Assembly (NCBI GenBank): GCA_951812655.1
Contig: OX638319.1
Coordinates: 1,589,620 to 1,653,619, forward strand
Length of the DNA: 64,000 nt
From: an uncultured Candidatus Nitrosopumilus sp.
GTDB lineage: Archaea; Thermoproteota; Nitrososphaeria; Nitrososphaerales; Nitrosopumilaceae
Direction: 5' to 3'
Part shown: positions 1-64,000 of the stretch, one piece after another
How the letters are laid out: the number at the start of each line of letters is the position of its first letter
Position numbering within the stretch: position 1 is the stretch's first letter
Notes under the pieces: model-generated
What the model saw: only the letters and a program-made list of their open reading frames with translations
Databases searched by the model: none
Told to the model about the DNA's origin: nothing
Made by a program: the position numbers and the translations under genes

Positions 1-310
1 CGGAACTACTTTCACCTTGAGGATCAGTGACCACCAACTCAAAGGTAAGAACCTTGATTTCGCCGTTTAAGACGTCAGGAGCCATGAACGAAGGTTCAGG
101 AACAGTATTTGACGACAACATCACTGATTCGCCATAGATTTGAGTCCATTGGAATGATAGATTTGAAGTATCAGAATCAGAACCCTCTCCAATTAAGGTC
201 ACCATTTTATTTTCAATTACATCTACAGATTCAGTTTCAGCAAAAGATGCAGAGACATTACCAACTAACAAAACAGCAAAGATGAAAGGCAATAAAAGAT
301 AAAAGTTCAC
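1..310 (-). CDS. Secreted protein with a PKD/REJ-like beta domain (partial, N-terminal part only)
   Basis: The gene runs off the left edge of the window. A GTG at 310 opens a frame of at least 103 codons. It begins with a clear signal peptide (VNFYLLLPFIFAVLLVGNVSASFAE). The following part reads like an immunoglobulin-like PKD domain, with LIGEGSDSD, LSFQWTQIYG and LTFELVVTDPQG in the usual order. Such domains are common in archaeal surface proteins. The rest of the protein is outside the window, so the overall function is unknown. GTG is chosen because it stands directly before the hydrophobic segment. Confidence 0.6.
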   Translation of the reverse strand, partial: MNFYLLLPFIFAVLLVGNVSASFAETESVDVIENKMVTLIGEGSDSDTSNLSFQWTQIYGESVMLSSNTVPEPSFMAPDVLNGEIKVLTFELVVTDPQGESSS

Positions 311-734
311 GGATTTGGTCTCGCGTTATAGGTTATTAATTATTCGCATCAATGTATTACGATCTATAGCAAAATAACAAGGCCGAACTTATTCATCAAG
401 ACAATTTTAGATTTTATGTATAAAGTAGGAATACAGCAAAGAAATTCTTGCAACATAAGAATTCAAAAACAATTCAAATACAAAATTGATGATAATCAAT
501 CCCATGAATAAAACAGACAAACAAGGGATCAAAAAAGAAGAAAGCAAACAACATGATTTAAGATTCAGTCAAAATTAGATAACATGATTTTGAGAATCAA
601 GATTTTTGAACACATTCATTGTTAGTATTTCAAGTTATTTGTTTTTAATATGTGGTAGAAGTTTCAGCTATAGTAACAAGTCAAATAAACTGTAAAACGC
701 CTAACCTTAAATTTACTAAATTTTTGCCCAGAAC
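311..734. other. Non-coding stretch between divergent genes
   Basis: I see no convincing gene in these 424 bases. The DNA is very AT-rich and must hold the promoters of the leftward secreted protein and the rightward methyltransferase. A short open frame starting near 652 overlaps the methyltransferase and has no protein-like composition. Confidence 0.5.
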
Positions 735-1340
735 ATGGACTCAACAAAAGACTTGCACGATTGGAACACATTTTACAAGGAAACTAACGTGGAAGAAATG
801 CCATGGTATGAAAAAGACCTTGATCCTGATATGAGTGAGCAGATAAAGTCCAAAAAAATGAAGAAAGGAAAATTTCTAGACATAGGTACGGGGCCCGGAA
901 CGCAGGCCATAGAGTTGAGCAAAATGGGATTTGAATGTACAGGTGCAGACATTGCAAAACACGCTATCGACAAAGCCAGTCAGATTTCAGACGCAGTTGA
1001 TTTCGTGGTGGATGACATTCTGAATTCGTCACTTTCAGATAATTCGTTTGACTATATTCTGGACAGAGGGTGTTTTCACATATTTGAGTCAAAGTCACAT
1101 AAAGTGTATCTTCAGCAGGTTAAACGCATTTTGAAACAAGATGGGACACTGTTTCTAAAGACAATGAGTGTTGAAGAGACGCGTTTTCCTGAAAGCGGTG
1201 CGCCATACAAATTCTCAAAGGAGGAAATTACAAGCATTTTCGGGAAATTTTTCAACGTATCAGAAATCAGATCAACAGTTTATCATGGAAGGATCAGACC
1301 CAGACCCAAAGCACTGTTTGCAGTGATTTTAAACAAGTGA
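735..1340 (+). CDS. Class I SAM-dependent methyltransferase
   Basis: The 201-residue protein has the Rossmann-type methyltransferase signature FLDIGTGPG at residues 47-55, which binds S-adenosylmethionine. An acidic residue after strand 2 (TGADIA), a DDIL segment near residue 95 and the motif IV-like DYILDRGCFH near 107 follow in the right order. Length and order fit the Methyltransf_11/25 group. The substrate cannot be told. ATG at 735 is chosen because upstream in-frame sequence is not protein-like. It is convergent with the dioxygenase-like gene, leaving 17 bases between the two stops. Confidence 0.85.
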   Translation: MDSTKDLHDWNTFYKETNVEEMPWYEKDLDPDMSEQIKSKKMKKGKFLDIGTGPGTQAIELSKMGFECTGADIAKHAIDKASQISDAVDFVVDDILNSSLSDNSFDYILDRGCFHIFESKSHKVYLQQVKRILKQDGTLFLKTMSVEETRFPESGAPYKFSKEEITSIFGKFFNVSEIRSTVYHGRIRPRPKALFAVILNK

Positions 1341-1357
1341 TTTTGGTTTTGAATACG

Positions 1358-1927
1358 TCATGGAACTATTACAAAATCAAATTCAGAATATACAATACCA
1401 TCGGATTCAGATGTTTCCAATATTAACGAGGACTTGGTGAGCCAGTCATGGTGCTCGTCACCTTCAAAATAAAGTTGTGTCGTGAGTGCAGGTCCTTCAA
1501 GTGATGAAACCTTCAAGTGTATATGTGCAGGTCTGAATTGACCACCCTCTGAATACTTTCCAGGAAATATGGTATCAATCACATACTTTCCATTGTCATC
1601 TGCGTGAACTTTGCCCCGCAAGACAAAGTCTTCAAAATGATATTTGCCCACAGAATCAGTTTGCCATACATCAATGATTGCACCAGGGATAGGATTGCAA
1701 TCAACGTCCAAGATATTTCCTGAAACAACTAGTCTTTGTCCTTCCAAAAATTCACCGATTTTTTCCTTTAGGGGGGAACCTTCAAGATAGTACGGCCCTT
1801 CAGCATTATTTTCAGTTAAAGTGCACGGGTTGTCAGAATCGGGCATTCCATCATATTGCCAAAGCACACTTCCCAAAACCAACACCACAGCTATCGGCAC
1901 TGCAGAAACAACAACTCTATTGAACAC
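1358..1927 (-). CDS. Membrane-anchored intradiol ring-cleavage dioxygenase-like protein
   Basis: An N-terminal hydrophobic helix (residues 5-23) is followed by a domain of the protocatechuate 3,4-dioxygenase family. The non-haem Fe(III) ligands of that family can be placed: Tyr96 (GKYHF), Tyr125 (FPGKY), and His135 and His137 in RPAHIH, with the conserved Arg just before. IIDVWQTD is also typical. Known enzymes open catechol rings. Here the protein is short (189 residues), single-domain and probably outside the membrane, and no aromatic-degradation genes lie nearby, so the substrate is unknown. Confidence 0.8.
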   Translation of the reverse strand: MFNRVVVSAVPIAVVLVLGSVLWQYDGMPDSDNPCTLTENNAEGPYYLEGSPLKEKIGEFLEGQRLVVSGNILDVDCNPIPGAIIDVWQTDSVGKYHFEDFVLRGKVHADDNGKYVIDTIFPGKYSEGGQFRPAHIHLKVSSLEGPALTTQLYFEGDEHHDWLTKSSLILETSESDGIVYSEFDFVIVP

Positions 1928-2004
1928 GACAACAAGAAAAAAAATTTATCAAATTATAAGCTTCTGAAACAAGAGAACGCACACTCCAATGGAAACAGGT
2001 TTTT

Positions 2005-2667
2005 CTAATCGCGAGTAAGCGTGTGCGATTCTATTCTCTTCTCACTAGGTTTGTGCTTGCCGGTTACAATATAGTTAATCGCATCACTCATGAAAACCGC
2101 ATGGTCACCTATGCGTTCAAGATACCGTAAGAGCAAAGCTTCGGCCAGTGCACATTTCGTGCTATCAGATTCGATGAGCTTTGGCAGCCTTTCTTTGTAT
2201 ATTTTGTCAATATATGCCTCATCTTCCTGAATCTTTACGGCCTTGCGGACATCAAGTTCCGCAAATGAAAGAACTGCTTCCTTGATCATGTGCTTTACTT
2301 TTTTTGTTATTTCAAACAATGACTCGTTTGTACATTCAGAAATATCTCCAAACAGATCCCTTACCTGGGTAATGTCATAGGCATATCTCCCAAATCTTGA
2401 AAACGCATAAGATATTTCAGTAGAGGAGCGGATCATTCGAAAATCATCAGCCACAGGCTGATACTTCAACAGCATGTCAAAAATCAAATCCTCCACCTCG
2501 AAATACTTGTTACGAATGGAGTCAGACAATGCATGAACCTTGTCATTCGTGTCTTTTCCTTCCAGATACGAATCCACCGCAAGCGAGACGCAGTCTATGG
2601 CCATGTCCCCCATCTCAGTCATGATGAAAGACAGCTTTTGAAGCGACGGATCAATCAGTCTAGACAT
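2005..2667 (-). CDS. phoU: PhoU-family phosphate uptake regulator
   Basis: The 220-residue helical protein has two PhoU repeats, with the acidic metal-binding pattern seen in segments such as EMGDMAID and RYLERIGDHAVFMSD. PhoU proteins hold the Pst transporter in check when phosphate is plentiful. The gene is the last of a pstC-pstA-pstB-phoU operon. Its ATG overlaps the pstB stop by one base (TAATG), so translation is probably coupled. A second PhoU-type protein with an AbrB domain lies at 5525-6547. Confidence 0.9.
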   Translation of the reverse strand: MSRLIDPSLQKLSFIMTEMGDMAIDCVSLAVDSYLEGKDTNDKVHALSDSIRNKYFEVEDLIFDMLLKYQPVADDFRMIRSSTEISYAFSRFGRYAYDITQVRDLFGDISECTNESLFEITKKVKHMIKEAVLSFAELDVRKAVKIQEDEAYIDKIYKERLPKLIESDSTKCALAEALLLRYLERIGDHAVFMSDAINYIVTGKHKPSEKRIESHTLTRD

Positions 2668-3491
2668 TATCCGAATTGCCCCTGAACGTATTTTGCAGTA
2701 AGTTCATTTTTTGGATCAGTGAATAGCTTTTTCGTTTCCCTAAACTCAACCAGATCTCCAAGATACATGAAACCTGTGTAATCAGATACACGTACGGCCT
2801 GTTGCATGTTATGGGTAACTATGATTATAGTAAAATCTTTTTTGAGCTCTGTGATTGTTTCTTCAATTTTCTGAGTCGCTATAGGATCCAGTGCAGATGC
2901 GGGCTCGTCCATCAGAAGAACTTCAGGCTGTATGGCAAGTGCCCTGGCAATGCAGAGTCTCTGCTGCTGACCTCCGGACAACTCCACCGCAGGTTTTTTG
3001 AGATCACTTTTCACCTCATCCCAAAGGTAAGCCATTTTCAACGTGTCCTCCACTATTTCGTTTAGAATTTTCTTATCCCTTACCCCGTTCAGTCTCAACC
3101 CCGCTGTTACATTATCAAAAATTGACATAGTAGGAAAGGGATTAGGTTTTTGGAAAACCATTCCAACTTTTCGTCTATGGTAAATTGGATCAATCTCTTT
3201 TGAATATAGATCAATACCGTCAATCATCACTTTGCCCTCAACCTTTGCGCTCTTTGTCATATCATGCATTCTGTTCAGGCATCTTAGAAAAGTTGTCTTT
3301 CCGCATCCTGATGGTCCGATTAACGCGGTGACAGATTTTTCTTTGAATTTCATGGTGATGTCTTTGACTGCGGGATGGTCACCGTAAGAAATGGTGACGT
3401 TTTCGGCAATCATTTTGAAGTTGTCTTCAACATCAGAAATATCAGAATTTGATGAAACCGTGCTCTCCACAGAAGTATACTTTGGAGTCAT
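2667..3491 (-). CDS. pstB: Phosphate ABC transporter ATP-binding protein PstB
   Basis: The 274-residue ABC ATPase has a Walker A at residues 59-67 (GPSGCGKTT), the signature LSGGQQQR, and Walker [11 protein letters not shown] followed by the H-loop histidine in [17 protein letters not shown] and VFQKPNPFP are specific marks of PstB. It drives phosphate import through PstC and PstA. A 25-residue Ser-rich N-terminal extension precedes the ABC fold. The gene lies 5 bases after pstA and overlaps phoU by one base. Confidence 0.95.
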
Positions 3492-3496
3492 TGCAA

Positions 3497-4423
3497 TTAT
3501 GCCCCTCTACTAATTTTTGTCACGATTAATTTTGCATAGCGACGAGTCTCATTTTTATTTAAAACCAAAGTTCTCACTCCGATGTTAATTGCAAGGATTA
3601 TTAAAATTAAAACAAGTGCTGCCCCCCAACCCTGCATTTGAGCACTATCATAAGGCAGCATGGACAATCTCCAGATTCTCAATGGTAACGCATCCATAGG
3701 AGTGTCAAAGTTACTAAAGAACAGGCTACTTCCAAGAATAGTCATGATTAAAGGGGCGGTTTCACCTCCAATCCGTGCGACTGACAACAATACACCAGTG
3801 ATCATTCCATTTTTTGCCGCAGTCATTACGATCCGCGTTGTAACCACCCACTGTCTCAGACCCAAAGCAACTCCTGCCTCCCGATACGTCACAGGCACCA
3901 TTTTGAGAGATTCTTCTGTGGTTCGTGCAACAATTGGAAACATTATCAGGGCAAGTGCAAATGCACCTGCCCATACAGAGAAATGACCTAAAACCAAAAC
4001 AATGATCAAAAATGCAAAAATTCCTATCAGTATAGATGGAAATTCCATGAACACGTCATTGAAGAAACGTATGGATTTAGCAAATCTATTATCTCCAAAT
4101 TCGGACAAAAAAATCCCAGATAATACGCCTATAGGAACTCCAATGATGCTTGCCAAACCGACAATTATGAGAGTGCCTTGGATGGCAGGACCGATTCCTC
4201 CTTCACCAGTGCCAATGGCACCAGGCACTTCAGTAAGAAACTCCATACTGATTGCAGAAATGCCATTTCTAAATACTTCAACGAGAATGCTACCAAGCGG
4301 AATAATTGCAATCACCACACATGCTATCACAACCAAACGAACTATTTTATCAACCAGTAATCTTCTTTCAACATTTTGTTTGAAGAGTGTACGATACTCT
4401 TGACGTCTGCTTGCATCAGTCAA
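3497..4423 (-). CDS. pstA: Phosphate ABC transporter permease PstA
   Basis: This is a six-helix permease with the binding-protein-dependent transport motif in [20 protein letters not shown], which contacts PstB. A longer frame opens at an ATG at 4492, but it would overlap pstC by 73 bases and add a Cys/Asn/Lys-rich stretch not expected for PstA. A TTG at 4423 overlaps the pstC stop as TTGA and gives a 308-residue protein starting [10 protein letters not shown]. This TTG is the start I prefer. The C-terminus meets pstB after 5 bases. Confidence 0.9.
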
Positions 4424-5391
4424 TTGTTGATTGCCCCCTCTTTTACTTTGAGCATTCTTGTTACAAGAAGATGTGCTACAATGTTGATGCACATTGCAAT
4501 TGCTAACAGTATCAATCCGGTTCCAATTAATGCAGGAAGATGCAAGCCTGCAAGGGATGCCTCAGGAAATTCACTTGCAATGATACCAGAAATGGTTTGA
4601 CTTGGGTCAAACAACGAGTACGGAATTGCATTTGCACCGGTAGCACTTCCAATCAGCATGGTCACCGCCATAGTTTCTCCAACAGCTCGTCCAAGACCCA
4701 ATATTGAGGCACCAATCAATCCAGTCTTAGAATAGGGAAAGATTGCAAGCTTGAACATTTCCCACTTTGTTGCACCCAACATGTATGCAGCCTCTTTTTG
4801 TTGCTGAGGAACTGCCCGCATGACTTCACGTGCAACAGAAGAAACAGTGGGAATGATCATTATTGCAAGAACAACGCTAGCAGTGAAAATATCTAATCCA
4901 AACGGATTTCCTGAAAAAAGCCAAATACTGTCACCAAACGCCAAATGAAGCGGTTCTTCAACATAATCAATAAAATATTCACGGAAAACATACAAACCCC
5001 AGAGACCATAAATTACGCTCGGAACAGCAGCTAAAAGTTCAACTAAAAATCCCAATGGTGCGCCTATTTTTGGAGGAGCATCAGACACAAACATTGCAAT
5101 TCCAATACTAAGTGGAACACCGATTGCCATGGCAAGAGCAGCAGTTGTAAGCGTACCTAGGATGTATGGAAGTGCCCCAAAAGATTCCCTTCCTTCAACT
5201 GCATTCCAATCAGTTCCTATTACAAATGCAAGGCCCTCTTCTTCCCAAATCGGATACGACTCAGAAACTAATTGAAAGATCATCAATACAATCATTACTA
5301 AAACAAATGCCCCTGCAATTGTGGCACCCATCTTGAAAATTTGATCAGAATTGATTCTTTGTCGTGACTGAACGCCTATTTTTTCATCCAC
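4420..5391 (-). CDS. pstC: Phosphate ABC transporter permease PstC
   Basis: The 323-residue membrane protein has about six transmembrane helices and the permease motif REVMRAVPQQQKEAAYMLGA near residues 187-206. It forms the phosphate channel with PstA. It is the first gene of the pst operon and its ATG lies about 74 bases from a CTATATAG element in the intergenic space shared with the divergent AbrB-PhoU gene. Confidence 0.93.
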   Translation of the reverse strand: MDEKIGVQSRQRINSDQIFKMGATIAGAFVLVMIVLMIFQLVSESYPIWEEEGLAFVIGTDWNAVEGRESFGALPYILGTLTTAALAMAIGVPLSIGIAMFVSDAPPKIGAPLGFLVELLAAVPSVIYGLWGLYVFREYFIDYVEEPLHLAFGDSIWLFSGNPFGLDIFTASVVLAIMIIPTVSSVAREVMRAVPQQQKEAAYMLGATKWEMFKLAIFPYSKTGLIGASILGLGRAVGETMAVTMLIGSATGANAIPYSLFDPSQTISGIIASEFPEASLAGLHLPALIGTGLILLAIAMCINIVAHLLVTRMLKVKEGAINN

Positions 5392-5464
5392 ATTTTTACA
5401 ACAAAAATTATGGGTTATCTAAAAAGTGATCATATATTACATAAAATATGATTAGAATGTAGAA

Positions 5465-5472
5465 CTATATAG
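5465..5472. promoter_or_regulatory. CTATATAG palindrome in the pstC / AbrB-PhoU divergent promoter
   Basis: The 8-base palindrome CTATATAG, followed by AA, also occurs in the two promoter regions at 7889-7896 and 8651-8658. It may be a TATA element or an operator for phosphate control. The wider TATAGATTA block seen in the other two promoters is not conserved here; there is only a GATTA at a different spacing. Confidence 0.4.
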
Positions 5473-5524
5473 AATACAGTCAAAATCATCTTAACTACAC
5501 ATAGTCAAATAACTACACGTTATC

Positions 5525-6547
5525 ATGTCAGAGATCAAACAATTCAGACGTTTGCAGATGACAGGAGGATCTACATACATCATTTCGTTGCCAAAATCAT
5601 GGATAAAGGAAATGCAATTAAAGAAAAATTCCAATATCACACTGGTCAAAAATCACAATAGTTCTATAACAATATTTCAAGAAGAGCAAAGTAAAAAAAA
5701 CAGCGCATCCACACTAATTGGAAAAAATGAATCAAAGGAATCAATCAGAAGAAAGATCATCGCCATGTATCTTTCTGGATACAAAATAATTGAGATCAAA
5801 ACCAAAGGCATGGAAATACAGAGTTCCCACAGAAGCACGATAAGGGAACTGGTTAGAACATCACTCATGGGAACCGAGATAATTGAATCAAGCTCAGAAA
5901 AGATGGTGTTGCAGGTTCTTACACATCTTGCACAGCTTTCGTTTGATGTTGCATTGAAAAGAATGTTTTCCACTGCGACCAACATGCATGAAGAGGCAAT
6001 CGAGGCCATAGAGAAGGTAGACATCGTGCATGCAGAGGAAGTCATAAAAATGGATGACGAGGTGGACAGATTCAGCCTCTATCTCAGAAGAAACCTCACC
6101 CTGTCATTGGAAAATGTGCAAGTTTTACTAGATTCAGGTCTTGAAAAACCGTCCGATTGCCTAGGATACAGAACGGTAGTGAGATGTGTTGAAAGAATTG
6201 CAGATCATGCAGGACTAATGGCAAAAAAAGTGAAATATCTGAATAATCCAATCGACAAAAAGATCATGAAGGAGATTGAAAAAATCAGCAAGGAATCACT
6301 CATAGTCTTTGGAAACTCAATAACTGCACTTTCAAAGAAGGATTACAAAATGGGAGAGACAGTTGCAGCAAGCATCACAGAAATAATCGACAAAGAGAAA
6401 AAGCTCATGGATTCTCTCAAGCCAAACGAGGATACTGCGATAATCAAATTGATTCTAGAAGACATACGAAGAACTGCGGAATATTCCAGAGACATTTCAG
6501 AGATCGTAATAGATGAGACGGTACAAAGCACCATAGAAGAATTTTAA
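5525..6547 (+). CDS. AbrB/SpoVT-type DNA-binding protein fused to PhoU domains
   Basis: The 340-residue protein starts with an AbrB-like swapped-hairpin domain (residues about 5-50; RRLQMTGGSTYIISLPKSW is characteristic) and continues with two PhoU-type helical repeats. This architecture is common in archaea and is thought to link phosphate status to transcription. It is transcribed away from pstC and towards pstS, so it lies inside the phosphate locus and is the best candidate for its transcriptional regulator. That role is inferred from architecture and location. Confidence 0.88.
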   Translation: MSEIKQFRRLQMTGGSTYIISLPKSWIKEMQLKKNSNITLVKNHNSSITIFQEEQSKKNSASTLIGKNESKESIRRKIIAMYLSGYKIIEIKTKGMEIQSSHRSTIRELVRTSLMGTEIIESSSEKMVLQVLTHLAQLSFDVALKRMFSTATNMHEEAIEAIEKVDIVHAEEVIKMDDEVDRFSLYLRRNLTLSLENVQVLLDSGLEKPSDCLGYRTVVRCVERIADHAGLMAKKVKYLNNPIDKKIMKEIEKISKESLIVFGNSITALSKKDYKMGETVAASITEIIDKEKKLMDSLKPNEDTAIIKLILEDIRRTAEYSRDISEIVIDETVQSTIEEF

Positions 6548-6570
6548 AAAAAGAAAAGGTTTAGAAAAAA

Positions 6571-7824
6571 CTAGACTTTTAGAATGCCTTTCTGAATTAG
6601 GTATTGTAATCCATTGATATAGTCCTGATCAGTTATCAGTCCTTCAGACCACCACTTTGCATTATCTCTAATCCATTTTGGAATTTCCAAATCCATGCTT
6701 GCGTCAGATTCATAATTCCAAATCTGCTCACCATCATAGGTGATTTTTGCCAATCCTTGTTTACCGAGTTCTATCACGCTGTCAGCAAGTGGAACGTAAA
6801 GCAAGCTTGATGAAAATTCTTGGCCATCAGTAATCATCCAATAAATCAGATGAATAGCTGCCTTTGCTTGTTCTTTGTTGTCTGTCACGGACTTCAGATC
6901 ATCATACAATAGCAAGTATGTGAAACTTGCAATAGGATATGAATCTGGACCAGGAGCATTTACAAGTGATACACCTACCCAACTTTCTTCAGCTGACGGG
7001 AGGGTATCTGCAACACCACTAGATGCAGCAGAAATGGTTTCCAAAGTTGGTTCTACAAATGCAGAGTTGTCACCATTCTGAACTGATGCAAATGCCATTC
7101 CGGTCTGGAACGCATATGCCAGTTCAACATAGCCAATAGAATATTCAGTTGACTTCACAATTGCCGCAACACCTTCATTTCCAGCAGCTGCCAGGCCCAT
7201 GGGCCATGGAACAGATTTTCCCTTACCTATTTTTTCATCCCAAGTGGGACTAACTTCGGTAAGATAGTCTGTAAATATGAAAGTGGTTCCAGATCCGTCA
7301 GATCTATGTGCTGTTACAATTTCCTTGTCAGGAAGATCCAGTCCAGGATTCTCAGAAGCAATTGCAGGATCATTCCATCGAGTTATTTCTCCAAGATAGA
7401 TTCCAGCAACAGCATCAGATGTTAAATTCAAACCCTTGTTTGGAACCTCAGGTAGATTATACACAATAACTACCCCGCCAATTGATTCAGGAATATGAAG
7501 TGTTCCGGGAGCTAATTCCCTTTCTGCCTCACTCATAGGCTTATCAGATGCGGCAAAGTTCACGGTCTTTTCAATATGTTGTTTTATTCCTCCGCCACTT
7601 CCAATTGATTGATAGTTCAAATTCACATTATCAAATGCGTCGTTATACTGAACTCTCCACAAATCAATTAGTGGGAACGGAAATGTTGCCCCTGCTCCTG
7701 TCAATGTAAACTCTTGATTTGGATCAGGTATGTCAGGTGATGCAGATGCATATGCAGAAAAAGGCACCATAGTAATGGCCCCAATTGCAGTAAGCACCAT
7801 CAGTAACGATGTCTTAGTTGTCAT
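6571..7824 (-). CDS. pstS: Phosphate-binding protein PstS
   Basis: The 417-residue protein has a signal peptide (residues 1-26) and the PstS phosphate-binding fold: TLTGAGATFPFPL, NYQSIGSGGGIKQ and VTAHRSDGSGTTFIFTDYL carry the phosphate contacts. It captures phosphate outside the cell and hands it to PstC/PstA. The last 37 residues (381-417, IPKWIRDNAKWWSEG and onwards) form a short C-terminal module that I know from many secreted thaumarchaeal proteins; it is not part of bacterial PstS. The gene is convergent with the AbrB-PhoU gene. Confidence 0.95.
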   Translation of the reverse strand: MTTKTSLLMVLTAIGAITMVPFSAYASASPDIPDPNQEFTLTGAGATFPFPLIDLWRVQYNDAFDNVNLNYQSIGSGGGIKQHIEKTVNFAASDKPMSEAERELAPGTLHIPESIGGVVIVYNLPEVPNKGLNLTSDAVAGIYLGEITRWNDPAIASENPGLDLPDKEIVTAHRSDGSGTTFIFTDYLTEVSPTWDEKIGKGKSVPWPMGLAAAGNEGVAAIVKSTEYSIGYVELAYAFQTGMAFASVQNGDNSAFVEPTLETISAASSGVADTLPSAEESWVGVSLVNAPGPDSYPIASFTYLLLYDDLKSVTDNKEQAKAAIHLIYWMITDGQEFSSSLLYVPLADSVIELGKQGLAKITYDGEQIWNYESDASMDLEIPKWIRDNAKWWSEGLITDQDYINGLQYLIQKGILKV

Positions 7825-7864
7825 TAGATGAGTTAGTCTGAAAAATCTATTTACAGATAAGCGT

Positions 7865-7896
7865 TATAGATTATGGAACTTACATACACTATATAG
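7865..7896 (-). promoter_or_regulatory. Bipartite promoter element upstream of pstS
   Basis: On the plus strand, TATAGATTA (7865-7873) and CTATATAG (7889-7896) start 24 bases apart. Exactly the same pair and spacing occurs at 8627-8658 ahead of the next secreted-protein gene. CTATATAG begins 65 bases before the pstS ATG. The element may combine a TATA box with a phosphate-responsive operator; this is inference from conservation and gene context. Confidence 0.5.
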
Positions 7897-7956
7897 ACAA
7901 CAATTTTTCAAGTTCCAAGAACTCAACAATACAAAAAAATAAAAAAATTCTAAATA

Positions 7957-8586
7957 CTACTGGTATGCTTCGTTCCAGGTTTGAGTATTTCTCAAATCCA
8001 GACTATTCTCAGTGTCAGCTTTGTCAACATTGCTATTCATCTGATCAAAAAGAGGATTGCCTGGCAGGTATCCGTTGCATTCAAATTCAAACACATCAGT
8101 TGTGGTGAATCCCTTGCTCGTAGTCCATCCTTCTTCCTTGTCAGATTGAGTGGTGACAACGTAATCGGATATACTGCAATCAGAATATTCGAATTGTCGG
8201 AATGTAACACCGTCCTTTTGGAGGTAAACATCCACATCAAACTTGCCATAGTCATGATTAACGTTACTCAATCCTCTCACAAATGTCATATCTGCTGCCT
8301 CATACAGGTATACCCTGTCATAATTGACAGCACCTTCAAGTGTGAAGACGGCAGATTCGTTTGCGCGATCAAATCCAGAAATTTGATCGTATAGCTGAAA
8401 GCTACTAGATTCCTCTACGGCATCACGAAAACTAAAGACTGTATGTATTTCAACGTCGTTGCCTCGGACATATTGTTTCTCATCAGTCTCCTCAGCGGAG
8501 ATCTGTTGCTGGGTGATGCCAAACATGGCTACCAGTGAAACAGTAAGTAACGATGCAAGAAGAAAGCTTTTCGTTTTTGTAGTCAT
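7957..8586 (-). CDS. Secreted protein, probably phosphate-regulated
   Basis: I do not recognise the family. With a start at ATG 8586 (MTTKTKSFLLASLLTVSLVAMFGI) the protein is 209 residues and has a typical signal peptide. A longer frame begins at 8604, but the 8586 start puts the CTATATAG promoter element exactly 65 bases upstream, as in pstS. The N-terminus also resembles that of PstS (MTTKTSLLMVL). The mature part is hydrophilic with two Cys-containing segments (YSDCSIS and FECNGYL) that may form a disulphide. Shared promoter and location suggest a role under phosphate limitation. Confidence 0.75.
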   Translation of the reverse strand: MTTKTKSFLLASLLTVSLVAMFGITQQQISAEETDEKQYVRGNDVEIHTVFSFRDAVEESSSFQLYDQISGFDRANESAVFTLEGAVNYDRVYLYEAADMTFVRGLSNVNHDYGKFDVDVYLQKDGVTFRQFEYSDCSISDYVVTTQSDKEEGWTTSKGFTTTDVFEFECNGYLPGNPLFDQMNSNVDKADTENSLDLRNTQTWNEAYQ

Positions 8587-8626
8587 TGTTGAAATTAAAA
8601 TCAAAATTTTATTTACACATATACGG

Positions 8627-8658
8627 TATAGATTACGTAATTATTATACACTATATAG
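8627..8658 (-). promoter_or_regulatory. Bipartite promoter element upstream of the secreted protein
   Basis: TATAGATTA (8627-8635) and CTATATAG (8651-8658) have the same order and 24-base offset as in the pstS promoter, and the distance to the chosen ATG (65 bases) is identical. The flanking bases TTTACA and AATAA are also shared between the two promoters. Confidence 0.5.
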
Positions 8659-9020
8659 AAAATAATTTATTTTTTCAGAGTCATTAAATTAGATTATAAT
8701 TATAGATTTTTAACAGTCAGGGTGCATTGTACAAGAAAAATTGAAATAAATTAGTCATAAATTTCTATATAGATTTTATAATAAATATAATTTCAATACA
8801 CAACACCTAAGTTATAAGAAAGAATAATTAGATCATAAAATTCTATGATTTTGATTTCATCGAATGTTATGATGACGATGATTATGACTTTGGTGATGAA
8901 ACAGATGAAGATGAATAAAATCAAGTAGAATGCACTTGAAACAGAATACAAAAAACAGAAATCGTAAGTTTGTACACGTTCAATATTCTATAAGACACAC
9001 ATCTATGAATTATAAAATTC
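8659..9020. other. AT-rich intergenic stretch
   Basis: No gene with a usable start is seen. A short acidic frame (about 8840-8918, ending DETDEDE) has no ATG, GTG or TTG. An imperfect 6-6-6 inverted repeat (ATCATA, spacer, TATGAT) lies near 8831-8848. Confidence 0.4.
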
Positions 9021-9158
9021 GTTGATTTCAAATCAGCATGATGTTGAGATGCATAGCATACGCTATGTTGATTTCAAATCAGCATGATGTTGAGATGCAT
9101 AGCATACGCTATGTTGATTTCAAATCAGCATGATGTTGAGATGCATAGCATACGCTAG
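9021..9158. repeat. Three tandem copies of a 46-bp unit behind the 23S rRNA gene
   Basis: Copies span 9021-9066, 9067-9112 and 9113-9158 and are identical except for the final base of the last copy. Each unit contains the near-palindrome TGATTTCAAATCA and the inverted repeat ATAGC-ATAC-GCTAT. The array starts about 60 bases beyond the 23S processing stem on the transcribed side, so the repeated hairpins would lie in the rRNA 3' trailer. They could act in termination or trailer processing, or simply be slippage products. Confidence 0.85.
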
Positions 9159-9217
9159 CATGATTAAAAATGAAATCATCGTACAAGTCGTGTATATGTT
9201 ATCCACTTGATGAATGT

Positions 9218-9237
9218 AATGATCATCGCGCATAGTC
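9218..9237 (-). other. 23S rRNA processing stem, 3' arm
   Basis: These 20 bases pair with 12268-12287 without a gap, with two positions as G-U wobble, and so enclose the 23S gene. Between this helix and the terminal 23S helix (9248-9255 with 12250-12257) there is a 10 x 10 internal loop in which short pairings are possible. Archaeal rRNA is usually cut at a bulge-helix-bulge in this place. The loop here does not form the textbook 3-4-3 geometry by eye. Confidence 0.7.
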
Positions 9238-9247
9238 TCTATGTAAG

Positions 9248-12257
<3,010 letters not shown>

Positions 12258-12267
12258 CATATTACAC

Positions 12268-12287
12268 GACTATGCACGACGATCATT
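12268..12287 (-). other. 23S rRNA processing stem, 5' arm
   Basis: It pairs with 9218-9237 (20 continuous base pairs, two of them G-U) to bring the ends of the 23S precursor together. Confidence 0.7.
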
Positions 12288-12361
12288 GCAAGCCTCAGGT
12301 TAAGGCCCACTACATCCTTCATACACCACTTTCGTGGTGCATTGCATCGATGGTTTAATGC

Positions 12362-12378
12362 GAAGATTATGTACACCC
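12362..12378 (-). other. 16S rRNA processing stem, 3' arm
   Basis: These 17 bases match the reverse complement of 13922-13938 apart from two positions that become G-U pairs, giving the expected helix around the 16S gene. Confidence 0.7.
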
Positions 12379-12394
12379 GTACACTTTCCATGTC

Positions 12395-13867
<1,473 letters not shown>

Positions 13868-13921
13868 CTGATTGTAAATTTTGATTATTGAAGTACTTCT
13901 GTACTTATATTTGGAATTGAC

Positions 13922-13938
13922 GGATGCACATAATCTTC
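13922..13938 (-). other. 16S rRNA processing stem, 5' arm
   Basis: It pairs with 12362-12378 in the precursor RNA. It lies about 55 bases before the 16S 5' end. Confidence 0.7.
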
Positions 13939-14080
13939 ACATTTCAGATCTAATTCTGCAATTAGATCCTCATCTTGTATGCGTAACTGGAGGCCCATGA
14001 ATCACAAAATGGCATATTGCCATACTTCATCACAAGCGCCGCCTATTGCGTTACGTATGCAGAGTTCGTAGAATGAAGAA

Positions 14081-14090
14081 TCCATATAAA
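14081..14090 (-). promoter_or_regulatory. Putative TATA box of the rRNA operon
   Basis: On the minus strand TTTATATGGA is a good archaeal TATA element. It would start transcription near 14055-14062, giving a leader of about 190 bases that contains the 16S processing arm. No other TATA-like sequence stands out between 13939 and 14228. Confidence 0.5.
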
Positions 14091-14228
14091 CCATACGTGA
14101 AATTGTGCCTGATCGATGAAAAAAATTGAAAAAATTACATGTTTTATCTTCAACCGGTTTTCAGGAAAAACAAGAAAATAGAACTTTCAGTTTCTCAATG
14201 ATTAAAATTGCAGATCCCATTTTGAAAG

Positions 14229-15524
14229 ATGGTTTTGAGAAACTATCAGGCAGAATACAAGAAAAAAACGAGGGGATCGGCTAAAATATTTGCAAAGTCA
14301 TTAAAACTTCACGTAAACGGAGTAAGTCACAACATCAGATACTATGATCCATACCCATTTGTCGTAAAGTCATCAAGGGGAAAAAGCTTGATCGATGTGG
14401 ACGATAACAGGTACACTGATTACTGGATGGGTCATTGGTCGTTGATACTAGGACACAGTCCAAAAAAGGTCAAATCATTATTGAAAAATCAGATCGAAAA
14501 GAGTTGGATGTATGGAACAGTGAATGAGCAAACAGTAAAGCTATCAGAGTTGATTTCTAAAGCAGTACCTGTAGCTGAAAAAATTCGCTACGTTACATCA
14601 GGTACCGAAGCTACAATGTACGCAGTAAGACTGGCAAGATCTGTAACGGGAAAGCAAATCATTGCGAAGATCGATGGAGGATGGCACGGATACACATCAG
14701 ACTTGCTAAAGTCTGTCAACTGGCCATTTTCAGAATCAGAAAGCAGCGGGATTGTCAATGAAGAAAAAATTGTATCCATCCCATTCAACGATCTGGAAGG
14801 ATCTATGAAAATTTTGAAAAAACACGCATTGAATTTGGCGGGTGTGATCATCGAGCCAGTTCTGGGAGGAGCAGGATGCATTCCAGCAACCAAGGAATAC
14901 CTCAAAGGAATTCAAGAATTTATTCACAAAAACGAATCATTGCTCATTTTAGATGAGATTGTCACAGGATTCAGATTCAGATACGGATGCCTGTATCCCA
15001 CAATGAAACTAGATCCGGACATAGTAACTTTGGGCAAAATAGTCGGAGGAGGCATGGCCATAGGAGTGGTTTGTGGTAAACGTGAGATAATGGAATATGC
15101 AGATACAAATGACAAGAAAAAATCAGAGAGAAGCTATATCGGAGGAGGCACCTTTTCTGCAAATCCAGCTTCCATGACAACGGGATTTGCAACATTGACG
15201 GAATTAAAAAATAAAAGATCCACATATGAAAAGATCAACAAATTGGGAGAGTATGCCAGAAAAGAACTCGGCAAGACTTCAGATGGAAAAGCGATAATCA
15301 CAGGCAAGGGATCATTGTTTATGACTCATTTTGTAAAGGACGGAGTTACCGAGATTGCCAATGCATCGCAAGCATCAATGTGCGACATTAAAGCACTACA
15401 TGATCATCATTTTAAATTGATAGCACGTGATGGAATATTCTTTTTGCCAGGAAAACTTGGAGCCATTTCAGATACGCATACAAAACAGGACATCAAGGAA
15501 ATGGTTTCAGCATATTTTACATGA
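14229..15524 (+). CDS. Class III aminotransferase, glutamate-1-semialdehyde aminomutase-like
   Basis: The 431-residue PLP enzyme has the class III pattern: [14 protein letters not shown] near residue 123, [10 protein letters not shown] near 240 and the PLP-binding lysine in [14 protein letters not shown] near 270. Overall it resembles glutamate-1-semialdehyde 2,1-aminomutase (HemL), which makes 5-aminolevulinate for haem and cobamide synthesis. The long Lys/Arg-rich N-terminus and the absence of other hem genes leave open that it is a HemL-like enzyme with another substrate. It is transcribed away from the rRNA operon. Confidence 0.82.
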
Positions 15525-15534
15525 TCCTTAAAAA

Positions 15535-15891
15535 TTAATTTTTTAGGTTCTTTCGCCACAAAATTAATCGGTTGAATGTATCAAGGAAGTCCGAAGACCT
15601 CGTAGTGATATGAACATGTGCAGAAAGTTCTCCAAAATTAGCTTCCAATATCATAGTACACTCATCTTTAAAAAAAGGCACAGATATGCCAATTTTTTTT
15701 AGAGAATTGAAGGTATAATCTTCAATTTGAACGGATTCCTCGCTTACCAAGATTTTCTTTTTGTGAGGATTTTTGTTAATCAAATCGTCCAGATTTCTTT
15801 TTGTGGAATCATCCCATGGCAGAGAATCCTGAGGCCACCTATGTACATGAACCTTGTCTGCAAGATATTGTATTTCAGACTCAACCAACAA
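15535..15891 (-). CDS. Conserved-looking protein of unknown function
   Basis: I do not recognise this 118-residue protein. It has no signal peptide or membrane helix and mixes alpha and beta segments (VHVHRWPQDS, ANFGELSAHVHITTRSSDFLD). Its stop lies 10 bases from that of the aminotransferase gene, in convergent orientation. Codon use looks like that of the neighbours, so it is probably real. Confidence 0.55.
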   Translation of the reverse strand: MLVESEIQYLADKVHVHRWPQDSLPWDDSTKRNLDDLINKNPHKKKILVSEESVQIEDYTFNSLKKIGISVPFFKDECTMILEANFGELSAHVHITTRSSDFLDTFNRLILWRKNLKN

Positions 15892-16008
15892 TCAGAATAG
15901 ATCCAGAATTCAAATTAAGCCTATCTAAGACTCAAAAAATTTGAACGTAAGAACAACCTTCAAACTTGAAAATCACGAGTTAATGAAAAACAGTTAACTT
16001 CATGCATC

Positions 16009-16140
16009 ATGTTTGGAATGGAATTATTTTACGGACTTCGGGATTTTCATCAACCAAATAATGCAAGTTTTCAACTACGTTTTATTTTTAAAGATGGAGA
16101 AGTTCAGAAGTTTGCACGCCAAAATGGATTTGAAGAATAG
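16009..16140 (+). CDS. Possible small protein of 43 residues
   Basis: An ATG-to-TAG frame encodes MFGMELFYGLRDFHQPNNAS and a basic second half (LRFIFKDGEVQKFARQNGFEE). Composition is protein-like and no other gene lies in the 373-base gap between 15891 and 16265. I know no family for it and no clear promoter was found, so it may be chance. Confidence 0.3.
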   Translation: MFGMELFYGLRDFHQPNNASFQLRFIFKDGEVQKFARQNGFEE

Positions 16141-16264
16141 GTAACGTGTAAAAACAATTCCAGAATCATGCTTTGATGCGTAAAAAGGAATGAAAATTAA
16201 TTAAAAATGCAAAGAATGGTTTTCACAGCCAAACTTTCATTAATTATGCCATTTTAGGCTCGTT

Positions 16265-17086
16265 ATGGGCCTATTTGGAGGCAAAGAGAATACCGAAGAT
16301 ATGATGTACAAGGCCATGTCCTTAATGGAAAAAAATCATCCAAAGGGAGCAATTCCATTGTTTAACAAAATCATCAAACAGGAACCTGAAAATATATCAG
16401 CAATATTCAACAAAGGTCTAGCACTCAACCAAATTAAAAAATACAGTGACGCAATCACGTGCTTTGACAAATTAATAGAGATCAATCCAAAAGATTCCCA
16501 GGCCTTCAACAACAAAGGGATATCTATGGCAGAGAATGGAAACATACAAGCAGCTGCAGAATGCTACGACAAAGCAATAGAAGTGGATCCAAAAAATGCC
16601 GCATCGTATTTCAACAAAGGGGTGTTACTTGACAAACTTCAAGAGAGAGAGGAGGCGATAGAAGTGCTGGAGAAAGCAATTTCAATTGATCCAAGGAAAC
16701 CTAACGCGTTGTTCTACAAGGGAATCATACTAGGCAAAATGAAAAAGCACGAAGAGTCTCTGAATTGTTTTGACAGGGTGTACAAAAAACACCCGAGTCA
16801 CATGGATGCTTTTTTTCACAAAGGAATAGAACTGGCGGAGTTGGGAAGGCATGAAAAGGCACTGGAAATTTTCGACAAAATTTTATCGAAGCACAAAGAC
16901 AACGTGAACATCATCTATGCAAAATCCAGAAGTAAGGCGGAGTTGGGAATGTATCCAGAATCACTGGAATTGCTAAAACAGGCAGTGTCAAAAAATCCCA
17001 AAACCATCAGGGCATGGGCAAAGGAAGAACCGATATTTACAAAATTGCACAACGATGAGAAGTTCAGAAAACTGGTAAAGCTATAA
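16265..17086 (+). CDS. Tetratricopeptide repeat protein
   Basis: The 273-residue protein is made of about seven TPR units of 34 residues, with typical cores such as AIFNKGLALNQIKKYSDAIT, AFNNKGISMAENGNIQAAAE and ALFYKGIILGKMKKHEESLN. TPRs form a protein-binding superhelix. There is no signal peptide, so it is probably cytosolic. The partner is unknown. It ends inside the last codons of the convergent gene at 17081-17788. Confidence 0.88.
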   Translation: MGLFGGKENTEDMMYKAMSLMEKNHPKGAIPLFNKIIKQEPENISAIFNKGLALNQIKKYSDAITCFDKLIEINPKDSQAFNNKGISMAENGNIQAAAECYDKAIEVDPKNAASYFNKGVLLDKLQEREEAIEVLEKAISIDPRKPNALFYKGIILGKMKKHEESLNCFDRVYKKHPSHMDAFFHKGIELAELGRHEKALEIFDKILSKHKDNVNIIYAKSRSKAELGMYPESLELLKQAVSKNPKTIRAWAKEEPIFTKLHNDEKFRKLVKL

Positions 17087-17788
17087 TATTTTCTTCCTTA
17101 CGGCGTCTATGCGAATGATTCCGACCTTCTTTTTTGGTCCAACCAACCTCGCTTCAAATATTGGCACATAGACTTCCATGACATCTCCCAGTACAAACTC
17201 CTCATTAAGATCCCTAACGTCAGATTCCAGTGGCTTTTTTAGCTGCGTTTGCAATTTGGATATAGCTGTCTCGTAGTCTATTTCTGATTTTTTTACATTT
17301 GACGCATTTTCGTCCAAGAGCCTCTTCGGATAGTTTTCCACAGTTTTGGAGTTTATCTTGAACGGGAACTTGATCTCTCTCCCATGATGATCAAACGTCA
17401 GTTCGTCATCTTCTTCAACGAAAACATGTTCTTCTAACTTCAAATCAATTTTGTTTTTCCCCCTCTTGCCAGCAAATGCCTTTTTGATCCCAGATTTGGT
17501 TCGTACTGGAAAAATTCCACTGCCCAGCGAAATTTCGCTCACGTTTGAGTCAACAGATATCGAATGGGAGGCTTTTCTAAAGTAATCTGCGGCATATTTT
17601 CCAGAAACTGTCAACAGACACTCATAGTACAGTTTCAAAGAATGAACGTGCACATCGTCCTTTTTCGGCCTTGACAACAACGATTTGAACAGGGAGGTCT
17701 TCTTCTGATCCACTGTTAATGCAGCATCATCATCGTCCATGTTTTTTCTTAAAACCACAATCTTTGCCTCATGCGCTGTTTTAACCAA
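17081..17788 (-). CDS. Hypothetical protein
   Basis: This 235-residue soluble protein is not one I recognise. It is rich in Lys, Asp and Glu and ends in a beta-rich part (EFVLGDVMEVYVPIFEARLVG). An alternative start at an ATG at 17740 (MDDDDAALTV) would remove 16 residues. The gene overlaps the TPR gene by 6 bases at their 3' ends. Confidence 0.6.
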   Translation of the reverse strand: MVKTAHEAKIVVLRKNMDDDDAALTVDQKKTSLFKSLLSRPKKDDVHVHSLKLYYECLLTVSGKYAADYFRKASHSISVDSNVSEISLGSGIFPVRTKSGIKKAFAGKRGKNKIDLKLEEHVFVEEDDELTFDHHGREIKFPFKINSKTVENYPKRLLDENASNVKKSEIDYETAISKLQTQLKKPLESDVRDLNEEFVLGDVMEVYVPIFEARLVGPKKKVGIIRIDAVRKKIL

Positions 17789-17869
17789 GATTATTCAAAA
17801 TACGCCATTCAATCTATTTAATCAGTTCTGAGAAGAAAGAAATAATACATTTAAAATCAGATCAAAGTC

Positions 17870-18232
17870 ATGGGAAACAAAAAAGGCGGATATATTGACA
17901 AGTTTCTGAAGAAAGCAGACAAAGCGATTCAGGAAGGCGTCAAGAAGGCCGATGAGGTGCTGGAAGAAGCAGTCGAGCTGGGTTCCATGACGGCAAAACA
18001 GGCATCAAAGACAAGCAAAGAGCTGCACAGTCAAGCAAAGAAGGAGAGCGAGGCCCTGCAGAAAAAAGGGTTAGAGAAGATCAGCGGAGGCATATCCACA
18101 GCAAAGAAGGCAACATCAAACACTCATGACGACCTGGAGATACTAAGAAAGCTAGGCAAATTAAGAAAAACAGATGTGATTACTGAAGAAGAATTCAAAG
18201 CAAAGAAAAAGAAAATCTTGGAAAGGATATAA
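17870..18232 (+). CDS. Helical protein with a C-terminal SHOCT motif
   Basis: The 120-residue protein is almost wholly helical and Lys/Glu/Ala-rich with coiled-coil character in residues 5-80. The last 30 residues (LRKLGKLRKTDVITEEEFKA) match the SHOCT pattern: a short helix, a turn with an acidic EEEF, then a Lys-rich helix. SHOCT motifs often mediate oligomerisation. Its stop directly abuts the TTG start of the cupin gene at 18233, so the two are probably co-transcribed. Confidence 0.7.
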   Translation: MGNKKGGYIDKFLKKADKAIQEGVKKADEVLEEAVELGSMTAKQASKTSKELHSQAKKESEALQKKGLEKISGGISTAKKATSNTHDDLEILRKLGKLRKTDVITEEEFKAKKKKILERI

Positions 18233-18715
18233 TTGGAAAAATCAAACATTCACGGATCAAACGACAAAAGAGATGTGAATCCAAACTGGTTTACAAGTAA
18301 AACTTGGATGAAGGTGCTATCAGATAAAATCGAATCCAAGGATCAGGACATCTACCACGTTCATTTTGAAAAGGGTTCAAGAACAAAACTTCACCAACAT
18401 AATGGGAATCAAGTACTGATAGGGGTAAAGGGAAAAGGAAGCCTAGAGATATTCAAAAAGAAGGGCAACCTCAACACGGGTTTCAGAATTAAGAAAGTAA
18501 AGCGAATTTCTCTCAACGAGGGAGACATCGTCCACATACCTGCAAAAACACTCCACACACACGGTTCAATCGATAAGAAAAAGGAATTTTCTCACATCGC
18601 AATCAACATTCTTTCAAGAAAAAATTCAGCATACAAGACAGCATGGTATGAATCCGAAGTTAGAAAAGGAAAAAAGGGGACAAGGGAAACATTTTACGAC
18701 ATAATAAAAGACTAG
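18233..18715 (+). CDS. Cupin-domain protein
   Basis: The 160-residue protein carries a cupin barrel. Motif 1 is approximated by FEKGSRTKLHQHNGNQVLIG and motif 2 by EGDIVHIPAKTLHTHG, with histidines that could hold a metal. The start is TTG, immediately after the TAA of the SHOCT gene. No later start gives a better fit because the N-terminal HGSNDKRDVNPNWFTSKTW is needed for the usual cupin lead-in. Function is unknown; many such small cupins bind metals or small organic acids. Confidence 0.75.
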   Translation: MEKSNIHGSNDKRDVNPNWFTSKTWMKVLSDKIESKDQDIYHVHFEKGSRTKLHQHNGNQVLIGVKGKGSLEIFKKKGNLNTGFRIKKVKRISLNEGDIVHIPAKTLHTHGSIDKKKEFSHIAINILSRKNSAYKTAWYESEVRKGKKGTRETFYDIIKD

Positions 18716-19004
18716 AAAACACCAAAGCAGAACAAACAATCATGAGAATTGCTCTTTAGGTTTTTCAGCCACACGATATAACTGCCAAATCAGTAAAACG
18801 ACAAAACAGTTCATTGAAATGCAAGAGATGGTAGGCACGTATTAGTTAAAAAATCTGTAAATTATACAACATGCATAATTTCAAAAACACGAATTCACAT
18901 CTAAACAGAATCCAGACAGAACACCAGTTTCACAGGACTGCAAGGTTTGAAACTACAGCATCTTACATACCGCGCAAAATGAGCACAGGGTGAATTCTCA
19001 GATT
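18716..19004. other. Intergenic gap
   Basis: I see nothing coding in these 289 AT-rich bases between convergent genes. Confidence 0.4.
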
Positions 19005-19457
19005 TTAATTGCAATCAGATGCCCAAGACTCTACAGAAAATTCACTGTACCTGCAGGAGATTTCATCAAGGATTCCATGATTGGATGTGATCAGAGACTG
19101 ATTAAGATTTACGCCCTTGCAAGTGATTTTTGCCATCATTGCATCATAATTTCCATTTAGTTGAAGATCATCCTCATCAACAAGAATTGATGAACCTACA
19201 GGGCATACGGATTCCACGTATTCTCTTGATTCATCCCCATCAGATTCATGTAGTTCGGATACAGATACAAGTGAAAACTCAATTAATTGTCCATCAGCAT
19301 CCAGTATGGCATTGCCATTCACCACTTCAGCAACTGTTGTGGAATAGCATTTCCCCTTTTCTTCTGAGCAATCCAAAGAATCCACGACGGCGTACGAATA
19401 GATCATGTAGCCAAAAGAAATCGCAATCAGAGATACAAGCAAGATTTTGGAATTCAA
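19005..19457 (-). CDS. Secreted, degenerate staphylococcal-nuclease-like protein
   Basis: The 150-residue protein starts with a signal or anchor helix (ILLVSLIAISFGYMIYSYAV). The rest follows the SNase plan: an AEVVNGNAILDADG strand pair where active enzymes have V.DGDT, a CPVGSSILVDEDD strand, NYDAMMAKITC, GVNLNQSLIT and the late CRYSEFSVESWASDC. The catalytic Arg and Glu of active nucleases are not found at their places, so this is probably a non-catalytic member. Six cysteines suggest disulphides outside the cell. Confidence 0.6.
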   Translation of the reverse strand: MNSKILLVSLIAISFGYMIYSYAVVDSLDCSEEKGKCYSTTVAEVVNGNAILDADGQLIEFSLVSVSELHESDGDESREYVESVCPVGSSILVDEDDLQLNGNYDAMMAKITCKGVNLNQSLITSNHGILDEISCRYSEFSVESWASDCN

Positions 19458-19600
19458 CCCTATGACGTTTTAGAGACAAGGATTTATGATTAGTGGTCTC
19501 CTATATCTACAGTATTTTTATAATATTTAGGCATCCTAAATCATAATGCAGAAATTCACATCAAGACAGAAAATTAAGGTTGCAAAAAGAGATTAGAAAA

Positions 19601-19963
19601 ATGTCAATACGACGAGATTTTGAAATCAATTCAATTGACGGGAATGAAGGGACACAGATCAAACAGTACTTCCACCCAGATAGTCATTTGGAAGACATAG
19701 ATTACAGCCTTGCACAATTTACACTAGAATCAGGAAAAAGATCCAAACTTCACAAGATGCTCTCATCAGAAGTTTACTATATTTTGGAAGGAGAGGGAAT
19801 GATACACATTGACGGAAAAACTTTCAACGTGAAGAAAAATGATTCGGCGTATGTTCCCCCAAATTCCAAACAATACATCAAAAACCTAGGAAAGGACGAT
19901 TTGAAGTTCCTATGCATTGTTCAACCCGGATGGAATGCCAACGATGAGATTCTGTTGGAATAA
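19601..19963 (+). CDS. Cupin-domain protein
   Basis: This 120-residue protein is a single cupin barrel: LESGKRSKLHKMLSSEVYYI and EGEGMIHIDGK form motif 1, and VKKNDSAYVPPNSKQYIKN forms motif 2. The metal ligands are incomplete compared with classic cupins. A longer frame starts at a TTG at 19580, but the ATG at 19601 (MSIRRDFEINSI) fits better. It lies 21 bases before the DnaJ-ferredoxin gene and may share its transcript. Confidence 0.78.
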   Translation: MSIRRDFEINSIDGNEGTQIKQYFHPDSHLEDIDYSLAQFTLESGKRSKLHKMLSSEVYYILEGEGMIHIDGKTFNVKKNDSAYVPPNSKQYIKNLGKDDLKFLCIVQPGWNANDEILLE

Positions 19964-19984
19964 GTTGGTCCTGACAGAAATCAC

Positions 19985-20698
19985 ATGAAACCGTTTTTAA
20001 CATATGACAAATCTCTATTGCTAGTGAACACGTATCAAGCAATCAAAGTACTAAATGTGGATAAAAATGCGTCTCAAGAGGAGATCAAAGCAGCGTATAG
20101 GAAGCTCGCGCTAGAAGTACATCCTGACAAGAACAAAGAAAAGAACGAGGATTCAGAGTTCAAGAAGATTACAGAAGCTTACACTTACCTTAAAAAAAAT
20201 CCCAATGAAAGGACGGGTTTGGACATACAAGATGCCACCAGAACAAAGGCAAAAAGAGACGTAAAAAGAAGGCCCCAATGGGGAGCACCAGAAGACGGAA
20301 GCATACCAGAACAAGACTGGGGAAAATATACGCGCGAATTTGAAGAGGGAGACCCTACTTTCTGGAAGGAATATGAGAGAAAATTTTGGGAAGATTACAA
20401 CGCACGTGTTCGTCCGGACGGGAGAAACGGAGAATATGAAAAAGCCAGAGAACCAGACAAGCAACCAAATGTGTTCGTAGATGTGGACAAAACCCTGTGC
20501 ATAGGTTGTTGCAGTTGCGAGATTATCGCCCCTGATGTTTTTGAAATCAACAAGTCGTGCAGATCAAACCCAAAATCAACAGTGATCAACCAAAAGGGAG
20601 CAGGAATCAACAAAATCATGAACGCTGCAGAAACATGTCCAACAAAAGCTATCAGAGTAGAGGATGTAGATACAAAAGAAAAACTGTTTCCTCACTGA
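19985..20698 (+). CDS. DnaJ domain-ferredoxin fusion protein
   Basis: The 237-residue protein joins a J domain (residues about 15-75) with the HPD motif at 46-48 ([11 protein letters not shown]) to a C-terminal ferredoxin (residues about 158-237). The ferredoxin has [16 protein letters not shown] and a distal [10 protein letters not shown], enough for a 4Fe-4S cluster. The J domain would stimulate a DnaK-type chaperone. DnaJ-Fer proteins are known from plant and algal plastids and from Thaumarchaeota, for which transfer has been proposed. A redox-controlled chaperone function is inferred. It is convergent with the HIT gene. Confidence 0.88.
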
Positions 20699-21108
20699 GC
20701 TCTCAACTTTTCCCACATATCATCCGATTCAGAATCGGATAAACTCAAATCAGAGTCAAACATAGTATGGACCGCACCTGCCGAGTCATCCAGACTCCGA
20801 GGAATTAGGTGCACATGCACGTGTGGCACTTCCTGTCCAGCATTTTTTCCGTTATGAACAGCCATCAAAGTAGCACCGGAGATAGAATCAACTTTTGGCA
20901 TCATGGTGTAGACAAGTGAGAACAAATCATCGTATTCATCCACACACATATCTTGGATTTTTTCGTGGTGGTTTTTTGGAATCACAAGTACGTGTCCTTT
21001 TGCCAAAGGAAATGCATCTAGAAACGAAACCGAGTGAGGAGTTTCGCTTAGAAATTTAGCAGGGATCTCACCGGAAATAATTTTACAAAAAGTGCAATCC
21101 ATGTTCAC
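20692..21108 (-). CDS. HIT-family nucleotide hydrolase or transferase
   Basis: The 138-residue protein has the histidine triad HVHVHLIPR near residues 96-104 and the N-terminal [15 protein letters not shown] typical of the HIT/HinT group. These enzymes cleave nucleoside phosphoramidates or related nucleotides through a His-AMP intermediate. The start may be the internal ATG (MDCTFCK, residue 3). The stop overlaps the DnaJ-ferredoxin gene by 7 bases. Confidence 0.9.
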
Positions 21109-21141
21109 ATGACAACATGCTTTGAAATATTAAATCATCTA

Positions 21142-21420
21142 TCAAGGATTTACAACGGTGGCCCACGCGAGTCCATCACCGAACTTGATTGTGACCTCAT
21201 CGCCAGAGCTAAAAGAACAGTCCTCAATGATTTTCGGAACACTGTCAGATGTTTCAACATAACATGTTCCACCATCATTCGTAAGTATAACTACATCTTC
21301 ATACACGTCTTCGCGGATCAGGTTCCAGAAAGGGAAAATCACAGTGGATAAAACGATTCCGGCAGCAACAAACGCGCCTACAGCTACCAAGCTGGTTTTT
21401 TGGCTTGAGTTTAACTCCAT
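21142..21420 (-). CDS. Small membrane-anchored protein
   Basis: The ATG at 21420 (MELNSSQKTSLVAVGAF) lies two bases behind the TAA of the zinc-finger gene (TAA-T-ATG). The 92-residue product has one N-terminal transmembrane helix (about residues 9-32) and a small beta-rich domain with two cysteines (GGTCYVET, IIEDCSFS). A longer frame from 21480 would overlap the upstream gene and is rejected. The family is unknown. Confidence 0.65.
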   Translation of the reverse strand: MELNSSQKTSLVAVGAFVAAGIVLSTVIFPFWNLIREDVYEDVVILTNDGGTCYVETSDSVPKIIEDCSFSSGDEVTIKFGDGLAWATVVNP

Positions 21421-21421
21421 A

Positions 21422-21589
21422 TTACCAAGTGCCGCCATCGCCAGCGTTCGGATCCATCTTCTTTTCAGGTATATTTCCATGAGCCTTTTTCATGTGTTTT
21501 TTCAAACGCTCAGGATCATGCAGTTCGGTTCCGCATACATCGCATTTGGTCTTATTCTCATCGTCTTTCTTTCGCTTGAACAGTCCCAT
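21422..21589 (-). CDS. Small C2H2-type zinc-finger protein
   Basis: Starting at ATG 21589 (MGLFKRKKDDENKTK) the protein has 55 residues with a single C2H2 finger, CDVCGTEL followed by HMKKAH. A longer start at 21613 is possible. Small one-finger proteins are common in thaumarchaea and may bind nucleic acid or protein. It is probably co-transcribed with the membrane protein that starts two bases after its stop. Confidence 0.75.
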   Translation of the reverse strand: MGLFKRKKDDENKTKCDVCGTELHDPERLKKHMKKAHGNIPEKKMDPNAGDGGTW

Positions 21590-21613
21590 AAAGTGACCAA
21601 CTTGCAAATACAT

Positions 21614-22024
21614 TAAAAATTATACTAATAACCCACAACTAGTTCCAATATACTACAAATGCGCATTCAGTACATAGAACATACAGACATTTAGACACTA
21701 GCGCGACTAATTTCACGAATAATAAAGCAAATGTTAGAACTATCACCAAAATACTGAACAGTTTTCGGTCTAAAGATCCATACACCTTTTGAATTGATCT
21801 TATGTGAACTTGCAAATATGTCAATGATCCGTAAGTAGAACGTCTTAAATCCAATTATCACCTATTGCATTCCTGGGATGGCGGCATGTCCTTTCGTGTT
21901 GTTTGATTTCATCTTGCTGTCCATCCAATCTAATTTTGTATGAATTAAAAATATGAGATAAAAAAACATGGACGATTGATAAGTCCTACGTGCACCTCTT
22001 AAGCAAAAAAGCACTATACATATC
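21614..22024. other. Intergenic gap
   Basis: No reliable gene is seen in these 411 bases. A 71-residue minus-strand frame at 21639-21854 has one hydrophobic stretch but an unlikely composition and is not accepted. Confidence 0.4.
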
Positions 22025-22153
22025 ATGAAATCAAACATGAAAAACCAATCAAAAGAAATCTCACTTACAGTAGATGGGATTTATGACAGAATGTCAAGCA
22101 CTTGGAGCAAAATCAGATCATCCAAGCTGACAGTCAGAGTAGGATCAGCATAG
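22025..22153 (+). CDS. Possible small protein of 42 residues
   Basis: ATG 22025 to TAG 22153 encodes a basic, Ser-rich peptide (MKSNMKNQSKEISLTVDGIY, then DRMSSTWSKIRSSKLTVRVG). The frame ends 25 bases before a strong hairpin with a T-rich loop, which supports a real transcript ending here. The family is unknown to me. Confidence 0.45.
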   Translation: MKSNMKNQSKEISLTVDGIYDRMSSTWSKIRSSKLTVRVGSA

Positions 22154-22178
22154 ATTAATCTTTGTGACAATCTGATGT

Positions 22179-22204
22179 GTGGGCTCCATTTTTTTTGAGC
22201 CCAC
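22179..22204 (+). terminator. Hairpin with T-rich loop
   Basis: GTGGGCTC and GAGCCCAC form a perfect 8-bp stem around a 10-base loop containing eight Ts. It stands 25 bases after the stop of the 42-residue frame. It could be a terminator or part of a small RNA. Confidence 0.5.
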
Positions 22205-22357
22205 TTCACCTACAACCACAGTTTCTTACAATTATGAAAATCAATAATCACACAATCAAGACAGGGACAAATACCAATTTTTCATTACATACATTGAAAT
22301 CATGTACGAAAACAAATCGTAATGAAATGATTTGAAACATTGTAGAATTCAATCCTC

Positions 22358-22431
22358 TGGGGACGATGGGATTCGAACCCATGACCTCCAGCACCCGAGG
22401 CTGGCAGTATGCCGAGCTAACCTATGTCCCC
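22358..22431 (-). tRNA. tRNA-Pro (anticodon CGG)
   Basis: The minus strand folds into a cloverleaf: acceptor GGGGACA with CGTCCCC, anticodon arm CCAGC-CTCGGGT-GCTGG with anticodon CGG, T arm ATGGG-TTCGAAT-CCCAT and discriminator A. Pair 7-66 is an A-C mismatch as read. No intron and no encoded CCA are seen. A TATA-like AAATATGG lies about 20-30 bases upstream. Confidence 0.92.
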
Positions 22432-22464
22432 ATCAAGGTGAAAATCAAATCCATATTTAATTTC

Positions 22465-22484
22465 ACAATCCTAATTGAGATTGT
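22465..22484. repeat. Inverted-repeat element, variant member (ACAATC-N8-GATTGT)
   Basis: The arms CACAATC and GATTGTA flank the 8-base spacer CTAATTGA. It lies 48 bases beyond the stop of the DoxX gene and just upstream of the tRNA-Pro promoter. Together with seven others it forms the family described in the findings; here the arm bases have changed in a compensated way (T-A to C-G). Confidence 0.55.
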
Positions 22485-22532
22485 AAAACCAATTTTTGTT
22501 TATCTCTCGTCAAATGAGTCAAAAATAAACGG

Positions 22533-22949
22533 TTACTGCAAAAATCTTGGAACTTTTCTGAGAATATATGATATAGATATTCTTCCCGGGCCGATTACTA
22601 CGGTGACCAGACATGCGGCCAACAGTATGATGTCCAGTTCGGTTCCGCCTCTTCCCGTAAAGCTCTCAGCTTCCTTTACCAGAAATATCGCCCCAAGCAT
22701 CACAATTGACAGCAAAGATGCGGAAATTCTCGTCAAACCTCCCAGGATAAGCAATATTCCAGGTACAAATTCTGCCAAAGCTATCGGAATCTGCATTTCG
22801 GATGGCAGCCCCATGTTCGGAAGGTTTTCTGCAAATCCTGGACCGAATTTGCCTAGGGAATGCATGATGAATATCATTCCCACGGTAGTTCGCACTCCGA
22901 AATGTGCAACATCGTGAAGTATTGTTTGTCGGATTACCGTTTCTGCCAT
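22533..22949 (-). CDS. DoxX-family membrane protein
   Basis: The 138-residue protein has four predicted transmembrane helices and typical DoxX segments (RTTVGMIFIMHSLGKFGPGF, IALAEFVPGILLILGGLTRI). DoxX-like proteins are linked to thiosulphate:quinone oxidoreductase in some archaea, but most small members have no proven function. No partner genes are seen. Confidence 0.8.
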   Translation of the reverse strand: MAETVIRQTILHDVAHFGVRTTVGMIFIMHSLGKFGPGFAENLPNMGLPSEMQIPIALAEFVPGILLILGGLTRISASLLSIVMLGAIFLVKEAESFTGRGGTELDIILLAACLVTVVIGPGRISISYILRKVPRFLQ

Positions 22950-23040
22950 TTAATGATGTGACATTGGTTCGGATAAGATATAACTACTTGGAACTGAATG
23001 TGAGTAATCCTTAAATTTTAAAACTCCCTAGTTGCTCGTG

Positions 23041-23247
23041 TTGAACAAAACAACGATGATGCTTAGCATGGTGGTGGTATTGGCCGCTGTATTTGCAATA
23101 GCATCTCCCATGGATACTGCAACTGCGCAAACATCTGATGCTGTACCCGATGGCGAAGGAAGCGACTACAAAGATGGGGACAATAAGGAAGGAAAATCTT
23201 GTCCTAGTAAAGAAGGAAAGATGAAAGACACATCACATCGTACTTAG
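23041..23247 (+). CDS. Small secreted hydrophilic protein
   Basis: A TTG at 23041 starts MNKTTMMLSMVVVLAAVFAI, a good signal peptide ending near AQTSDA. The mature part has only about 40 residues, rich in Asp, Gly, Lys and Ser, with one Cys. Starts at 23032 (GTG) and 23056 (ATG) are also possible. The function is unknown. An inverted-repeat element lies 50 bases after the stop. Confidence 0.6.
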   Translation: MNKTTMMLSMVVVLAAVFAIASPMDTATAQTSDAVPDGEGSDYKDGDNKEGKSCPSKEGKMKDTSHRT

Positions 23248-23296
23248 TTACTTGATTTTTTAGAATCTGTCAATACCAATTGTTGATTTTAATTTG

Positions 23297-23318
23297 CATA
23301 ATCCTAAGGAAGATTATG
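23297..23318. repeat. Inverted-repeat element (CATAATC-N8-GATTATG)
   Basis: Perfect 7-bp arms around the spacer CTAAGGAA, 50 bases after the stop of the small secreted protein. The whole 22-bp unit is the exact reverse complement of the element at 39844-39865. Confidence 0.8.
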
Positions 23319-23468
23319 AGATGTTAGATCATAAATAAAGTAAATTCAGATCATGTGTTATCATAGAATGTTATCATTAATTTTTATTTAATACGTTTCA
23401 TTCATCAGCATTGTCATTTTAAGAACACCATGTGTTTTTAATGATAGATTATGTGCATCAATCATATT

Positions 23469-23741
23469 CTAACTAGGGGAATTCTTCTTTCTTTTTGAGT
23501 TCGCATGCAGCTTCTCATAGGTGGATTTCCACTCTTCTTTGAACTTATCAGGCTCTTCCAAGGCCATAATTCTCAAGAGATTCAATGTTTCGTATACCAG
23601 TTTTGCATATCGTTTTTGTGCCCGGTCATAAAGAACATCTTTTTGTTTTTTCCACTCCTTCAATTCCCGAGTAAAAAAATCAATCCTGCCAAGCTTGTAG
23701 TTAATTTCGGCCACTAGTATTTTGAAAGATTCAGATTTCAT
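23469..23741 (-). CDS. Small helical protein of unknown function
   Basis: The 90-residue protein is rich in Lys, Glu and Leu and probably coiled-coil (MKSESFKILVAEINYKLGRI, FFTRELKEWKKQKDVLYDRA). Its ATG overlaps the TGA of the Cys-rich peptide gene at 23738-23851 (ATGA), indicating a two-gene operon. I know no family. Confidence 0.6.
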   Translation of the reverse strand: MKSESFKILVAEINYKLGRIDFFTRELKEWKKQKDVLYDRAQKRYAKLVYETLNLLRIMALEEPDKFKEEWKSTYEKLHANSKRKKNSPS

Positions 23742-23851
23742 TTCTTGCTACGAACATGCTGGTCTTTTATGCAATAATCACATACAGAAGTCACCAATAG
23801 AGCTACATTATTACAATTACATTTTATGCACATGCATCCAATTTCATCCAT
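23738..23851 (-). CDS. Very small Cys-rich, probably metal-binding protein
   Basis: ATG 23851 opens a 37-residue frame (MDEIGCMCIKCNCNNVALLV, then TSVCDYCIKDQHVRSKK). Six cysteines are arranged as CxCxxCxC and CxxC, which suggests a zinc or iron-sulphur site. The TGA overlaps the next ATG as ATGA, strong evidence that both are translated. It is too short for normal gene finding. Confidence 0.6.
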   Translation of the reverse strand: MDEIGCMCIKCNCNNVALLVTSVCDYCIKDQHVRSKK

Positions 23852-23998
23852 AATTACAGGTTGTGCTGATTTGAGTTAAAGTGAAGGATTGCAGTGCAAC
23901 GCAAGAATTTTACGAATTAATAAAGTTCTTGGTCCTAACGGTAAGCCCAGTTTATGTAAATCATATCCTTGCCGGAGGAATCCTCTTTCCCTTTAGTT

Positions 23999-24223
23999 TT
24001 ATGTATCGTGATGACAAACGCAGTTGCATTTTATAACATGGGCAATTGATGCTTTCGCAATAAAGAAAAATCTGACACGTTTGACATCTCTTTTGTCCGT
24101 CTTCATAGCGTCCTCCCATGCCTTCTTGCTTTTTTTAATGTTCTCAAATATGCACCTGTCAGAACAATGAGGCATATTCTCATTTTGAATTTCTTTTCCA
24201 CAGTTTTTGCAGATATTTTTCAT
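23999..24223 (-). CDS. Small zinc-ribbon-like protein
   Basis: The 74-residue protein begins MKNICKNCGKEIQNENMPHC with a second SDRC, making a CxxC...CxxxC zinc site. A basic helix (KKSKKAWEDAMKTDKRDVKR) follows, and the C-terminus has KCNCVCHHD, a second metal-like cluster. It may bind nucleic acid. Similar Cys patterns occur in the 37-residue protein nearby. Confidence 0.6.
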   Translation of the reverse strand: MKNICKNCGKEIQNENMPHCSDRCIFENIKKSKKAWEDAMKTDKRDVKRVRFFFIAKASIAHVIKCNCVCHHDT

Positions 24224-24826
24224 AAGATTTTTTCAATTCCATGAGATATTTATCAGAATGCACAATATCGGATTTGATAATTGATGGAAGCTGGGCCAGG
24301 TTGTCTAATCCTTGGAGCAGGACATTGGCTAAAAGACTATCAGGCATGTGGAAGATCTATCGTCTTAGTCCGCACATAAGATCCAGCATCCATTGTAAGA
24401 ATGTTTTTCAGATTAATAAAATCACGGCACAGTATCACAAATGAAAACAACATCTGATGAATGCCACGTATACAAATCAGCATGAGAAAAGGTTGCAAGT
24501 GATTTTGAGATGATAGAACAGAGTATCAAGGTGGTTTACGTAATCCATACCATGATTACGAAACTATTCAGGCATGGCTTTTTGTGAGTTTTTACGGATA
24601 ATTACGACATGACAAAAAATCTGAGTTTAGAGAATATACGTATAGGCTTTTACAGAAAATTGCGGTTTTGATATTTTTGTGCGTGGAAAACTGGATTTTC
24701 GTGCGTAGCATTACACGTTTACTGATTGTCCAATTTTGCAATAAAATAATCAAAAATGAGTGATGTTATCGCGTAATCCCAAAGATTGATTCATTACCCT
24801 TTGTCGAATTTGTGGGGTGAGATACG
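24224..24826. other. Long intergenic stretch with one inverted-repeat element
   Basis: I find no convincing gene in these 603 bases. A 67-residue plus-strand frame (24241-24444) lacks a promoter and protein-like character. The only clear structure is the inverted repeat at 24539-24560 and a half-matching CGTAATC near 24772. Confidence 0.4.
24539..24560. repeat. Inverted-repeat element (CGTAATC-N8-GATTACG)
   Basis: Perfect 7-bp arms around CATACCAT. The arms differ from the main CATAATC type by a compensated change on both sides. No stop codon of an accepted gene lies near it. Confidence 0.75.
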
Positions 24827-25582
24827 ATGGATGAAATGAATCAGCAGCTGCTTGACAAAATCAGGAATTCCATTTCTGAGACCGTCCATGCAAAGAGGAT
24901 TGGCATCGCTTACTCTGGAGGCGTTGACAGTACGCTAATTTCAAAAATCTGCCATGACATGGAATATGATGTTACTCTGTTGACCGTAGGATTTCCTGAA
25001 TCACACGACATCTTGTTTGCAAAGGAGGTAAACGAATTTCTGAAGTATGATCATCATGTTCTGGAAATTGATTCAGAAACCTTTCCCAATGTCGCATCAA
25101 AGGTCAATCAAATAATAAAGACTGACAACTTGTCTTGGAATGAAAATTCTATCGCTTTTTATTATGTTTCCAAGCTTGCAAGCCGCTTGGATCTTGATAC
25201 CGTGATCACTGCAAACGGCATTGATGAGCTGTTTTGCGGCTACAATGCATACAGGGAAGCGTTTTCTGGAGGAGAGTCTCAGATCAACGAGATGATGACA
25301 TCCAAGATTGACAACGAGCTGAAAATGATGAAGACAGTGGATCTGGTCACGTCCGAATTCTGGGTGACGTTGCTACAGCCTCTTCTCTCATCACAGTTCA
25401 TAGAGTATGCTAAAACCGTTCCTGTGTCTGAAAAAATTCACAGCTCCGAGGATCTGTATCGCAAGCACATCATACGCAAACTGGCAGTAGAAGTCAACGT
25501 CCCTGAACTCTCATGCAGCAAGAGAAAAAAGGCATTGCAATACGGCTCAAAGATTCACAAGGCTCTGATGAAAACTAGATGA
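24827..25582 (+). CDS. Stand-alone asparagine synthetase-like ATP pyrophosphatase
   Basis: The 251-residue protein has the PP-loop YSGGVDSTLIS near residues 29-39 and the AsnB-type ITANGIDELFCGYNAYREAF near 125-145. It corresponds to the C-terminal synthetase domain of AsnB, but the N-terminal glutamine amidotransferase domain is absent, so ammonia or another amine would be the nitrogen donor. The substrate acid is not known. It overlaps purB by 8 bases at the 3' ends. Confidence 0.78.
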   Translation: MDEMNQQLLDKIRNSISETVHAKRIGIAYSGGVDSTLISKICHDMEYDVTLLTVGFPESHDILFAKEVNEFLKYDHHVLEIDSETFPNVASKVNQIIKTDNLSWNENSIAFYYVSKLASRLDLDTVITANGIDELFCGYNAYREAFSGGESQINEMMTSKIDNELKMMKTVDLVTSEFWVTLLQPLLSSQFIEYAKTVPVSEKIHSSEDLYRKHIIRKLAVEVNVPELSCSKRKKALQYGSKIHKALMKTR

Positions 25583-26936
25583 ATTTCCTGACTGTTTTCT
25601 GAACGGTTCTCTCGACGTTTCTGATTATTGCTGGTGATGCACCAAGATGCTTTTCAGGCGAAAAGATTGAATCAATTTCCTTGTCTGTGAGTTTTGAGGT
25701 GAATGCCTTGTCGTTTTTGATTGCGTCTATGTAGAGCATTCCCTTGTCGTTTGCCTCAAACGCAACTCTCTGTACATCCTTGTATGCCACGAATCTTGGT
25801 ATTCCTTTCTTGATGAGCGCTTCTAGTACAAACTCTGCAAAGATTTGCCCCTTCGTGACGTATAGGTTGTCCACGATTCGTTTTTCGTTTATCATTAGGT
25901 TGTCCACAATTCTTGTCATTGTCTCTAGCATCTCGTCTACCAGTATTGACGCGGTTGGAATCGTGAACCTTTCGTTGGCAGAGTTTGAAAGATCTCGCTC
26001 GTGCCATAACGGGATGTTCTCAAACGCAACTGCGACCTGGCTCCTAACGAGCTTGGACAACGATGAAACACGTTCGCTCTTGATTGGATTTCTTTTTACA
26101 GGAACTGCGCTGCTTCCCATCTGTCCCTTCTTGAACTGCTCTGCAACCTCTCCGATTTCTGTTCTTTGCAGATTTCTTATCTCGATTGCTATTTTCTCCA
26201 GCGTAGTTCCAATCAGTGCCATCTGAAACGCGTATTCTGCATATCTCTCTCTTGGGACAACTTGGGTGGCTACTTCTGCCGGAAATAGCTTAAGCCTCTT
26301 TGCAGCCCTTCTCTGAACTTCAAGTGACTTTGCACCCATTAGAGAACCTGTACCTACTACTCCTAGCGTCTTGCAAATCAAAATCCTCTTCTTTATCTCC
26401 TCGATTCGTTCCACGTGTTTTGCCATCTCTGCAGCCCAGTTTGCGAACTTCAATCCAAATGAAATGATGCTTGCATGCTGTCCGTGTGTTCTTCCGACGG
26501 CTGGAATCTTTCCGTGTTTTACTGCTTTTTTTGCAAGTATGGATGCCATCCTTGCAACCTTTGGTTCTATGATCTGTAGTGCGTCTCGCATCTGCATGGA
26601 ATTGCTGGTATCGACTAAATCGTTGCTTGTAAGGCCGTAATGTATCCACGGTCTAGCTTTTTTGGAGCATTTTTCACTTAGTGATTCCACGAGCGCTGCC
26701 GTATCGTGATCGCTTTTTGCCTCCAGATGCTTGATCCTTTTCGCCGTGATCTTTCCCGAAGTTGCGGCCCTGTGAATTTCCTTTCCTACGTTTTTCGCGA
26801 TCATTCCTATTTCGCTCTGCGAAATTGCCGCTGCACCTTCGATCTCTAACTGATAGTCTACCTTTTTTTGCTCACTGAATATGTCCATCATCTGTTTCGT
26901 GCCATAGCGGCCATTATCGATAGGTAAAATTGACAA
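25575..26936 (-). CDS. purB: Adenylosuccinate lyase
   Basis: The 453-residue enzyme of the fumarase/aspartase superfamily has the signature GSSAVPVKRNPIKSERV near residues 274-290, with the catalytic flexible Ser loop, and GRTHGQHASIISFG near 145. It cleaves SAICAR and adenylosuccinate, releasing fumarate, in AMP synthesis. Length is normal. The partner enzyme PurA is encoded at 52809. Confidence 0.95.
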   Translation of the reverse strand: MSILPIDNGRYGTKQMMDIFSEQKKVDYQLEIEGAAAISQSEIGMIAKNVGKEIHRAATSGKITAKRIKHLEAKSDHDTAALVESLSEKCSKKARPWIHYGLTSNDLVDTSNSMQMRDALQIIEPKVARMASILAKKAVKHGKIPAVGRTHGQHASIISFGLKFANWAAEMAKHVERIEEIKKRILICKTLGVVGTGSLMGAKSLEVQRRAAKRLKLFPAEVATQVVPRERYAEYAFQMALIGTTLEKIAIEIRNLQRTEIGEVAEQFKKGQMGSSAVPVKRNPIKSERVSSLSKLVRSQVAVAFENIPLWHERDLSNSANERFTIPTASILVDEMLETMTRIVDNLMINEKRIVDNLYVTKGQIFAEFVLEALIKKGIPRFVAYKDVQRVAFEANDKGMLYIDAIKNDKAFTSKLTDKEIDSIFSPEKHLGASPAIIRNVERTVQKTVRKFI

Positions 26937-27138
26937 TGTATGTCGTCATTGCATATCGAAAATAAATCTACTCATGCATTGTTTCAATCTGATCCATTTT
27001 CAGATGTTTTTTTGTCGTTATTTGCGAGATCTGCAGTGTTTTAACGCAGTTGATCGGAACAACTTCTTTCAAATGAGATGCGACATTTGTCAATCAAGAT
27101 CACAAGTAAGGATACTGTGAATGAGTTTGGGTGGGTCT

Positions 27139-27339
27139 CTAGCTTCTGGTTCTCTTCTTTACTGCTGCAACCTTTTTTGATGATCTTGCTTCTTTGGTTT
27201 TTGATGATGACTTGCTGACTTTTCCCTCCGTCTTGATACTTTTTCCGCTTCGTCTGTCTGCACGAGAAGCTTTAGCTCTGACTTTCTGCTCTTCATTTTG
27301 TTTTTCAACTTCTTTTTCAGTTAGTTTTTTTCTTACCAT
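27139..27339 (-). CDS. Small Lys/Ser-rich basic protein
   Basis: The 66-residue protein is highly basic (MVRKKLTEKEVEKQNEEQKV then a tail of Ser, Lys and Arg). It is low-complexity and could bind nucleic acid, but no family is recognised. No competing gene exists in the 26937-27590 interval. Confidence 0.45.
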   Translation of the reverse strand: MVRKKLTEKEVEKQNEEQKVRAKASRADRRSGKSIKTEGKVSKSSSKTKEARSSKKVAAVKKRTRS

Positions 27340-27614
27340 GCAAAATGAAACAGTTCATGCTAGATAAATAAGATCATCGATTTTCAATCGGATTGTTTTT
27401 CTGGCAAAATATTTTTTCGTGTAGTTGTATCTGTGACGTCAAACCTGTCTAGATCATTTGAAATCCTCTGTTTTTATTGACTTCCCAAAATTACAATCTC
27501 TTTACATTGCCCGTTTTCTTTGACGGTGAATTGATGATTTGTGTTTGACTTGAGATCCTTTTAAGAATTCTTCTGATGATTTAAATTGGATTGAAAGGCA
27601 TTTTTCCAATAATC

Positions 27615-29063
27615 ATGTCTTTTAGTTCCCCTAGAAAAATTGGAGACAATCAATATCAAATCGATGCCGATTCAAATCTTGGCATGAAAGTTCCTGTGAG
27701 AATTTATGCAGATGAGCCGTTGATGCAAAAGATGCTCTCTGACAGAACCATCATGCAGGCACGAAACGTTGCCTCTATTCCCGGCATTGTAGGTCATAGC
27801 GTGGTGTTGCCAGACGGACATGAGGGATACGGATTTCCCGTTGGAGGGGTAGCTGCGATGGATGCCGAAGAGGGGATGATCAGTCCCGGAGGTGTGGGAT
27901 ATGACATTAACTGCGGTGTGAGATTACTTCGTTCTAATTTGACAGAACAGACGGTCCGTTCAAAGCTAAAAGACTTGTTGACTGATCTTTTTAGTTCCAT
28001 TCCTTCCGGCGTCGGTTCAAAAGGCGCGGTGAAGCTGACACATGCTGAGCTTGATGAAGTTTTGGTAAACGGAGTAAACTGGGCAATTGATCATGGCTAT
28101 GGCACGTCAGATGATTCTGATGTGTGTGAGGAAAATGGACAGATTCAAAACGCTGATCCAAACAAAGTTTCTGACAAGGCAAGAAAACGCGGTGCGCCCC
28201 AGCTTGGAAGTCTCGGGTCTGGAAATCATTTTCTTGAAGTGCAAAAGGTTGCGGAGATACATGATGAGGAGGCAGCAAAGAGAATGGGTATCGAAGAGGG
28301 AACAATTACAATTTTAATTCATTGCGGATCCCGGGGATTCGGACATCAGGTATGCAGTGACTATCTCAGGGTTGCAGAGCAAGCAATGCAAAAGTACGAT
28401 ATCAATTTGCCTGACCGGGAACTTGCTTGCGTTCCAAACAGCTCCGAAGAGGGGGAGTCATACAGAAAGGCGATGTTTTCTGCATTGAACTTTGCTTGGA
28501 GTAACAGGCAAATGCTCACCCATTGGACTAGGAATTCATTTCAGCGTGTGTTTGGACAATCAGAATCAGATCTTGACATGAAATTGGTTTATGACGTTGC
28601 TCATAATATTGCGAAAGTTGAAAAACACAAAGTTGACGGATCGGATCGTAATCTAGTTGTACATAGAAAGGGCGCGACAAGGGCTTTTCCTGCAAACAGA
28701 AACGAAATCCCATCAAAATACCGTGACTTGGGTCAGCCTGTCCTGGTTCCTGGCTCCATGGGAACTGCGAGCTGGATTCTGCTCGGACAGGAAAATTCCA
28801 TGGACTTGAGCTTTGGATCCACTGCGCATGGGGCGGGGAGGACCATGTCTCGCTCAAAGGCTAGGCGAAATTATACTGAAGAAAATGTGAAAAAGTCCCT
28901 TAATGACAAGGGCATATTCATCAAGGCATTGACTCGAGACGGGGTCGTGGAGGAGACTCCTCAGGCATACAAGGACGTTGATGCTGTAGTTAATGTGTCT
29001 CATAATCTGGGAATCGCGACAAAAGTTGCCAAGCTGGTACCTATCGGTGTGATCAAAGGTTGA
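27615..29063 (+). CDS. rtcB: RNA-splicing ligase RtcB
   Basis: The protein joins RNA 2',3'-cyclic phosphate (or 3'-phosphate) to 5'-OH ends and ligates tRNA exons after BHB cleavage in archaea. Visible hallmarks are LPDGHEGYGFPVGGVAA, DINCGVRLLRS with the metal-binding Cys, IHCGSRGFGHQ, and the guanylation-site histidine in STAHGAGRTMSR. I choose the ATG at 27615 (MSFSSPRKIGDNQYQ), which gives 482 residues, rather than a TTG at 27591. The stop overlaps the next TTG as TTGA. Confidence 0.95.
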   Translation: MSFSSPRKIGDNQYQIDADSNLGMKVPVRIYADEPLMQKMLSDRTIMQARNVASIPGIVGHSVVLPDGHEGYGFPVGGVAAMDAEEGMISPGGVGYDINCGVRLLRSNLTEQTVRSKLKDLLTDLFSSIPSGVGSKGAVKLTHAELDEVLVNGVNWAIDHGYGTSDDSDVCEENGQIQNADPNKVSDKARKRGAPQLGSLGSGNHFLEVQKVAEIHDEEAAKRMGIEEGTITILIHCGSRGFGHQVCSDYLRVAEQAMQKYDINLPDRELACVPNSSEEGESYRKAMFSALNFAWSNRQMLTHWTRNSFQRVFGQSESDLDMKLVYDVAHNIAKVEKHKVDGSDRNLVVHRKGATRAFPANRNEIPSKYRDLGQPVLVPGSMGTASWILLGQENSMDLSFGSTAHGAGRTMSRSKARRNYTEENVKKSLNDKGIFIKALTRDGVVEETPQAYKDVDAVVNVSHNLGIATKVAKLVPIGVIKG

Positions 29064-29506
29064 GCGAAGAAGATTCAGAACTAGAAAGACTAAAGGCAAA
29101 ACGACTTGCCGAAATGCAGAAAAACATTTCGATTAAACAAGAAGTTGAGTCTGACCCGGAACCTGAAAAAGAAAAGATTTCTGAAACCAGTTCTAGGGAT
29201 TCATTAGTTGAGGTGCTTGGGTTTAGGGGCTTGGAGGTCTTGGAAAATGCTGAATCGCAATTCCCTTCTGAAACAAAGATGATCATTGAAAAGTTATCTG
29301 AGCTAATCAAGACTGGCGAAATCAACAAAACCAATGAGAGTCTTGACGGTGGCAGACTGCTGGCATTGTTTAGAACGGTTGGACTGAATGTGCGCATGAA
29401 TACGAAAATCAACGTCGAACAGGACGGAAAGTTTGTCTCTTTGAGTGACAAGTTCGGTAACAAGTCATCCTCTGATGATGACGACAATGGTGATGATGAG
29501 CGATGA
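29060..29506 (+). CDS. PDCD5 (TFAR19)-like DNA-binding protein
   Basis: The TTG start overlaps the rtcB stop. The N-terminus SEEDSELERLKAKRLAEMQK is the basic amphipathic helix typical of PDCD5 proteins. The middle (LGFRGLEVLENAESQFPSET followed by a helix and GGRLLALFRTVG) fits the PDCD5 three-helix core. It differs from the family in an acidic linker after the first helix and an Asp-rich tail (SSDDDDNGDDE). Archaeal PDCD5 binds double-stranded DNA. Similarity is judged by eye, so moderate confidence. Confidence 0.6.
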   Translation: MSEEDSELERLKAKRLAEMQKNISIKQEVESDPEPEKEKISETSSRDSLVEVLGFRGLEVLENAESQFPSETKMIIEKLSELIKTGEINKTNESLDGGRLLALFRTVGLNVRMNTKINVEQDGKFVSLSDKFGNKSSSDDDDNGDDER

Positions 29507-29814
29507 ATGTAGTTTTAGAAGTCGGAACAAAAAACTATGTGGATGATCTTCTGTCCATCAAAAAAGCCCTCTCGCACATGGAAAGTCTGTTGGGATGCTA
29601 TAGCGGATATGTGGTCAGCGAACCCTCGTCCAAGTTCGGCTGGACGTTCTTCAAATTGTCCTTTAAACCCAGTTTACAAAACGGCATAGCAGAAAAGTTC
29701 TCTGACATGATTGCCAGATATGATCCAGTTGACGAACAGCAAAAGTTTGCAAAGTTCATGACAGATTATTTTGTTTCTAGGGGTTGTGATGTCAAAATAA
29801 AACTGTCTGACTAG
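29503..29814 (+). CDS. Hypothetical protein in the rtcB operon
   Basis: The 103-residue protein starts with ATGA overlap to the PDCD5-like gene. It is a small alpha/beta protein ([40 protein letters not shown]) without signal or membrane segments. I know no family. Three overlapping genes suggest translational coupling with RtcB. Confidence 0.65.
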
Positions 29815-30386
29815 ACTCTTCTTCCTCTTTTACCACCTTTCTTTCTGGTGGTATCGTGAGGGATGGGTGTAACATCGTCGATTCTCCCAATCTTGAATCC
29901 TCCTCTTGCCAAGGCTCTGATTGCAGCTTGTGCTCCCGGACCAGGAACTCTGGAACCTACTCCTCCAACTGCACGAACTCTGATGTGAAATCCTGTGAAC
30001 AATTTTGTTCTTGCAGCGTCAACGACAGCGTTTGCTGCCTTCATTGCTGCAAATGGTGATGATTCGTATCTGTCAGCATTGACATGTACGCCGCCGGAAC
30101 TAATGGCGACAGTTTCTGCGCCAGTAAGGTCTGTCATGTGAATTATTGTGTTATTGTAACTGCTGTAAATGTGGGCAATTCCCCATTTGTCAGGTGCTTG
30201 TTTTTTTGTCTCTGGCTGAGCCTTTTCTTCAGCAGCAGCCTCAGTTGTAACTTCTTCAGCAGCAGCCTCAGTTGTAACTTCTTCAGCAGCAGCCTCAGTT
30301 GTAACTTCTTCAGCAGCAGCCTCAGTTGTAACTTCTTCAACTGCCTCTTTTGGTGCTTCTACTACCTCAGTTTCGACTTCTGACAA
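29811..30386 (-). CDS. rps11: Ribosomal protein S11 with an acidic, repetitive N-terminal extension
   Basis: Residues about 65-191 are a normal archaeal S11 ([60 protein letters not shown]), which sits on the small-subunit platform. The first about 60 residues are an acidic extension containing four copies of a nine-residue EEVTTEAAA-type repeat. The repeat is also perfect at DNA level (27 bp), pointing to recent slippage. The ATG at 30386 is the only good start. The stop overlaps the preceding convergent gene. Confidence 0.93.
30225..30332. repeat. Four tandem copies of a 27-bp unit inside rps11
   Basis: Units start at 30225, 30252, 30279 and 30306, are identical and keep the reading frame, each coding nine residues of the acidic extension; a partial fifth copy follows. 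The number of copies is expected to vary between strains. Confidence 0.9.
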
Positions 30387-30502
30387 TGAATATTCAGCCC
30401 TTAAAGGGTTTAAAAAACATTCATTTTCCTATCTGGACTTGGTTTGGCCCTAGGTTGTGAATCAATGACTATTCATATACTGTTTTTACGTGACTGCATT
30501 AA

Positions 30503-30823
30503 ATGGCGTCAATTCTGTTTATGGGCATAGGGGTTGCCGTTGCGACCGCTCTGCTTGGTTCTGTCGCATTCCAGTTTCTGATCATCGATGTAGATTCTGG
30601 TTTGTCTCCGTTGGAAAAAGACTGTCAGCAGATTGCCAACGAGGGATACAAAATACATTCGATATATCCTGATTTTGATCTAGACGATCTTCCTCATGAT
30701 GACTTTAAGCGAATGGAATATCTTGACAATCTGTGGATGGAAAAATGTGTTGTCGTTTTGCCCACCGAGTCGATCATAAGCATTGCAAATAATGTCGAAA
30801 GAGATGTTCTGCACGGCGAGTGA
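30503..30823 (+). CDS. Small protein with one N-terminal membrane helix
   Basis: The 106-residue protein starts ASILFMGIGVAVATALLGSV, a membrane helix or signal sequence. The soluble part is acidic (DFDLDDLPHDDFKRMEYLDN) and contains two cysteines. I know no family. The stop is two bases before that of convergent thiL. Confidence 0.6.
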   Translation: MASILFMGIGVAVATALLGSVAFQFLIIDVDSGLSPLEKDCQQIANEGYKIHSIYPDFDLDDLPHDDFKRMEYLDNLWMEKCVVVLPTESIISIANNVERDVLHGE

Positions 30824-30825
30824 TC

Positions 30826-31776
30826 TCATCTGAAATGATTCCAACCTAGGTCTTTCAATCGTATCATGCCTTCTTTATTTTCTACAAACACTCCTCTACC
30901 ATCTGCTACATATCCTATCTCCATGATTGGCGTCCTGCTCTGCTCTGCGTTTTTCTGAATCACGTTTCTGTTTTTGGGGTGCGTCGTAAATGCAAATTCG
31001 TACTCTTCTCCCCCATGAAATACCAGATTGTTCAGACTGACTTTCTGAGACTCTGCAAAGTCCCTCACGTCTTTCATGGCAGGTATGTTGTTGATGACGA
31101 GTTTGCTCTTACTCTGCTTTGACATTTCGTTTAGCGTGGTAGATAACCCGTCACTTGAATCCATAGATGACGAGAAATATTTTTTGTTCTTCAAACTGAA
31201 ATCTAGTCTGGGTTTCGGATTAACCACCGACTTGATGGATTTTTTGACAAATCCTTCCTTTCCTTTTTTCTTGTCCAGCAGCATGCCCAGTCCTGCTGGC
31301 GTGTATCCAAAAGGCCCTGTCACAAATACTAGGTCTCCTTTCTTGGCCCCTCTCCTGGTTACTATCCTGTCTGCGGTTCCAAAAAGACATACGTTAAACA
31401 CAATCTCTTTACCCGCATTAGTGTCTCCTCCGATGATTGTTATGTCGTATTGAGTGCACGCTTTTTTGAAACCTGATGCAATTGCATTGACCTTTGGACG
31501 TGAAATAGTCTTTGGCAGGTTAACTGAAATGATTCCGTATTTGGGTCTGACCCCCTTTGATGCAAAATCGCTTATGCAAGATATGACGCTTTTTCTTGCA
31601 GCATCAGACAGCTTCATCTTGGACGGAATGTCTGTACTTTCCACCATCGTGTCTGTTTTTGTCACGATTCCGGTCTTGCCAAACCTGAACGTTTCTACAT
31701 CTTCAGATTCAAAATTCTTTTTTCCTAACTTGCTTTGAAAAATTTTGATTATTGAGGATTCATCTAACTTTGTCAT
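30826..31776 (-). CDS. thiL: Thiamine-monophosphate kinase
   Basis: The 316-residue enzyme phosphorylates thiamine phosphate to thiamine diphosphate. Motifs of the ThiL/PurM-like ATP-binding fold are clear: VTKTDTMVESTDIP, IIGGDTNAGKEIVFNV, FSSSMDSSDGLSTTLNEM and VFHGGEEYEFAFTT. It overlaps the upstream phosphohexomutase by 17 bases, so the two are co-transcribed. Confidence 0.93.
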   Translation of the reverse strand: MTKLDESSIIKIFQSKLGKKNFESEDVETFRFGKTGIVTKTDTMVESTDIPSKMKLSDAARKSVISCISDFASKGVRPKYGIISVNLPKTISRPKVNAIASGFKKACTQYDITIIGGDTNAGKEIVFNVCLFGTADRIVTRRGAKKGDLVFVTGPFGYTPAGLGMLLDKKKGKEGFVKKSIKSVVNPKPRLDFSLKNKKYFSSSMDSSDGLSTTLNEMSKQSKSKLVINNIPAMKDVRDFAESQKVSLNNLVFHGGEEYEFAFTTHPKNRNVIQKNAEQSRTPIMEIGYVADGRGVFVENKEGMIRLKDLGWNHFR

Positions 31777-33103
31777 AGCATTGATTCACAAGCTCAAGTG
31801 TGTTCTTGACGATCTCTTTACATTTTTCCTCGTTGTTTGATTCAGCTGAAACCCTGATGATGTCTTCTGTGTTTGATTTTCTTATCAGCACCCAGCTGTC
31901 CTCGTCTATGATTCCCTTGATTCCGTCTAGTGTGATGGTCTCAGAATAGTCCTCTGCAAATCTAGACTTTACTTCCTCTATTACTTTATCATGCAAATCC
32001 GCATCGACTGGTGTCTTGTCTCTAATCTGGGTGTAGCTTTCCATGTAATTCAGAATCTCGCTGAACTCCTGGGTTCCAAGCATGGATGCAATCAGGCCGC
32101 TTGTGAGTATTCCTTCCCTGCAGTAGTTGAACTCTGGCAAAATGAATCCTCCGCTGCTTCCCTCTCCTCCTGCTTGAGCGTTGTTCTTTAGCATAAGATC
32201 TATAACGTTTGCTTCTCCTACTTTGGATCTCTGAACCGTTCCCCCTCTTTCCTTGATGAACTTCTCAACTGATACGCTCGTATCGATGCTCAATACGAAT
32301 CTCTTGTATCCCAGATCCAAAGATTTTGCAACTCCCAAACCCAGTGTCACATCTGCAGTTTGCTTTTTTCCGTTTCTGACTACTACCAGCCTGTCTCCGT
32401 CTAGGTCAAAAGCGAATCCTATCTCCTTGCTGTTGGATGCTTCTACCAGGTCAGACAGTTCGTCATAAGTGGGATCTGGCCCTCTGGTGCATCCGTCAAG
32501 GTCCTCGTTAATCGTTTTAACATCACATCCAATTCTTCTCAACATCTCCGGTGCAAAACCCTTGGCTGCTCCTCCGCCAATGTCCACGGCGATCTCCGGC
32601 TGGCTGTCTATGTCCCCGATGATCTTTCTTGCATCTTCTATGTATGACGATGATATGTTTTCCTCTGTGCCGATGTTTGACTGTGGAATATCTTGATGTT
32701 CGATAATCTGCGGAAGCTCTCCCTCGTTGATCCCTCTTCCCTCTATGATGAACTTCAGTCCGTTCCATTCTATCGGATTGTGTGAGGATGAAATGACCAG
32801 GCCTGCACCGTATTTCCTTGCTTCTCTGAAAACCACTGGGGTGGGAACAGTTCCTAGATTAAAAATATCTATTCCGTTCTTCATCAGTGCCGCGCTGGCT
32901 GAGCTCTGAACAATCGTGCCTGATGGTCTGGTGTCCTTTCCTATGACACATTTTTTAGATTTGATTAATGACGAAAAATTATTGGCAAATTCCATGACGT
33001 CCTTTGGGTTGAGATCCTCGCCGAATATTCCCCTAATTCCAGAAATGGTTTTTTTCAACTGGTCACACTCTGAAAGGCTTTTTATTAACTCTGACGTTTT
33101 CAT
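31760..33103 (-). CDS. Phosphohexomutase (phosphomannomutase / phosphoglucosamine mutase family)
   Basis: The 447-residue enzyme has the alpha-D-phosphohexomutase marks: the phosphoserine loop VISSSHNPIEWNGLKF, the metal loop FAFDLDGDRLVVV, the sugar-binding loop GGEGSSGGFILPE and the phosphate-binding VLIRKSNTEDIIRVSAE. It moves phosphate between C1 and C6 of hexoses or glucosamine for sugar nucleotide synthesis. The exact sugar cannot be told. It is followed by thiL; tRNA-Thr lies just upstream on the other strand. Confidence 0.9.
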   Translation of the reverse strand: MKTSELIKSLSECDQLKKTISGIRGIFGEDLNPKDVMEFANNFSSLIKSKKCVIGKDTRPSGTIVQSSASAALMKNGIDIFNLGTVPTPVVFREARKYGAGLVISSSHNPIEWNGLKFIIEGRGINEGELPQIIEHQDIPQSNIGTEENISSSYIEDARKIIGDIDSQPEIAVDIGGGAAKGFAPEMLRRIGCDVKTINEDLDGCTRGPDPTYDELSDLVEASNSKEIGFAFDLDGDRLVVVRNGKKQTADVTLGLGVAKSLDLGYKRFVLSIDTSVSVEKFIKERGGTVQRSKVGEANVIDLMLKNNAQAGGEGSSGGFILPEFNYCREGILTSGLIASMLGTQEFSEILNYMESYTQIRDKTPVDADLHDKVIEEVKSRFAEDYSETITLDGIKGIIDEDSWVLIRKSNTEDIIRVSAESNNEEKCKEIVKNTLELVNQCYDKVR

Positions 33104-33111
33104 CCAATCGT

Positions 33112-33185
33112 GCCCTGGTAGCTCAGCCTGGTAGAGCGAACGCCTCGTAAGCGTTAGGTCGCGGGCTCGTATCCCGTTCAGGGCT
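33112..33185 (+). tRNA. tRNA-Thr (anticodon CGT)
   Basis: A full cloverleaf is seen: acceptor GCCCTGG with TCAGGGC, D arm GCTC/GAGC, anticodon arm AACGC-CTCGTAA-GCGTT with anticodon CGT, and T stem GCGGG/CCCGT. U73 fits archaeal tRNA-Thr. The T loop reads CTCGTAT instead of the usual TTCGAAT, so positions 54 and 58 are C and U. No intron or CCA is present. Confidence 0.9.
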
Positions 33186-33390
33186 CTAAAATTTTTAAAA
33201 TTATTGAATAACTGCTAGTTTGTCTCGTCAAAGGATTCGATGTCTGTTTCAAGTTCTTTTCCTAAACCTTCCCACCATTGTTTTGTTTGTCCTGCCAAAT
33301 AATCTCCTTGCCATTAAACTGGAATTGTCCTTTATAGATCTGTCGGTTGATCAAATCTTGATCATGATGTAATTAATTGTAAAATAATTT

Positions 33391-33591
33391 TCAGCTCTTC
33401 TCTGCTTCACTTTCTTCTTTTTGCTTCTTCTTCATTTTTCTGAAGATGATTATCATTAGTGTTCCACCTGCACATCCCCAAAACAATTCAGACGTTCCGT
33501 TTTTAATTCCGTATGGCTCTAGAACTCCTACAAAGCCCAGTGTCATCACTGCTAGAAAACCTAATCCTATGACGTCCAGTATTTTTGACAT
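33391..33591 (-). CDS. Small membrane protein
   Basis: The 66-residue protein has two membrane helices (VIGLGFLAVMTLGFVGVLEP and ELFWGCAGGTLMIIIF) and a Lys/Glu-rich tail (RKMKKKQKEESEAEKS). It is divergent from another two-helix protein at 33653, separated by about 60 bases. Function unknown. Confidence 0.65.
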   Translation of the reverse strand: MSKILDVIGLGFLAVMTLGFVGVLEPYGIKNGTSELFWGCAGGTLMIIIFRKMKKKQKEESEAEKS

Positions 33592-33652
33592 GTTTTTGTC
33601 TGCTTGTTATGGTATATCAAAAAGATATATGGTTTTGTAAAAGAAGCAATGT

Positions 33653-33865
33653 GTGGACAAGTACCTGATGGTAATTTTGGTTTTCATGGTTGTAAGCATA
33701 CCCATTTCGTTTGTAAATCCGATGAGTGGGGAGTTTCGAGATCCTCCATTTATCGGATTGTTCTATGCAGCCATTGCCGGTATTGCGATAATTGTATTAT
33801 ACAGCTCATACAAGGAAAGAAAAGACAGACAGAAAGCTAATGCTAGAAGAAGATCTAGGAAGTAA
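33653..33865 (+). CDS. Small membrane protein
   Basis: A GTG start gives a 70-residue protein with two membrane helices (LMVILVFMVVSIPISFV and FIGLFYAAIAGIAIIVLY) and a basic tail (KERKDRQKANARRRSRK). The competing plus-strand frame at 33604-33840 lacks such order and is rejected. Function unknown. Confidence 0.65.
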   Translation: MDKYLMVILVFMVVSIPISFVNPMSGEFRDPPFIGLFYAAIAGIAIIVLYSSYKERKDRQKANARRRSRK

Positions 33866-33868
33866 AAA

Positions 33869-34150
33869 TTAAAGTTCTAATCCGAATGATTCGGCTATGC
33901 TGGAAAAGTTAACGTAAGAATCCAAGTACTGCCTTCCTTTGGAAGTGATCACGAAAGTATTCTTGCCATCATACTCTATCTTGTTGATCAAGCCCGCACC
34001 CGTCAAGTTCTCCAGGAACTTTGACAGTCTTGAATGTGACAGGTTCGCCTTTGTTAATAGAGATGTTGTCTTGATGCCATCCTGGCCCTGTTCTTGTGTG
34101 GCATTTAGTACGTCTGCAACGATCTGCATACTTGTTCTGTACGATGCCAT
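33869..34150 (-). CDS. Winged helix-turn-helix transcription regulator
   Basis: With ATG 34150 (MASYRTSMQIVADVLNAT) the protein has 93 residues and the fold of the archaeal HTH_45 group: the recognition segment LLTKANLSHSRLSKFLENL and the wing NKIEYDGKNTFVITSKGRQY. It is clearly a paralogue of the regulator at 49977-50264 (shared YRT, KANxSHSR, F..FGL). The target is unknown. It is convergent with the small membrane protein gene. Confidence 0.85.
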   Translation of the reverse strand: MASYRTSMQIVADVLNATQEQGQDGIKTTSLLTKANLSHSRLSKFLENLTGAGLINKIEYDGKNTFVITSKGRQYLDSYVNFSSIAESFGLEL

Positions 34151-34237
34151 ATGCACATTATCTTAAAACTATGATATAAGGGTATTACCATCAATTCAGA
34201 TCAGATAAATATGCTCTGCCATGATTTTTCTGCAATG

Positions 34238-34822
34238 TCATCCTCGCAATCATCTGCTCCTTGGTTTGATGACTTTGTCGGTGTGGCTTACAGGTATTAT
34301 GATCTGAGGATGAATGTTGTTCCATTATTTATTGATCGAAAAGAAGCTTCCTCTCTCTGGCATGAAACTATTCATCCTTGGATAGATCCGTCGATCAAAA
34401 TCAGATTTCTTGAGCTTGATGACCAGTATTGGTTCATCATGGGTTCGGAATCTCAAAAAAATGACACCAACCTGTCCTTTTTCAAAGAGTTGCCAAAATC
34501 CGAAAACTATGAACGATTCAAAAAAGGCCATGGCGGCGAGGCGTATTTGAGATTGGGAGTATATGCTAAAAAGTCTCTTGATGATGTGAAGAAAGATGCG
34601 ATATGCAGTTGCAAACACGAGGCACGCGATCATGATGAGGGTGACGGTGACGTATGTCTATTCAACACTTGCGAATGTAAAAAATTCTCCAGCTTTCAAG
34701 TGAACTTGTTAAGGAAGAAGAAGGTGATAACCGACATAAAATTTATGGACGAGAAAGACGCCAAGGATGATTCGCTTGCATGGAATTGCATGAACGCAAA
34801 TAAATTTTCAAAACCTGAATGA
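34238..34822 (+). CDS. Hypothetical protein with a C-terminal Cys/His cluster
   Basis: From ATG 34238 (MSSSQSSAPWFDDFVGVAYR) the protein has 194 residues; a longer frame begins at 34211. It has no membrane segments. A cluster with CSCKHEARDHDEGDGD and CLFNTCECKKF in the last third could bind zinc or iron. The stop directly touches that of the convergent 55-residue zinc protein. No family recognised. Confidence 0.6.
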   Translation, partial: SSSQSSAPWFDDFVGVAYRYYDLRMNVVPLFIDRKEASSLWHETIHPWIDPSIKIRFLELDDQYWFIMGSESQKNDTNLSFFKELPKSENYERFKKGHGGEAYLRLGVYAKKSLDDVKKDAICSCKHEARDHDEGDGDVCLFNTCECKKFSSFQVNLLRKKKVITDIKFMDEKDAKDDSLAWNCMNANKFSKPE

Positions 34823-34990
34823 TCAGTCTAGATCTTTGTTGACTCTGATATGTTCTCCTGGGTAGTGCTCGCTAACTCTTTTTGAATAGCAGTCTCCGCA
34901 CATCATGCCGTCTATTCCCCATTCTTCCATTGGATTGTAATGGAGATCTATTTTTCCACTACAAACGGCACAGGTTTCTTTTTTACCCAA
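34823..34990 (-). CDS. Small zinc-binding protein of 55 residues
   Basis: A TTG at 34990 opens a frame reading LGKKETCAVCSGKIDLHYNP, then MEEWGIDGMMCGDCYSKRVS and EHYPGEHIRV. Two CxxC pairs make a zinc ribbon. The start is supported by a TATA-like TTTATATAGA 21-30 bases upstream, as expected for a leaderless transcript, and by an in-frame stop just before. Its sequence is compact and conserved-looking although it is absent from a 60-residue cut-off gene list. Confidence 0.7.
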   Translation of the reverse strand: MGKKETCAVCSGKIDLHYNPMEEWGIDGMMCGDCYSKRVSEHYPGEHIRVNKDLD

Positions 34991-35010
34991 AGTGCTTTGG
35001 ATCTTTTTAG

Positions 35011-35020
35011 TCTATATAAA
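35011..35020 (-). promoter_or_regulatory. TATA box of the 55-residue zinc protein
   Basis: On the minus strand TTTATATAGA stands 21-30 bases before the TTG at 34990, so transcription would start at or next to the start codon. Confidence 0.5.
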
Positions 35021-35153
35021 AAACATTCTGGAATGGTGCTGCTCAAAAAAAGTCATGTTAAATAATACTGTGTAATATTAAATCTAGGTGGACGGTCTGA
35101 CCAATGTAAACCTCCTGCAAGATTTTTACTTGGTTGGACTTCTACCGTGAAAA

Positions 35154-36905
35154 TCAAAACAGATTGTTAGTTAGTTTTTTCAATGCCAGAATTTCCTCTT
35201 CTTCTTGCCTTATTTTCTTATCAATCACACGCAGCATCGAATCATTCCAAACGTGCTGAGAGAAGAAATTATGTTTGGTGTTTGCCAGTTCGATTTCATC
35301 GTCTACCACGGTATCTTCGAGAAATTTAGTCACAATCACGTCTGTGATCTTTAAAATTCTGGAATTAAGTTTGAAGCTGCGGAAAATTGGCTCAAGCTTT
35401 CTCACGTCTCCCTTGAAATCCCCTCTTGACTCTAGGATTTTTTTGTGGAGAATTCTAAAGTACACTGAGACAAAAAACAACGTTGCATATCTTTTGGTCT
35501 TGTGTCCTCCCTGTTTTCCGTATTTCAGAGATTTCTTTGCAAATTCTTTGACAAGATACGGGTATAGCAAAACCCTGTAATCGTCTTTCAGGTTGTCATT
35601 GAACACATCGTCATACTTGCTTCCTCTGGGCAAAAACTGGGCCGGCGAGCTATATGCCTCGGTCGGTCTCTGTTCTATTCCCGCAACCAATGCTTGTATG
35701 GCGTCCTTTGCCACGATGACTTTCTTGTGGTTGTCTGGAAGATAGTTGTTGTATATCATGTCTCCAGCATACTCTGTTTGCTTGGATTTTGTTTTTGTAT
35801 CAAAAGAACCCGCTTGAATTTCGTAAAAGTAACCGCAGTTTCTCAGCTGTGATTTGATTGACTTGTGAAAGTCCATCAACGACACCAGATCCTTTCCTCT
35901 TACTGAGTTTTGAGAATTCCTGTACTTTGTAATGTTGTTTTGCTCCTGTTCGTCATCGGCTTTGATTATTGTAACTGTCATGGAACCTTCCATGTTCTTC
36001 GTTCTCTTTGAATGATCAAGAATGGAGTTTGATGTTTGCGCCCCGTTAACGATTTGAGGTGCGTGAAGCTCAATCAGGTTTTCGCCCAACTCCGAAAAAT
36101 CACTTACGACTATGGTGATTCCGTTATTGTAAAAGAAAAACTTGTCTGGGTTGCTTTGCAGCGTGTCGCGTAGTCCTTTGTTGACTGTTGTCTTGAATTG
36201 CATCCATTGTCTTATGTTGGATTCAAACACGTAATCCCTGTTCTTGCTGACAAATTCCGTTAGTTCACGTAATTTGAGAATGCCCAGTATGGTGTTTTCG
36301 TGCCTCAGCATTCTCTCTAGCTTTATCGATGATTTTTTTCCTGCTGCTGGTTTTTTGATTCTATCCCATAACCTTTGAATTATTGCCTTTTGATCAATGA
36401 TCTCTATGATTTCGTCTTCATACTCTACCTTCTGATCAGTGACGTAACAACACTTTATCTTGAGATTTTTCTCTTTAATTTTCGTGACAAGCTGTGCCAG
36501 TTCTGGTCTCATCTTTGCCACGTCTTTTGCAAGCAACCTCTTTGCGTCCTCCTTGAATTTCGCTATGGCTTCCAACGAATGCGATGTTCCGTACTTTGAC
36601 TGAAACAATCTAACTGTATTATCAGAAAAGTCCACTGGAAGATACGCGTCAATTCCAAGGTCATTTGCTCCGTCAACGATCGCATCTGCGGCATCATCTT
36701 CGGTAGCCTCAAAAACTCTCGTTAAAATCCACTGGAGAAAATTATTGCCTTTCTCAACCTCGCTTTTGGAATTTTCTGCATACTCGTGAATGCTTCCCTC
36801 GACGTTTTCTGAAAAACCCTTCAAAGGAACACTGGAGTTTTTTTGTACTAGCAGAGTACGTGAACCGGGAATGAATTCTAATAGATTGTTCTCGTTTTGG
36901 GACAA
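35154..36905 (-). CDS. AIPR-family protein with a nuclease-like N-terminus (putative phage defence)
   Basis: The 583-residue protein has the core of the AIPR (abortive infection phage resistance) family: FFYNNGITIVVSDF, APQIVNGAQTSNSILDHS and KYRNSQNSVRGKDL. The N-terminal part looks like a PD-(D/E)xK nuclease: Asp86 in NDLGIDAYL and Gln-Ser-Lys 102-104 in RLFQSKYG. AIPR proteins are associated with abortive infection and restriction-like systems. Here it stands alone, between tRNA-Thr (33.1 kb) and tRNA-Cys (37.4 kb). Nuclease activity and defence are inferred. Confidence 0.8.
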   Translation of the reverse strand: MSQNENNLLEFIPGSRTLLVQKNSSVPLKGFSENVEGSIHEYAENSKSEVEKGNNFLQWILTRVFEATEDDAADAIVDGANDLGIDAYLPVDFSDNTVRLFQSKYGTSHSLEAIAKFKEDAKRLLAKDVAKMRPELAQLVTKIKEKNLKIKCCYVTDQKVEYEDEIIEIIDQKAIIQRLWDRIKKPAAGKKSSIKLERMLRHENTILGILKLRELTEFVSKNRDYVFESNIRQWMQFKTTVNKGLRDTLQSNPDKFFFYNNGITIVVSDFSELGENLIELHAPQIVNGAQTSNSILDHSKRTKNMEGSMTVTIIKADDEQEQNNITKYRNSQNSVRGKDLVSLMDFHKSIKSQLRNCGYFYEIQAGSFDTKTKSKQTEYAGDMIYNNYLPDNHKKVIVAKDAIQALVAGIEQRPTEAYSSPAQFLPRGSKYDDVFNDNLKDDYRVLLYPYLVKEFAKKSLKYGKQGGHKTKRYATLFFVSVYFRILHKKILESRGDFKGDVRKLEPIFRSFKLNSRILKITDVIVTKFLEDTVVDDEIELANTKHNFFSQHVWNDSMLRVIDKKIRQEEEEILALKKLTNNLF

Positions 36906-36983
36906 TTATGATTTCTAATATGCTATATATTTAGAGAATTTGGTAACTATGTAATAACTCTGTAAATGGGATGATGATGTAAT

Positions 36984-37394
36984 TTGTTGAAAAAAATAAC
37001 TGTTGTGGGAATAATCATTTTTGCTGGTTTGATAGTTCTCGGCCTCGCATTTTACACGCCTTCTAATGAGGAGGAAACTGGTGAACCTGAATTGACTGTA
37101 AAAGGCGACGTGGTGATGCCAACGAAGGTATCCAGACCTGGTTGTGAGGAAACTGATAGGTGTTATATTCCATCATCAATTGTGATTGACGCCGGAAACA
37201 AGGTAACATGGGTCAATGAAGATTCTGCGTTTCACAGTGTCACTTCTGGATTCTATGATGCCCCTACAAATCTGTTTGACAGCGGACACATGAATCCATT
37301 TGAATCATATACGCTTGCTTTTGAGGAAACGGGCACTTTTGACTATTATTGTACTCTTCATCCTTGGATGATGGGACAGGTAATTGTTCAATGA
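36984..37394 (+). CDS. Membrane-anchored blue-copper (plastocyanin-like) protein
   Basis: The 136-residue protein starts with a membrane helix (residues 5-24) followed by a cupredoxin domain. The type 1 copper ligands are visible: His84 in SAFHSVTSG, Cys123, His126 and a Met at 129 or 130 in YYCTLHPWMMG. Thaumarchaea use many such proteins as electron carriers in place of cytochrome c. The start is TTG (36984), with another TTG as the next codon. Two extra Cys (54, 60) may form a disulphide. Confidence 0.88.
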   Translation: MLKKITVVGIIIFAGLIVLGLAFYTPSNEEETGEPELTVKGDVVMPTKVSRPGCEETDRCYIPSSIVIDAGNKVTWVNEDSAFHSVTSGFYDAPTNLFDSGHMNPFESYTLAFEETGTFDYYCTLHPWMMGQVIVQ

Positions 37395-37409
37395 GTTAAT
37401 TGTTTGATA

Positions 37410-37481
37410 AGGTACCCGAGGGAGTCGAACCCCCTTGTATAAGCTTTGCAGGCTCACGCATAACCGTTCTGCCAGAGTACC
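37410..37481 (-). tRNA. tRNA-Cys (anticodon GCA)
   Basis: The minus strand folds as acceptor GGTACTC with GGGTACC, anticodon arm TGAGC-CTGCAAA-GCTTA with anticodon GCA and T arm with GGTTCGACTCC. The discriminator is U73, the identity base of tRNA-Cys. No intron or CCA is seen. Confidence 0.92.
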
Positions 37482-37573
37482 GTTTTAAAAAACACAAAAT
37501 GAACAATTAAACTCTTTAGATCAAATGTAATAGTTTGATTAAAAAGCAAAGCAGTGGTATTGGTTGCCAAGAC

Positions 37574-37687
37574 ATGGCGACATTCCTTTCCAAGAAACGT
37601 ACAAGGGAAACGTACTTTGAAAAGATCTCGACAAATAGCAAATCACTGCAAAATTCTATGCGTGGCATAATGCGTAATCTGTACTGA
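37574..37687 (+). pseudogene. Short frame resembling an integrase N-terminal scrap
   Basis: ATG 37574 encodes 37 residues (MATFLSKKRTRETYFEKIST, then NSKSLQNSMRGIMRNLY). The spacing of basic, aromatic and hydrophobic residues recalls the start of the SAM-like core-binding domain of tyrosine recombinases, and it lies next to tRNA-Cys, a common integration target. The TGA is inside the inverted repeat at 37672-37695. The similarity is weak, so it may be nothing. Confidence 0.25.
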
Positions 37688-37695
37688 GATTACGC
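37672..37695. repeat. Inverted-repeat element (GCGTAATC-N8-GATTACGC)
   Basis: Perfect 8-bp arms around TGTACTGA. It provides the stop codon of the possible integrase scrap. Confidence 0.8.
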
Positions 37696-37955
37696 AATAA
37701 TGTGAAAGTATATTGTATTCTATAATTCAAATTTTTTAGGACCTTTTTTTTATGACTAGTTAATTTGTAGAAAATATTATCTATGAAATAAGATGTGGAT
37801 GGAGTATGAATAAAGGATGGATTCCAATTATTTTAGGGATGGTAGGTTTTACTTCTCTTGAACTGTTATTGTATTCTGGTTTACTATTGACTTAGATTAT
37901 TCATTATCTTTCTTGAGATTATGAAAGAATAGCATACTTTATTATTTTTGACAGG
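37696..37955. other. AT-rich gap with a possible 29-residue membrane peptide
   Basis: ATG 37806 to TAG 37895 encodes MNKGWIPIILGMVGFTSLEL and LLYSGLLLT, a single hydrophobic helix. There is no further support for translation. The rest, including the promoter of the next gene, shows no structure. Confidence 0.3.
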
Positions 37956-38789
37956 ATGAAATGGCAGTTGAACAAACAATTTGTACTAATTGCCATGATG
38001 CCAGTTATTTTCATTGGTGTTGGATATGATGCGTTTGCTGAAACGCACTGGCATCCTGGAATGAACTTGCAACAGGGAGATTATTTCCGATATAGTTTTT
38101 GTCACGTAGACTATCATGAATGCCGCAATGTGGATCTGCAAATACTGGTAGTGGATGAAACCCCTGAAGATTGGTTTGTCAAACTGATCATGACAGAACG
38201 TACAGTCAGAACCGAGGGATTCCTAGAACTGTCAAAGGATCAAATCAGATTCAGCGGATCCGATCAAACCATGGAAAGATTTGCAAATCTGTTCAATAAT
38301 TCCCTTGTCTGGCTGGCTGAATTCTCCAGCGTCGACGAACCAAAGGATCTCACGGTAGGTGAGGACTGGGGCCTCATCGGCAATATCGGAGGAGAAAGTA
38401 TAGGGGTTTTACGTGAGGAAACAGTAATGATAGACTCAAAAATTTTGGAAAGCGCTGTTTTGGGTTGGAAATCCAGCGGTACGTCCAATCATATTTGGAT
38501 TGCAGATGGTTTCCCATTTCCAATTCGTTCAAACATATTCATTCATGTGCCTGTTTATCCGCCTCAGCCATGGACAGATTACGTATTGGTAAAACATGGG
38601 AGTGACTTTCAAGGAACTCCTTCTCTGATCTTTCCTCCTCTTGAACAGGTGAGGTATGGAGTTACACTTGATAACGTAGTATGCATCAACAATCTTGTGC
38701 TTGTCTTAAAGAACACGGATGGTGTCCCAGCATGTGTCACATTGGATACTAAGAACAAATTAGTTGAACGGGGATGGATAATTTCATAA
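37956..38789 (+). CDS. Secreted protein with thaumarchaeal C-terminal PACV motif
   Basis: The 277-residue protein has a signal peptide (QFVLIAMMPVIFIGVGYDAFA). The body is beta-rich and not recognised. The last about 40 residues (VCINNLVLVLKNTDGVPACV and TLDTKNKLVERGW) form a module also present at the end of the protein at 43033-43842. Its stop codon lies inside an inverted-repeat element (38785-38806). Confidence 0.72.
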   Translation: MKWQLNKQFVLIAMMPVIFIGVGYDAFAETHWHPGMNLQQGDYFRYSFCHVDYHECRNVDLQILVVDETPEDWFVKLIMTERTVRTEGFLELSKDQIRFSGSDQTMERFANLFNNSLVWLAEFSSVDEPKDLTVGEDWGLIGNIGGESIGVLREETVMIDSKILESAVLGWKSSGTSNHIWIADGFPFPIRSNIFIHVPVYPPQPWTDYVLVKHGSDFQGTPSLIFPPLEQVRYGVTLDNVVCINNLVLVLKNTDGVPACVTLDTKNKLVERGWIIS

Positions 38790-38806
38790 TCCTGGTATAG
38801 ATTACG
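38785..38806. repeat. Inverted-repeat element (CATAATC-N8-GATTACG)
   Basis: Arms match in six of seven pairs around CTGGTATA; the odd pair is A-C on the plus strand and G-U on the minus strand. The TAA stop of the secreted protein gene is within the left arm. Confidence 0.7.
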
Positions 38807-38984
38807 CAAAAACTTAGGCATGTGGCATATCATAACTTGTAAAATTCTGCACGAGTTTTTTCTATGATGTGTCTACGAAGTGGTTTTGCCCGTCTCTATA
38901 GTTCCATTGTGAGAATATGTGCATTGTACATCTATGAAATTCATGTTCATTATCTTTAACATCTTGCCATGGCATGATTATGCC

Positions 38985-39158
38985 ATGAGGATTGACTCTT
39001 GTAGAAACTGCGGAACTCTTTTGTCCGTGCTGAAATGCTGTGACATTTGCAGCCAGCCCATCAAGCTCATGTGTAGTAAATGTCCAAAATATGCAGATGA
39101 TCCCGTACATTCTCTGTGTGGTTTGAGAATGAAATTACGTACAGCTGTATCATGTTAG
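38985..39158 (+). CDS. Small zinc-finger-like protein
   Basis: From ATG 38985 (MRIDSCRNCGTLLSVLKCCD) the protein has 57 residues with Cys pairs at CRNC, CCDIC and CSKC plus a final HSLC, enough for two zinc sites. A longer frame from 38919 adds a hydrophobic stretch that looks accidental. It may be a treble-clef or double-ribbon protein. Function unknown. Confidence 0.5.
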   Translation: MRIDSCRNCGTLLSVLKCCDICSQPIKLMCSKCPKYADDPVHSLCGLRMKLRTAVSC

Positions 39159-39388
39159 CTTGCATCTTCAAAAAAAAATTTTATTTTCATTTAAAAAAAT
39201 TGGCTTCCCTGTGGAAGTGACATTCTTCTATCAATGTCGCATCGTGATCCTGAATTTTGCATCCACAGGTAAAGACTATCTGCATCCTGCTTATCGTATG
39301 CTGGCAAGTGATTAAAGCAGATGGTCGTTAGATTGCTGCGATTATGTAGAACTATAGTCTATACGTGTCAAACCCGACACCTATATGA

Positions 39389-39781
39389 TCAAAAGCCAAA
39401 GGGTATTCCCCCGCCTGTCGGCTTTGTAAGAAACTGGGATATTTTCATGTTGTACTGCAAATAGCAGTAGGTGCACATTCCCCCACCGTCAAGACTCTTT
39501 GCAATGTTTCCGCAGCAGATGCAATGAAACATCTCCCGTTCAACTATCTCTGATTTTTCAAGCTTGGCAGATTCAACATCCTTTACTATGGCCTGTATTT
39601 CCTCATCGGTCATGTTCTCCAGTACCAATCCGTCAAGATATTCCTGATTATCAACTAACATGGGAAGTCCGCGTGCGACTTTCATCTGCATCTGCTCTAG
39701 GCGAGCGGCATCCCCTATGTCACGATCCATCAGTATCTGTGCCTTCTTAATCGTTATTTGTCGCAGTTTGTGCTCGTTCAC
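39389..39781 (-). CDS. Hypothetical protein with a C-terminal zinc ribbon
   Basis: The 130-residue protein has a helical N-terminal part (RQITIKKAQILMDRDIGDAA) and a zinc ribbon with FHCICCGNIAKS and GMCTYCYLQY. The tail is rich in Gly and Phe. No family is recognised. An inverted-repeat element lies 63 bases upstream of its ATG. Confidence 0.6.
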   Translation of the reverse strand: MNEHKLRQITIKKAQILMDRDIGDAARLEQMQMKVARGLPMLVDNQEYLDGLVLENMTDEEIQAIVKDVESAKLEKSEIVEREMFHCICCGNIAKSLDGGGMCTYCYLQYNMKISQFLTKPTGGGIPFGF

Positions 39782-39843
39782 ACTTGTTCTGCAGGCTGCA
39801 AATTATTAAATTGATATTGTTTTCATTTGTTTTTTATTTTTTT

Positions 39844-39865
39844 CATAATCTTCCTTAGGATTATG
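39844..39865. repeat. Inverted-repeat element (CATAATC-N8-GATTATG)
   Basis: Perfect arms around TTCCTTAG, extended by TTT and AAA to 10 bp. It lies 37 bases after the stop of the minus-strand secreted protein at 39903. Confidence 0.8.
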
Positions 39866-39902
39866 AAATGTCTTATCTATTTCACTTGATTCTGCAATAA
39901 TC

Positions 39903-40775
39903 TTATTCATCATATTGTTTCAACTCAATTCCAACTTCGACATCTATTATTGTACTATATGACCTGCTCAAAGGATTAGCATTATCCACGGAATCCCAAG
40001 AAAATGCTGTAGCAGTATACGTACCTACTTCTAATGGGATCCATGATAATGCTGGACTAAATGACTGGCCCGACTTTAATGTACCTGAAATCCATTTCAG
40101 ATAAACTACCACGTTTTCATTATTGTGAATCTGTACTAAATAAGCAAATGTCTGTTCTTTATTTTGTCCATTTACAAAGTCAGTACTGATTTGCACTTGC
40201 TGATCTACATAGACAGAATCTAAAATATTGCCAAATGCATCTACTACTCTAGGAATTTGATGATGGCATCCACGTAAATTGCAAGGATCCGATGGCGATA
40301 ATCCAACTAATGTTGTTGCAGCAATATCAAGTTCATCTGCAGTCATGTATGGATATGGCAATGTATCGTCCCCATATTCTGAAGTGACAGTATCACCCAA
40401 TGTTACTTTGAGTCTGTGATTGGATGACTCATCAGTCGTAGAAAAGAAAACAGTACCTTCAAACACTCCCGTATTTTCTCTAGTTTCGGTTACGGTGAGT
40501 TCAATGCCTTCAGCATCAGAATCAGACCAAACGTCCACTGTGAAACTATCTATGCCTCTAAAATCCAAATTCATATCATTGTCAATTACACGCACTACGC
40601 CTGTTCCAATAGACAAATAATTTTCTTCTAACCATTTGATCGTACCAATCATGAAATCTTGTTCGGGGCTTGAAGAATTGATTTCAATTTCCAATAATCC
40701 GTTATTTTCTGCAAATGCAAATTGGAACGAAAATAATGAAAATAACATGATGAGTATAAAGAGATCATATTTCAC
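39903..40775 (-). CDS. Secreted beta-domain surface protein
   Basis: The 290-residue protein has a signal peptide (LFILIMLFSLFSFQFAFAEN). A repeat-like segment, VVRVIDNDMNLDFRGIDSF to LTVTETRENTGVFEGTVFFS and LKVTLGDTVTSEYGDDTLPY, is a beta-sandwich module known from thaumarchaeal S-layer and other surface proteins. A second beta domain follows (QVQISTDFVNGQNKEQTFAY). It is probably a cell-surface protein of unknown partner. Confidence 0.7.
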   Translation of the reverse strand: MKYDLFILIMLFSLFSFQFAFAENNGLLEIEINSSSPEQDFMIGTIKWLEENYLSIGTGVVRVIDNDMNLDFRGIDSFTVDVWSDSDAEGIELTVTETRENTGVFEGTVFFSTTDESSNHRLKVTLGDTVTSEYGDDTLPYPYMTADELDIAATTLVGLSPSDPCNLRGCHHQIPRVVDAFGNILDSVYVDQQVQISTDFVNGQNKEQTFAYLVQIHNNENVVVYLKWISGTLKSGQSFSPALSWIPLEVGTYTATAFSWDSVDNANPLSRSYSTIIDVEVGIELKQYDE

Positions 40776-40801
40776 GAGTAATTTCTTCTTTAGACACTTA
40801 T

Positions 40802-40834
40802 AAAAATCAGGAAGAAATCATTCTCCTGATTTTT
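40802..40834. terminator. Bidirectional terminator-like hairpin
   Basis: AAAAATCAGGA (40802-40812) and TCCTGATTTTT (40824-40834) form an 11-bp stem with an 11-base loop and run into T stretches on either strand. It is downstream of the HExxH-TPR gene on the minus strand. Confidence 0.55.
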
Positions 40835-40848
40835 TTGCTCATTTATTT

Positions 40849-40870
40849 CATAATTCTATCTGAGATTATG
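40849..40870. repeat. Inverted-repeat element (CATAATT-N8-GATTATG)
   Basis: Arms match in six of seven pairs (one T-G) around CTATCTGA, with flanking TTT and AAA. It lies 124 bases after the stop of the gene at 40995. Confidence 0.7.
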
Positions 40871-40994
40871 AAATTAATTTATAATCATTGGAATTTGATA
40901 ATATTGAATTTTTAACTAAAAGGTGGTGTTTATGTATTTAAAAAAAACTTTGTATATGTTCAACAAATAATTCAATGGTTCTTCATATGATCAT

Positions 40995-42838
40995 CTATTT
41001 TTTAGATTTTTGTTTTTCATCTTCAAATTCTTTTCTAATTTCTAATAGTTCTTGATCGTTTGGAGTTTCCTTCAAAAAAACATCAATCATTTTTAATATT
41101 CCATCATAATCTTCTAAATGCTCAAGCATTGTCATTTTTTGTTCGATTGCATCCACATGATTAGGTTCTATTTCTAACACTTTGTCATAATATTCAATTG
41201 CAGTTTTGGGTTCCATTATCATTGCATATGAAAAAGCAATTCGTAATAATGCCGGTATGTGACTTTTATCACTTATCAAAATTTGTTTGAAACTTATTAT
41301 GGCTTCTTTATCTCTCTCCAATTGATTTAATGCCATTCCTTTAGCATAAAGGGCATAAGGGTTTTGGTTCTCTATTTTTAATGCGATGTTGGCTGTTTCT
41401 AATGCTTTTTGATATTCTTCTTTTGTAAATTGAATGTTGGATTTTTGTACCAATGCCCCGATATTCTCTTTTTCAATCTTTAAAATTTCATCATAGCATT
41501 GATCAGATTTTTCTAATCTATTGAAATGTTGAAATATGTTGCCTTTACCAAATAATGCCGGTATGTGACTAGGTTCTAATTCAAGAATTTTTTCAAGACT
41601 CTCTAATGCTTCAGAGTATTTTTTTTGTGTGAATTTGGTTTCTACTTGATTTGACAGAAAAACCAAATACAATTTTTTCTGATTTGTTAAAATATTTGGT
41701 TTTGTTCTTTCCCATAATATTTTGATTATAGATTCAACAATTTGACTGGATCTAATTGGCTCTTCTCCATAAACTTGTGTCATTTGAATTCTAAGCGCAT
41801 CTCTTCTTTTTTCTGATGATGGGTGATCTCCAATTTCACCTGATTTTGAACAATTTCTCCAATATTGCTCTTCATCTCCAGATTTTATCAAACATTTGGC
41901 ACGTTCTAGTACCTCAAAAGCACTAAAAAATGCTTCAGCACCACAATAGCTGACATAATCGTTTTCATATCCTACATTTCTTAATCCGTCAAGCATCAAT
42001 GGAAATCCTAGTTCATCTGCATTGTATTCTTGTTTCCATGAAAACAAGAGTGTCTCGATTTTATCATTAAGCAAGTTTTTCTTAGTAAAATTAGAATTTA
42101 CATGACCTAATAAGATATGTGCATATTCATGACCTACAATGAAAACCTCCATCGATAATCGCAAGTGATTCAAAAATGGATAATATCTTGAATCCATTAT
42201 GTATTGTGGGGCGGCGGTTGCTCTTCCTTTAGTTACAAATGCTGTTATTAACTCTTCAAATCTTTGAGGAATTTCAGAATCACTCTCAATTTTCTCTTTG
42301 ATTTTTTTTCATAATATTCTAAATTTCTATTTTCTTTTGAATCAAATCTTGGAAAAGTTTTTGCTATAATCTTACATAATAAATGACAAAACGTCATCAA
42401 TTCCATTTCAAATACTATGAGATGTTCGTTATTATCACATGGGATTGTTACTGCATTGATAGATCCCATCAGAATTGTTCCAAAATGTGGTGAAACTATT
42501 TTCAAACCTTGTTCTTCTAACGTTTTGATTTCTCCAGTTTCTTTATGTTTGAATTTAATTGTAGGTAGAATATTTTTGATAATCTTCCAAAAATCTAAAA
42601 GTAATACGTAACTTCCCCTGTCTTGAAATGGCGTAGGAAGTTCTATGTCTTTTCTACTTTGTTGTAAATCCCTTACACCTTTTACAATTTCATCTACTTC
42701 TTTATGAGGACGATGTTTTTTATAGTCTTCATAAATTTTATTGAAAGTCTCTTCATAAATTTTCTTGGTTAATTTCTATTTTTCTTTGGACATCAAATCA
42801 TATCTTAAAACTGTTGGAGTTTGTAATTCCAATAGCAT
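40995..42838 (-). pseudogene. HExxH metallopeptidase-TPR gene interrupted by a stop and a frameshift
   Basis: The intact 400-codon frame (40995-42197) holds HEYAHILLGH, a zinc peptidase site, the third-ligand-like QEYNADELG, then about six TPR units. Coding sequence continues upstream in another frame: after a run of eight A (42302-42309, minus strand), IKEKIESDSEIPQRFEELIT joins the TPR frame, whereas the frame upstream reads FPRFDSKENRNLEYYEKK. Further up, an in-frame TAG at 42776-42778 follows RYDLMSKEK. The apparent start is ATG 42838. Two lesions imply a pseudogene, unless one is a sequencing error. Confidence 0.7.
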
Positions 42839-42942
42839 TTCTTTTGCATTCAATACTGTCTCATATACATAATCACATAATTATGCATTTATCAAAACAA
42901 AACCATCTCAATTTTATTCCAATTTTTCTACAAAAATTATTT

Positions 42943-42964
42943 CATAATCTCCATTAGGATTATG
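42943..42964. repeat. Inverted-repeat element (CATAATC-N8-GATTATG)
   Basis: Perfect arms around TCCATTAG, extended by TTT and AAA. It lies 68 bases after the stop of the secreted protein at 43033. Confidence 0.8.
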
Positions 42965-43032
42965 AAAATATTTCTTGTGTAGTAATTTCATGTATTTCGC
43001 ACGAATTGTTTTGTGACATTTGACCCGCCATC

Positions 43033-43827
43033 TCAAGTTTCAAATTGTTTTGCCCATTCCCGCTCAATCAGTTTTTCTTTTGTTTGGGGTTTGACGCACG
43101 CCGGTTTATCATCTGCCGATTTTATTGCTCCGATTAGGTTCCCCTCGCATATGTATACGTCTGGAGCAAATCCCATATGCCTTCCAAGTTCTCTCTGCCT
43201 TTCTATTGAATTCACACCGTCATAGTAGTCGTATTCAGCCACGGGAGGTATCCTGGGGCAATCCGCCTTACGACTTTCATCCCATGACCATTCGGGTTTG
43301 CCCGTATTGGTTATCAATAGGTGACTCAGTTCGTCTTGCAATTGGTATTCTATTGTTATGAATTCTTCATCTATCTTCGGTTGTAATTTCTCCCACCTGA
43401 TCTCCGTATTCTTAGACGTCGTGTTGCCTGAAGAATCAGTATACGTGTGAATGCCTCCGCGTCCTACAAAAAACCCGCTAGTGTCATGACTTCCGGCCCA
43501 AATCAGATCTTTTGGGAATTTCAATGTGGTTTTTTCGGATTCTCCAACATGAAGAGGATAGCTTGCAGACATCTGGCAAATGTTCCAACTGACATCAGAC
43601 CATCCCACGTTGTCATGGCTATAGAAATAATGCTTGTATCCGAATGGAAGGTAAGGGTATTCTTGTATCCCGAATCCCTGTTCAAGTAATGTCCTCTCGT
43701 TTGGGGTGGGCGTAAAATCACCCAGTTGGGGTGGAAAATAAAATTTGTCTTCTGAAGCAAAAGCATGTTCTGATGAAGATGCCCATATGATTGCAATCGT
43801 CACTAGTGAAACTATGAACACTTTCAT
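43033..43827 (-). CDS. Secreted protein with thaumarchaeal C-terminal PACV motif
   Basis: From ATG 43827 (MKVFIVSLVTIAIIWASSSE) the protein has 264 residues and a signal peptide; a longer frame starts at 43842. The body is not recognised. The last 40 residues (VYICEGNLIGAIKSADDKPA, CVKPQTKEKLIEREW) match the end of the protein at 37956. An inverted-repeat element follows 68 bases behind the stop. Confidence 0.72.
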   Translation of the reverse strand: MKVFIVSLVTIAIIWASSSEHAFASEDKFYFPPQLGDFTPTPNERTLLEQGFGIQEYPYLPFGYKHYFYSHDNVGWSDVSWNICQMSASYPLHVGESEKTTLKFPKDLIWAGSHDTSGFFVGRGGIHTYTDSSGNTTSKNTEIRWEKLQPKIDEEFITIEYQLQDELSHLLITNTGKPEWSWDESRKADCPRIPPVAEYDYYDGVNSIERQRELGRHMGFAPDVYICEGNLIGAIKSADDKPACVKPQTKEKLIEREWAKQFET

Positions 43828-43842
43828 GATTTTGAGTTTCAA

Positions 43843-44260
43843 AATTTACTGATAAGTCCTGCTATTCACATACGCGTCTAATCTTGTTTTAGATTGAAAA
43901 TTGCATTAGAACTTAAGACCAACAACGATGAGTTGTTTGGTGACAATTCCAACGCTTGTCTTTTATGTCTCAAGATTGTATTTAGGCAATGCTGATGATT
44001 TGCATGTACAAATGATCAGTGCTGGTTATATTCAAAAATTATGCCATTACAGTATGCAATGGTGTCATTTCGTGTATGTGCCAAATTCAGTTTATTGTTT
44101 ACCTGACCATGAACTTCCCTAAGATTAATGCGCCCCTAGGAATCATTGACCCCATTGCATTTTCTACTTATTGCCTGTCTGAGACGTTCATTTTCAAAAA
44201 CTTGTGAAAAATTCCATAGGAGGTGTACCTTTATCAAAAAGAATCCTTCAAAACTAAACA
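43843..44260. other. Intergenic gap
   Basis: No accepted gene. A degenerate relative of the inverted-repeat family (CTAATC, eight bases, GATTGA) is at about 43878-43897. Two plus-strand frames (43928-44122, 44019-44207) look random. Confidence 0.4.
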
Positions 44261-45148
44261 ATGCATGATTTGCTTGTTCAATCCATTCAGTCATTGCAAA
44301 AAAGCAAATATGGCAAGGGGAACAAAGGCAAATTGACATCTATTCAAAGTGCGCTCAAACTAGCAAATCCATTATTTGCATCAAGTCCTAAAGACCATGA
44401 AAAATCGGGCAGAATCATCAGTTTTAGAAACATAGAGCAGACAGAGCAAATTCCAAAAATCTTGGATGAATTTGCAAGTAATTTTGAGATTCAATGTCTG
44501 GAAAACGACGGTGCATCTGCAAAAAACTACTCCTTGTTCTCAGTCACGCTTCTTAAAATCATCAAAACCTTGGATGCCGATAAAAAAAGAGGATTGGTAT
44601 CCGCGCATGCAATCAACATTTTGAATCAGATGTTTGTCAAATATCCCGTAGAATACAAGAAAGTTGAAATCAGAGATCCCTTGAAATTTGTATTTGTAAT
44701 TGCCGAACTCGTAATGGATGCAGAAAGAAATCTTTCAAAAAACTATGAATTTGACGAAATCCTGCTGCGTCAGATTTCTCCCCTGATGCAAAGATACTAT
44801 ATGAAATTTGACAATGCGATTACGCAGATAATTTATGAGTTCAACAAAATGCCAAAATTCAGGTTAACTGTCTCGATCGGAGAACGTCATGAGGAAATCG
44901 TAAAGACCTTTTTACAGTACGGTATGTTTCAACTTTCATTAGAAGACAAAATATCCAGGGCAAAAAACATCATTGAAAAGATAACTCTTGAAAAGAGTGA
45001 TGCGATTACGCTGAAACATTACAATGTGCTGAAACTCTGTTTCAGAGATAAGGAAATGCGACCACATTTAGTACAAATTGCTAAAACCACAAGTAGGTCT
45101 GAAAGGAGATTTGCCAATACCATTTTGGACGAAGTTTTGGATCTCTGA
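44261..45148 (+). CDS. Hypothetical helical protein
   Basis: The 295-residue soluble protein is all-helical in appearance, with repeated Leu/Ile heptads and a basic start (MHDLLVQSIQSLQKSKYGKG). I do not recognise a family. Codon use is normal for the window and the ATG is clear. It precedes a secreted coiled-coil protein in the same direction, but with 130 bases between them. Confidence 0.65.
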   Translation: MHDLLVQSIQSLQKSKYGKGNKGKLTSIQSALKLANPLFASSPKDHEKSGRIISFRNIEQTEQIPKILDEFASNFEIQCLENDGASAKNYSLFSVTLLKIIKTLDADKKRGLVSAHAINILNQMFVKYPVEYKKVEIRDPLKFVFVIAELVMDAERNLSKNYEFDEILLRQISPLMQRYYMKFDNAITQIIYEFNKMPKFRLTVSIGERHEEIVKTFLQYGMFQLSLEDKISRAKNIIEKITLEKSDAITLKHYNVLKLCFRDKEMRPHLVQIAKTTSRSERRFANTILDEVLDL

Positions 45149-45296
45149 CTGAAGATTGACATCTTAAATTGGTTCGATCAGGCCCCGACTTTTTTTTTCA
45201 AAATGATAGTTCCCAATTGATCTTGTGATTTTTTATTTTGAAAAGTATCTTTGATGCGTTTTCTTTAAATGCATTTTTTTGATTGATTTGCTATTC

Positions 45297-46253
45297 ATGA
45301 AACAGATTTTCTCTCTGATTGTTGCATTTGCCATGTTTGGAGTAATCTTCAGCGTGCTGCCATCGGCGTATTCTCAAACCTCTGATGCTGGTACTGGTGA
45401 ACAGACAACACTTTCGGGAGACTTGTTGAATGATCCTCTCGCAATGGAGATTCTACAAAAAATCGAGGAATCTAAAAGAAAAATTGCAAACCTGGAACAG
45501 CAAAACTATGACAACATACAAGCACAGAAATTCCTTGAGGATAGGCGTGCAGTCGCATTGGACAGACTGAATCAGTCTCTGATTTTGTGGGAAGAGGAAT
45601 GGCATGAATTCTCGCCAAAAGTGGCGTATCAAAAGTTCATAGACAAGATGCCATCGGGCGTTCAGGGAATTTACGCAAAACAATTTGAATTCACCGAAAA
45701 GAAACACGAATTTGGCTCAAACATGAAAAGCATCGCCCTCAAAAAGGGTCTGAGTTCTTCACAGGCAATGGACAAGTTCAATCAAGGGGCAAGATCGTCT
45801 TTGGGCGAACTTGGAGATTACAATGAAAAGATTCAGCCCGATGCCTCAGCGGAAATTTCCACAAAGATTGCAATCATTCAAGGCAACATCGATGATCTAA
45901 ACGCCGGTTACTTTTACCGTCATGCTGATTTGAAGGGAGAATTAAATGCAAGATATGCCGTCGAAGAGGAAAATGAGAGAAAAGAACTCAGAAAAGTTCT
46001 CAACGAGTATTATTCCAATGCCGTTTCTAAGACAGAACTCACTAAACAACTGGGAGATCTTCGAGAAGAATATGCTCAAATCAAGGAATCCCTCCTGAGG
46101 GAAAATGCAAAAACGCTATCTGAATATGAGAAAGATCACATGGATAACGTGCAATACAGAATGGACAGAATAAACAACGACGAGACATTGTCCTCATTTA
46201 TCACGGCAGTATGGGATTCTCAATCTAATTCTGTTGAACTTGTTAGAAAATAG
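45297..46253 (+). CDS. Secreted coiled-coil protein
   Basis: From ATG 45297 (MKQIFSLIVAFAMFGVIFSV) the 318-residue protein has a signal peptide cut near AYSQTS. Residues about 60-110 and 210-300 are strongly helical, Glu/Lys/Gln-rich coiled coils (LAMEILQKIEESKRKIANLE). It may be a structural envelope protein. A frame from 45279 adds six residues before the signal and is less likely. Confidence 0.68.
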   Translation: MKQIFSLIVAFAMFGVIFSVLPSAYSQTSDAGTGEQTTLSGDLLNDPLAMEILQKIEESKRKIANLEQQNYDNIQAQKFLEDRRAVALDRLNQSLILWEEEWHEFSPKVAYQKFIDKMPSGVQGIYAKQFEFTEKKHEFGSNMKSIALKKGLSSSQAMDKFNQGARSSLGELGDYNEKIQPDASAEISTKIAIIQGNIDDLNAGYFYRHADLKGELNARYAVEEENERKELRKVLNEYYSNAVSKTELTKQLGDLREEYAQIKESLLRENAKTLSEYEKDHMDNVQYRMDRINNDETLSSFITAVWDSQSNSVELVRK

Positions 46254-46346
46254 GCTCTGAACAATACTTTTTAGGGAATCAATTCGAAAAAAGGACTTAT
46301 CTGGGAAAGTTTAATTCAACATTTACATTCGATTAAACTCTTTAGA

Positions 46347-46568
46347 TCAGAATTTGTTAAATGGCTTTGAGGCCAGCTTTACATCTTCTCCTTTAACCGT
46401 CTTTCTGCTTGCATGGGATGCCATATCTACGGCACTTTTTGCAATGCCGTTTGCAATCTCTTCTACTATCCTTCGCAATTCGTCTGCTGATTCGTCACTT
46501 ACTCTTTCTGCGCCAGCCTTCTTCAAAATTCGGTACATTGCAGACAGTCCTAGCTCGGAAGACTTCAT
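46347..46568 (-). CDS. Archaeal histone
   Basis: The 73-residue protein is a single histone fold: [40 protein letters not shown] and [15 protein letters not shown] form helix 1, helix 2 and the loop-helix 3 region. The RKTVKGED element with Arg-Lys-Thr is the DNA-binding L2 loop. It forms dimers that wrap DNA. No tail is present. It is divergent from the TatD gene. Confidence 0.93.
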
Positions 46569-46662
46569 GAAATCTGTTTTTATTTTTTCCGAAAAAAGAT
46601 AGCGAGTGAAAAAATATTACCTGGGAATCGATTTATACAGACTATTTTTGGATTGATGAGAA

Positions 46663-47418
46663 ATGACCTGGTACTACGATTCACACATACATCTGTCCGA
46701 TGATGCATACGCTTCCGACATGGATTCTATATCGAGACAAATGCAGTACCTCAAGATCAAAGCCTGCTGTGTATCTACAAACAACGAAAACTCAATTCGA
46801 ACTTTGGAGATGAGCAGAAAAAATGATCTGATTTTACCATTCATAGGAATTCATCCGGAATTCTCCAACGATGATCTTGAAACTATGACTGACCTAATCG
46901 AAGAGAATCGCCACGAAATTTCTGGAATTGGAGAAATTGGATTGGATCCGACTTATGAGGTTGAGGGCAGCGATCTTGCAAGGCAAAAGCATGTGTTTGA
47001 AACGATGCTGGATTTGGCTGAAAGATTAGACATGCCTGTCTCGATTCATTCAAGAAAAAGTCTGGATGATGTTTTTCAAACCATGACGTCCTATGACACA
47101 AAGCATGCGTTGCTTCACTGGTTTGACGGAAGTAAAAAACAGTTACAAAAAGCCATGGATATGGGATTCTTTGTATCATATGGCCCTGTCCTGGTATACG
47201 CAAATGACAAGCAAACACTGCTTTCCAAAACCGATGATTCAAGAATACTCGTTGAGACTGATGGTCCTGTAAGGTTTTCCAGATGCTTTGAAATGAAATC
47301 CGGGCAAGTCATCTTTATACCCAGTGTCATTTTTTGTGCTTCAAAAATTTTGAACAAGTCATTTGATGAAATGACATTGCTATTAGAATCGAATTCGAAA
47401 TCTTTTCTTGGAATATAG
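46663..47418 (+). CDS. TatD-family metal-dependent hydrolase
   Basis: The 251-residue protein follows the amidohydrolase TIM barrel: YDSHIHLSDDAY (first His pair), FIGIHPEFS, ISGIGEIGLDPTYE (metal Glu), MPVSIHSRKSLDDV (His), ALLHWFDGSKK (His) and the late ILVETDGPVRF (Asp). TatD proteins are DNases or related hydrolases. The first strand has a normal HxH. It ends a few bases before rps17e. Confidence 0.88.
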   Translation: MTWYYDSHIHLSDDAYASDMDSISRQMQYLKIKACCVSTNNENSIRTLEMSRKNDLILPFIGIHPEFSNDDLETMTDLIEENRHEISGIGEIGLDPTYEVEGSDLARQKHVFETMLDLAERLDMPVSIHSRKSLDDVFQTMTSYDTKHALLHWFDGSKKQLQKAMDMGFFVSYGPVLVYANDKQTLLSKTDDSRILVETDGPVRFSRCFEMKSGQVIFIPSVIFCASKILNKSFDEMTLLLESNSKSFLGI

Positions 47419-47449
47419 GTATAAAATACCCCCTTTCTTTAGACGACCA

Positions 47450-47902
47450 GTGGATAGAATAAAGCGATTAGCATTTGAGGTCATGGACGGGCACAAATCT
47501 AAGTTTGGTGAAGACTTTGCTGATAACAAAAAGTCCCTGAATCAGATTTCTATCATTCGTTCAAAGAGTCTAAAAAACAAAATTGCTGGCTATATCACCA
47601 AATTTATCAAAAAGGAAATTCGTGAAGAAAAAGCCAAGCAGGCCAGAATCGTGTCTTCTAGAACTGAACAGGTTGAGTTGGAGACTCCTGAATCAGCCGA
47701 AGAGGTCACCTTGACTAACGACGCACCTGAATCAGCCGAAGAGGTCACCTTGACTAACGACGCACCTGAATCAGCCGAAGAGGTCACCTTGACTAACGAC
47801 GCACCTGAATCAGCCGAAGAGGTCACCTTGACTAACGACGCACCTGAATCAGCCGAAGAGGTCACCTTGACTAACGAGTCTGATGAGCAAAAATCTGACT
47901 GA
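47450..47902 (+). CDS. rps17e: Ribosomal protein S17e with an acidic, repetitive C-terminal tail
   Basis: Residues 1-62 from GTG 47450 are S17e (DRIKRLAFEVMDGHKSKFGE, NQISIIRSKSLKNKIAGYIT). The GTG is supported by a TATA-like ATAAAATACC about 20-30 bases upstream. A TTG at 47408 would add 14 residues and overlap tatD. The C-terminal half is an acidic tail with five copies of a 13-residue unit (PESAEEVTLTNDA), almost perfect at the DNA level (39 bp). Such a tail is not part of S17e elsewhere. Confidence 0.88.
   Translation: MDRIKRLAFEVMDGHKSKFGEDFADNKKSLNQISIIRSKSLKNKIAGYITKFIKKEIREEKAKQARIVSSRTEQVELETPESAEEVTLTNDAPESAEEVTLTNDAPESAEEVTLTNDAPESAEEVTLTNDAPESAEEVTLTNESDEQKSD
47687..47878. repeat. 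Five tandem copies of a 39-bp unit inside rps17e
   Basis: Units start at 47687, 47726, 47765, 47804 and 47843; the first four are identical and the last is cut short. The period keeps the frame and codes 13 residues. Copy number is likely to vary between strains. Confidence 0.92.
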
Positions 47903-47945
47903 TAAATTTAATATTAATTTCTAAGTTTCAAGTTGATGTATAGAC

Positions 47946-48719
47946 ATGTTTACGGTGAAGTTTGTAGGAGGATCGAAGAAGTCTTTTCCTGCAGAATCTT
48001 TGAAAATTGACAAATCCTGGATATCTGTTCAAGAATTATTTGATCTACTATTGGATCTTAAGCCATCTGATACTCCAAAACTTGATACTGAGAATGTCTT
48101 GATTGCAATAAACGGTTCTGACTCGTCTGCAATGGACGGGACCTCCACAATAATTAAACACGATGATGTAGTCAGTATCATTCCTGTCATTCATGGTGGT
48201 TCGTCAAAAAAAATTACTTTTGAATATGCCAAAAAACAAATTCAGGCTATTGAGATCAAAGGCGAAAAGTCAATCAACGTTGAATTCATTGATCACCTTC
48301 GGAAAAAATACCCGAAACTCTTACTTCAGGCTGTCTCAAGTAGCTTTATCTTAAGCAAAAACCATTTGAAAAAAATTGTTTCACTGTCATTTGAGTCTAA
48401 AAAAAACAACGTTCTGCTTTCCAACAAATTCGAAATTGATCTTCTGATGCGATTTGCATTAAGCTCTCAAATTTCTCAAGCCATAAATCAAGCTGGAATA
48501 AAACCAAAATCCAATTTTGTCTTAATTGCGATTGGCACGAAAGCATCTTTGAATTCCTTGTATGATGAATTGTGCCCAATGACGGTACCGTTATTCTCGA
48601 AAAATAATGATTCCTATCTGAAAAGACATTTCAAGATAACAAAAAAACACATTGATTCGATCCAATCAAAAACTCCTTTGGAGGATATTTTGGTAGAAAA
48701 GGCCGCAATACTATTCTGA
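47946..48719 (+). CDS. Ubiquitin-like (MoaD/ThiS-type) domain fused to KEOPS subunit Cgi121
   Basis: Residues 1-85 look like a beta-grasp MoaD/ThiS domain (TVKFVGGSKKSF, VLIAINGSDS, HDDVVSIIPVIHGG), with the usual terminal Gly-Gly at 84-85 now internal. Residues about 88-257 match Cgi121 (TPRKB): FIDHLRKKYPKLLLQAVSS and LMRFALSSQISQAINQAGIK are characteristic. Cgi121 binds the 3' end of tRNA and positions it for N6-threonylcarbamoylation of A37. The fusion suggests a hydrolysable or fixed ubiquitin-like partner. Sua5, in the same pathway, lies at 49232. Confidence 0.75.
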   Translation: MFTVKFVGGSKKSFPAESLKIDKSWISVQELFDLLLDLKPSDTPKLDTENVLIAINGSDSSAMDGTSTIIKHDDVVSIIPVIHGGSSKKITFEYAKKQIQAIEIKGEKSINVEFIDHLRKKYPKLLLQAVSSSFILSKNHLKKIVSLSFESKKNNVLLSNKFEIDLLMRFALSSQISQAINQAGIKPKSNFVLIAIGTKASLNSLYDELCPMTVPLFSKNNDSYLKRHFKITKKHIDSIQSKTPLEDILVEKAAILF

Positions 48720-49235
48720 AATACTTCGTTTAGTTTTCTCAGTACTTAGTATGTCTTGTTTTCTAAGTATGGAAATTCCTGTTCTGCTACCCAAGATCTC
48801 AACTAAGATTATTTTGTCTGGGAAATCAAGGCTGACCTTGTTTTTTATCTTGTTTGCTATTCTTGTAATGATGTCATGACTTGACACGTTGGAATTTCTT
48901 TTCTCAATTAGTATTCTGTATGTTTCTCCCTCTGAAATTTCTTTGTCGAATTCAGAAACGCTCTTTTCAATCTCTTCTATTTTCGTTTCAACGACTTTAT
49001 GAATCGGTATCATCCTAAGGCAGTATCTTATGCTCCATGGCTCGTCTAGGAGCATTTCTCTGATCTTACACACGACGTCAATGGGATTCAGCTTTGTCTC
49101 AGCTGTGATGATTCCTGACATGTTTGAAATTGAGACTTTCACTTCTGAATCTCCGAGTTCGTCTAAGATGTCTCTGATTTCGTCCTCGGCATCAGGCTCA
49201 AAATGTCTGGCACATGTGATCATCAGGTTCATCAT
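48711..49235 (-). CDS. THUMP-domain RNA-binding protein
   Basis: The 174-residue protein is a THUMP domain with its lead-in: LMITCARHFEPDAEDEIRDI, then the core RILIEKRNSNVSSHDIITRI and KVSLDFPDKIILVEILGSRT. Alone it resembles Tan1, the adaptor for tRNA C12 acetylation. It starts with ATGATG overlapping the Sua5 stop, so the two are coupled. It is convergent with the Cgi121 fusion (9 bases overlap). Confidence 0.85.
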   Translation of the reverse strand: MMNLMITCARHFEPDAEDEIRDILDELGDSEVKVSISNMSGIITAETKLNPIDVVCKIREMLLDEPWSIRYCLRMIPIHKVVETKIEEIEKSVSEFDKEISEGETYRILIEKRNSNVSSHDIITRIANKIKNKVSLDFPDKIILVEILGSRTGISILRKQDILSTEKTKRSISE

Positions 49236-49834
49236 ATCGTAATTTCCTCTCTAGTCAAGCAACCTTCGCGAACAATCTTGATTTCTTCATTTTCTATCTC
49301 TATTATTGTCGACACCGCTTCACTAGTAATTGTTCCTCCGTCTACAAAAATATCGTAACCGTGCAAATTTCTGAAACATTCATCTGGATCTGTATATGGT
49401 ACACGACCGGAAATGTTTGCGCTGGTTCCTACAAGAAAACCACATTTCTCTAAAATCTTCAACGTGCACTTGTGATTTGGAACTCTTATTGCGATTTTAT
49501 CATCTAGATTTAATGATTCCTTCAAACTTTCATCTGTTAGCTTCATGATTATTGTCAATGGGCCTGGCCAAAACTTTTCGATAATTTTCTCAGTGAACTT
49601 GTTGATATGGCAAATTTTTTTTGCTGTTGCAATCGAATTTGTCAAAACTGGAACTGACTTAATGCTGTCCCTGGATTTAATTCTGTAAATTTTTTCTACC
49701 GCTTTTTTATTAAACGGATCACATCCAATTCCGTACACGGTATCTGTTGGAAATACGATTATTCCTCCATTTTTGATTATTTTGTTAGCTCTTTCGATTC
49801 CTGCATAACCACAGTCTACTTTCAATGTGCTCAT
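49232..49834 (-). CDS. Threonylcarbamoyl-AMP synthase (Sua5/YrdC)
   Basis: From ATG 49834 (MSTLKVDCGYAGIERANKII) the protein has 200 residues and the YrdC fold: GGIIVFPTDTVYGIGCDPFN, KSVPVLT, FWPGPLTIIMK, IAIRVPNHK and VGTSANISGRVP. It makes threonylcarbamoyl-AMP from Thr, bicarbonate and ATP, the donor for tRNA t6A. A frame from 49879 adds 15 less typical residues. It lacks the extra C-terminal Sua5 domain. Confidence 0.93.
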   Translation of the reverse strand: MSTLKVDCGYAGIERANKIIKNGGIIVFPTDTVYGIGCDPFNKKAVEKIYRIKSRDSIKSVPVLTNSIATAKKICHINKFTEKIIEKFWPGPLTIIMKLTDESLKESLNLDDKIAIRVPNHKCTLKILEKCGFLVGTSANISGRVPYTDPDECFRNLHGYDIFVDGGTITSEAVSTIIEIENEEIKIVREGCLTREEITI

Positions 49835-49976
49835 TGTTGATTTTGATTTGATGCAATTTATCTTAAATGATTTTTCCAAATTCTTGTGTCTAGTTTTTTA
49901 AAACGTGTGTGTTTGTGATGATTGTAATCATGTGATGTGGTGCTGATTTCTTTATTGAGGTTATATGTTCTGTTTG

Positions 49977-50264
49977 TTAGATGCTCAATCCAAAATTGTC
50001 GGCAAAATTTGTAAAAGTGTTATATGCTTGTAAGAACTCTCTTCCCGACTGACTGATTTTATACTTGTTTGAGCTCTGATTGTCTACTTTTTCTAATAGT
50101 CCTTGTGATACGAGGGTCTTCAAGATGCTTGAAATTCTGGAATGTGATATGTTTGCTTTTCTAATCAGATATGTGATTGTGGCTCCATCTTCATCTTGAA
50201 GATCATCTCTGGTAGTTGATAAAATGTCCCCGATAATTTTCATGTGCGTTCTGTACTCTGCCAT
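49977..50264 (-). CDS. Winged helix-turn-helix transcription regulator
   Basis: The 95-residue protein (MAEYRTHMKIIGDILSTTRD) has the HTH_45-type recognition region RKANISHSRISSILKTLVSQ and wing DNQSSNKYKISQSGREF. It is a paralogue of the regulator at 33869-34150. Probably an archaeal transcription factor; the target is unknown. Confidence 0.87.
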   Translation of the reverse strand: MAEYRTHMKIIGDILSTTRDDLQDEDGATITYLIRKANISHSRISSILKTLVSQGLLEKVDNQSSNKYKISQSGREFLQAYNTFTNFADNFGLSI

Positions 50265-50384
50265 TTCCGTCGTTGATAATTATTGAAATTTCTATGATAG
50301 GACGTTGATATTTTCCAATATACCAAAAAGATAAAAGAATTTGACTATTTCTTGGTCTGTCTGGATTTTGAGCCTGGATGGGAG

Positions 50385-51026
50385 TTATCCCAAGTCTTCA
50401 TCGAATTTTATTTTTTTTAACGGTACTCTGCTAACCGGAATGAACAACGAAATCAATCCTGCTATTTTTATGATCATTGATATTGGATACATGATGGATT
50501 CTGGGAATACAAACGAATACCATCCCAAAAATTCCCCCAATGCCAGAAGTCCTAGTCCCATGGATACCCAGATTGTCCCTCTGTTGCGATTTTCAAAATA
50601 TGACAGCATAGTTTCAATTGCACCGTATGCCAGCAAAATAAACGAGATTGATCTAAAGACGTGCTCTAACTGAACAGATGACACCAAAAATAGCGGGAAT
50701 ATTCCAACTGATCTAAAGTAGCTAGATTTTGGAAAGAATGATTTGATACTGTGTGAAAACGCAATGAAAAAGTATCCTATGGTTTGGATGACGATTCCCA
50801 ACGTCTGAATCCATTTTTCGATGCTACCTGACTTGATGATGAAATCTTCAACCATGTATCCCGTCCAAATCACAAAGAATCCTAAACTTATCGAGATGAA
50901 CGCGATTGTTAACCTGAACAGTGTCGGACTTCCGGTATTTCTAAACCCAATAAATGATATCACTCCTATGGAAAGTCCTACCAGAAATCCTACCAAATTA
51001 AGAATACTCTCAAGTAAAAATTCCAA
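50385..51026 (-). CDS. Multi-spanning membrane protein of unknown function
   Basis: The 213-residue protein has about seven hydrophobic segments (ILNLVGFLVGLSIGVISFIG, LTIAFISISLGFFVIWTGYM, IVIQTIGYFFIAFSHSI and others), with a basic C-terminus. It resembles small sensor-like 7-TM proteins of archaea, but no family is certain. Confidence 0.65.
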   Translation of the reverse strand: MEFLLESILNLVGFLVGLSIGVISFIGFRNTGSPTLFRLTIAFISISLGFFVIWTGYMVEDFIIKSGSIEKWIQTLGIVIQTIGYFFIAFSHSIKSFFPKSSYFRSVGIFPLFLVSSVQLEHVFRSISFILLAYGAIETMLSYFENRNRGTIWVSMGLGLLALGEFLGWYSFVFPESIMYPISMIIKIAGLISLFIPVSRVPLKKIKFDEDLG

Positions 51027-51084
51027 CGACGTTTAGAAATGTGTCAAGCTAATTATTTTAATCTGGTGAATGATCCTGGACACT

Positions 51085-51300
51085 CTAGTCCCACTCGTCA
51101 AGTGATCCTGCAGTATGACCTTCTGTGCTGCCAGTATAGTCACCCAGTATGTCCGAATATTTTATTTCATTATGAGCTATGAATTTTACATATTCTCCAT
51201 AGCTCATGTCAAGATCACATGAGCCACATTTTACAAGCGAATAGTCCATTGTCAGCTCCGCATCCTCTTTGCATTTTGGACACTTGATCTTCATGTTCAA
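51085..51300 (-). CDS. Small zinc-ribbon protein
   Basis: The 71-residue protein begins MNMKIKCPKCKEDAELTMDY and continues SLVKCGSCDLDMSYG; the two CxxC pairs make a zinc ribbon. The rest is acidic. Function unknown; it may be a partner of transcription or RNA proteins. Confidence 0.75.
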   Translation of the reverse strand: MNMKIKCPKCKEDAELTMDYSLVKCGSCDLDMSYGEYVKFIAHNEIKYSDILGDYTGSTEGHTAGSLDEWD

Positions 51301-51348
51301 CGATGTCCATGATTACTATATTACTTTACGTCAAAATTCCCTGCTTTG

Positions 51349-51717
51349 CTATTTTGTTAAACCGTCTACCAAATTGAGAACCTTTTTGATGATACTTGTG
51401 TGGTCTGATTCTGTCTCTACTGTGACCAATATCATGTGTTTTTCATCGATTGGAAATGTGATTCTTTTTAGTCTGTCGTATTCTGCCATGGCGTACTTGG
51501 TTTTGCCAAGCTTGTGTTCGATATTTTTTCTTGTGTGCCATCTCTGACTCGCATAATAGTGCATCATCTTAAGCTCCTCATTGTCAAGTATCGGATTGAT
51601 GTTTTCTCTAAATCCCCCACATATTTTTTCACCTGTGTGATTTTGTATTACCGCATATCGGATAGACGCGTCAATTTTCATTATGTCTGCATATAGTCTT
51701 TCAAAATCCATCATCAT
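51349..51717 (-). CDS. Conserved thaumarchaeal-type protein (DUF6659-like)
   Basis: The 122-residue protein (DFERLYADIMKIDASIRYAV, GGFRENINPILDNEELKMMH, IEHKLGKTKYAMAEYDRLKR, HMILVTVETESDHTSII) looks like a single-domain roadblock/profilin-like fold and fits what I recall of DUF6659. Its role is unknown. The start could be any of the three ATGs at the beginning. Confidence 0.65.
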   Translation of the reverse strand: MMMDFERLYADIMKIDASIRYAVIQNHTGEKICGGFRENINPILDNEELKMMHYYASQRWHTRKNIEHKLGKTKYAMAEYDRLKRITFPIDEKHMILVTVETESDHTSIIKKVLNLVDGLTK

Positions 51718-51984
51718 AATCAGCTCTTTCTATTATTAAAATTTAAATTCAAAACCTTGGCTAATTTTTCAATATCGAAAAATATGTGTCAAACTGGTAT
51801 TATGCAAACAATGAGAACTCGTGGGCTTCTGGATATTTTCTCTTTCTGGATTGGAATCTCCATTCAAATCAAATCAAAAAAAAAAAGATCCTTGTTGAAC
51901 AATCATGTGATGTGTTGCTTTTCTGATTAGAATTTGATTTAATGTTCAAAAAAAGATAAAAGGAGTTTGTTATTGAGTGCTTTT

Positions 51985-52269
51985 ATGGCTAGAAATTGCA
52001 CAAAGTGTAAAAATTCCATTCCTGACGACGAGCAGCTAGGAGTAGTAGCTGAGAAATATCCTACGTGTAACAAATGCTGGGCCGAATGGAAAGAATATCA
52101 GATTATGGTAATGAATGAAATGAAACTTGACATGTCGATGCTTGATCACAGAAAATTGCTAAAAAAACATGAGAAAATTTTCGTAGGAGTACTGTCTCCC
52201 GAAGGTGAAGTGATAGATTATTCCAATGAGGATAACCGTAAGCCTGATGAGCCTCCAGCTGGGGTCTAG
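51985..52269 (+). CDS. Zinc-ribbon protein with a YggX-like (iron-trafficking) domain
   Basis: From ATG 51985 the protein has 94 residues. The N-terminus (MARNCTKCKNSIPDDEQL, YPTCNKCW) forms a zinc ribbon. The following WAEWKEYQIMVMNEMKLDMS and HRKLLKKHEKIF match the core of bacterial YggX ([20 protein letters not shown]), a protein linked to Fe(II) handling and protection of Fe-S clusters. The YggX match is by eye. A longer frame begins at 51967. Confidence 0.65.
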   Translation: MARNCTKCKNSIPDDEQLGVVAEKYPTCNKCWAEWKEYQIMVMNEMKLDMSMLDHRKLLKKHEKIFVGVLSPEGEVIDYSNEDNRKPDEPPAGV

Positions 52270-52772
52270 AAATTCAAGTGCCCTTTAGCGTTATCAGGTA
52301 CAACCAACAGCATTCTTCTCTTAGAATCTTCATCTAAATTGGAAATAATTTTTTTTACCGTCTTGGCAATGGTTTCTTTCTCCTCCTCCTCCAATGACAG
52401 GTAAATCTCAAGAATTCCGTCAAGATTGAATGTAATTAGCTTGTGTGGCGAACGTGCAATTTCTGTAATGTATGCTGAAAACAATCCTTCCCGCTGTTCC
52501 TCTGGGAGTGTAGTCAGGATCTTGAGCCACGTCTTGAAAAGTTTTGCAAAGTTGGGAAACGGGATTGTGGGCCCTGCCTCTAAGGCATTGTTGATGACTT
52601 CGTTTCTTTCTTGTTCTCCCAATGTGAAAAACTCGATCATTCTTTTTTTCAATATGGGATTTCTGAGAAAATCTGGCAAATTTGCCAAATTGACAATGAT
52701 GTTTCCCGCAAAATTTTCCTCATTCATCTCATATGTCCTTTGATCGTTGAATATAAAATCATGCGATAGCAC
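52266..52772 (-). CDS. Hypothetical helical protein
   Basis: The 168-residue protein is helical (LANLPDFLRNPILKKRMIEF, FKTWLKILTTLPEEQREGLF) and ends in DNAKGHLNF. A later ATG at 52727 (MNEENFAGNIIVNLANLPDF) would be a plausible start. It has no recognised domain. It is convergent with and overlaps the YggX-like gene by 4 bases. Confidence 0.62.
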   Translation of the reverse strand: MLSHDFIFNDQRTYEMNEENFAGNIIVNLANLPDFLRNPILKKRMIEFFTLGEQERNEVINNALEAGPTIPFPNFAKLFKTWLKILTTLPEEQREGLFSAYITEIARSPHKLITFNLDGILEIYLSLEEEEKETIAKTVKKIISNLDEDSKRRMLLVVPDNAKGHLNF

Positions 52773-52808
52773 TTTAGCTTAAATAAACGAAAAGGGGATT
52801 GCAACTGT

Positions 52809-53810
52809 ATGACGTCTACTGTGGTTGTTGGAGGATTTTTCGGAGATGAGGGAAAGGGAAAAATCATATCTTATTTGGCAATTAAAGACAATCCAAAAAT
52901 CATAGTTCGTGGAGGCGCTGGTCCAAACGCTGGACATACAATTCGGGATGGGGACAAAGTGTACAAAGTAAGGATGCTGCCCAGCGGATTTCTAAATAAG
53001 AATTCAAAAGTAATGATCGGTCCTGGTGTCGTTGTAAATCCAGATGTACTAAATAAGGAAATTCAGGATTTTGATGTCACCGGTCGCGCCTTTATTGACA
53101 GACATTGTGGAATAATTGAAGAAACTCATCTTGCTCGAGATTCCAAGGGTGATCTAAAAGAAAAAATTGGCAGTACCGGTTCCGGTACAGGCCCTGCAAA
53201 CGCTGATCGTGCGATGAGGGTTTTGAATTTGGCAAAAAACTTCGATTCTTTATCGTCGTTGATTGTGGATGTTCCAATGGAGGTAAATTCAGCAATTTCT
53301 GCAAACGAAAATGTTTTGATAGAGGGCACTCAGGGAACTTTTCTGTCTCTCTGGCATGGAACGTACCCATTTGTGACCTCAAAAGATGTAACTGCATCCG
53401 GAATTTGTGCTGATGTTGGAATTGGACCTACCAAAGTTGATGAGGTAATCGTCGTTTTCAAGTCATACGTTACTCGTGTTGGAACTGGACCTCTTGACAA
53501 AGAACTTTCCGTTGAAGATGCAGAAAAAAAGGGTTGGTCCGAATTTGGTACCGTCACTGGTCGTCAAAGACGTGCTGCAGACTTCGATTTTGATCTGGCA
53601 CGACGTGCGATTATGCTTAATGGTGCAACCCAAATCTCGATAACCAAATTGGACGTGCTCTTTACAGAATGTGCTGGAAAAACTTCATTTGATGAACTCT
53701 CTGATGATGCAAAGGCATTCGTTAAAAATATTGAAACAGAATTGAATACGCCTGTCACGATCATCGGAACTGGCCCAGAAGTCAACGACGTTGTAGATAG
53801 AAGAAACTAG
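52809..53810 (+). CDS. purA: Adenylosuccinate synthetase (short archaeal form)
   Basis: The 333-residue enzyme makes adenylosuccinate from IMP, Asp and GTP. GFFGDEGKGKIISYLA is the GTP-binding P-loop-like motif, GGAGPNAGHTI carries the catalytic His, and TVTGRQRRAADFD is the late substrate loop. At 333 residues it is the compact archaeal form, about 90 residues shorter than the bacterial enzyme. It pairs functionally with PurB at 25575. Confidence 0.95.
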   Translation: MTSTVVVGGFFGDEGKGKIISYLAIKDNPKIIVRGGAGPNAGHTIRDGDKVYKVRMLPSGFLNKNSKVMIGPGVVVNPDVLNKEIQDFDVTGRAFIDRHCGIIEETHLARDSKGDLKEKIGSTGSGTGPANADRAMRVLNLAKNFDSLSSLIVDVPMEVNSAISANENVLIEGTQGTFLSLWHGTYPFVTSKDVTASGICADVGIGPTKVDEVIVVFKSYVTRVGTGPLDKELSVEDAEKKGWSEFGTVTGRQRRAADFDFDLARRAIMLNGATQISITKLDVLFTECAGKTSFDELSDDAKAFVKNIETELNTPVTIIGTGPEVNDVVDRRN

Positions 53811-53859
53811 GCTCCCTAATTTTGGATAAGTTTAATTTGATAATTAATGGTAAATTCTC

Positions 53860-54540
53860 GTGGACAAATCGCAGACTTCTGATAAATTACCACGTTACAT
53901 ACAAGTAAATTCCATTTTGGAATTCACTAGGCTTGTATGTGCATTAGAACGTGCTCCACGTGTTTCATTTCTGCATGATTACAATGGTGAAAAAATTCTG
54001 TCAGTACAAATGGATGTTTTAAAGGAAAAACCGATTGTATACTACACTCATTTGGAAAACAACGGACACTATCTTTGCTATGGACTTGATGGGGGCAAAG
54101 AACAGTCTGAAATTGTAAACACCACTTCTGATGCCAGCAAACTCTATTCCCCAATTGTCAGAATAAAGTCACTGCCCAAAACTTTGCAACCTGGAAACGG
54201 TACACTGGACAGATATCAGCCAATCGAATTGGAGGATATGTTTAGTTTAGCAAAGCTTACTTGGGGTTTTGAGGATATTCCATTTCCATTGTTTTTATTC
54301 CCACATGATGACAAGTGGCTGCTTGGAGTGTTCATGAATTTCAACGATGAAGGGACATCGTATTTCTGTCATGTGGTTTTAGACGCTGAACCTCAGATGC
54401 CCTTCTTGAAATTCTCCACTGCCAACGGCTCTCAGCCAACATTCGTGGAGAATCCTTCCAAGCATGGATATTCTTATATCAAAATAATAAAGCTGAAAGA
54501 CACCCATCCCCTTGTTGATTATGACCACCTTCAAAACTAG
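53860..54540 (+). CDS. Hypothetical protein
   Basis: A GTG at 53860 starts a 226-residue soluble protein, alternating beta strands and short helices (LPRYIQVNSILEFTRLVCAL, FPHDDKWLLGVFMNFNDEGT). I do not recognise it. It overlaps pyrF by 20 bases, which suggests co-transcription. Confidence 0.65.
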   Translation: MDKSQTSDKLPRYIQVNSILEFTRLVCALERAPRVSFLHDYNGEKILSVQMDVLKEKPIVYYTHLENNGHYLCYGLDGGKEQSEIVNTTSDASKLYSPIVRIKSLPKTLQPGNGTLDRYQPIELEDMFSLAKLTWGFEDIPFPLFLFPHDDKWLLGVFMNFNDEGTSYFCHVVLDAEPQMPFLKFSTANGSQPTFVENPSKHGYSYIKIIKLKDTHPLVDYDHLQN

Positions 54541-55261
54541 ACTCTCCAAGATCTCGAAGATTAATGGCAAAGTCATTCTTGCCAATGACTATGATCTTTC
54601 AGTTAAAAATTTAGAAGCAAAAACGATCAAAAATATCAAACAATTACACCCATATTTGTGCGGAATCAAGCTTAATTTTCATTTGCTTCTCCCATTGGGA
54701 GGAAAAGAGGTTCTCAAAATTAACAAAGCTGCTCACAAATACGGCTTGCAGACAATTGCAGACATCAAGCTCAACGACATCGGCAATACGAATAAAATCA
54801 CAATTGAGCATTTGTGGAATTTGGGATTTGACGCGGTAATCGCAAACCCCATAATGGGTCTTGATAGTCTGAAAAACCTGGTGGGATCTGCACATAAAAA
54901 CGAAAAAGGCGTCATCACTTTATGCCATATGAGTGCGCCCGAGGCCCGATTATCATATGACATGGAAGTAAAAGTGAAAAAAAAGCAACACCTGTACCAG
55001 TTATTTCTGGATTGGGCTCTTGCTGCCAAGGTGGATGGAATTGTAGTGGGTGCCACGTTTCCCAAAATAATTCAGCACTGCTCTCAAAAAGCAAAAAAAA
55101 ATCTGAGTATATTTTCTCCTGGCGTTGGAACTCAGGGAGGAAATGCCGGAGATGTAATTTCATCTGGGACAAACTATCTTATTGTTGGGAGGACTATTCT
55201 GAATTCCAAAAACCCTGTCTCGGTTGCCAAAGCGCTGCAACTTGAGAGTCTAGGAAAGTAG
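54521..55261 (+). CDS. pyrF: Orotidine 5'-phosphate decarboxylase
   Basis: From ATG 54521 (MTTFKTRLSKISKINGKVIL) the 246-residue enzyme has the OMP decarboxylase barrel: ANDYDL, KLNFHLLLP, the catalytic TIADIKLNDIGNTN and the phosphate-binding end SPGVGTQGGNAGD and YLIVGRTILNS. It converts OMP to UMP. An upstream TTG at 54512 is less likely. Confidence 0.93.
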   Translation: MTTFKTRLSKISKINGKVILANDYDLSVKNLEAKTIKNIKQLHPYLCGIKLNFHLLLPLGGKEVLKINKAAHKYGLQTIADIKLNDIGNTNKITIEHLWNLGFDAVIANPIMGLDSLKNLVGSAHKNEKGVITLCHMSAPEARLSYDMEVKVKKKQHLYQLFLDWALAAKVDGIVVGATFPKIIQHCSQKAKKNLSIFSPGVGTQGGNAGDVISSGTNYLIVGRTILNSKNPVSVAKALQLESLGK

Positions 55262-55660
55262 TTTCTGTGCCTTTGTCAAAATTGTCCTTGCATTGTCAAA
55301 TGTTGTCTTTTCCATAGACTCGTTGTAATCCAGCCACGTGTATCCTTGATGCTCATGTGAAATTTCAACATCTTTGGTCTTGGTTTCAGCCAAGAAAAAT
55401 ACAACTTTTTTGTTTACCAGTTCCCCCTGATGCTGGAAATTATACTTGATCCATTCTTCAAACCTTTCTACAAATGTGATGTCTGTGATGCCTGTCTCCT
55501 CCTTGGTCTCTCTGATTGCAGTATCGCAAGGTGATTCGCCTTTTTCCATTTTCCCCTTTACGAAATCCCAATGTCCTGATGGATAGTGCAAAAGCAAATA
55601 CAACTTTTTTGCATCTTCCTTTCTGAATAGTATGATTCCTGCTGACGTCTCTTCAATCAT
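55250..55660 (-). CDS. NUDIX hydrolase, Ap4A-pyrophosphatase type
   Basis: The 136-residue protein has the NUDIX box GKMEKGESPCDTAIRETKEE followed by TG. The start SAGIILFRKEDAKKLYLLLH and the late HEHQGYTWLDYNE resemble archaeal and animal diadenosine tetraphosphatases. Its ATG overlaps the uppS stop (ATGA). Confidence 0.88.
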   Translation of the reverse strand: MIEETSAGIILFRKEDAKKLYLLLHYPSGHWDFVKGKMEKGESPCDTAIRETKEETGITDITFVERFEEWIKYNFQHQGELVNKKVVFFLAETKTKDVEISHEHQGYTWLDYNESMEKTTFDNARTILTKAQKLLS

Positions 55661-56430
55661 TTCCCTATTCGCCTTTTCCTCTCCTGGTATGTTCTAATTG
55701 CCCTCATTAAATCTATTTTTCTGAACTCAGGCCAAAATATATCCATGAAAACTAATTCGCTGTAAGCGCTTTGCCACATGAGAAATCCACTCAGTCTTTT
55801 TTCCCCTGACGTCCTCAAAATCATATCCGGTGACGACTGTGGCAGGTGCGATGTGTACAAATTCGCCTCGATCTCTTCTTTGTTGATGTCTTCTACGTCG
55901 AGCTTTCCCTCTTTGATTTTCGCCCCCATCTTTTTTATCGCATCAACTAGTTCATTTTGCCCTCCGTATGCCAACGCGATATTCAGAAAATGACTGTCGT
56001 AATCTTTTGTAACATCGTCTAATCGACTCAGAATGTTTTTTATGGATTCTGGTAGAAGCTCTATTCTTCCTATGGCCTTGACCCTCATTTTGCTTCTGTG
56101 GATTCTGGGATCATCAAATAGCTTCTCCAGTCTAATTCGAATCAGTTCATAAAGATCCGTCAACTCTTCATCATTCCTGTCCAAATTTTCTGCTGAAAGT
56201 GCATACAACGTGACGATTTTGATATCCAATTCTTCGCACCAATCGAGAAGATTCTCGACAGCATCTGCGCCCTTGAGGTGTCCTTTTTTTGGTATCGTTA
56301 ATTGTCTTTTTGCCCATCTTCTGTTTCCATCTAAAATCAGGGCCACGTGATTGGGAATGTCTCCGTTTTGAATTTCATGCTCTAACCTTTTTCCGTATAT
56401 TTTGTAGAGTCCGGATATCTGGCATATCAC
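55657..56430 (-). CDS. uppS: Cis-prenyl (undecaprenyl/dolichyl) diphosphate synthase
   Basis: The 257-residue enzyme has the signature VALILDGNRRWAKR near residues 28-41, LYALSAENLDRNDEEL, and the late RTSGEKRLSGFLMWQSAYSE and FWPEFRKIDLMRAI. It adds isoprene units in cis to make the lipid carrier of archaeal N-glycosylation. The N-terminus is slightly longer than typical. Confidence 0.93.
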   Translation of the reverse strand: MICQISGLYKIYGKRLEHEIQNGDIPNHVALILDGNRRWAKRQLTIPKKGHLKGADAVENLLDWCEELDIKIVTLYALSAENLDRNDEELTDLYELIRIRLEKLFDDPRIHRSKMRVKAIGRIELLPESIKNILSRLDDVTKDYDSHFLNIALAYGGQNELVDAIKKMGAKIKEGKLDVEDINKEEIEANLYTSHLPQSSPDMILRTSGEKRLSGFLMWQSAYSELVFMDIFWPEFRKIDLMRAIRTYQERKRRIGK

Positions 56431-56532
56431 GTCTATTGTTTTACTGATACCTGTTCACCCTTTGATAATTCATATAATCTTAAAGATATCAGTGTTTTTC
56501 GAAAATACTCTTTTTGATTTTGGCAAATGGGG

Positions 56533-57678
56533 TTAATCTGAAACCATTTCTTGATCTTTGTGTTTTCTGTATTTCTTGAAGAGTATCGTAGCTGAAATCA
56601 ACGTAGCTGCCAATCCTCCGAGCAATGGAGGGATCAATGTTAATGAGGGTTCATCGTATATCATTATGTTTGTAAACTGAATAATTGTTGGATACAGTGC
56701 TGCCAATACGATGATTCTTAGGATGTCGCTAATCTGTCTGGGGATTCCTCCTATCCAATTGCTGAGCAACGTTCCGGCAAATATTGATCCCATTCCTATC
56801 CACATGATTGGCAATGCTCCCGCAACAAACTGTCCTACTACCACTTTGTCGGTGATCGTTGTAACCATCTGCATATCCGATGTAATTAGTTCCGGATCTA
56901 AAGAGCTTATTCCAGCAGGTACTGATGAGAGTATCAGTAATATTCCTGCAACCATAGTAAACATCCTTACAAAACCCATCGGAGTCGGCTTTGACCAGCT
57001 TGACCATACTCTGTCTATGTCAAACGCTCGTATCAGAAATGCTCCTCCTAAAATGCTTACCAGAACCGCAAATATCTCGGCGGTGTAACCAAATACGGTG
57101 GCCACTCCTCCAATCAGTAAAAGAATTCCTGGAACTCCTAAAAAGAATTTTGAATATTTTGAATCATAAGCTAACATTTTCAGATATTTTCCAAAAACTG
57201 CGTAAGAATACTCCACACTCCTGCTGACCTTCATCACTACACGTTGAACGGACACAACCGGTAGGACATTTTGAATCACCGGGATGACACTTTCGTCATC
57301 TTCTCCATCCGACACTATAACTGCGCCATTGGCGGAAAATTTCTTTAGAACCGTCTTGGTTTCAGAAAGAATTTTCTCATCTGCTTGAACTCCTCTGTCT
57401 TTTACACCCGCAACTGTGATTACCTCCACTTGGTATCCCTTGCTGATCAAGTCTTCGTATGTTTTAATTGCCGCAAAAATTGAATTTGAATCTGCATCTT
57501 CGGGATCTTCTAATGCTAGTCTCTGAGCTGCCTCGATGCATGCATCCCTTCCGACAACAGGAGTGATAATCCCTGCTTTTTCTCCCACATCGTCATCTCT
57601 GTCAATACAGATCACAAGCAATTTGTTGGCAGTAGAAGCATTGACGTCTTTTTCAACTTTGTCTGTTCGTTGGGACAC
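56533..57678 (-). CDS. DUF373-family membrane protein
   Basis: The 381-residue protein starts with a soluble part (LLVICIDRDDDVGEKAGIIT, RDACIEAAQRLALEDPEDAD) that is the archaea-specific DUF373 signature. The C-terminal half has about six membrane helices. Function is unknown although widely conserved in archaea. Confidence 0.9.
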   Translation of the reverse strand: MSQRTDKVEKDVNASTANKLLVICIDRDDDVGEKAGIITPVVGRDACIEAAQRLALEDPEDADSNSIFAAIKTYEDLISKGYQVEVITVAGVKDRGVQADEKILSETKTVLKKFSANGAVIVSDGEDDESVIPVIQNVLPVVSVQRVVMKVSRSVEYSYAVFGKYLKMLAYDSKYSKFFLGVPGILLLIGGVATVFGYTAEIFAVLVSILGGAFLIRAFDIDRVWSSWSKPTPMGFVRMFTMVAGILLILSSVPAGISSLDPELITSDMQMVTTITDKVVVGQFVAGALPIMWIGMGSIFAGTLLSNWIGGIPRQISDILRIIVLAALYPTIIQFTNIMIYDEPSLTLIPPLLGGLAATLISATILFKKYRKHKDQEMVSD

Positions 57679-57745
57679 TGTTTTTAGTTGCAGAATTAGT
57701 TTTTAACAATTTCCAACTCTGACGGTTGGTAGAAAGTGGTATTGC

Positions 57746-58246
57746 CTAATTGGGTCTTAATTGCTGTGAAATTTTGATCAATTCGATATATTCGGCCTTT
57801 ATCGAATCTATCTTTTCTCCCATTTCGTCAATTTCCTCTTCGGAACTTCCATTCTCAATCATGTTTGCCATCACTTTGGTTTCTAGAATGTATGAGTTGA
57901 ATTTTTTCATGGCATCCATGTAATTGATGTAGCTTGCTTGCCATTCTTCTGGTGGCTTTGACGTTACAAACTCACTGATCTGAGCAGTTACCTGTGATGA
58001 CGTCACTTCTGTAATTGCAATGTATTTGTCAGGAGTAATTTCCCCGCTACGAAGGTTCTGATATTCGATATCTATGGACCCCTCCAAAATTTCATGTATG
58101 TTCTGGACCCCGTCAAGATAACCTTCATAATCTGATACAACAAAGGTGGCCTCATAATCCTGTGGAACTACCCATAGCAAGAAACTTGCACCAGTAATTG
58201 CAGCCAAAATCACCGCCGTAACCACAATTCCCTTTTTTGATGCCAT
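57746..58246 (-). CDS. Membrane-anchored hypothetical protein
   Basis: The 166-residue protein has one N-terminal helix (GIVVTAVILAAITGASFLLW) and a helical extracellular part rich in Glu (FVTSKPPEEWQASYINYMDA). No family recognised. It is in the same direction as the DUF373 gene downstream and may share a transcript. Confidence 0.65.
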   Translation of the reverse strand: MASKKGIVVTAVILAAITGASFLLWVVPQDYEATFVVSDYEGYLDGVQNIHEILEGSIDIEYQNLRSGEITPDKYIAITEVTSSQVTAQISEFVTSKPPEEWQASYINYMDAMKKFNSYILETKVMANMIENGSSEEEIDEMGEKIDSIKAEYIELIKISQQLRPN

Positions 58247-58496
58247 TGGAGTATTATTCTATTGAGGAGTTTATAATTGATAATATTTAATAAAATTATC
58301 ATTTATCAAGCAAATGTTAAAAAAATATTCTTTTTTTTAATTTTAAATGTAATTTTTTTTAAAATCATTTATTTCTTTCAATTTTTTGATAAAATTGATT
58401 TTCTAATTCATCAAAAACAATTGTTTACATCTAGTCTGTAGTGAATAAATTTTCACAGCATCTTCCTAAATACCCCAAAGTTTGACAATTTTCATA

Positions 58497-58649
58497 ATGG
58501 TTCAAGCATATTGCGTAAAATGTAGGGCAAAAAGGGATGTCAAAGATCCTAAAGAAACTACATTGAAGAATGGACGTCCTGCAGTCAAAGGCACGTGTCC
58601 TACTTGTGGAACTAACGTATTCCGAATCGGTGCAATGCCAAAGGAATAA
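58497..58649 (+). CDS. Small zinc-ribbon protein, DUF5679 type
   Basis: The 50-residue protein MVQAYCVKCRAKRDVKDPKE, continuing TTLKNGRPAVKGTCPTCGTN, has CxxC pairs at CVKC and CPTC. The layout (AYCVKCR, TLKNGRPA, G.CP.CGT..FRIG) fits DUF5679. Role unknown. It is shorter than typical gene-finding cut-offs. Confidence 0.85.
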   Translation: MVQAYCVKCRAKRDVKDPKETTLKNGRPAVKGTCPTCGTNVFRIGAMPKE

Positions 58650-58718
58650 TCCCGACAAACGTTCACACGAATTCTCTTTTTCAAAACCCATATAGGGTCT
58701 ACCATGCACAGTTTTTCA

Positions 58719-59141
58719 ATGACTAAAGCCGAGTATGAAAATTTACTAAAACGTATTCAGGATAACCTGGGAGGCACTGACAAGAAATCTCAAACCCGAT
58801 TCGAACTTCCTGTGGTGGATGTTATGTGGGAGGGCCAAAAGACATTCTTGCGCAATTTTTCCGAGTTTCCAAAAGTTCTTCGAAGAGATCCAGACAAGGT
58901 TCTTCAATATCTCTCAAAAGAGTTCGCTGTTCCTGCGGAGAGGCTGGGTGACAAGGCGATGTTTGTCGGGCGTAGGGCTCCTGATGACTTTACGAGATTG
59001 TTTCAGATTTATGTAAAGGACTATCTGGAGTGTCCAACATGCAAAAGTCCTGATACTAAAATTCTCAAAGAAAACAGGATTTCCTTTTTAATCTGTGAAG
59101 CATGTGGTGCAAAATCTACGCTAAAAGGCAAATATGCATAA
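58719..59141 (+). CDS. Translation initiation factor 2, beta subunit
   Basis: From ATG 58719 (MTKAEYENLLKRIQDNLGG) the protein is 140 residues, the usual archaeal aIF2-beta size. RFELPVVDVMWEGQKTFLRN and RRDPDKVLQYLSKEFAVPAE are the central domain, and a C-terminal zinc ribbon has CPTCKSP and CEACGA. It forms the aIF2 complex that brings Met-tRNA to the small subunit. A longer frame from 58704 is unlikely. The stop overlaps the next ATG (TAATG). Confidence 0.95.
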   Translation: MTKAEYENLLKRIQDNLGGTDKKSQTRFELPVVDVMWEGQKTFLRNFSEFPKVLRRDPDKVLQYLSKEFAVPAERLGDKAMFVGRRAPDDFTRLFQIYVKDYLECPTCKSPDTKILKENRISFLICEACGAKSTLKGKYA

Positions 59142-59437
59142 TGAAATTTTCAGTACGTGTCTCTGAATATCAAAAACAAGCAATGCTGAACATCTGCGAC
59201 GTAGAACTTCTTGGGGAGAAAATAGTGCAAGATGAACTAACCATGCATATCAGCGAATCGTATTATGGTGAAAGGATTGTAGAATCGGAAGAGGCCAGGT
59301 CTCTGTTGAAAGACGCGTCAATAATTAACATGGTTGGAAAAGACACTGTCTCGATGGCAGTTGATCTTGGAATCGGTTCGGAAAACGGAGTCAAAATAAT
59401 TTCAGGCGTTCCTTTTTTGATAGTTTTTAATATTTAG
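59141..59437 (+). CDS. DUF424-family protein
   Basis: From ATG 59141 the protein has 98 residues: KFSVRVSEYQKQAMLNICDV, LLGEKIVQDELTMHISESYY and ARSLLKDASIINMVGKDTVS match the archaeal DUF424. The start overlaps the aIF2-beta stop by one base, and this neighbourhood is common in archaea, suggesting a role in translation. Function unproven. Confidence 0.88.
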   Translation: MKFSVRVSEYQKQAMLNICDVELLGEKIVQDELTMHISESYYGERIVESEEARSLLKDASIINMVGKDTVSMAVDLGIGSENGVKIISGVPFLIVFNI

Positions 59438-59508
59438 AGTTGTTTGGTTTGAAAATTTTTTTCCTGCTTAATGCAATATCTTTTATCTAGCGGTGGTGTG
59501 TTAATTCG

Positions 59509-60288
59509 ATGACTGACGTAATTAGCAAAAAGTTAGAGTCAAAGATTGATCATAAACTAAATTCAAAACGAAAAAGAAGACATCTTGAAGACGGTTTTAA
59601 AAAAGGAAAAGTCGTGAATGAGGTTTTAGACAAGTCTACTGTTATGACTCTCTACAAAATGATCACGGATCATGTTATCGCATACGTAAACGGCTCTGTC
59701 AGTGCAGGAAAAGAATCCGTTCTTTTCTGGGGCGTTGACGATGACGATGTTGATGTGGCATTGAAAATCTACTTGGTGAGCACTTCGAATTTCAAAAAAC
59801 GTGAACCATATCTGACTGGAGATCCTAGATTCTCTCATCTAAAAAAAGGCACCAAAAACATGATATACCTATGGGCCAGAAAGGAATATCGTAATCTGCT
59901 TCAGTGTTATGACGCTGGTATTCCCGTTCCTAAACCTCTGCATGTCACAAACAATGTTCTTGCCATGGAATTTGTGGGTAACAAAGGTACTCCTGAAAAC
60001 TCTTTGCTTACTTCTCAAGTGGATGAAAATGACTATGATCAGGCAATCTTGATTATCAAGGATCTTTACCAAAAGGCAAATCTGGTCCATGGCGATTTCT
60101 CGGAGTATAATATCTTCAAGACTGAAAATGGACTGATGGTTTTTGATCTGGGATCTGGTGTTGATCTCAGGCATCCAAACTCTCAAAAATTTCTTAAAAG
60201 AGACATTAATAACATTACACGATTCTTCAAGAAAAGAGGAATTCTTTGTGCTGATCCAGATAAAATTTTTGAGGAGATTGTCAATTGA
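59509..60288 (+). CDS. RIO1-family protein kinase
   Basis: The 259-residue atypical kinase has the RIO1 nucleotide loop SVSAGKESVLFWGV, the flexible loop FKKREPYLTGDPRFSHL, the catalytic VHGDFSEYNIF and the metal-binding VFDLGSGVDLRHPNS. RIO1 acts in late maturation of the small ribosomal subunit. The stop overlaps the TTG start of the KH gene (TTGA). Confidence 0.93.
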   Translation: MTDVISKKLESKIDHKLNSKRKRRHLEDGFKKGKVVNEVLDKSTVMTLYKMITDHVIAYVNGSVSAGKESVLFWGVDDDDVDVALKIYLVSTSNFKKREPYLTGDPRFSHLKKGTKNMIYLWARKEYRNLLQCYDAGIPVPKPLHVTNNVLAMEFVGNKGTPENSLLTSQVDENDYDQAILIIKDLYQKANLVHGDFSEYNIFKTENGLMVFDLGSGVDLRHPNSQKFLKRDINNITRFFKKRGILCADPDKIFEEIVN

Positions 60289-60857
60289 GCTTTGAAAAAT
60301 CAATACGCATACCATCTGATAGAATAGCTGTGTTAATCGGAAAATCAGGTGCAACAAAATCAAAAATTGAAACCTCTTGCCACGTCTCTTTGGAAATTGA
60401 CGGGGATACTGGAGAGGTATTCCTAGAATCAAATGGCGATGTGGAAAAAATTCAGCCGTTTAAAGCAATAGAAATTATCACTGCCATTGGAAGGGGGTTT
60501 TCCCCAGAAAATGCGATGACTTTGTTAGACGGAGAAAACACATTACATGTGATTGACTTGAGAGAATTTGCAGGAAAATCCAGTGCAAATGTTGAAAGGA
60601 TAAAAGGGAGAATTATCGGAGAAGGTGGTAGGGCCAGAAGAAATATGGAAAATTTAAGCGGTACTCACATTTCAGTTTACGGTAGAACGGTTTCAATTAT
60701 TGGCAGCGCTAGCAAATTACGATTGACTGTGGATGCGATATCTTCTATTTGCAGTGGAAGTATGCACGGTGTGGTCTATGATAAACTAGAGGCTGCAAAC
60801 AGACGCAGTAAGCAGGAAAAAATGCAATTATGGGAAGATCAAGATGTCTTCTATTAA
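60285..60857 (+). CDS. KH-domain RNA-binding protein (Pno1/Dim2-like)
   Basis: The 190-residue protein starts with TTG and carries two KH domains: RIAVLIGKSGATKSKIETSC (first GxxG as GKSG) and RIKGRIIGEGGRARRNMENL (second, GEGG). This pair is the archaeal homologue of Pno1/Dim2, a small-subunit assembly factor that works with RIO kinases. It overlaps both neighbours. Confidence 0.93.
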   Translation: MSFEKSIRIPSDRIAVLIGKSGATKSKIETSCHVSLEIDGDTGEVFLESNGDVEKIQPFKAIEIITAIGRGFSPENAMTLLDGENTLHVIDLREFAGKSSANVERIKGRIIGEGGRARRNMENLSGTHISVYGRTVSIIGSASKLRLTVDAISSICSGSMHGVVYDKLEAANRRSKQEKMQLWEDQDVFY

Positions 60858-62715
60858 AGAAAAATTCAATCAGATTTCTCCAAGTGAATTCTTTTACAGT
60901 AATAGGGATTTGGCTGGTTTTAGCAATCCTACACGTTCATTGTATACTGCCGTAAGAGAATTTGTAGAAAATGCCTTGGATGCATGCGATCAAAAAGGAA
61001 TTCTTCCAGATGTCCACCTGACAATCAAAGCAGTTGATCCCGAAAAACCTGATCCCAAACCATACATTTTAACTGTTAAGGATAACGGTCCAGGAATTGA
61101 TGCAGAACATATCCCCCTTGCCTTTGGAACCGTTCTCTATGGCTCCAAATTCGGACTTAAACAAGCAAGAGGAATGTTTGGACTAGGTGCCACCATGGCT
61201 ATATTGTATGGGCAAATCACCACAAACAAACCCGTTGTGGTGAAAAGCTCTGTAGATGCAAAAACTCAAGACACGTTTGAGCTTCTACTTGACATTCAAA
61301 AAAACAAACCCGTGATAGTAAAACACACTTCTAAGGAAATCTCAAAAAAAGGACTTTCTGTTAGTATTTGTTTGGAGGGAGATTACTCCAAAGCTGGAAA
61401 CAAAATTCGAGATTATGTTTATGAGACATCTTTGATCACACCTTACGCGTCAATAACATTTGATGATCCAAAGGGCCAAAAATTTAGCCATCCGAGGTTT
61501 GTAAAAGAAATTCCTCCGCCTCCCACCATCATCAAGCCTCATCCACACGGAATTGATGTGGAACGAATTCGTAGAATGATTGTTGAATCTCAATTTGAAA
61601 TTCCTACTATTGACGATGCCATGATGGAAAAAGTTAGAAAAGATCTTGGTTTGTCTGTGAAAAAACTTAGTTATACATCGATAATGGAAAAAGCAAAGAA
61701 GAAATGGAAAAATCTTCCACGACAGGTTCGTGTAGTCATCTCATTGATGTCTTTTCTAAAAATGGATTTTGAAAAACTCAACAAGATCAGAATTGAGGAT
61801 ATTGACATGCCAAACAAAAAATTATTTTATTGGGATTTTGGTGATTCCCAATCAAAATCGATAGATATGGACCCTAGTAGTCAATATTACAAACAACTGA
61901 CCAATACCGTTCAAGGTGAGCCTCTTACGACGTTCTTGACGAAAAGATTTCAGCGCATTGGACCTACAACTGCAGTAAAGTTTGCAAAATTTGCAGGATT
62001 CAAACCTGAAAAAAGAATGGGTACTCTGACAAACCAGGAGTTGGTCAATCTGAGCGACTCTCTTCAAAAATTCGATGACTTTATGGCCCCTGATTCTAGC
62101 TGCCTTGCCCCTTTGGGCGAAGAACCTCTGGAGAAAGGAATCAAGAAATTCTTTAATCCTGATTTCACTGCAGTCATTCAACGACCTGCATCTGCATATT
62201 CTGGATTCCCTTTCATTATAGAAATGGGGATTGCCTATGGGGGAGACATCAAGTCTGGCGGACCTCATGTCTACAGGTACGCCAATAGGATTCCGTTACT
62301 TTATGATGAGGGTAGTGATGTTGTCATTAAAGTTTCACGTGATACTGATTGGGCCAGATATAAGATAAAGGGGGAACCTCCTTTCATCATCGTATCTCAT
62401 ATTTGTTCAACTAGAATTCCGTACAAGACTGCAGGAAAAGAAAATGTCGCAGATCGACCCGAAATTGAGCGAGAGTTGAGATTGGGATTACAGTTTTTAT
62501 CCAGAAAGCTTGCTGCATACATGTCAAAACGAGGTCAGGCAGACATGGCAAAAAAGAGGGCGAATCTATATGCAAAATACATACCTCTGATTGCAGAATT
62601 TTGTACAGAGCTTGCGGGCAAGAAAAAAGAGCCTAATTACAAGAAGATATTACAAGAAAATTCAGTTGAAGATGTGAAGGTAACAAAGGAGGAAAACAAG
62701 ATTGAAAACAAGTAA
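60844..62715 (+). CDS. top6B: DNA topoisomerase VI subunit B
   Basis: The 623-residue subunit has the GHKL ATPase motifs: REFVENALDACDQKG (N box), LTVKDNGPGID (G1), and ARGMFGLGATMAILYG (G2 region). A helix-two-turn-helix segment and the transducer domain follow (GIAYGGDIKSGGPHVYRYAN). It hydrolyses ATP to drive the double-strand passage performed with subunit A. Length is slightly longer than many because of a Lys/Glu C-terminal tail. It overlaps top6A by 14 bases. Confidence 0.96.
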   Translation: MSSIKEKFNQISPSEFFYSNRDLAGFSNPTRSLYTAVREFVENALDACDQKGILPDVHLTIKAVDPEKPDPKPYILTVKDNGPGIDAEHIPLAFGTVLYGSKFGLKQARGMFGLGATMAILYGQITTNKPVVVKSSVDAKTQDTFELLLDIQKNKPVIVKHTSKEISKKGLSVSICLEGDYSKAGNKIRDYVYETSLITPYASITFDDPKGQKFSHPRFVKEIPPPPTIIKPHPHGIDVERIRRMIVESQFEIPTIDDAMMEKVRKDLGLSVKKLSYTSIMEKAKKKWKNLPRQVRVVISLMSFLKMDFEKLNKIRIEDIDMPNKKLFYWDFGDSQSKSIDMDPSSQYYKQLTNTVQGEPLTTFLTKRFQRIGPTTAVKFAKFAGFKPEKRMGTLTNQELVNLSDSLQKFDDFMAPDSSCLAPLGEEPLEKGIKKFFNPDFTAVIQRPASAYSGFPFIIEMGIAYGGDIKSGGPHVYRYANRIPLLYDEGSDVVIKVSRDTDWARYKIKGEPPFIIVSHICSTRIPYKTAGKENVADRPEIERELRLGLQFLSRKLAAYMSKRGQADMAKKRANLYAKYIPLIAEFCTELAGKKKEPNYKKILQENSVEDVKVTKEENKIENK

Positions 62716-63826
62716 GTCCAAAGAGAAGAGTCGAATCAAAGAACGAAATAAAAAAGCTGATGACAAGCAAAAGAACATCCTTGAGATGCTTAAAAGTCAT
62801 GGTGCAAAAATATACGATGATCTAGACAATGGCCAATTTCCAAAGTTTTCTATCCCTAGTAGATCTGTAGGCAATATCGTTTATGATAAAAAACTACGTC
62901 AGTATATTCTTGGAAATAATGCTGCTTTGAGAAGTTCGAGAAATTCCTCACAGCTAAGATCTTTTACACAATTGATGTGGCTGGCGTTTTTCGCAAATAG
63001 GTTGACACATGAAAAAAAATCATCTACTCTGAGAGACGTGTATTATTCTTCTCAGGCATTTGCTGTTGAGTTTGAAGATCAATCTGAGTCTGATAATATA
63101 ATTGTGGATTTGGAAGCTGTTACTTCTAAACCACGTGAAGATTTTCATATATTTCCTGAGGAAAGAAGTTCAATTTTTGGAGATCTGAATATTGAGTATA
63201 CTATTCCTGGTTACGAGGGAAAAACAATGAATCTATCTAATCATCCTGATGGGTATTCTATTGGTCCCAGTCTAACTACTGCGGAATTAGTCGATACCAG
63301 TGCTGAAATTGTTATTGCAATTGAGAAGGGTGGACTTTTTACCCGTTTTGTTGAAGAACAGGTTGATAAAAAATTCAAATCCATCATCATAAACACTGGT
63401 GGACAAGCGCCACGTTCTACTAGAACTTTATTGAAAAGACTTCATGATGAAATGAAATTACCTGTAATTGTTCTAACTGATGGAGATGTTTATGGAGAGC
63501 ATATTGCTATGGTGATCAAGTCTGGTTCTGCAAACGCCGCACATCTAAGGGAATTAACCGTACCTGATGCAAAATGGGTTGGAGTTTGGGCTACTGATAT
63601 TGAAAAATATAAGTTGCCTACTATTCCAATGACCGAATCTGATATCAAACGATGCTATGATCTACAAAAAGATCCTAGATACCAAGACGGAGTATGGAAA
63701 AAGGAGCTAGACGTATTTTTGAGATTGAAAAGAAAAGCTGAATTGGAAGCTTTTTCTAAGTACGGCCTGACAAATATTACCGATAAGTACCTGCCCCAGA
63801 AATTGGAACTTGCAAAAAGTCTGTAG
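62702..63826 (+). CDS. top6A: DNA topoisomerase VI subunit A (Spo11-like)
   Basis: The 374-residue subunit starts with TTG. The catalytic Tyr lies in TLRDVYYSSQAF, in the winged-helix part. The TOPRIM fold is marked by EIVIAIEKGGLFTRFVEEQ (Glu) and VIVLTDGDVYGEHIAMVIKS (the DxD). It makes the staggered double-strand cut. It overlaps the B gene, as in most archaea. Confidence 0.96.
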   Translation: MKTSKSKEKSRIKERNKKADDKQKNILEMLKSHGAKIYDDLDNGQFPKFSIPSRSVGNIVYDKKLRQYILGNNAALRSSRNSSQLRSFTQLMWLAFFANRLTHEKKSSTLRDVYYSSQAFAVEFEDQSESDNIIVDLEAVTSKPREDFHIFPEERSSIFGDLNIEYTIPGYEGKTMNLSNHPDGYSIGPSLTTAELVDTSAEIVIAIEKGGLFTRFVEEQVDKKFKSIIINTGGQAPRSTRTLLKRLHDEMKLPVIVLTDGDVYGEHIAMVIKSGSANAAHLRELTVPDAKWVGVWATDIEKYKLPTIPMTESDIKRCYDLQKDPRYQDGVWKKELDVFLRLKRKAELEAFSKYGLTNITDKYLPQKLELAKSL

Positions 63827-63827
63827 T

Positions 63828-64000
63828 TTACTTTATTCTGAGTGTCAGAACGCCGTTTCTGTATTTGAAATCAAATATTTGCATTGAATTTGCACCTTCT
63901 ATGGGGATTTCCTTTGAAAATCCTGATGTCCCTCTAATGTACAAAATCCCATCGACTAGTCTGACGGCAATTTTATCTTCTGGTCCTGGAACTTCGGCAA
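63828..64000 (-). CDS. Hsp20/alpha-crystallin-like protein (partial, C-terminal part)
   Basis: The frame enters from the right edge and ends at a TAA at 63828. The 56 visible residues (AEVPGPEDKIAVRLVDGILY, IRGTSGFSKEIPIEGANSMQ, then RNGVLTLRIK) have the Hsp20 order: PG..., a strand pair and the final NGVLTL. It is probably a small heat-shock-type chaperone. The start is not in the window. Confidence 0.65.
   Translation of the reverse strand, partial: AEVPGPEDKIAVRLVDGILYIRGTSGFSKEIPIEGANSMQIFDFKYRNGVLTLRIK

Follow-up and report, generated by a model that had tools for sequence, protein, structure and literature searches.

A conserved palindromic promoter site at the pst, AbrB-PhoU and secreted-protein genes of Nitrosopumilus-type archaea as a candidate phosphate-regulon operator

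The window analysed here, 64,000 nucleotides of contig OX638319.1 from an uncultured Candidatus Nitrosopumilus sp., contains a phosphate-transport locus. On the minus strand lie pstS (6571–7824; TIGR00975, E 1.1e-101), pstC (4420–5391, GTG start; TIGR02138, E 3.5e-84), phoU (2005–2667; TIGR02135, E 9e-27, under the curated threshold), and two ORFs assigned as pstA (3497–4492), whose relatives follow pstC in the related genomes G046, G011, and G004 and whose true start may be further in, and pstB (2667–3491), whose relative follows pstA in G046. The plus-strand gene at 5525–6547 encodes a putative regulator, the pst-linked paralogue, with an N-terminal AbrB/MazE-type domain (MazE_antitoxin, PF04014, E 5.1e-7, 30 bits, cut-off 24.7) and a C-terminal PhoU domain (PF01895, E 2.4e-15); it resembles archaeal AbrB-PhoU proteins, as do the products of two further genes of this genome with both Pfam domains. 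The minus-strand gene at 7957–8586 encodes a predicted secreted protein of 209 aa, in which a signal-like N-terminal segment, recognized by eye, precedes a predicted tail-tube-fold domain at about residues 42–182. PstS and the secreted protein both begin MTTKT.

An earlier note on this DNA had proposed that the promoters of pstS and the secreted-protein gene share TATAGATTA and CTATATAG at an identical offset and at the same distance from the ATG. We located both pairs (forward-strand coordinates 7865–7896 and 8627–8658), measured an offset of 24 bases in each, and found that CTATATAG starts 65 bases from the ATG of both genes (A at 7824 and 8586). Each promoter carries, on the minus strand, the upstream element CTATATAG at -72 to -65 (7889–7896 for pstS; 8651–8658 for the secreted-protein gene), the second element TAATCTATA (7865–7873, with TAATCTAT at -49 to -42, for pstS; 8627–8635 for the secreted-protein gene), and TGTAAATA at -31 to -24 (7848–7855 and 8610–8617, respectively), which at pstS would be the TATA box of a leaderless transcript and is a candidate TATA box at the secreted-protein gene. 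The note had also placed CTATATAG in the pstC promoter; it is present at 5465–5472 (minus strand), between pstC (-81 to -74) and the AbrB-PhoU gene (-60 to -53). There it belongs to a two-part site, CTATATAG-N25-TAATATAT (5432–5472), about one helical turn longer than that of pstS, with one mismatch in its second element (5432–5439, minus strand; -48 to -41) and a putative TATA box, TTAGATAA, downstream (5415–5422, minus strand; -31 to -24). No TATAGATTA/CTATATAG pair at such spacing arose in 100 shuffles of the window, and CTATATAG occurs there four times compared to 0.28 expected. The two promoters thus do resemble each other beyond chance. The resemblance extends outside the elements, to 32 of 56 upstream bases (shuffle mean 17.7), so the identical spacing may be due in part to common descent; broader evidence comes from the relatives. 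A scan for sigma-70 promoters and terminators gave counts at shuffle level.

A search of the 1.67-Mb genome for TATAGATTA-N15-CTATATAG found it twice, before pstS and the secreted-protein gene, and allowing N13–17 gave two matches compared to none for the reversed control. Within this genome the two-part site stands solely before these two genes (exact) and pstC (one mismatch), while CTATATAG by itself has 11 copies genome-wide compared to 21 for the reversed word; this is not the pattern of a motif occurring at random in unrelated promoters, the outcome that the earlier note had named as refuting its proposal. Relaxed searches with up to three mismatches gave no excess at N15 (21 matches, 21 for the control) or at N25 (12 matches, 27 for the control), and a genome-wide list of further regulon members was rejected because the relaxed matches did not rise above control. 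The only two-mismatch sites besides those of the three genes were also rejected as members: that at 1176030 is inside an ORF, and that at 1480854 has no ORF of at least 80 aa starting within 260 bases in the same direction.

We then took the site to 151 genomes drawn from the family, many of them closely related, so that the following counts are not independent events. Exact two-part sites number 65, in 48 of the 151 genomes, compared to 13 for the reversed control (rows summed), and 56 of the 65 have N15 or N25 spacing. They precede pstS (50), secreted-family genes (4), pstC (3), AbrB-PhoU genes (2), and other positions (6); nine were left without assignment by our script, three of which are pstC by reading, one (G121) is probably pstS at a contig end, one precedes a histidine phosphatase gene, and four are unplaced. 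Genomes outside the family gave 13 sites compared to 25 for the control, with scattered spacings. A TAAATA-like word follows TAATCTAT by 12 bases in 48 of 55 pstS promoter sites, and the longer pstC arrangement recurs in exact form, CTATATAG-N25-TAATCTAT, in the relative G143. Taken alone, CTATATAG lies upstream of 80/98 pstS genes and 45/55 pstC genes in a set of pst regions from which we removed genes with upstream sequence shorter than 100 bases, as well as weak matches to pstC, AbrB-PhoU, and the secreted protein; 63 matched palindromes averaged 0.6–0.8 per gene class (0.6 at pstS) and reached at most 7–11. The 18 pstS genes without it belong to genera g2 and g5 and, in 13 cases, to g9. 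The pst genes are thus preceded by a common site that is conserved between species, as in a Pho-type regulon.

Both AbrB-PhoU paralogues are associated with the palindrome. In the pst-region set it lies upstream of 47 of 54 AbrB-PhoU genes, a count that is not independent because most share their intergenic region with pstC. The second paralogue has CTATATAG upstream in this genome and in all 39 relatives examined, which were hand-picked for spread, include three that had shown the site beforehand (G003, G113, and G133) and the G023 copy that adjoins pstS (site at -73), and do not extend to the further second-paralogue matches of G142 and G038. At this second gene the palindrome occupies the TATA position, at about -19 to -31 relative to the likely start. 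The association with both paralogues supports the earlier note's proposal of CTATATAG as a candidate AbrB-PhoU site. TAATCTAT is more often degenerate where the pst-linked regulator was not found, though not strictly: with gaps of 12 to 30 accepted and presence of the regulator set by our own bit-score cut, below which the divergent pst-adjacent copy of G023 falls, a good second element is missing in 11 of 58 genomes with the regulator and present in 6 of 19 without it, the latter including the drafts G146, G136, G106, and G021. By this behaviour, CTATATAG and TAATCTAT appear to be separate elements.

Relatives of the secreted protein adjoin pst genes in many genera. After removal of three genes doubled through incomplete loci (from 40 rows with 38 sites), 37 pst-linked relatives remain and 35 of them have CTATATAG upstream, although as many as nine of these 35 come from genus g17, in which several genes are divergent from pstS and may share its site. 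Of 17 rows in which no pst gene was seen within 8 kb, a class that includes rows whose pst position could not be placed (the G135 row, with short upstream sequence, is in neither class), seven have the palindrome; it lies upstream of only 38 of 70 when all family matches, inner repeats included, are counted. The secreted-protein paralogue and the three-repeat paralogue of this genome lack the site, so the link to phosphate does not hold for the entire family. The presence of CTATATAG before uptake, likely regulator, and secreted-protein genes suggests that the secreted protein is probably part of the response to phosphate shortage; comparative genomics, through the pst-adjacent relatives that carry the site, thus favors what the earlier note had predicted.

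The secreted protein is predicted to have the fold of Hcp (type VI secretion) and of the tail-tube proteins of phages and contractile injection systems. In its AlphaFold2 model, residues 41–180 are mostly at pLDDT of at least 89, with a weak block near 151–160; the model matches this fold in Foldseek with E 2.2e-5 and in VIA with Z 13.1 (rmsd 3.0, 124 residues aligned). Many relatives have three tandem domains, and domains 1 and 2 of one such relative match the phage baseplate chains 8eon_E and 9b45_d (Z 10.0, 188–190 residues, rmsd ∼4), a modelled likeness that is suggestive of ring or tube assembly. None of the 70 family members, this protein included, matches Pfam or NCBIfam at E 0.01; PHROGs gave three weak single-member matches to unnamed families, and sequence searches against solved structures gave nothing useful. 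Unlike Hcp and the tail-tube proteins, the secreted protein has its signal-like N-terminus (by eye) and two invariant cysteines, lacks a sequence match to described families, and lies beside phosphate-transport genes, which are recurrent neighbors of its family. The fold says nothing certain on function; on the models, the protein is probably a ring-forming part of the cell surface.

We consider it likely that CTATATAG is the phosphate-regulon operator of the Nitrosopumilus-type family, read by AbrB-PhoU proteins and covering the pst and secreted-protein genes. The perfect 8-bp palindrome would be the site of these one-component regulators. Before pstC, pstS, and the secreted-protein gene it would act from an upstream position, separated from TAATCTAT by 15 or 25 bases, two spacings that differ by one helical turn. 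TAATCTAT in turn keeps a nearly constant distance to the TATA box of a leaderless-looking promoter. Because CTATATAG is arranged upstream and in a face-of-helix manner, the bound regulator may activate the core promoter under phosphate shortage. Scarcity would be sensed via the PhoU half of the regulator together with the Pst transporter, and the secreted protein would be exported alongside PstS when phosphate is limiting. Autorepression is suggested for the second AbrB-PhoU gene, where CTATATAG stands at about the place of the TATA box.

The pst-linked regulator alone does not explain the palindrome, which is kept at the pst genes of genomes where this paralogue was not found, among them G046, whose single contig carries an intact pst operon; the paralogue is therefore not the sole possible reader. 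The same persistence would fit a different transcription factor as the reader of CTATATAG, with the AbrB-PhoU genes as mere members of its regulon, and co-occurrence cannot separate reader from target. We nonetheless regard another factor as improbable, given that the second AbrB-PhoU gene has the site in 39 of 39 cases, as autoregulation predicts, including genomes where no full-length pstS was found, and that its AbrB region resembles the pst-linked one (R8, Q11, G14, S16, Y18, SLPK, and WI are invariant in four aligned proteins, three pst-linked and one second paralogue). Still less probable is that CTATATAG is a special TATA box, perhaps for a particular TBP or TFB. Its place at the second AbrB-PhoU gene could be that of a core-promoter element, but before the pst and secreted-protein genes its position is about -72 or -81, with a separate conserved TATA-like word further downstream; the genome has just 11 copies, and TATA boxes are not known to prefer set spacings to a second element, as CTATATAG does with N15 and N25 to TAATCTAT. 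A recent duplication of the pstS promoter and start codon without regulatory meaning, which would account for the like flanks and the shared first five residues and may indeed apply to this clade's flanks, is very improbable for the elements, which pstS retains in ten genera and which stand in a different spacing, CTATATAG-N24-TGTTCTAT, at many relatives' secreted-protein genes.

Bacterial Pho regulons are controlled by PhoR-PhoB through a Pho box upstream of pstS. An AbrB-PhoU operator would resemble them in that pst and other phosphate-linked genes have a short DNA site ahead of their core promoters, whereas its site sequence and its archaeal TATA promoters differ, and a candidate one-component AbrB-PhoU protein replaces the histidine kinase and response regulator. 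Among the literature matches listed, we found no operator described for archaeal AbrB-PhoU proteins, no account of AbrB-PhoU control in AOA, and no description of how AOA regulate phosphate uptake beyond the statement that phoU regulates pst; a search for CTATATAG with archaea found nothing. A passage of PMC7490402 describes phosphorus as exerting selection on marine AOA. An operator readable from the genome would allow phosphate-responsive genes of uncultured AOA to be listed directly, and CTATATAG is a candidate for such a site with archaeal AbrB-PhoU regulators. It also ties an unannotated protein family with a striking predicted fold to probable phosphate stress. More speculatively, AOA short of phosphate may export, with PstS and under the AbrB-PhoU operator, a tail-tube/Hcp-fold protein that forms surface rings or tubes, the single-domain protein as a hexamer and its three-domain relatives as two-chain pseudo-hexamers; a building block of virus- or secretion-type tubes would then have been turned to nutrient scavenging.

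The fourth CTATATAG of the window (8765–8772, plus strand) lies 70 bases before a 27-codon acidic ORF with an ATA start (8835–8918, plus strand), a tentative microprotein candidate. G074 has a similar 27-residue ORF, whose start likewise lies 70 bases after CTATATAG.

The promoters of pstS and of the gene for a 209-aa secreted protein (window 7957–8586, minus strand) have in common the 9-base TATAGATTA and the 8-bp palindrome CTATATAG, at an equal offset of 24 bases, and 65 bases separate CTATATAG from the ATG in both, as the earlier note had reported; a search of the genome for the pair returns exactly these two matches. In gene orientation, both promoters read CTATATAG at −72 to −65, N15, TAATCTAT at −49 to −42, and TGTAAATA at −31 to −24, and the TATA box of a leaderless archaeal transcript is expected at about −31 to −24. 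The pstC promoter, for which CTATATAG had been noted, also carries the pair when one mismatch is allowed (TAATATAT at −48 to −41, with N25 instead of N15), so that only half of its site had been named. Both elements are therefore present in all three promoters, with the second almost equally placed; the genome holds 11 CTATATAG words in total. The earlier observation holds and goes further than was stated: the pair is a candidate conserved two-part phosphate operator, for which AbrB-PhoU is the best candidate reader. Among the matches listed from the open-access literature (few subscription papers and no bioRxiv preprints), none concerns the CTATATAG site or AbrB-PhoU control in these archaea; according to PMC7490402, phoU regulates pst, and marine AOA experience selection by phosphorus.

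Searching the 151 sampled genomes (22 genera) of the family for CTATATAG-N{10,34}-TAATCTAT yielded 65 sites in 48 genomes, versus 13 for the reversed pattern. Spacing is N25 at 42 sites, N15 at 14, and other values at 9; the 10-base step between the two favored spacings is roughly a helical turn, which would be expected of proteins that need to occupy one face of the DNA. The downstream genes are pstS (50), the secreted-protein family (4), pstC (3), and AbrB-PhoU (2), the other six sites comprising one before a probable cut-off pstS, one before a histidine phosphatase gene, and four without gene assignment, one of which (locus L114) lies by eye within an apparent NUDIX reading frame. The histidine phosphatase family gene (PF00300; locus L110 of genome G105) has the two-part site directly upstream. 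A TAAATA-like word follows TAATCTAT by 12 bases at 48 of 55 pstS promoter sites, in ten genera. Class genomes outside the family gave 13 sites with scattered spacings, versus 25 for the control. Taken alone in the pst-region set, CTATATAG precedes pstS in 80/98 cases, pstC in 45/55, and AbrB-PhoU in 47/54. For 63 palindromes matched in composition class, the mean is 0.6–0.8 and the maximum 7–11. In several genomes of genus g9 (L219–L235), pstS occurs in tandem pairs, with an internal TAA in the match of various second copies, and 13 pstS genes of this genus lack CTATATAG.

The pst-linked AbrB-PhoU protein joins an AbrB/MazE-type domain to a PhoU domain. We compared elements and regulator in 77 genomes with pstS: both elements are present in 47 of the 58 with a pst-linked regulator (CTATATAG only in the remaining 11), and in 6 of the 19 where none was found (CTATATAG only in 7, neither in 6). 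G046 speaks against the simplest form of the proposal that CTATATAG is the AbrB-PhoU site: this single-contig genome with intact pst genes retains CTATATAG upstream of pstS, pstC, and the secreted-protein gene, yet its pst locus lacks AbrB-PhoU. An 86-aa ORF (L216, 6233–6493) stands in its place. What sustains the proposal is a second AbrB-PhoU gene, beside which a relaxed site search found matches; in our genome (C1:360184–361206) its product is 36% identical to the pst-linked paralogue, and CTATATAG lies just upstream. The exact palindrome precedes this gene in 39 of 39 relatives examined, spanning eight genera and including some genomes without full-length pstS, at roughly −19 to −31 relative to the probable start, as we read it, in 38 and at −73 in G023; 63 control palindromes average 0.2 there (maximum 5). 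It is doubled, 21 bases apart, in all nine g9 genomes and the single g21 genome among these, and 41 apart in two of three g19 genomes. In the second gene, the site invariably falls on the core promoter, an arrangement that resembles autoregulation, and the AbrB halves of the two paralogues have key residues in common; for these reasons, the most likely role of CTATATAG is as the AbrB-PhoU operator, although which paralogue reads it at the pst genes may vary. TAATCTAT could serve as a second half-site or bind another factor.

Bound at its own gene, AbrB-PhoU would lie over the TATA box and act as a repressor. Its place at the pst genes would be upstream of the core promoter, which stays intact, and on a constant helix face; this better suits activation, and from it we infer the sign. 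Bacterial PhoU proteins report on Pst activity, so phosphate would be the signal, acting through the PhoU part.

Relatives of the secreted protein occur in 74 of the 151 family genomes (class-wide, in 92 of 300, 91 of these in the family), many of them with three tandem domains (about 540 aa), and in many genera the gene adjoins or diverges from pstS. When pst-linked, it has CTATATAG upstream in 35/37 cases; where no pst gene lies within 8 kb of available sequence, in 7/17 (two distant copies in G143, and one each in G134, G041, G012, G087, and G053). The last four genomes, some of them drafts, seem to keep the site before the secreted-protein gene without pstS, since their best pstS matches (E 1e-11 to 1e-13) are at the level of a shared C-terminal stretch. 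That stretch, the last ∼40 residues of PstS (about 375–417; window 6574–6702), matches many ORFs of differing lengths in family genomes and is perhaps a cell-surface tag. The far-apart G143 copies (C1:5310–5921 and 1392873–1393484) have equal scores and identical promoter elements, which suggests a recent duplication. A Nitrosopumilus MAG encodes a 66% identical protein, from which the family is taken to be Nitrosopumilus-type; the gene stands behind the full three-part promoter, and the 6.6 kb examined there contain no pst gene. Our genome's single-domain (69% identical) and three-domain paralogues lack CTATATAG within the 140 upstream bases covered, members of the family also occur in genomes without pstS, and CTATATAG is upstream of 38/70 matches overall, inner repeats counted; for these reasons, the family as a whole is not phosphate-bound; its pst-linked members appear to be.

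Pfam and NCBIfam gave no match to the secreted protein, and PHROGs just three weak, single-member ones; two cysteines are invariant in an alignment of 70 sequences. Its AlphaFold2 model has a confident core, weak only near residues 151–160, and points to a tail-tube fold for the pst-linked protein: the best structural matches are PVC and AFP tubes, Hcp, and phage tubes (Foldseek E 2.2e-5, TM-scores moderate at about 0.30–0.58; VIA Z 13.1, rmsd 3.0, 124 residues), and a viral structure library likewise returned tail tubes. In a separately predicted three-domain relative from G059 (mean pLDDT 73.9, pTM 0.73), domains 1 and 3 match this fold, and the first two domains, taken jointly, align with phage baseplate chains (Z 10.0), which we take to be two-domain hub proteins forming pseudo-sixfold rings. 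By that reckoning, a three-domain chain would be half a ring, with putative ring formation and putative use at the cell surface; the predicted fold itself gives no function.

A fourth CTATATAG in the window is followed 70 bases on by an acidic ORF of 27 codons that starts with ATA (8765–8918). G074 has a similar 27-residue ORF with an ATG start, likewise 70 bases past CTATATAG, and G105 an acidic one of 28 residues, 80 bases past a CTATATAG (loci L279 and L087); the likeness is of low complexity only, and the window ORF is possibly a tiny regulon member. Beyond phoU, on the strand of the pst genes, window 1358–1927 encodes an intradiol dioxygenase domain (PF00775) protein with, by eye, a signal-like start. 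Directly before an apparent rRNA region, window 9021–9157 holds a 46-base unit in three identical copies, arranged head to tail.

Follow-up and report, generated by a model that had tools for sequence, protein, structure and literature searches.

The fusion gene and its neighbours

The window, by which we mean the whole stretch of 64,000 nucleotides that was analysed, belongs to a genome assembled as a single contig of 1.67 Mb, and contains at positions 47946–48719 of the forward strand an open reading frame of 257 amino acids (aa) with an ATG start, which runs in one frame throughout and crosses the junction of its two halves without a stop codon or frameshift (Table 1). The first-pass annotation had read the first 85 residues as a ubiquitin-like (Ubl) beta-grasp domain of the MoaD/ThiS type ending in an internal Gly-Gly, and the second half as the KEOPS subunit Cgi121. 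Profile searches bore this out, with both halves above the Pfam cut-offs: residues 17–85 matched PF02597 (ThiS; E 4e-8, 34.1 bits versus a cut-off of 22.5) and residues 117–254 matched PF08617 (CGI-121; E 4.4e-6, 27.3 bits versus 25). The second half also matched NF011465 of NCBIfam (KEOPS complex subunit Cgi121; E 4.9e-45, 153.4 bits versus 40), and the sequence of the M. jannaschii Cgi121 structure was matched at E 6e-15 with a 12-sequence profile. The score against the SAMP1 equivalog NF041918 was 20.6 bits, below its cut-off of 60. The Gly-Gly lies at residues 84–85, as annotated, with 172 residues after it, and the encoded protein does not end in Gly-Gly as ThiS, MoaD and Urm1 do. Thirteen Nitrosopumilus-type loci from another collection share this 257-aa architecture, at 67–75% identity over the full length, and the fusion is therefore not an assembly artefact; the nearest relatives that bear a name are metagenome-assembled genomes of Nitrosopumilus.

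Table 1 Features of the fusion locus (positions are those of the window)
Feature	Position	Strand	Evidence
TatD-family nuclease, start of conserved row	46663–47418	+	PF01026, 1.8e-47
30S ribosomal protein S17e, next gene upstream	47408–47902	+	PF00833, 8.5e-17; NF002242, 2.6e-17
Ubl beta-grasp domain (ThiS/MoaD/Urm1 type), residues 1–85	47946–48200	+	PF02597, AF2, VIA, Foldseek
His83-Gly84-Gly85 codons (CAT GGT GGT), putative cleavage site and mature Ubl C-terminus	48192–48200	+	HGG conservation; HGG-stop of stand-alone orthologues
Short variable linker (residue 86 onward) and KEOPS subunit Cgi121 up to residue 257, with stop	48201–48719	+	PF08617, NF011465, MjCgi121 profile match, AF2
THUMP-domain protein, convergent, 9-base overlap with 3' end of fusion gene	48711–49235	-	PF02926, 9.7e-10
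Sua5/TsaC-type threonylcarbamoyl-AMP synthase, first t6A enzyme	49232–49879	-	PF01300, 1.3e-53; TIGR00057, 6.2e-51

The S17e gene and the fusion gene are probably co-transcribed. The TatD-S17e-Ubl-Cgi121 row facing THUMP and Sua5 (46663–49879 in the window, and related loci) is recognisable across families, in lineages with fused and with split genes alike, indicating that the gene row is older than the fusion. The product of Sua5 is the intermediate used by KEOPS, so that the neighbourhood concerns t6A and links both steps of its synthesis. The S17e gene itself ends at 47687–47877 in 4.9 perfect copies of a 39-bp repeat (13 aa, DAPESAEEVTLTN) that encode an acidic tail; its relatives have acidic tails of differing sequence, with near-identical repeats in one locus (L016) and repeats of its own in another (L014).

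Predicted structure of both halves

For the full-length fusion, AF2 gave a model of mediocre quality (pLDDT 58, pTM 0.42), and the Cgi121 half was therefore modelled separately; how the two domains are placed relative to each other cannot be read from these models. The N-terminal model has strands at residues 2–6, 18–21, 51–55, 69–71 and 75–80 and a helix at 28–38. Its residues 1–84 aligned with the structures of MoaD, Urm1 and SAMP1 at VIA Z values of 7–9.4 (rmsd 2.3–3.3 over 72–85 residues), and Urm1 and SAMP1 took the top ranks in Foldseek. Residues 85–257, modelled alone, reached a pLDDT of 70.6; their first 17 structure matches were all Cgi121 or TPRKB (Z 12.9 to 6.8, the best being 3.4 Å over 157 residues), followed by an unrelated entry at 3.9. 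Structure prediction, which the first-pass annotation had set as the test able to overturn it, thus returned a beta-grasp fold for the N-terminal half and Cgi121 for the C-terminal half. Gly84-Gly85 falls within a low-confidence stretch (residues 82–87) between the last beta-grasp strand and the first Cgi121 strand, and this stretch is probably flexible, as judged from the model.

MjCgi121 is reported to contact the CCA end of tRNA through Gln28, Lys56, Met60, Gln71, Ile72, Ile76 and Gly80 (PMC7718258). Five of these seven residues are identical in the fusion protein (Gln128, Gln175, Ile176, Ile180 and Gly184, corresponding to Gln28, Gln71, Ile72, Ile76 and Gly80, respectively), while Met60 is replaced by Ile164 and Lys56 by Asn160, with Lys161 adjoining; Phe21 could not be aligned.

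Constraint on the junction

All 86 distinct fusions that were compared carry HGG at the junction, and since 15 of the 16 possible Gly-Gly codon pairs occur among them, this constancy acts at the amino-acid level. Only 12 of the 257 alignment columns have zero entropy (11 at a fill of at least 95%), and H83, G84 and G85 make up three of them; the residues invariant in the 86 fusions include G8, N56 and D74 of the Ubl core as well as the HGG. The average column of the Nitrosopumilaceae clade has undergone about 28.7 expected substitutions. Directly after the Gly-Gly, columns 86–91 (positions +1 to +6) have entropies of 2.0–3.2 bits versus a median of 1.6, and the residues there differ among the fusions in kind and in number. 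Such invariance of HGG, judging from these alignments, is not what one would expect of a simple spacer.

Distribution, repeated fusion and fission

A search of 400 genomes of the class was followed by a search for Cgi121 in 80 genomes picked across its families, with reading of the flanking DNA. The Ubl–Cgi121 fusion is the architecture of the Nitrosopumilaceae (family f1), whereas nearly all other families have a separate Ubl gene of about 80–90 codons, which usually lies on the same strand as cgi121, either directly before it or overlapping it. Twenty-seven of these non-fused Ubl frames end exactly at HGG-stop, and about ten carry one to six extra residues, as in HGGS-stop, HGGCI-stop and HGGMVGV-stop. 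In three genomes of family f3 (L074, L077 and L083) no Ubl was found within about 1.2–1.5 kb of cgi121. A further locus (L081, 276–1133) has an HGG Ubl of the same kind fused to a phosphoribosyltransferase-like sequence, as assigned by eye from motifs, and a separate cgi121 comes directly after it.

Besides the Nitrosopumilaceae, the fused state is present in one genus of f3 (L055) and in f22/f24 (L064, L094 and L103). On a tree of 101 concatenated Ubl and Cgi121 sequences, which is a quick tree with some long branches, at least five changes between fused and split are required, four of them forced by well-supported branches, suggesting three or more origins of the Ubl–Cgi121 fusion and two natural fissions. 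Both putative fissions are nested in the Nitrosopumilaceae. One (L140) has a TGA after HGG-Ala and then at once a possible TTG start (about 1028–1032), and in the other (L141) the frames are shifted and the ATG of Cgi121 overlaps the HGG codons (about 1283–1323); both stem from draft genomes, where a sequencing error is possible.

Other genes of the Ubl system and KEOPS

With profiles built from 20 Ubl domains and searched at E up to 10, the 24 closed Nitrosopumilaceae genomes each yielded two credible Ubl domains and no more, both of them fused, one to Cgi121 and the other to an E1 enzyme, in a count that rests on sequence profiles and that a very divergent Ubl could escape. The Ubl-E1 fusions of these genomes are about 440–500 aa long, with 814 aa in one open frame. 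In 110 good genomes searched with PF02597, mostly the same two Ubls were found, the few exceptions including the fissions and one MoaD-MoaE fusion. Genome G138 has a MoaD-MoaE-like fusion as an extra Ubl protein, joined at SGG (L143, 595–1272). For the genome of the window, a third, free Ubl was sought with the 20-domain profile at E up to 10, and only the two fused ones were returned. The Nitrosopumilaceae therefore seem, at the level of these profiles, to encode no free-standing Ubl.

TIGR01687 gave weak extra matches, at E 0.02 and above. Two such candidates for a free Ubl in the genome of the window were rejected: a 68-aa frame belongs to a conserved, helical-looking protein of 66–73 aa without Gly-Gly, and a second weak match lies inside a protein of 259 aa. 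The small protein of 66–73 aa, probably helical and with a weak match to the archaeal MoaD profile, occurs in several loci (L156, 1037–1240; L157, 763–966; L158, 700–897; L159, 667–885).

A single ThiF-family E1 of 480 aa is encoded in the genome of the window (PF00899, 249.5 bits versus a cut-off of 28.1). It matches NF047750 (UbaA) at 1.1e-65, yet below the cut-off of that model, and contains adenylation and cysteine motifs (GTGGLGNP, SNLHRQ, MPTCS and CxxC). This protein, too, begins with a Ubl, which is joined to the E1 part at an internal PAVAGG, and its gene adjoins a threonine/cysteine-synthase-like gene (L002; G000:C1, about 310900–312200). A Ubl-E1 fusion of Thaumarchaeota has already been described (PMC2948915), and a MoaD-MoeB fusion was reported in 61 of 98 Thaumarchaeota assemblies (PMC11237513). 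Since a Gly-Gly inside a protein lacks a free carboxylate, the E1 needs either cleavage of a precursor or a Ubl that is invisible to profiles.

The same genome encodes two JAMM proteins with an intact HSHP...D (HxHx10D) motif, whose nearest NCBIfam model is desampylase, with scores below its cut-off, as well as an NcsA/TtuA-type tRNA thiolase, LarE, and the KEOPS subunits Kae1 (TIGR03722, 4.9e-123) and Bud32 (TIGR03724, 9.1e-63). Among sampled genomes outside the Nitrosopumilaceae, a JAMM match was present in all 13 with residues after the Ubl Gly-Gly and also in 25 of the 27 with exact HGG-stop; the two that lacked a JAMM match (G165 and G173) both have a Ubl ending exactly at HGG-stop. JAMM genes are nearly universal in the class, and their presence consequently discriminates little on the matter of processing. 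No JAMM was found in four draft Nitrosopumilaceae genomes, three of which carry the fusion; as these drafts are 81–91% complete, this weighs little against processing.

A precursor model and its rivals

Taking these observations together, we consider it rather probable that the product of the gene is a precursor in fused form, which a JAMM protease cuts after Gly85 to yield a free Ubl and Cgi121. Comparison of loci shows that the fusion formed by loss of the stop between two genes of the TatD-S17e-Ubl-Cgi121 row that were neighbours beforehand. A JAMM/MPN+ metalloprotease would then cut the translated protein after Gly85, and the freed 85-aa Ubl, ending in HGG, would be adenylated by the single E1, itself a Ubl-E1 fusion. 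It would then carry sulfur, in all likelihood to tRNA 2-thiolation of the NcsA type, and/or be used to tag proteins. The freed Cgi121 would join Bud32, Kae1 and Pcc1 and hold the CCA end of tRNA in t6A synthesis, in keeping with known Cgi121 biology and the conserved contact residues, and the fusion may secure equal output of both tRNA-modification parts. A role of the Ubl in thiamine synthesis (ThiS) was judged less likely, since ammonia-oxidising Thaumarchaeota are reported to have a THI4 with an active-site cysteine (PMC4215014).

The invariance of HGG, the stand-alone orthologues that end in HGG-stop, the occurrence of the Ubls in fused form only and the JAMM genes can be read as support for such processing, and the case for the fusion being a precursor is stronger than before. 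Release of a free modifier after Gly85, as proposed in the first-pass annotation, is thus supported indirectly, by these features and by the failure to find a free Ubl in the genome, while the cleavage itself we infer rather than observe. There is precedent for the reaction, as HvJAMM1 cleaves SAMP1-MoaE in vivo (PMC4443979), DRJAMM cleaves a natural MoaD-MoaE (PMC8832034), and CsJAMM of Caldiarchaeum, which has been given Csub_C0702 as a substrate, cleaves SAMP precursors (PMC6043591). A wider version, in which all Nitrosopumilaceae Ubls are N-terminal precursors, on E1 and on Cgi121, and an obligatory JAMM cleavage feeds the whole Ubl/sulfur relay in a fixed ratio to t6A, is plausible, with slightly less than an even chance in our judgement.

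The main rival is a permanent two-domain KEOPS subunit, in which the uncut Ubl would dock or regulate KEOPS with E1, NcsA, JAMM or the ribosome and HGG would be a hinge or binding motif. The stability of the fusion across one whole family and the conserved gene order with S17e and Sua5 fit this arrangement, and co-ordination of KEOPS with the Ubl system has been raised before (Makarova & Koonin, PMC2948915); a Gly-Gly hinge could also be conserved for some other reason. However, the Ubl orthologues of other families are free proteins with the same HGG at the C-terminus, the two fissions within the fused family imply that the linkage is dispensable, and what follows the Gly-Gly differs in both the type and the number of residues. 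An invariant HGG is also more than a hinge alone would require, and no free substrate would remain for the E1. We therefore regard a permanent subunit as unlikely. That KEOPS and the Ubl system stay physically linked, as the first-pass annotation envisaged, found no positive support, and processing would undo such a link.

Less probable still is a regulated partial processing, in which cut and uncut forms coexist and cutting switches KEOPS, for instance with the Ubl masking the CCA-binding or Bud32 surface of Cgi121. The linear SAMP1-MoaE is inhibited and is reactivated by HvJAMM1 (PMC4443979), and in the predicted structure the junction directly precedes the first Cgi121 strand, which would suit such a switch, but the natural fissions would abolish it. 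That the fusion is a neutral product of chance stop loss, with a vestigial or roleless Ubl, would agree with its several origins from adjacent or overlapping genes, where fusion by chance is easy; the strong constraint on the Ubl core and HGG in the 86 fusions already disfavours it, and we consider it very improbable. Programmed -1 frameshifting was rejected as the least probable reading of all. An A8 run, TC-AAAAAAAA-TT, does follow the Gly-Gly in the window (TCA AAA AAA ATT), and the -1 frame soon reaches a stop, which would give two products, one of them a Ubl ending a few codons on; the run is, however, not conserved, as relatives have AAA AGA, AAG AAA, GAA AAA or no lysines there.

Comparison with known systems

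A connection between two universal tRNA-modification pathways, t6A synthesis and Ubl-dependent thiolation, is a rare sight. Should the fusion be a precursor, very common marine microbes would produce all their Ubls in linked precursor form, in a manner close to that of eukaryotic ubiquitin, and JAMM proteases would be required maturases and not just removers of tags; for specialists, the interest lies in the idea that the Nitrosopumilaceae may have no free Ubl at all. In eukaryotic fusions of ubiquitin with ribosomal proteins, an N-terminal modifier is likewise carried on a protein of the translation system and is released after Gly-Gly, although the families and the proteases are different and the processing is here a proposed one.

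The fusion itself is already known, having been published in 2010 by Makarova and Koonin, who found it in all thaumarchaeal genomes then available, noted the linkage to S17e and proposed a link between KEOPS and SAMPs (PMC2948915), the only report on a Ubl–Cgi121 fusion that we found in the open-licence literature. Theirs is the same fusion in the same group, with S17e as its neighbour in Nitrosopumilus; in our sample, by contrast, it is largely confined to the Nitrosopumilaceae, with separate origins elsewhere and two genes in most other families. New with respect to that study are the invariant HGG, the stand-alone forms ending in HGG-stop, the fissions and the finding that no free Ubl can be detected. 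The SAMP precursors of Caldiarchaeum, an archaeon of related affiliation, resemble the fusion in their C-terminal extension, which is there processed by JAMM (PMC6043591). MoaD-MoaE fusions share with it a MoaD-type Ubl and an internal Gly-Gly that stands before the partner enzyme and is exposed there by a JAMM cut (PMC4443979, PMC8832034), whereas the partner here, reached by a putative cut, is a tRNA-modification subunit without known sulfur chemistry and not a user of the sulfur that the Ubl carries.
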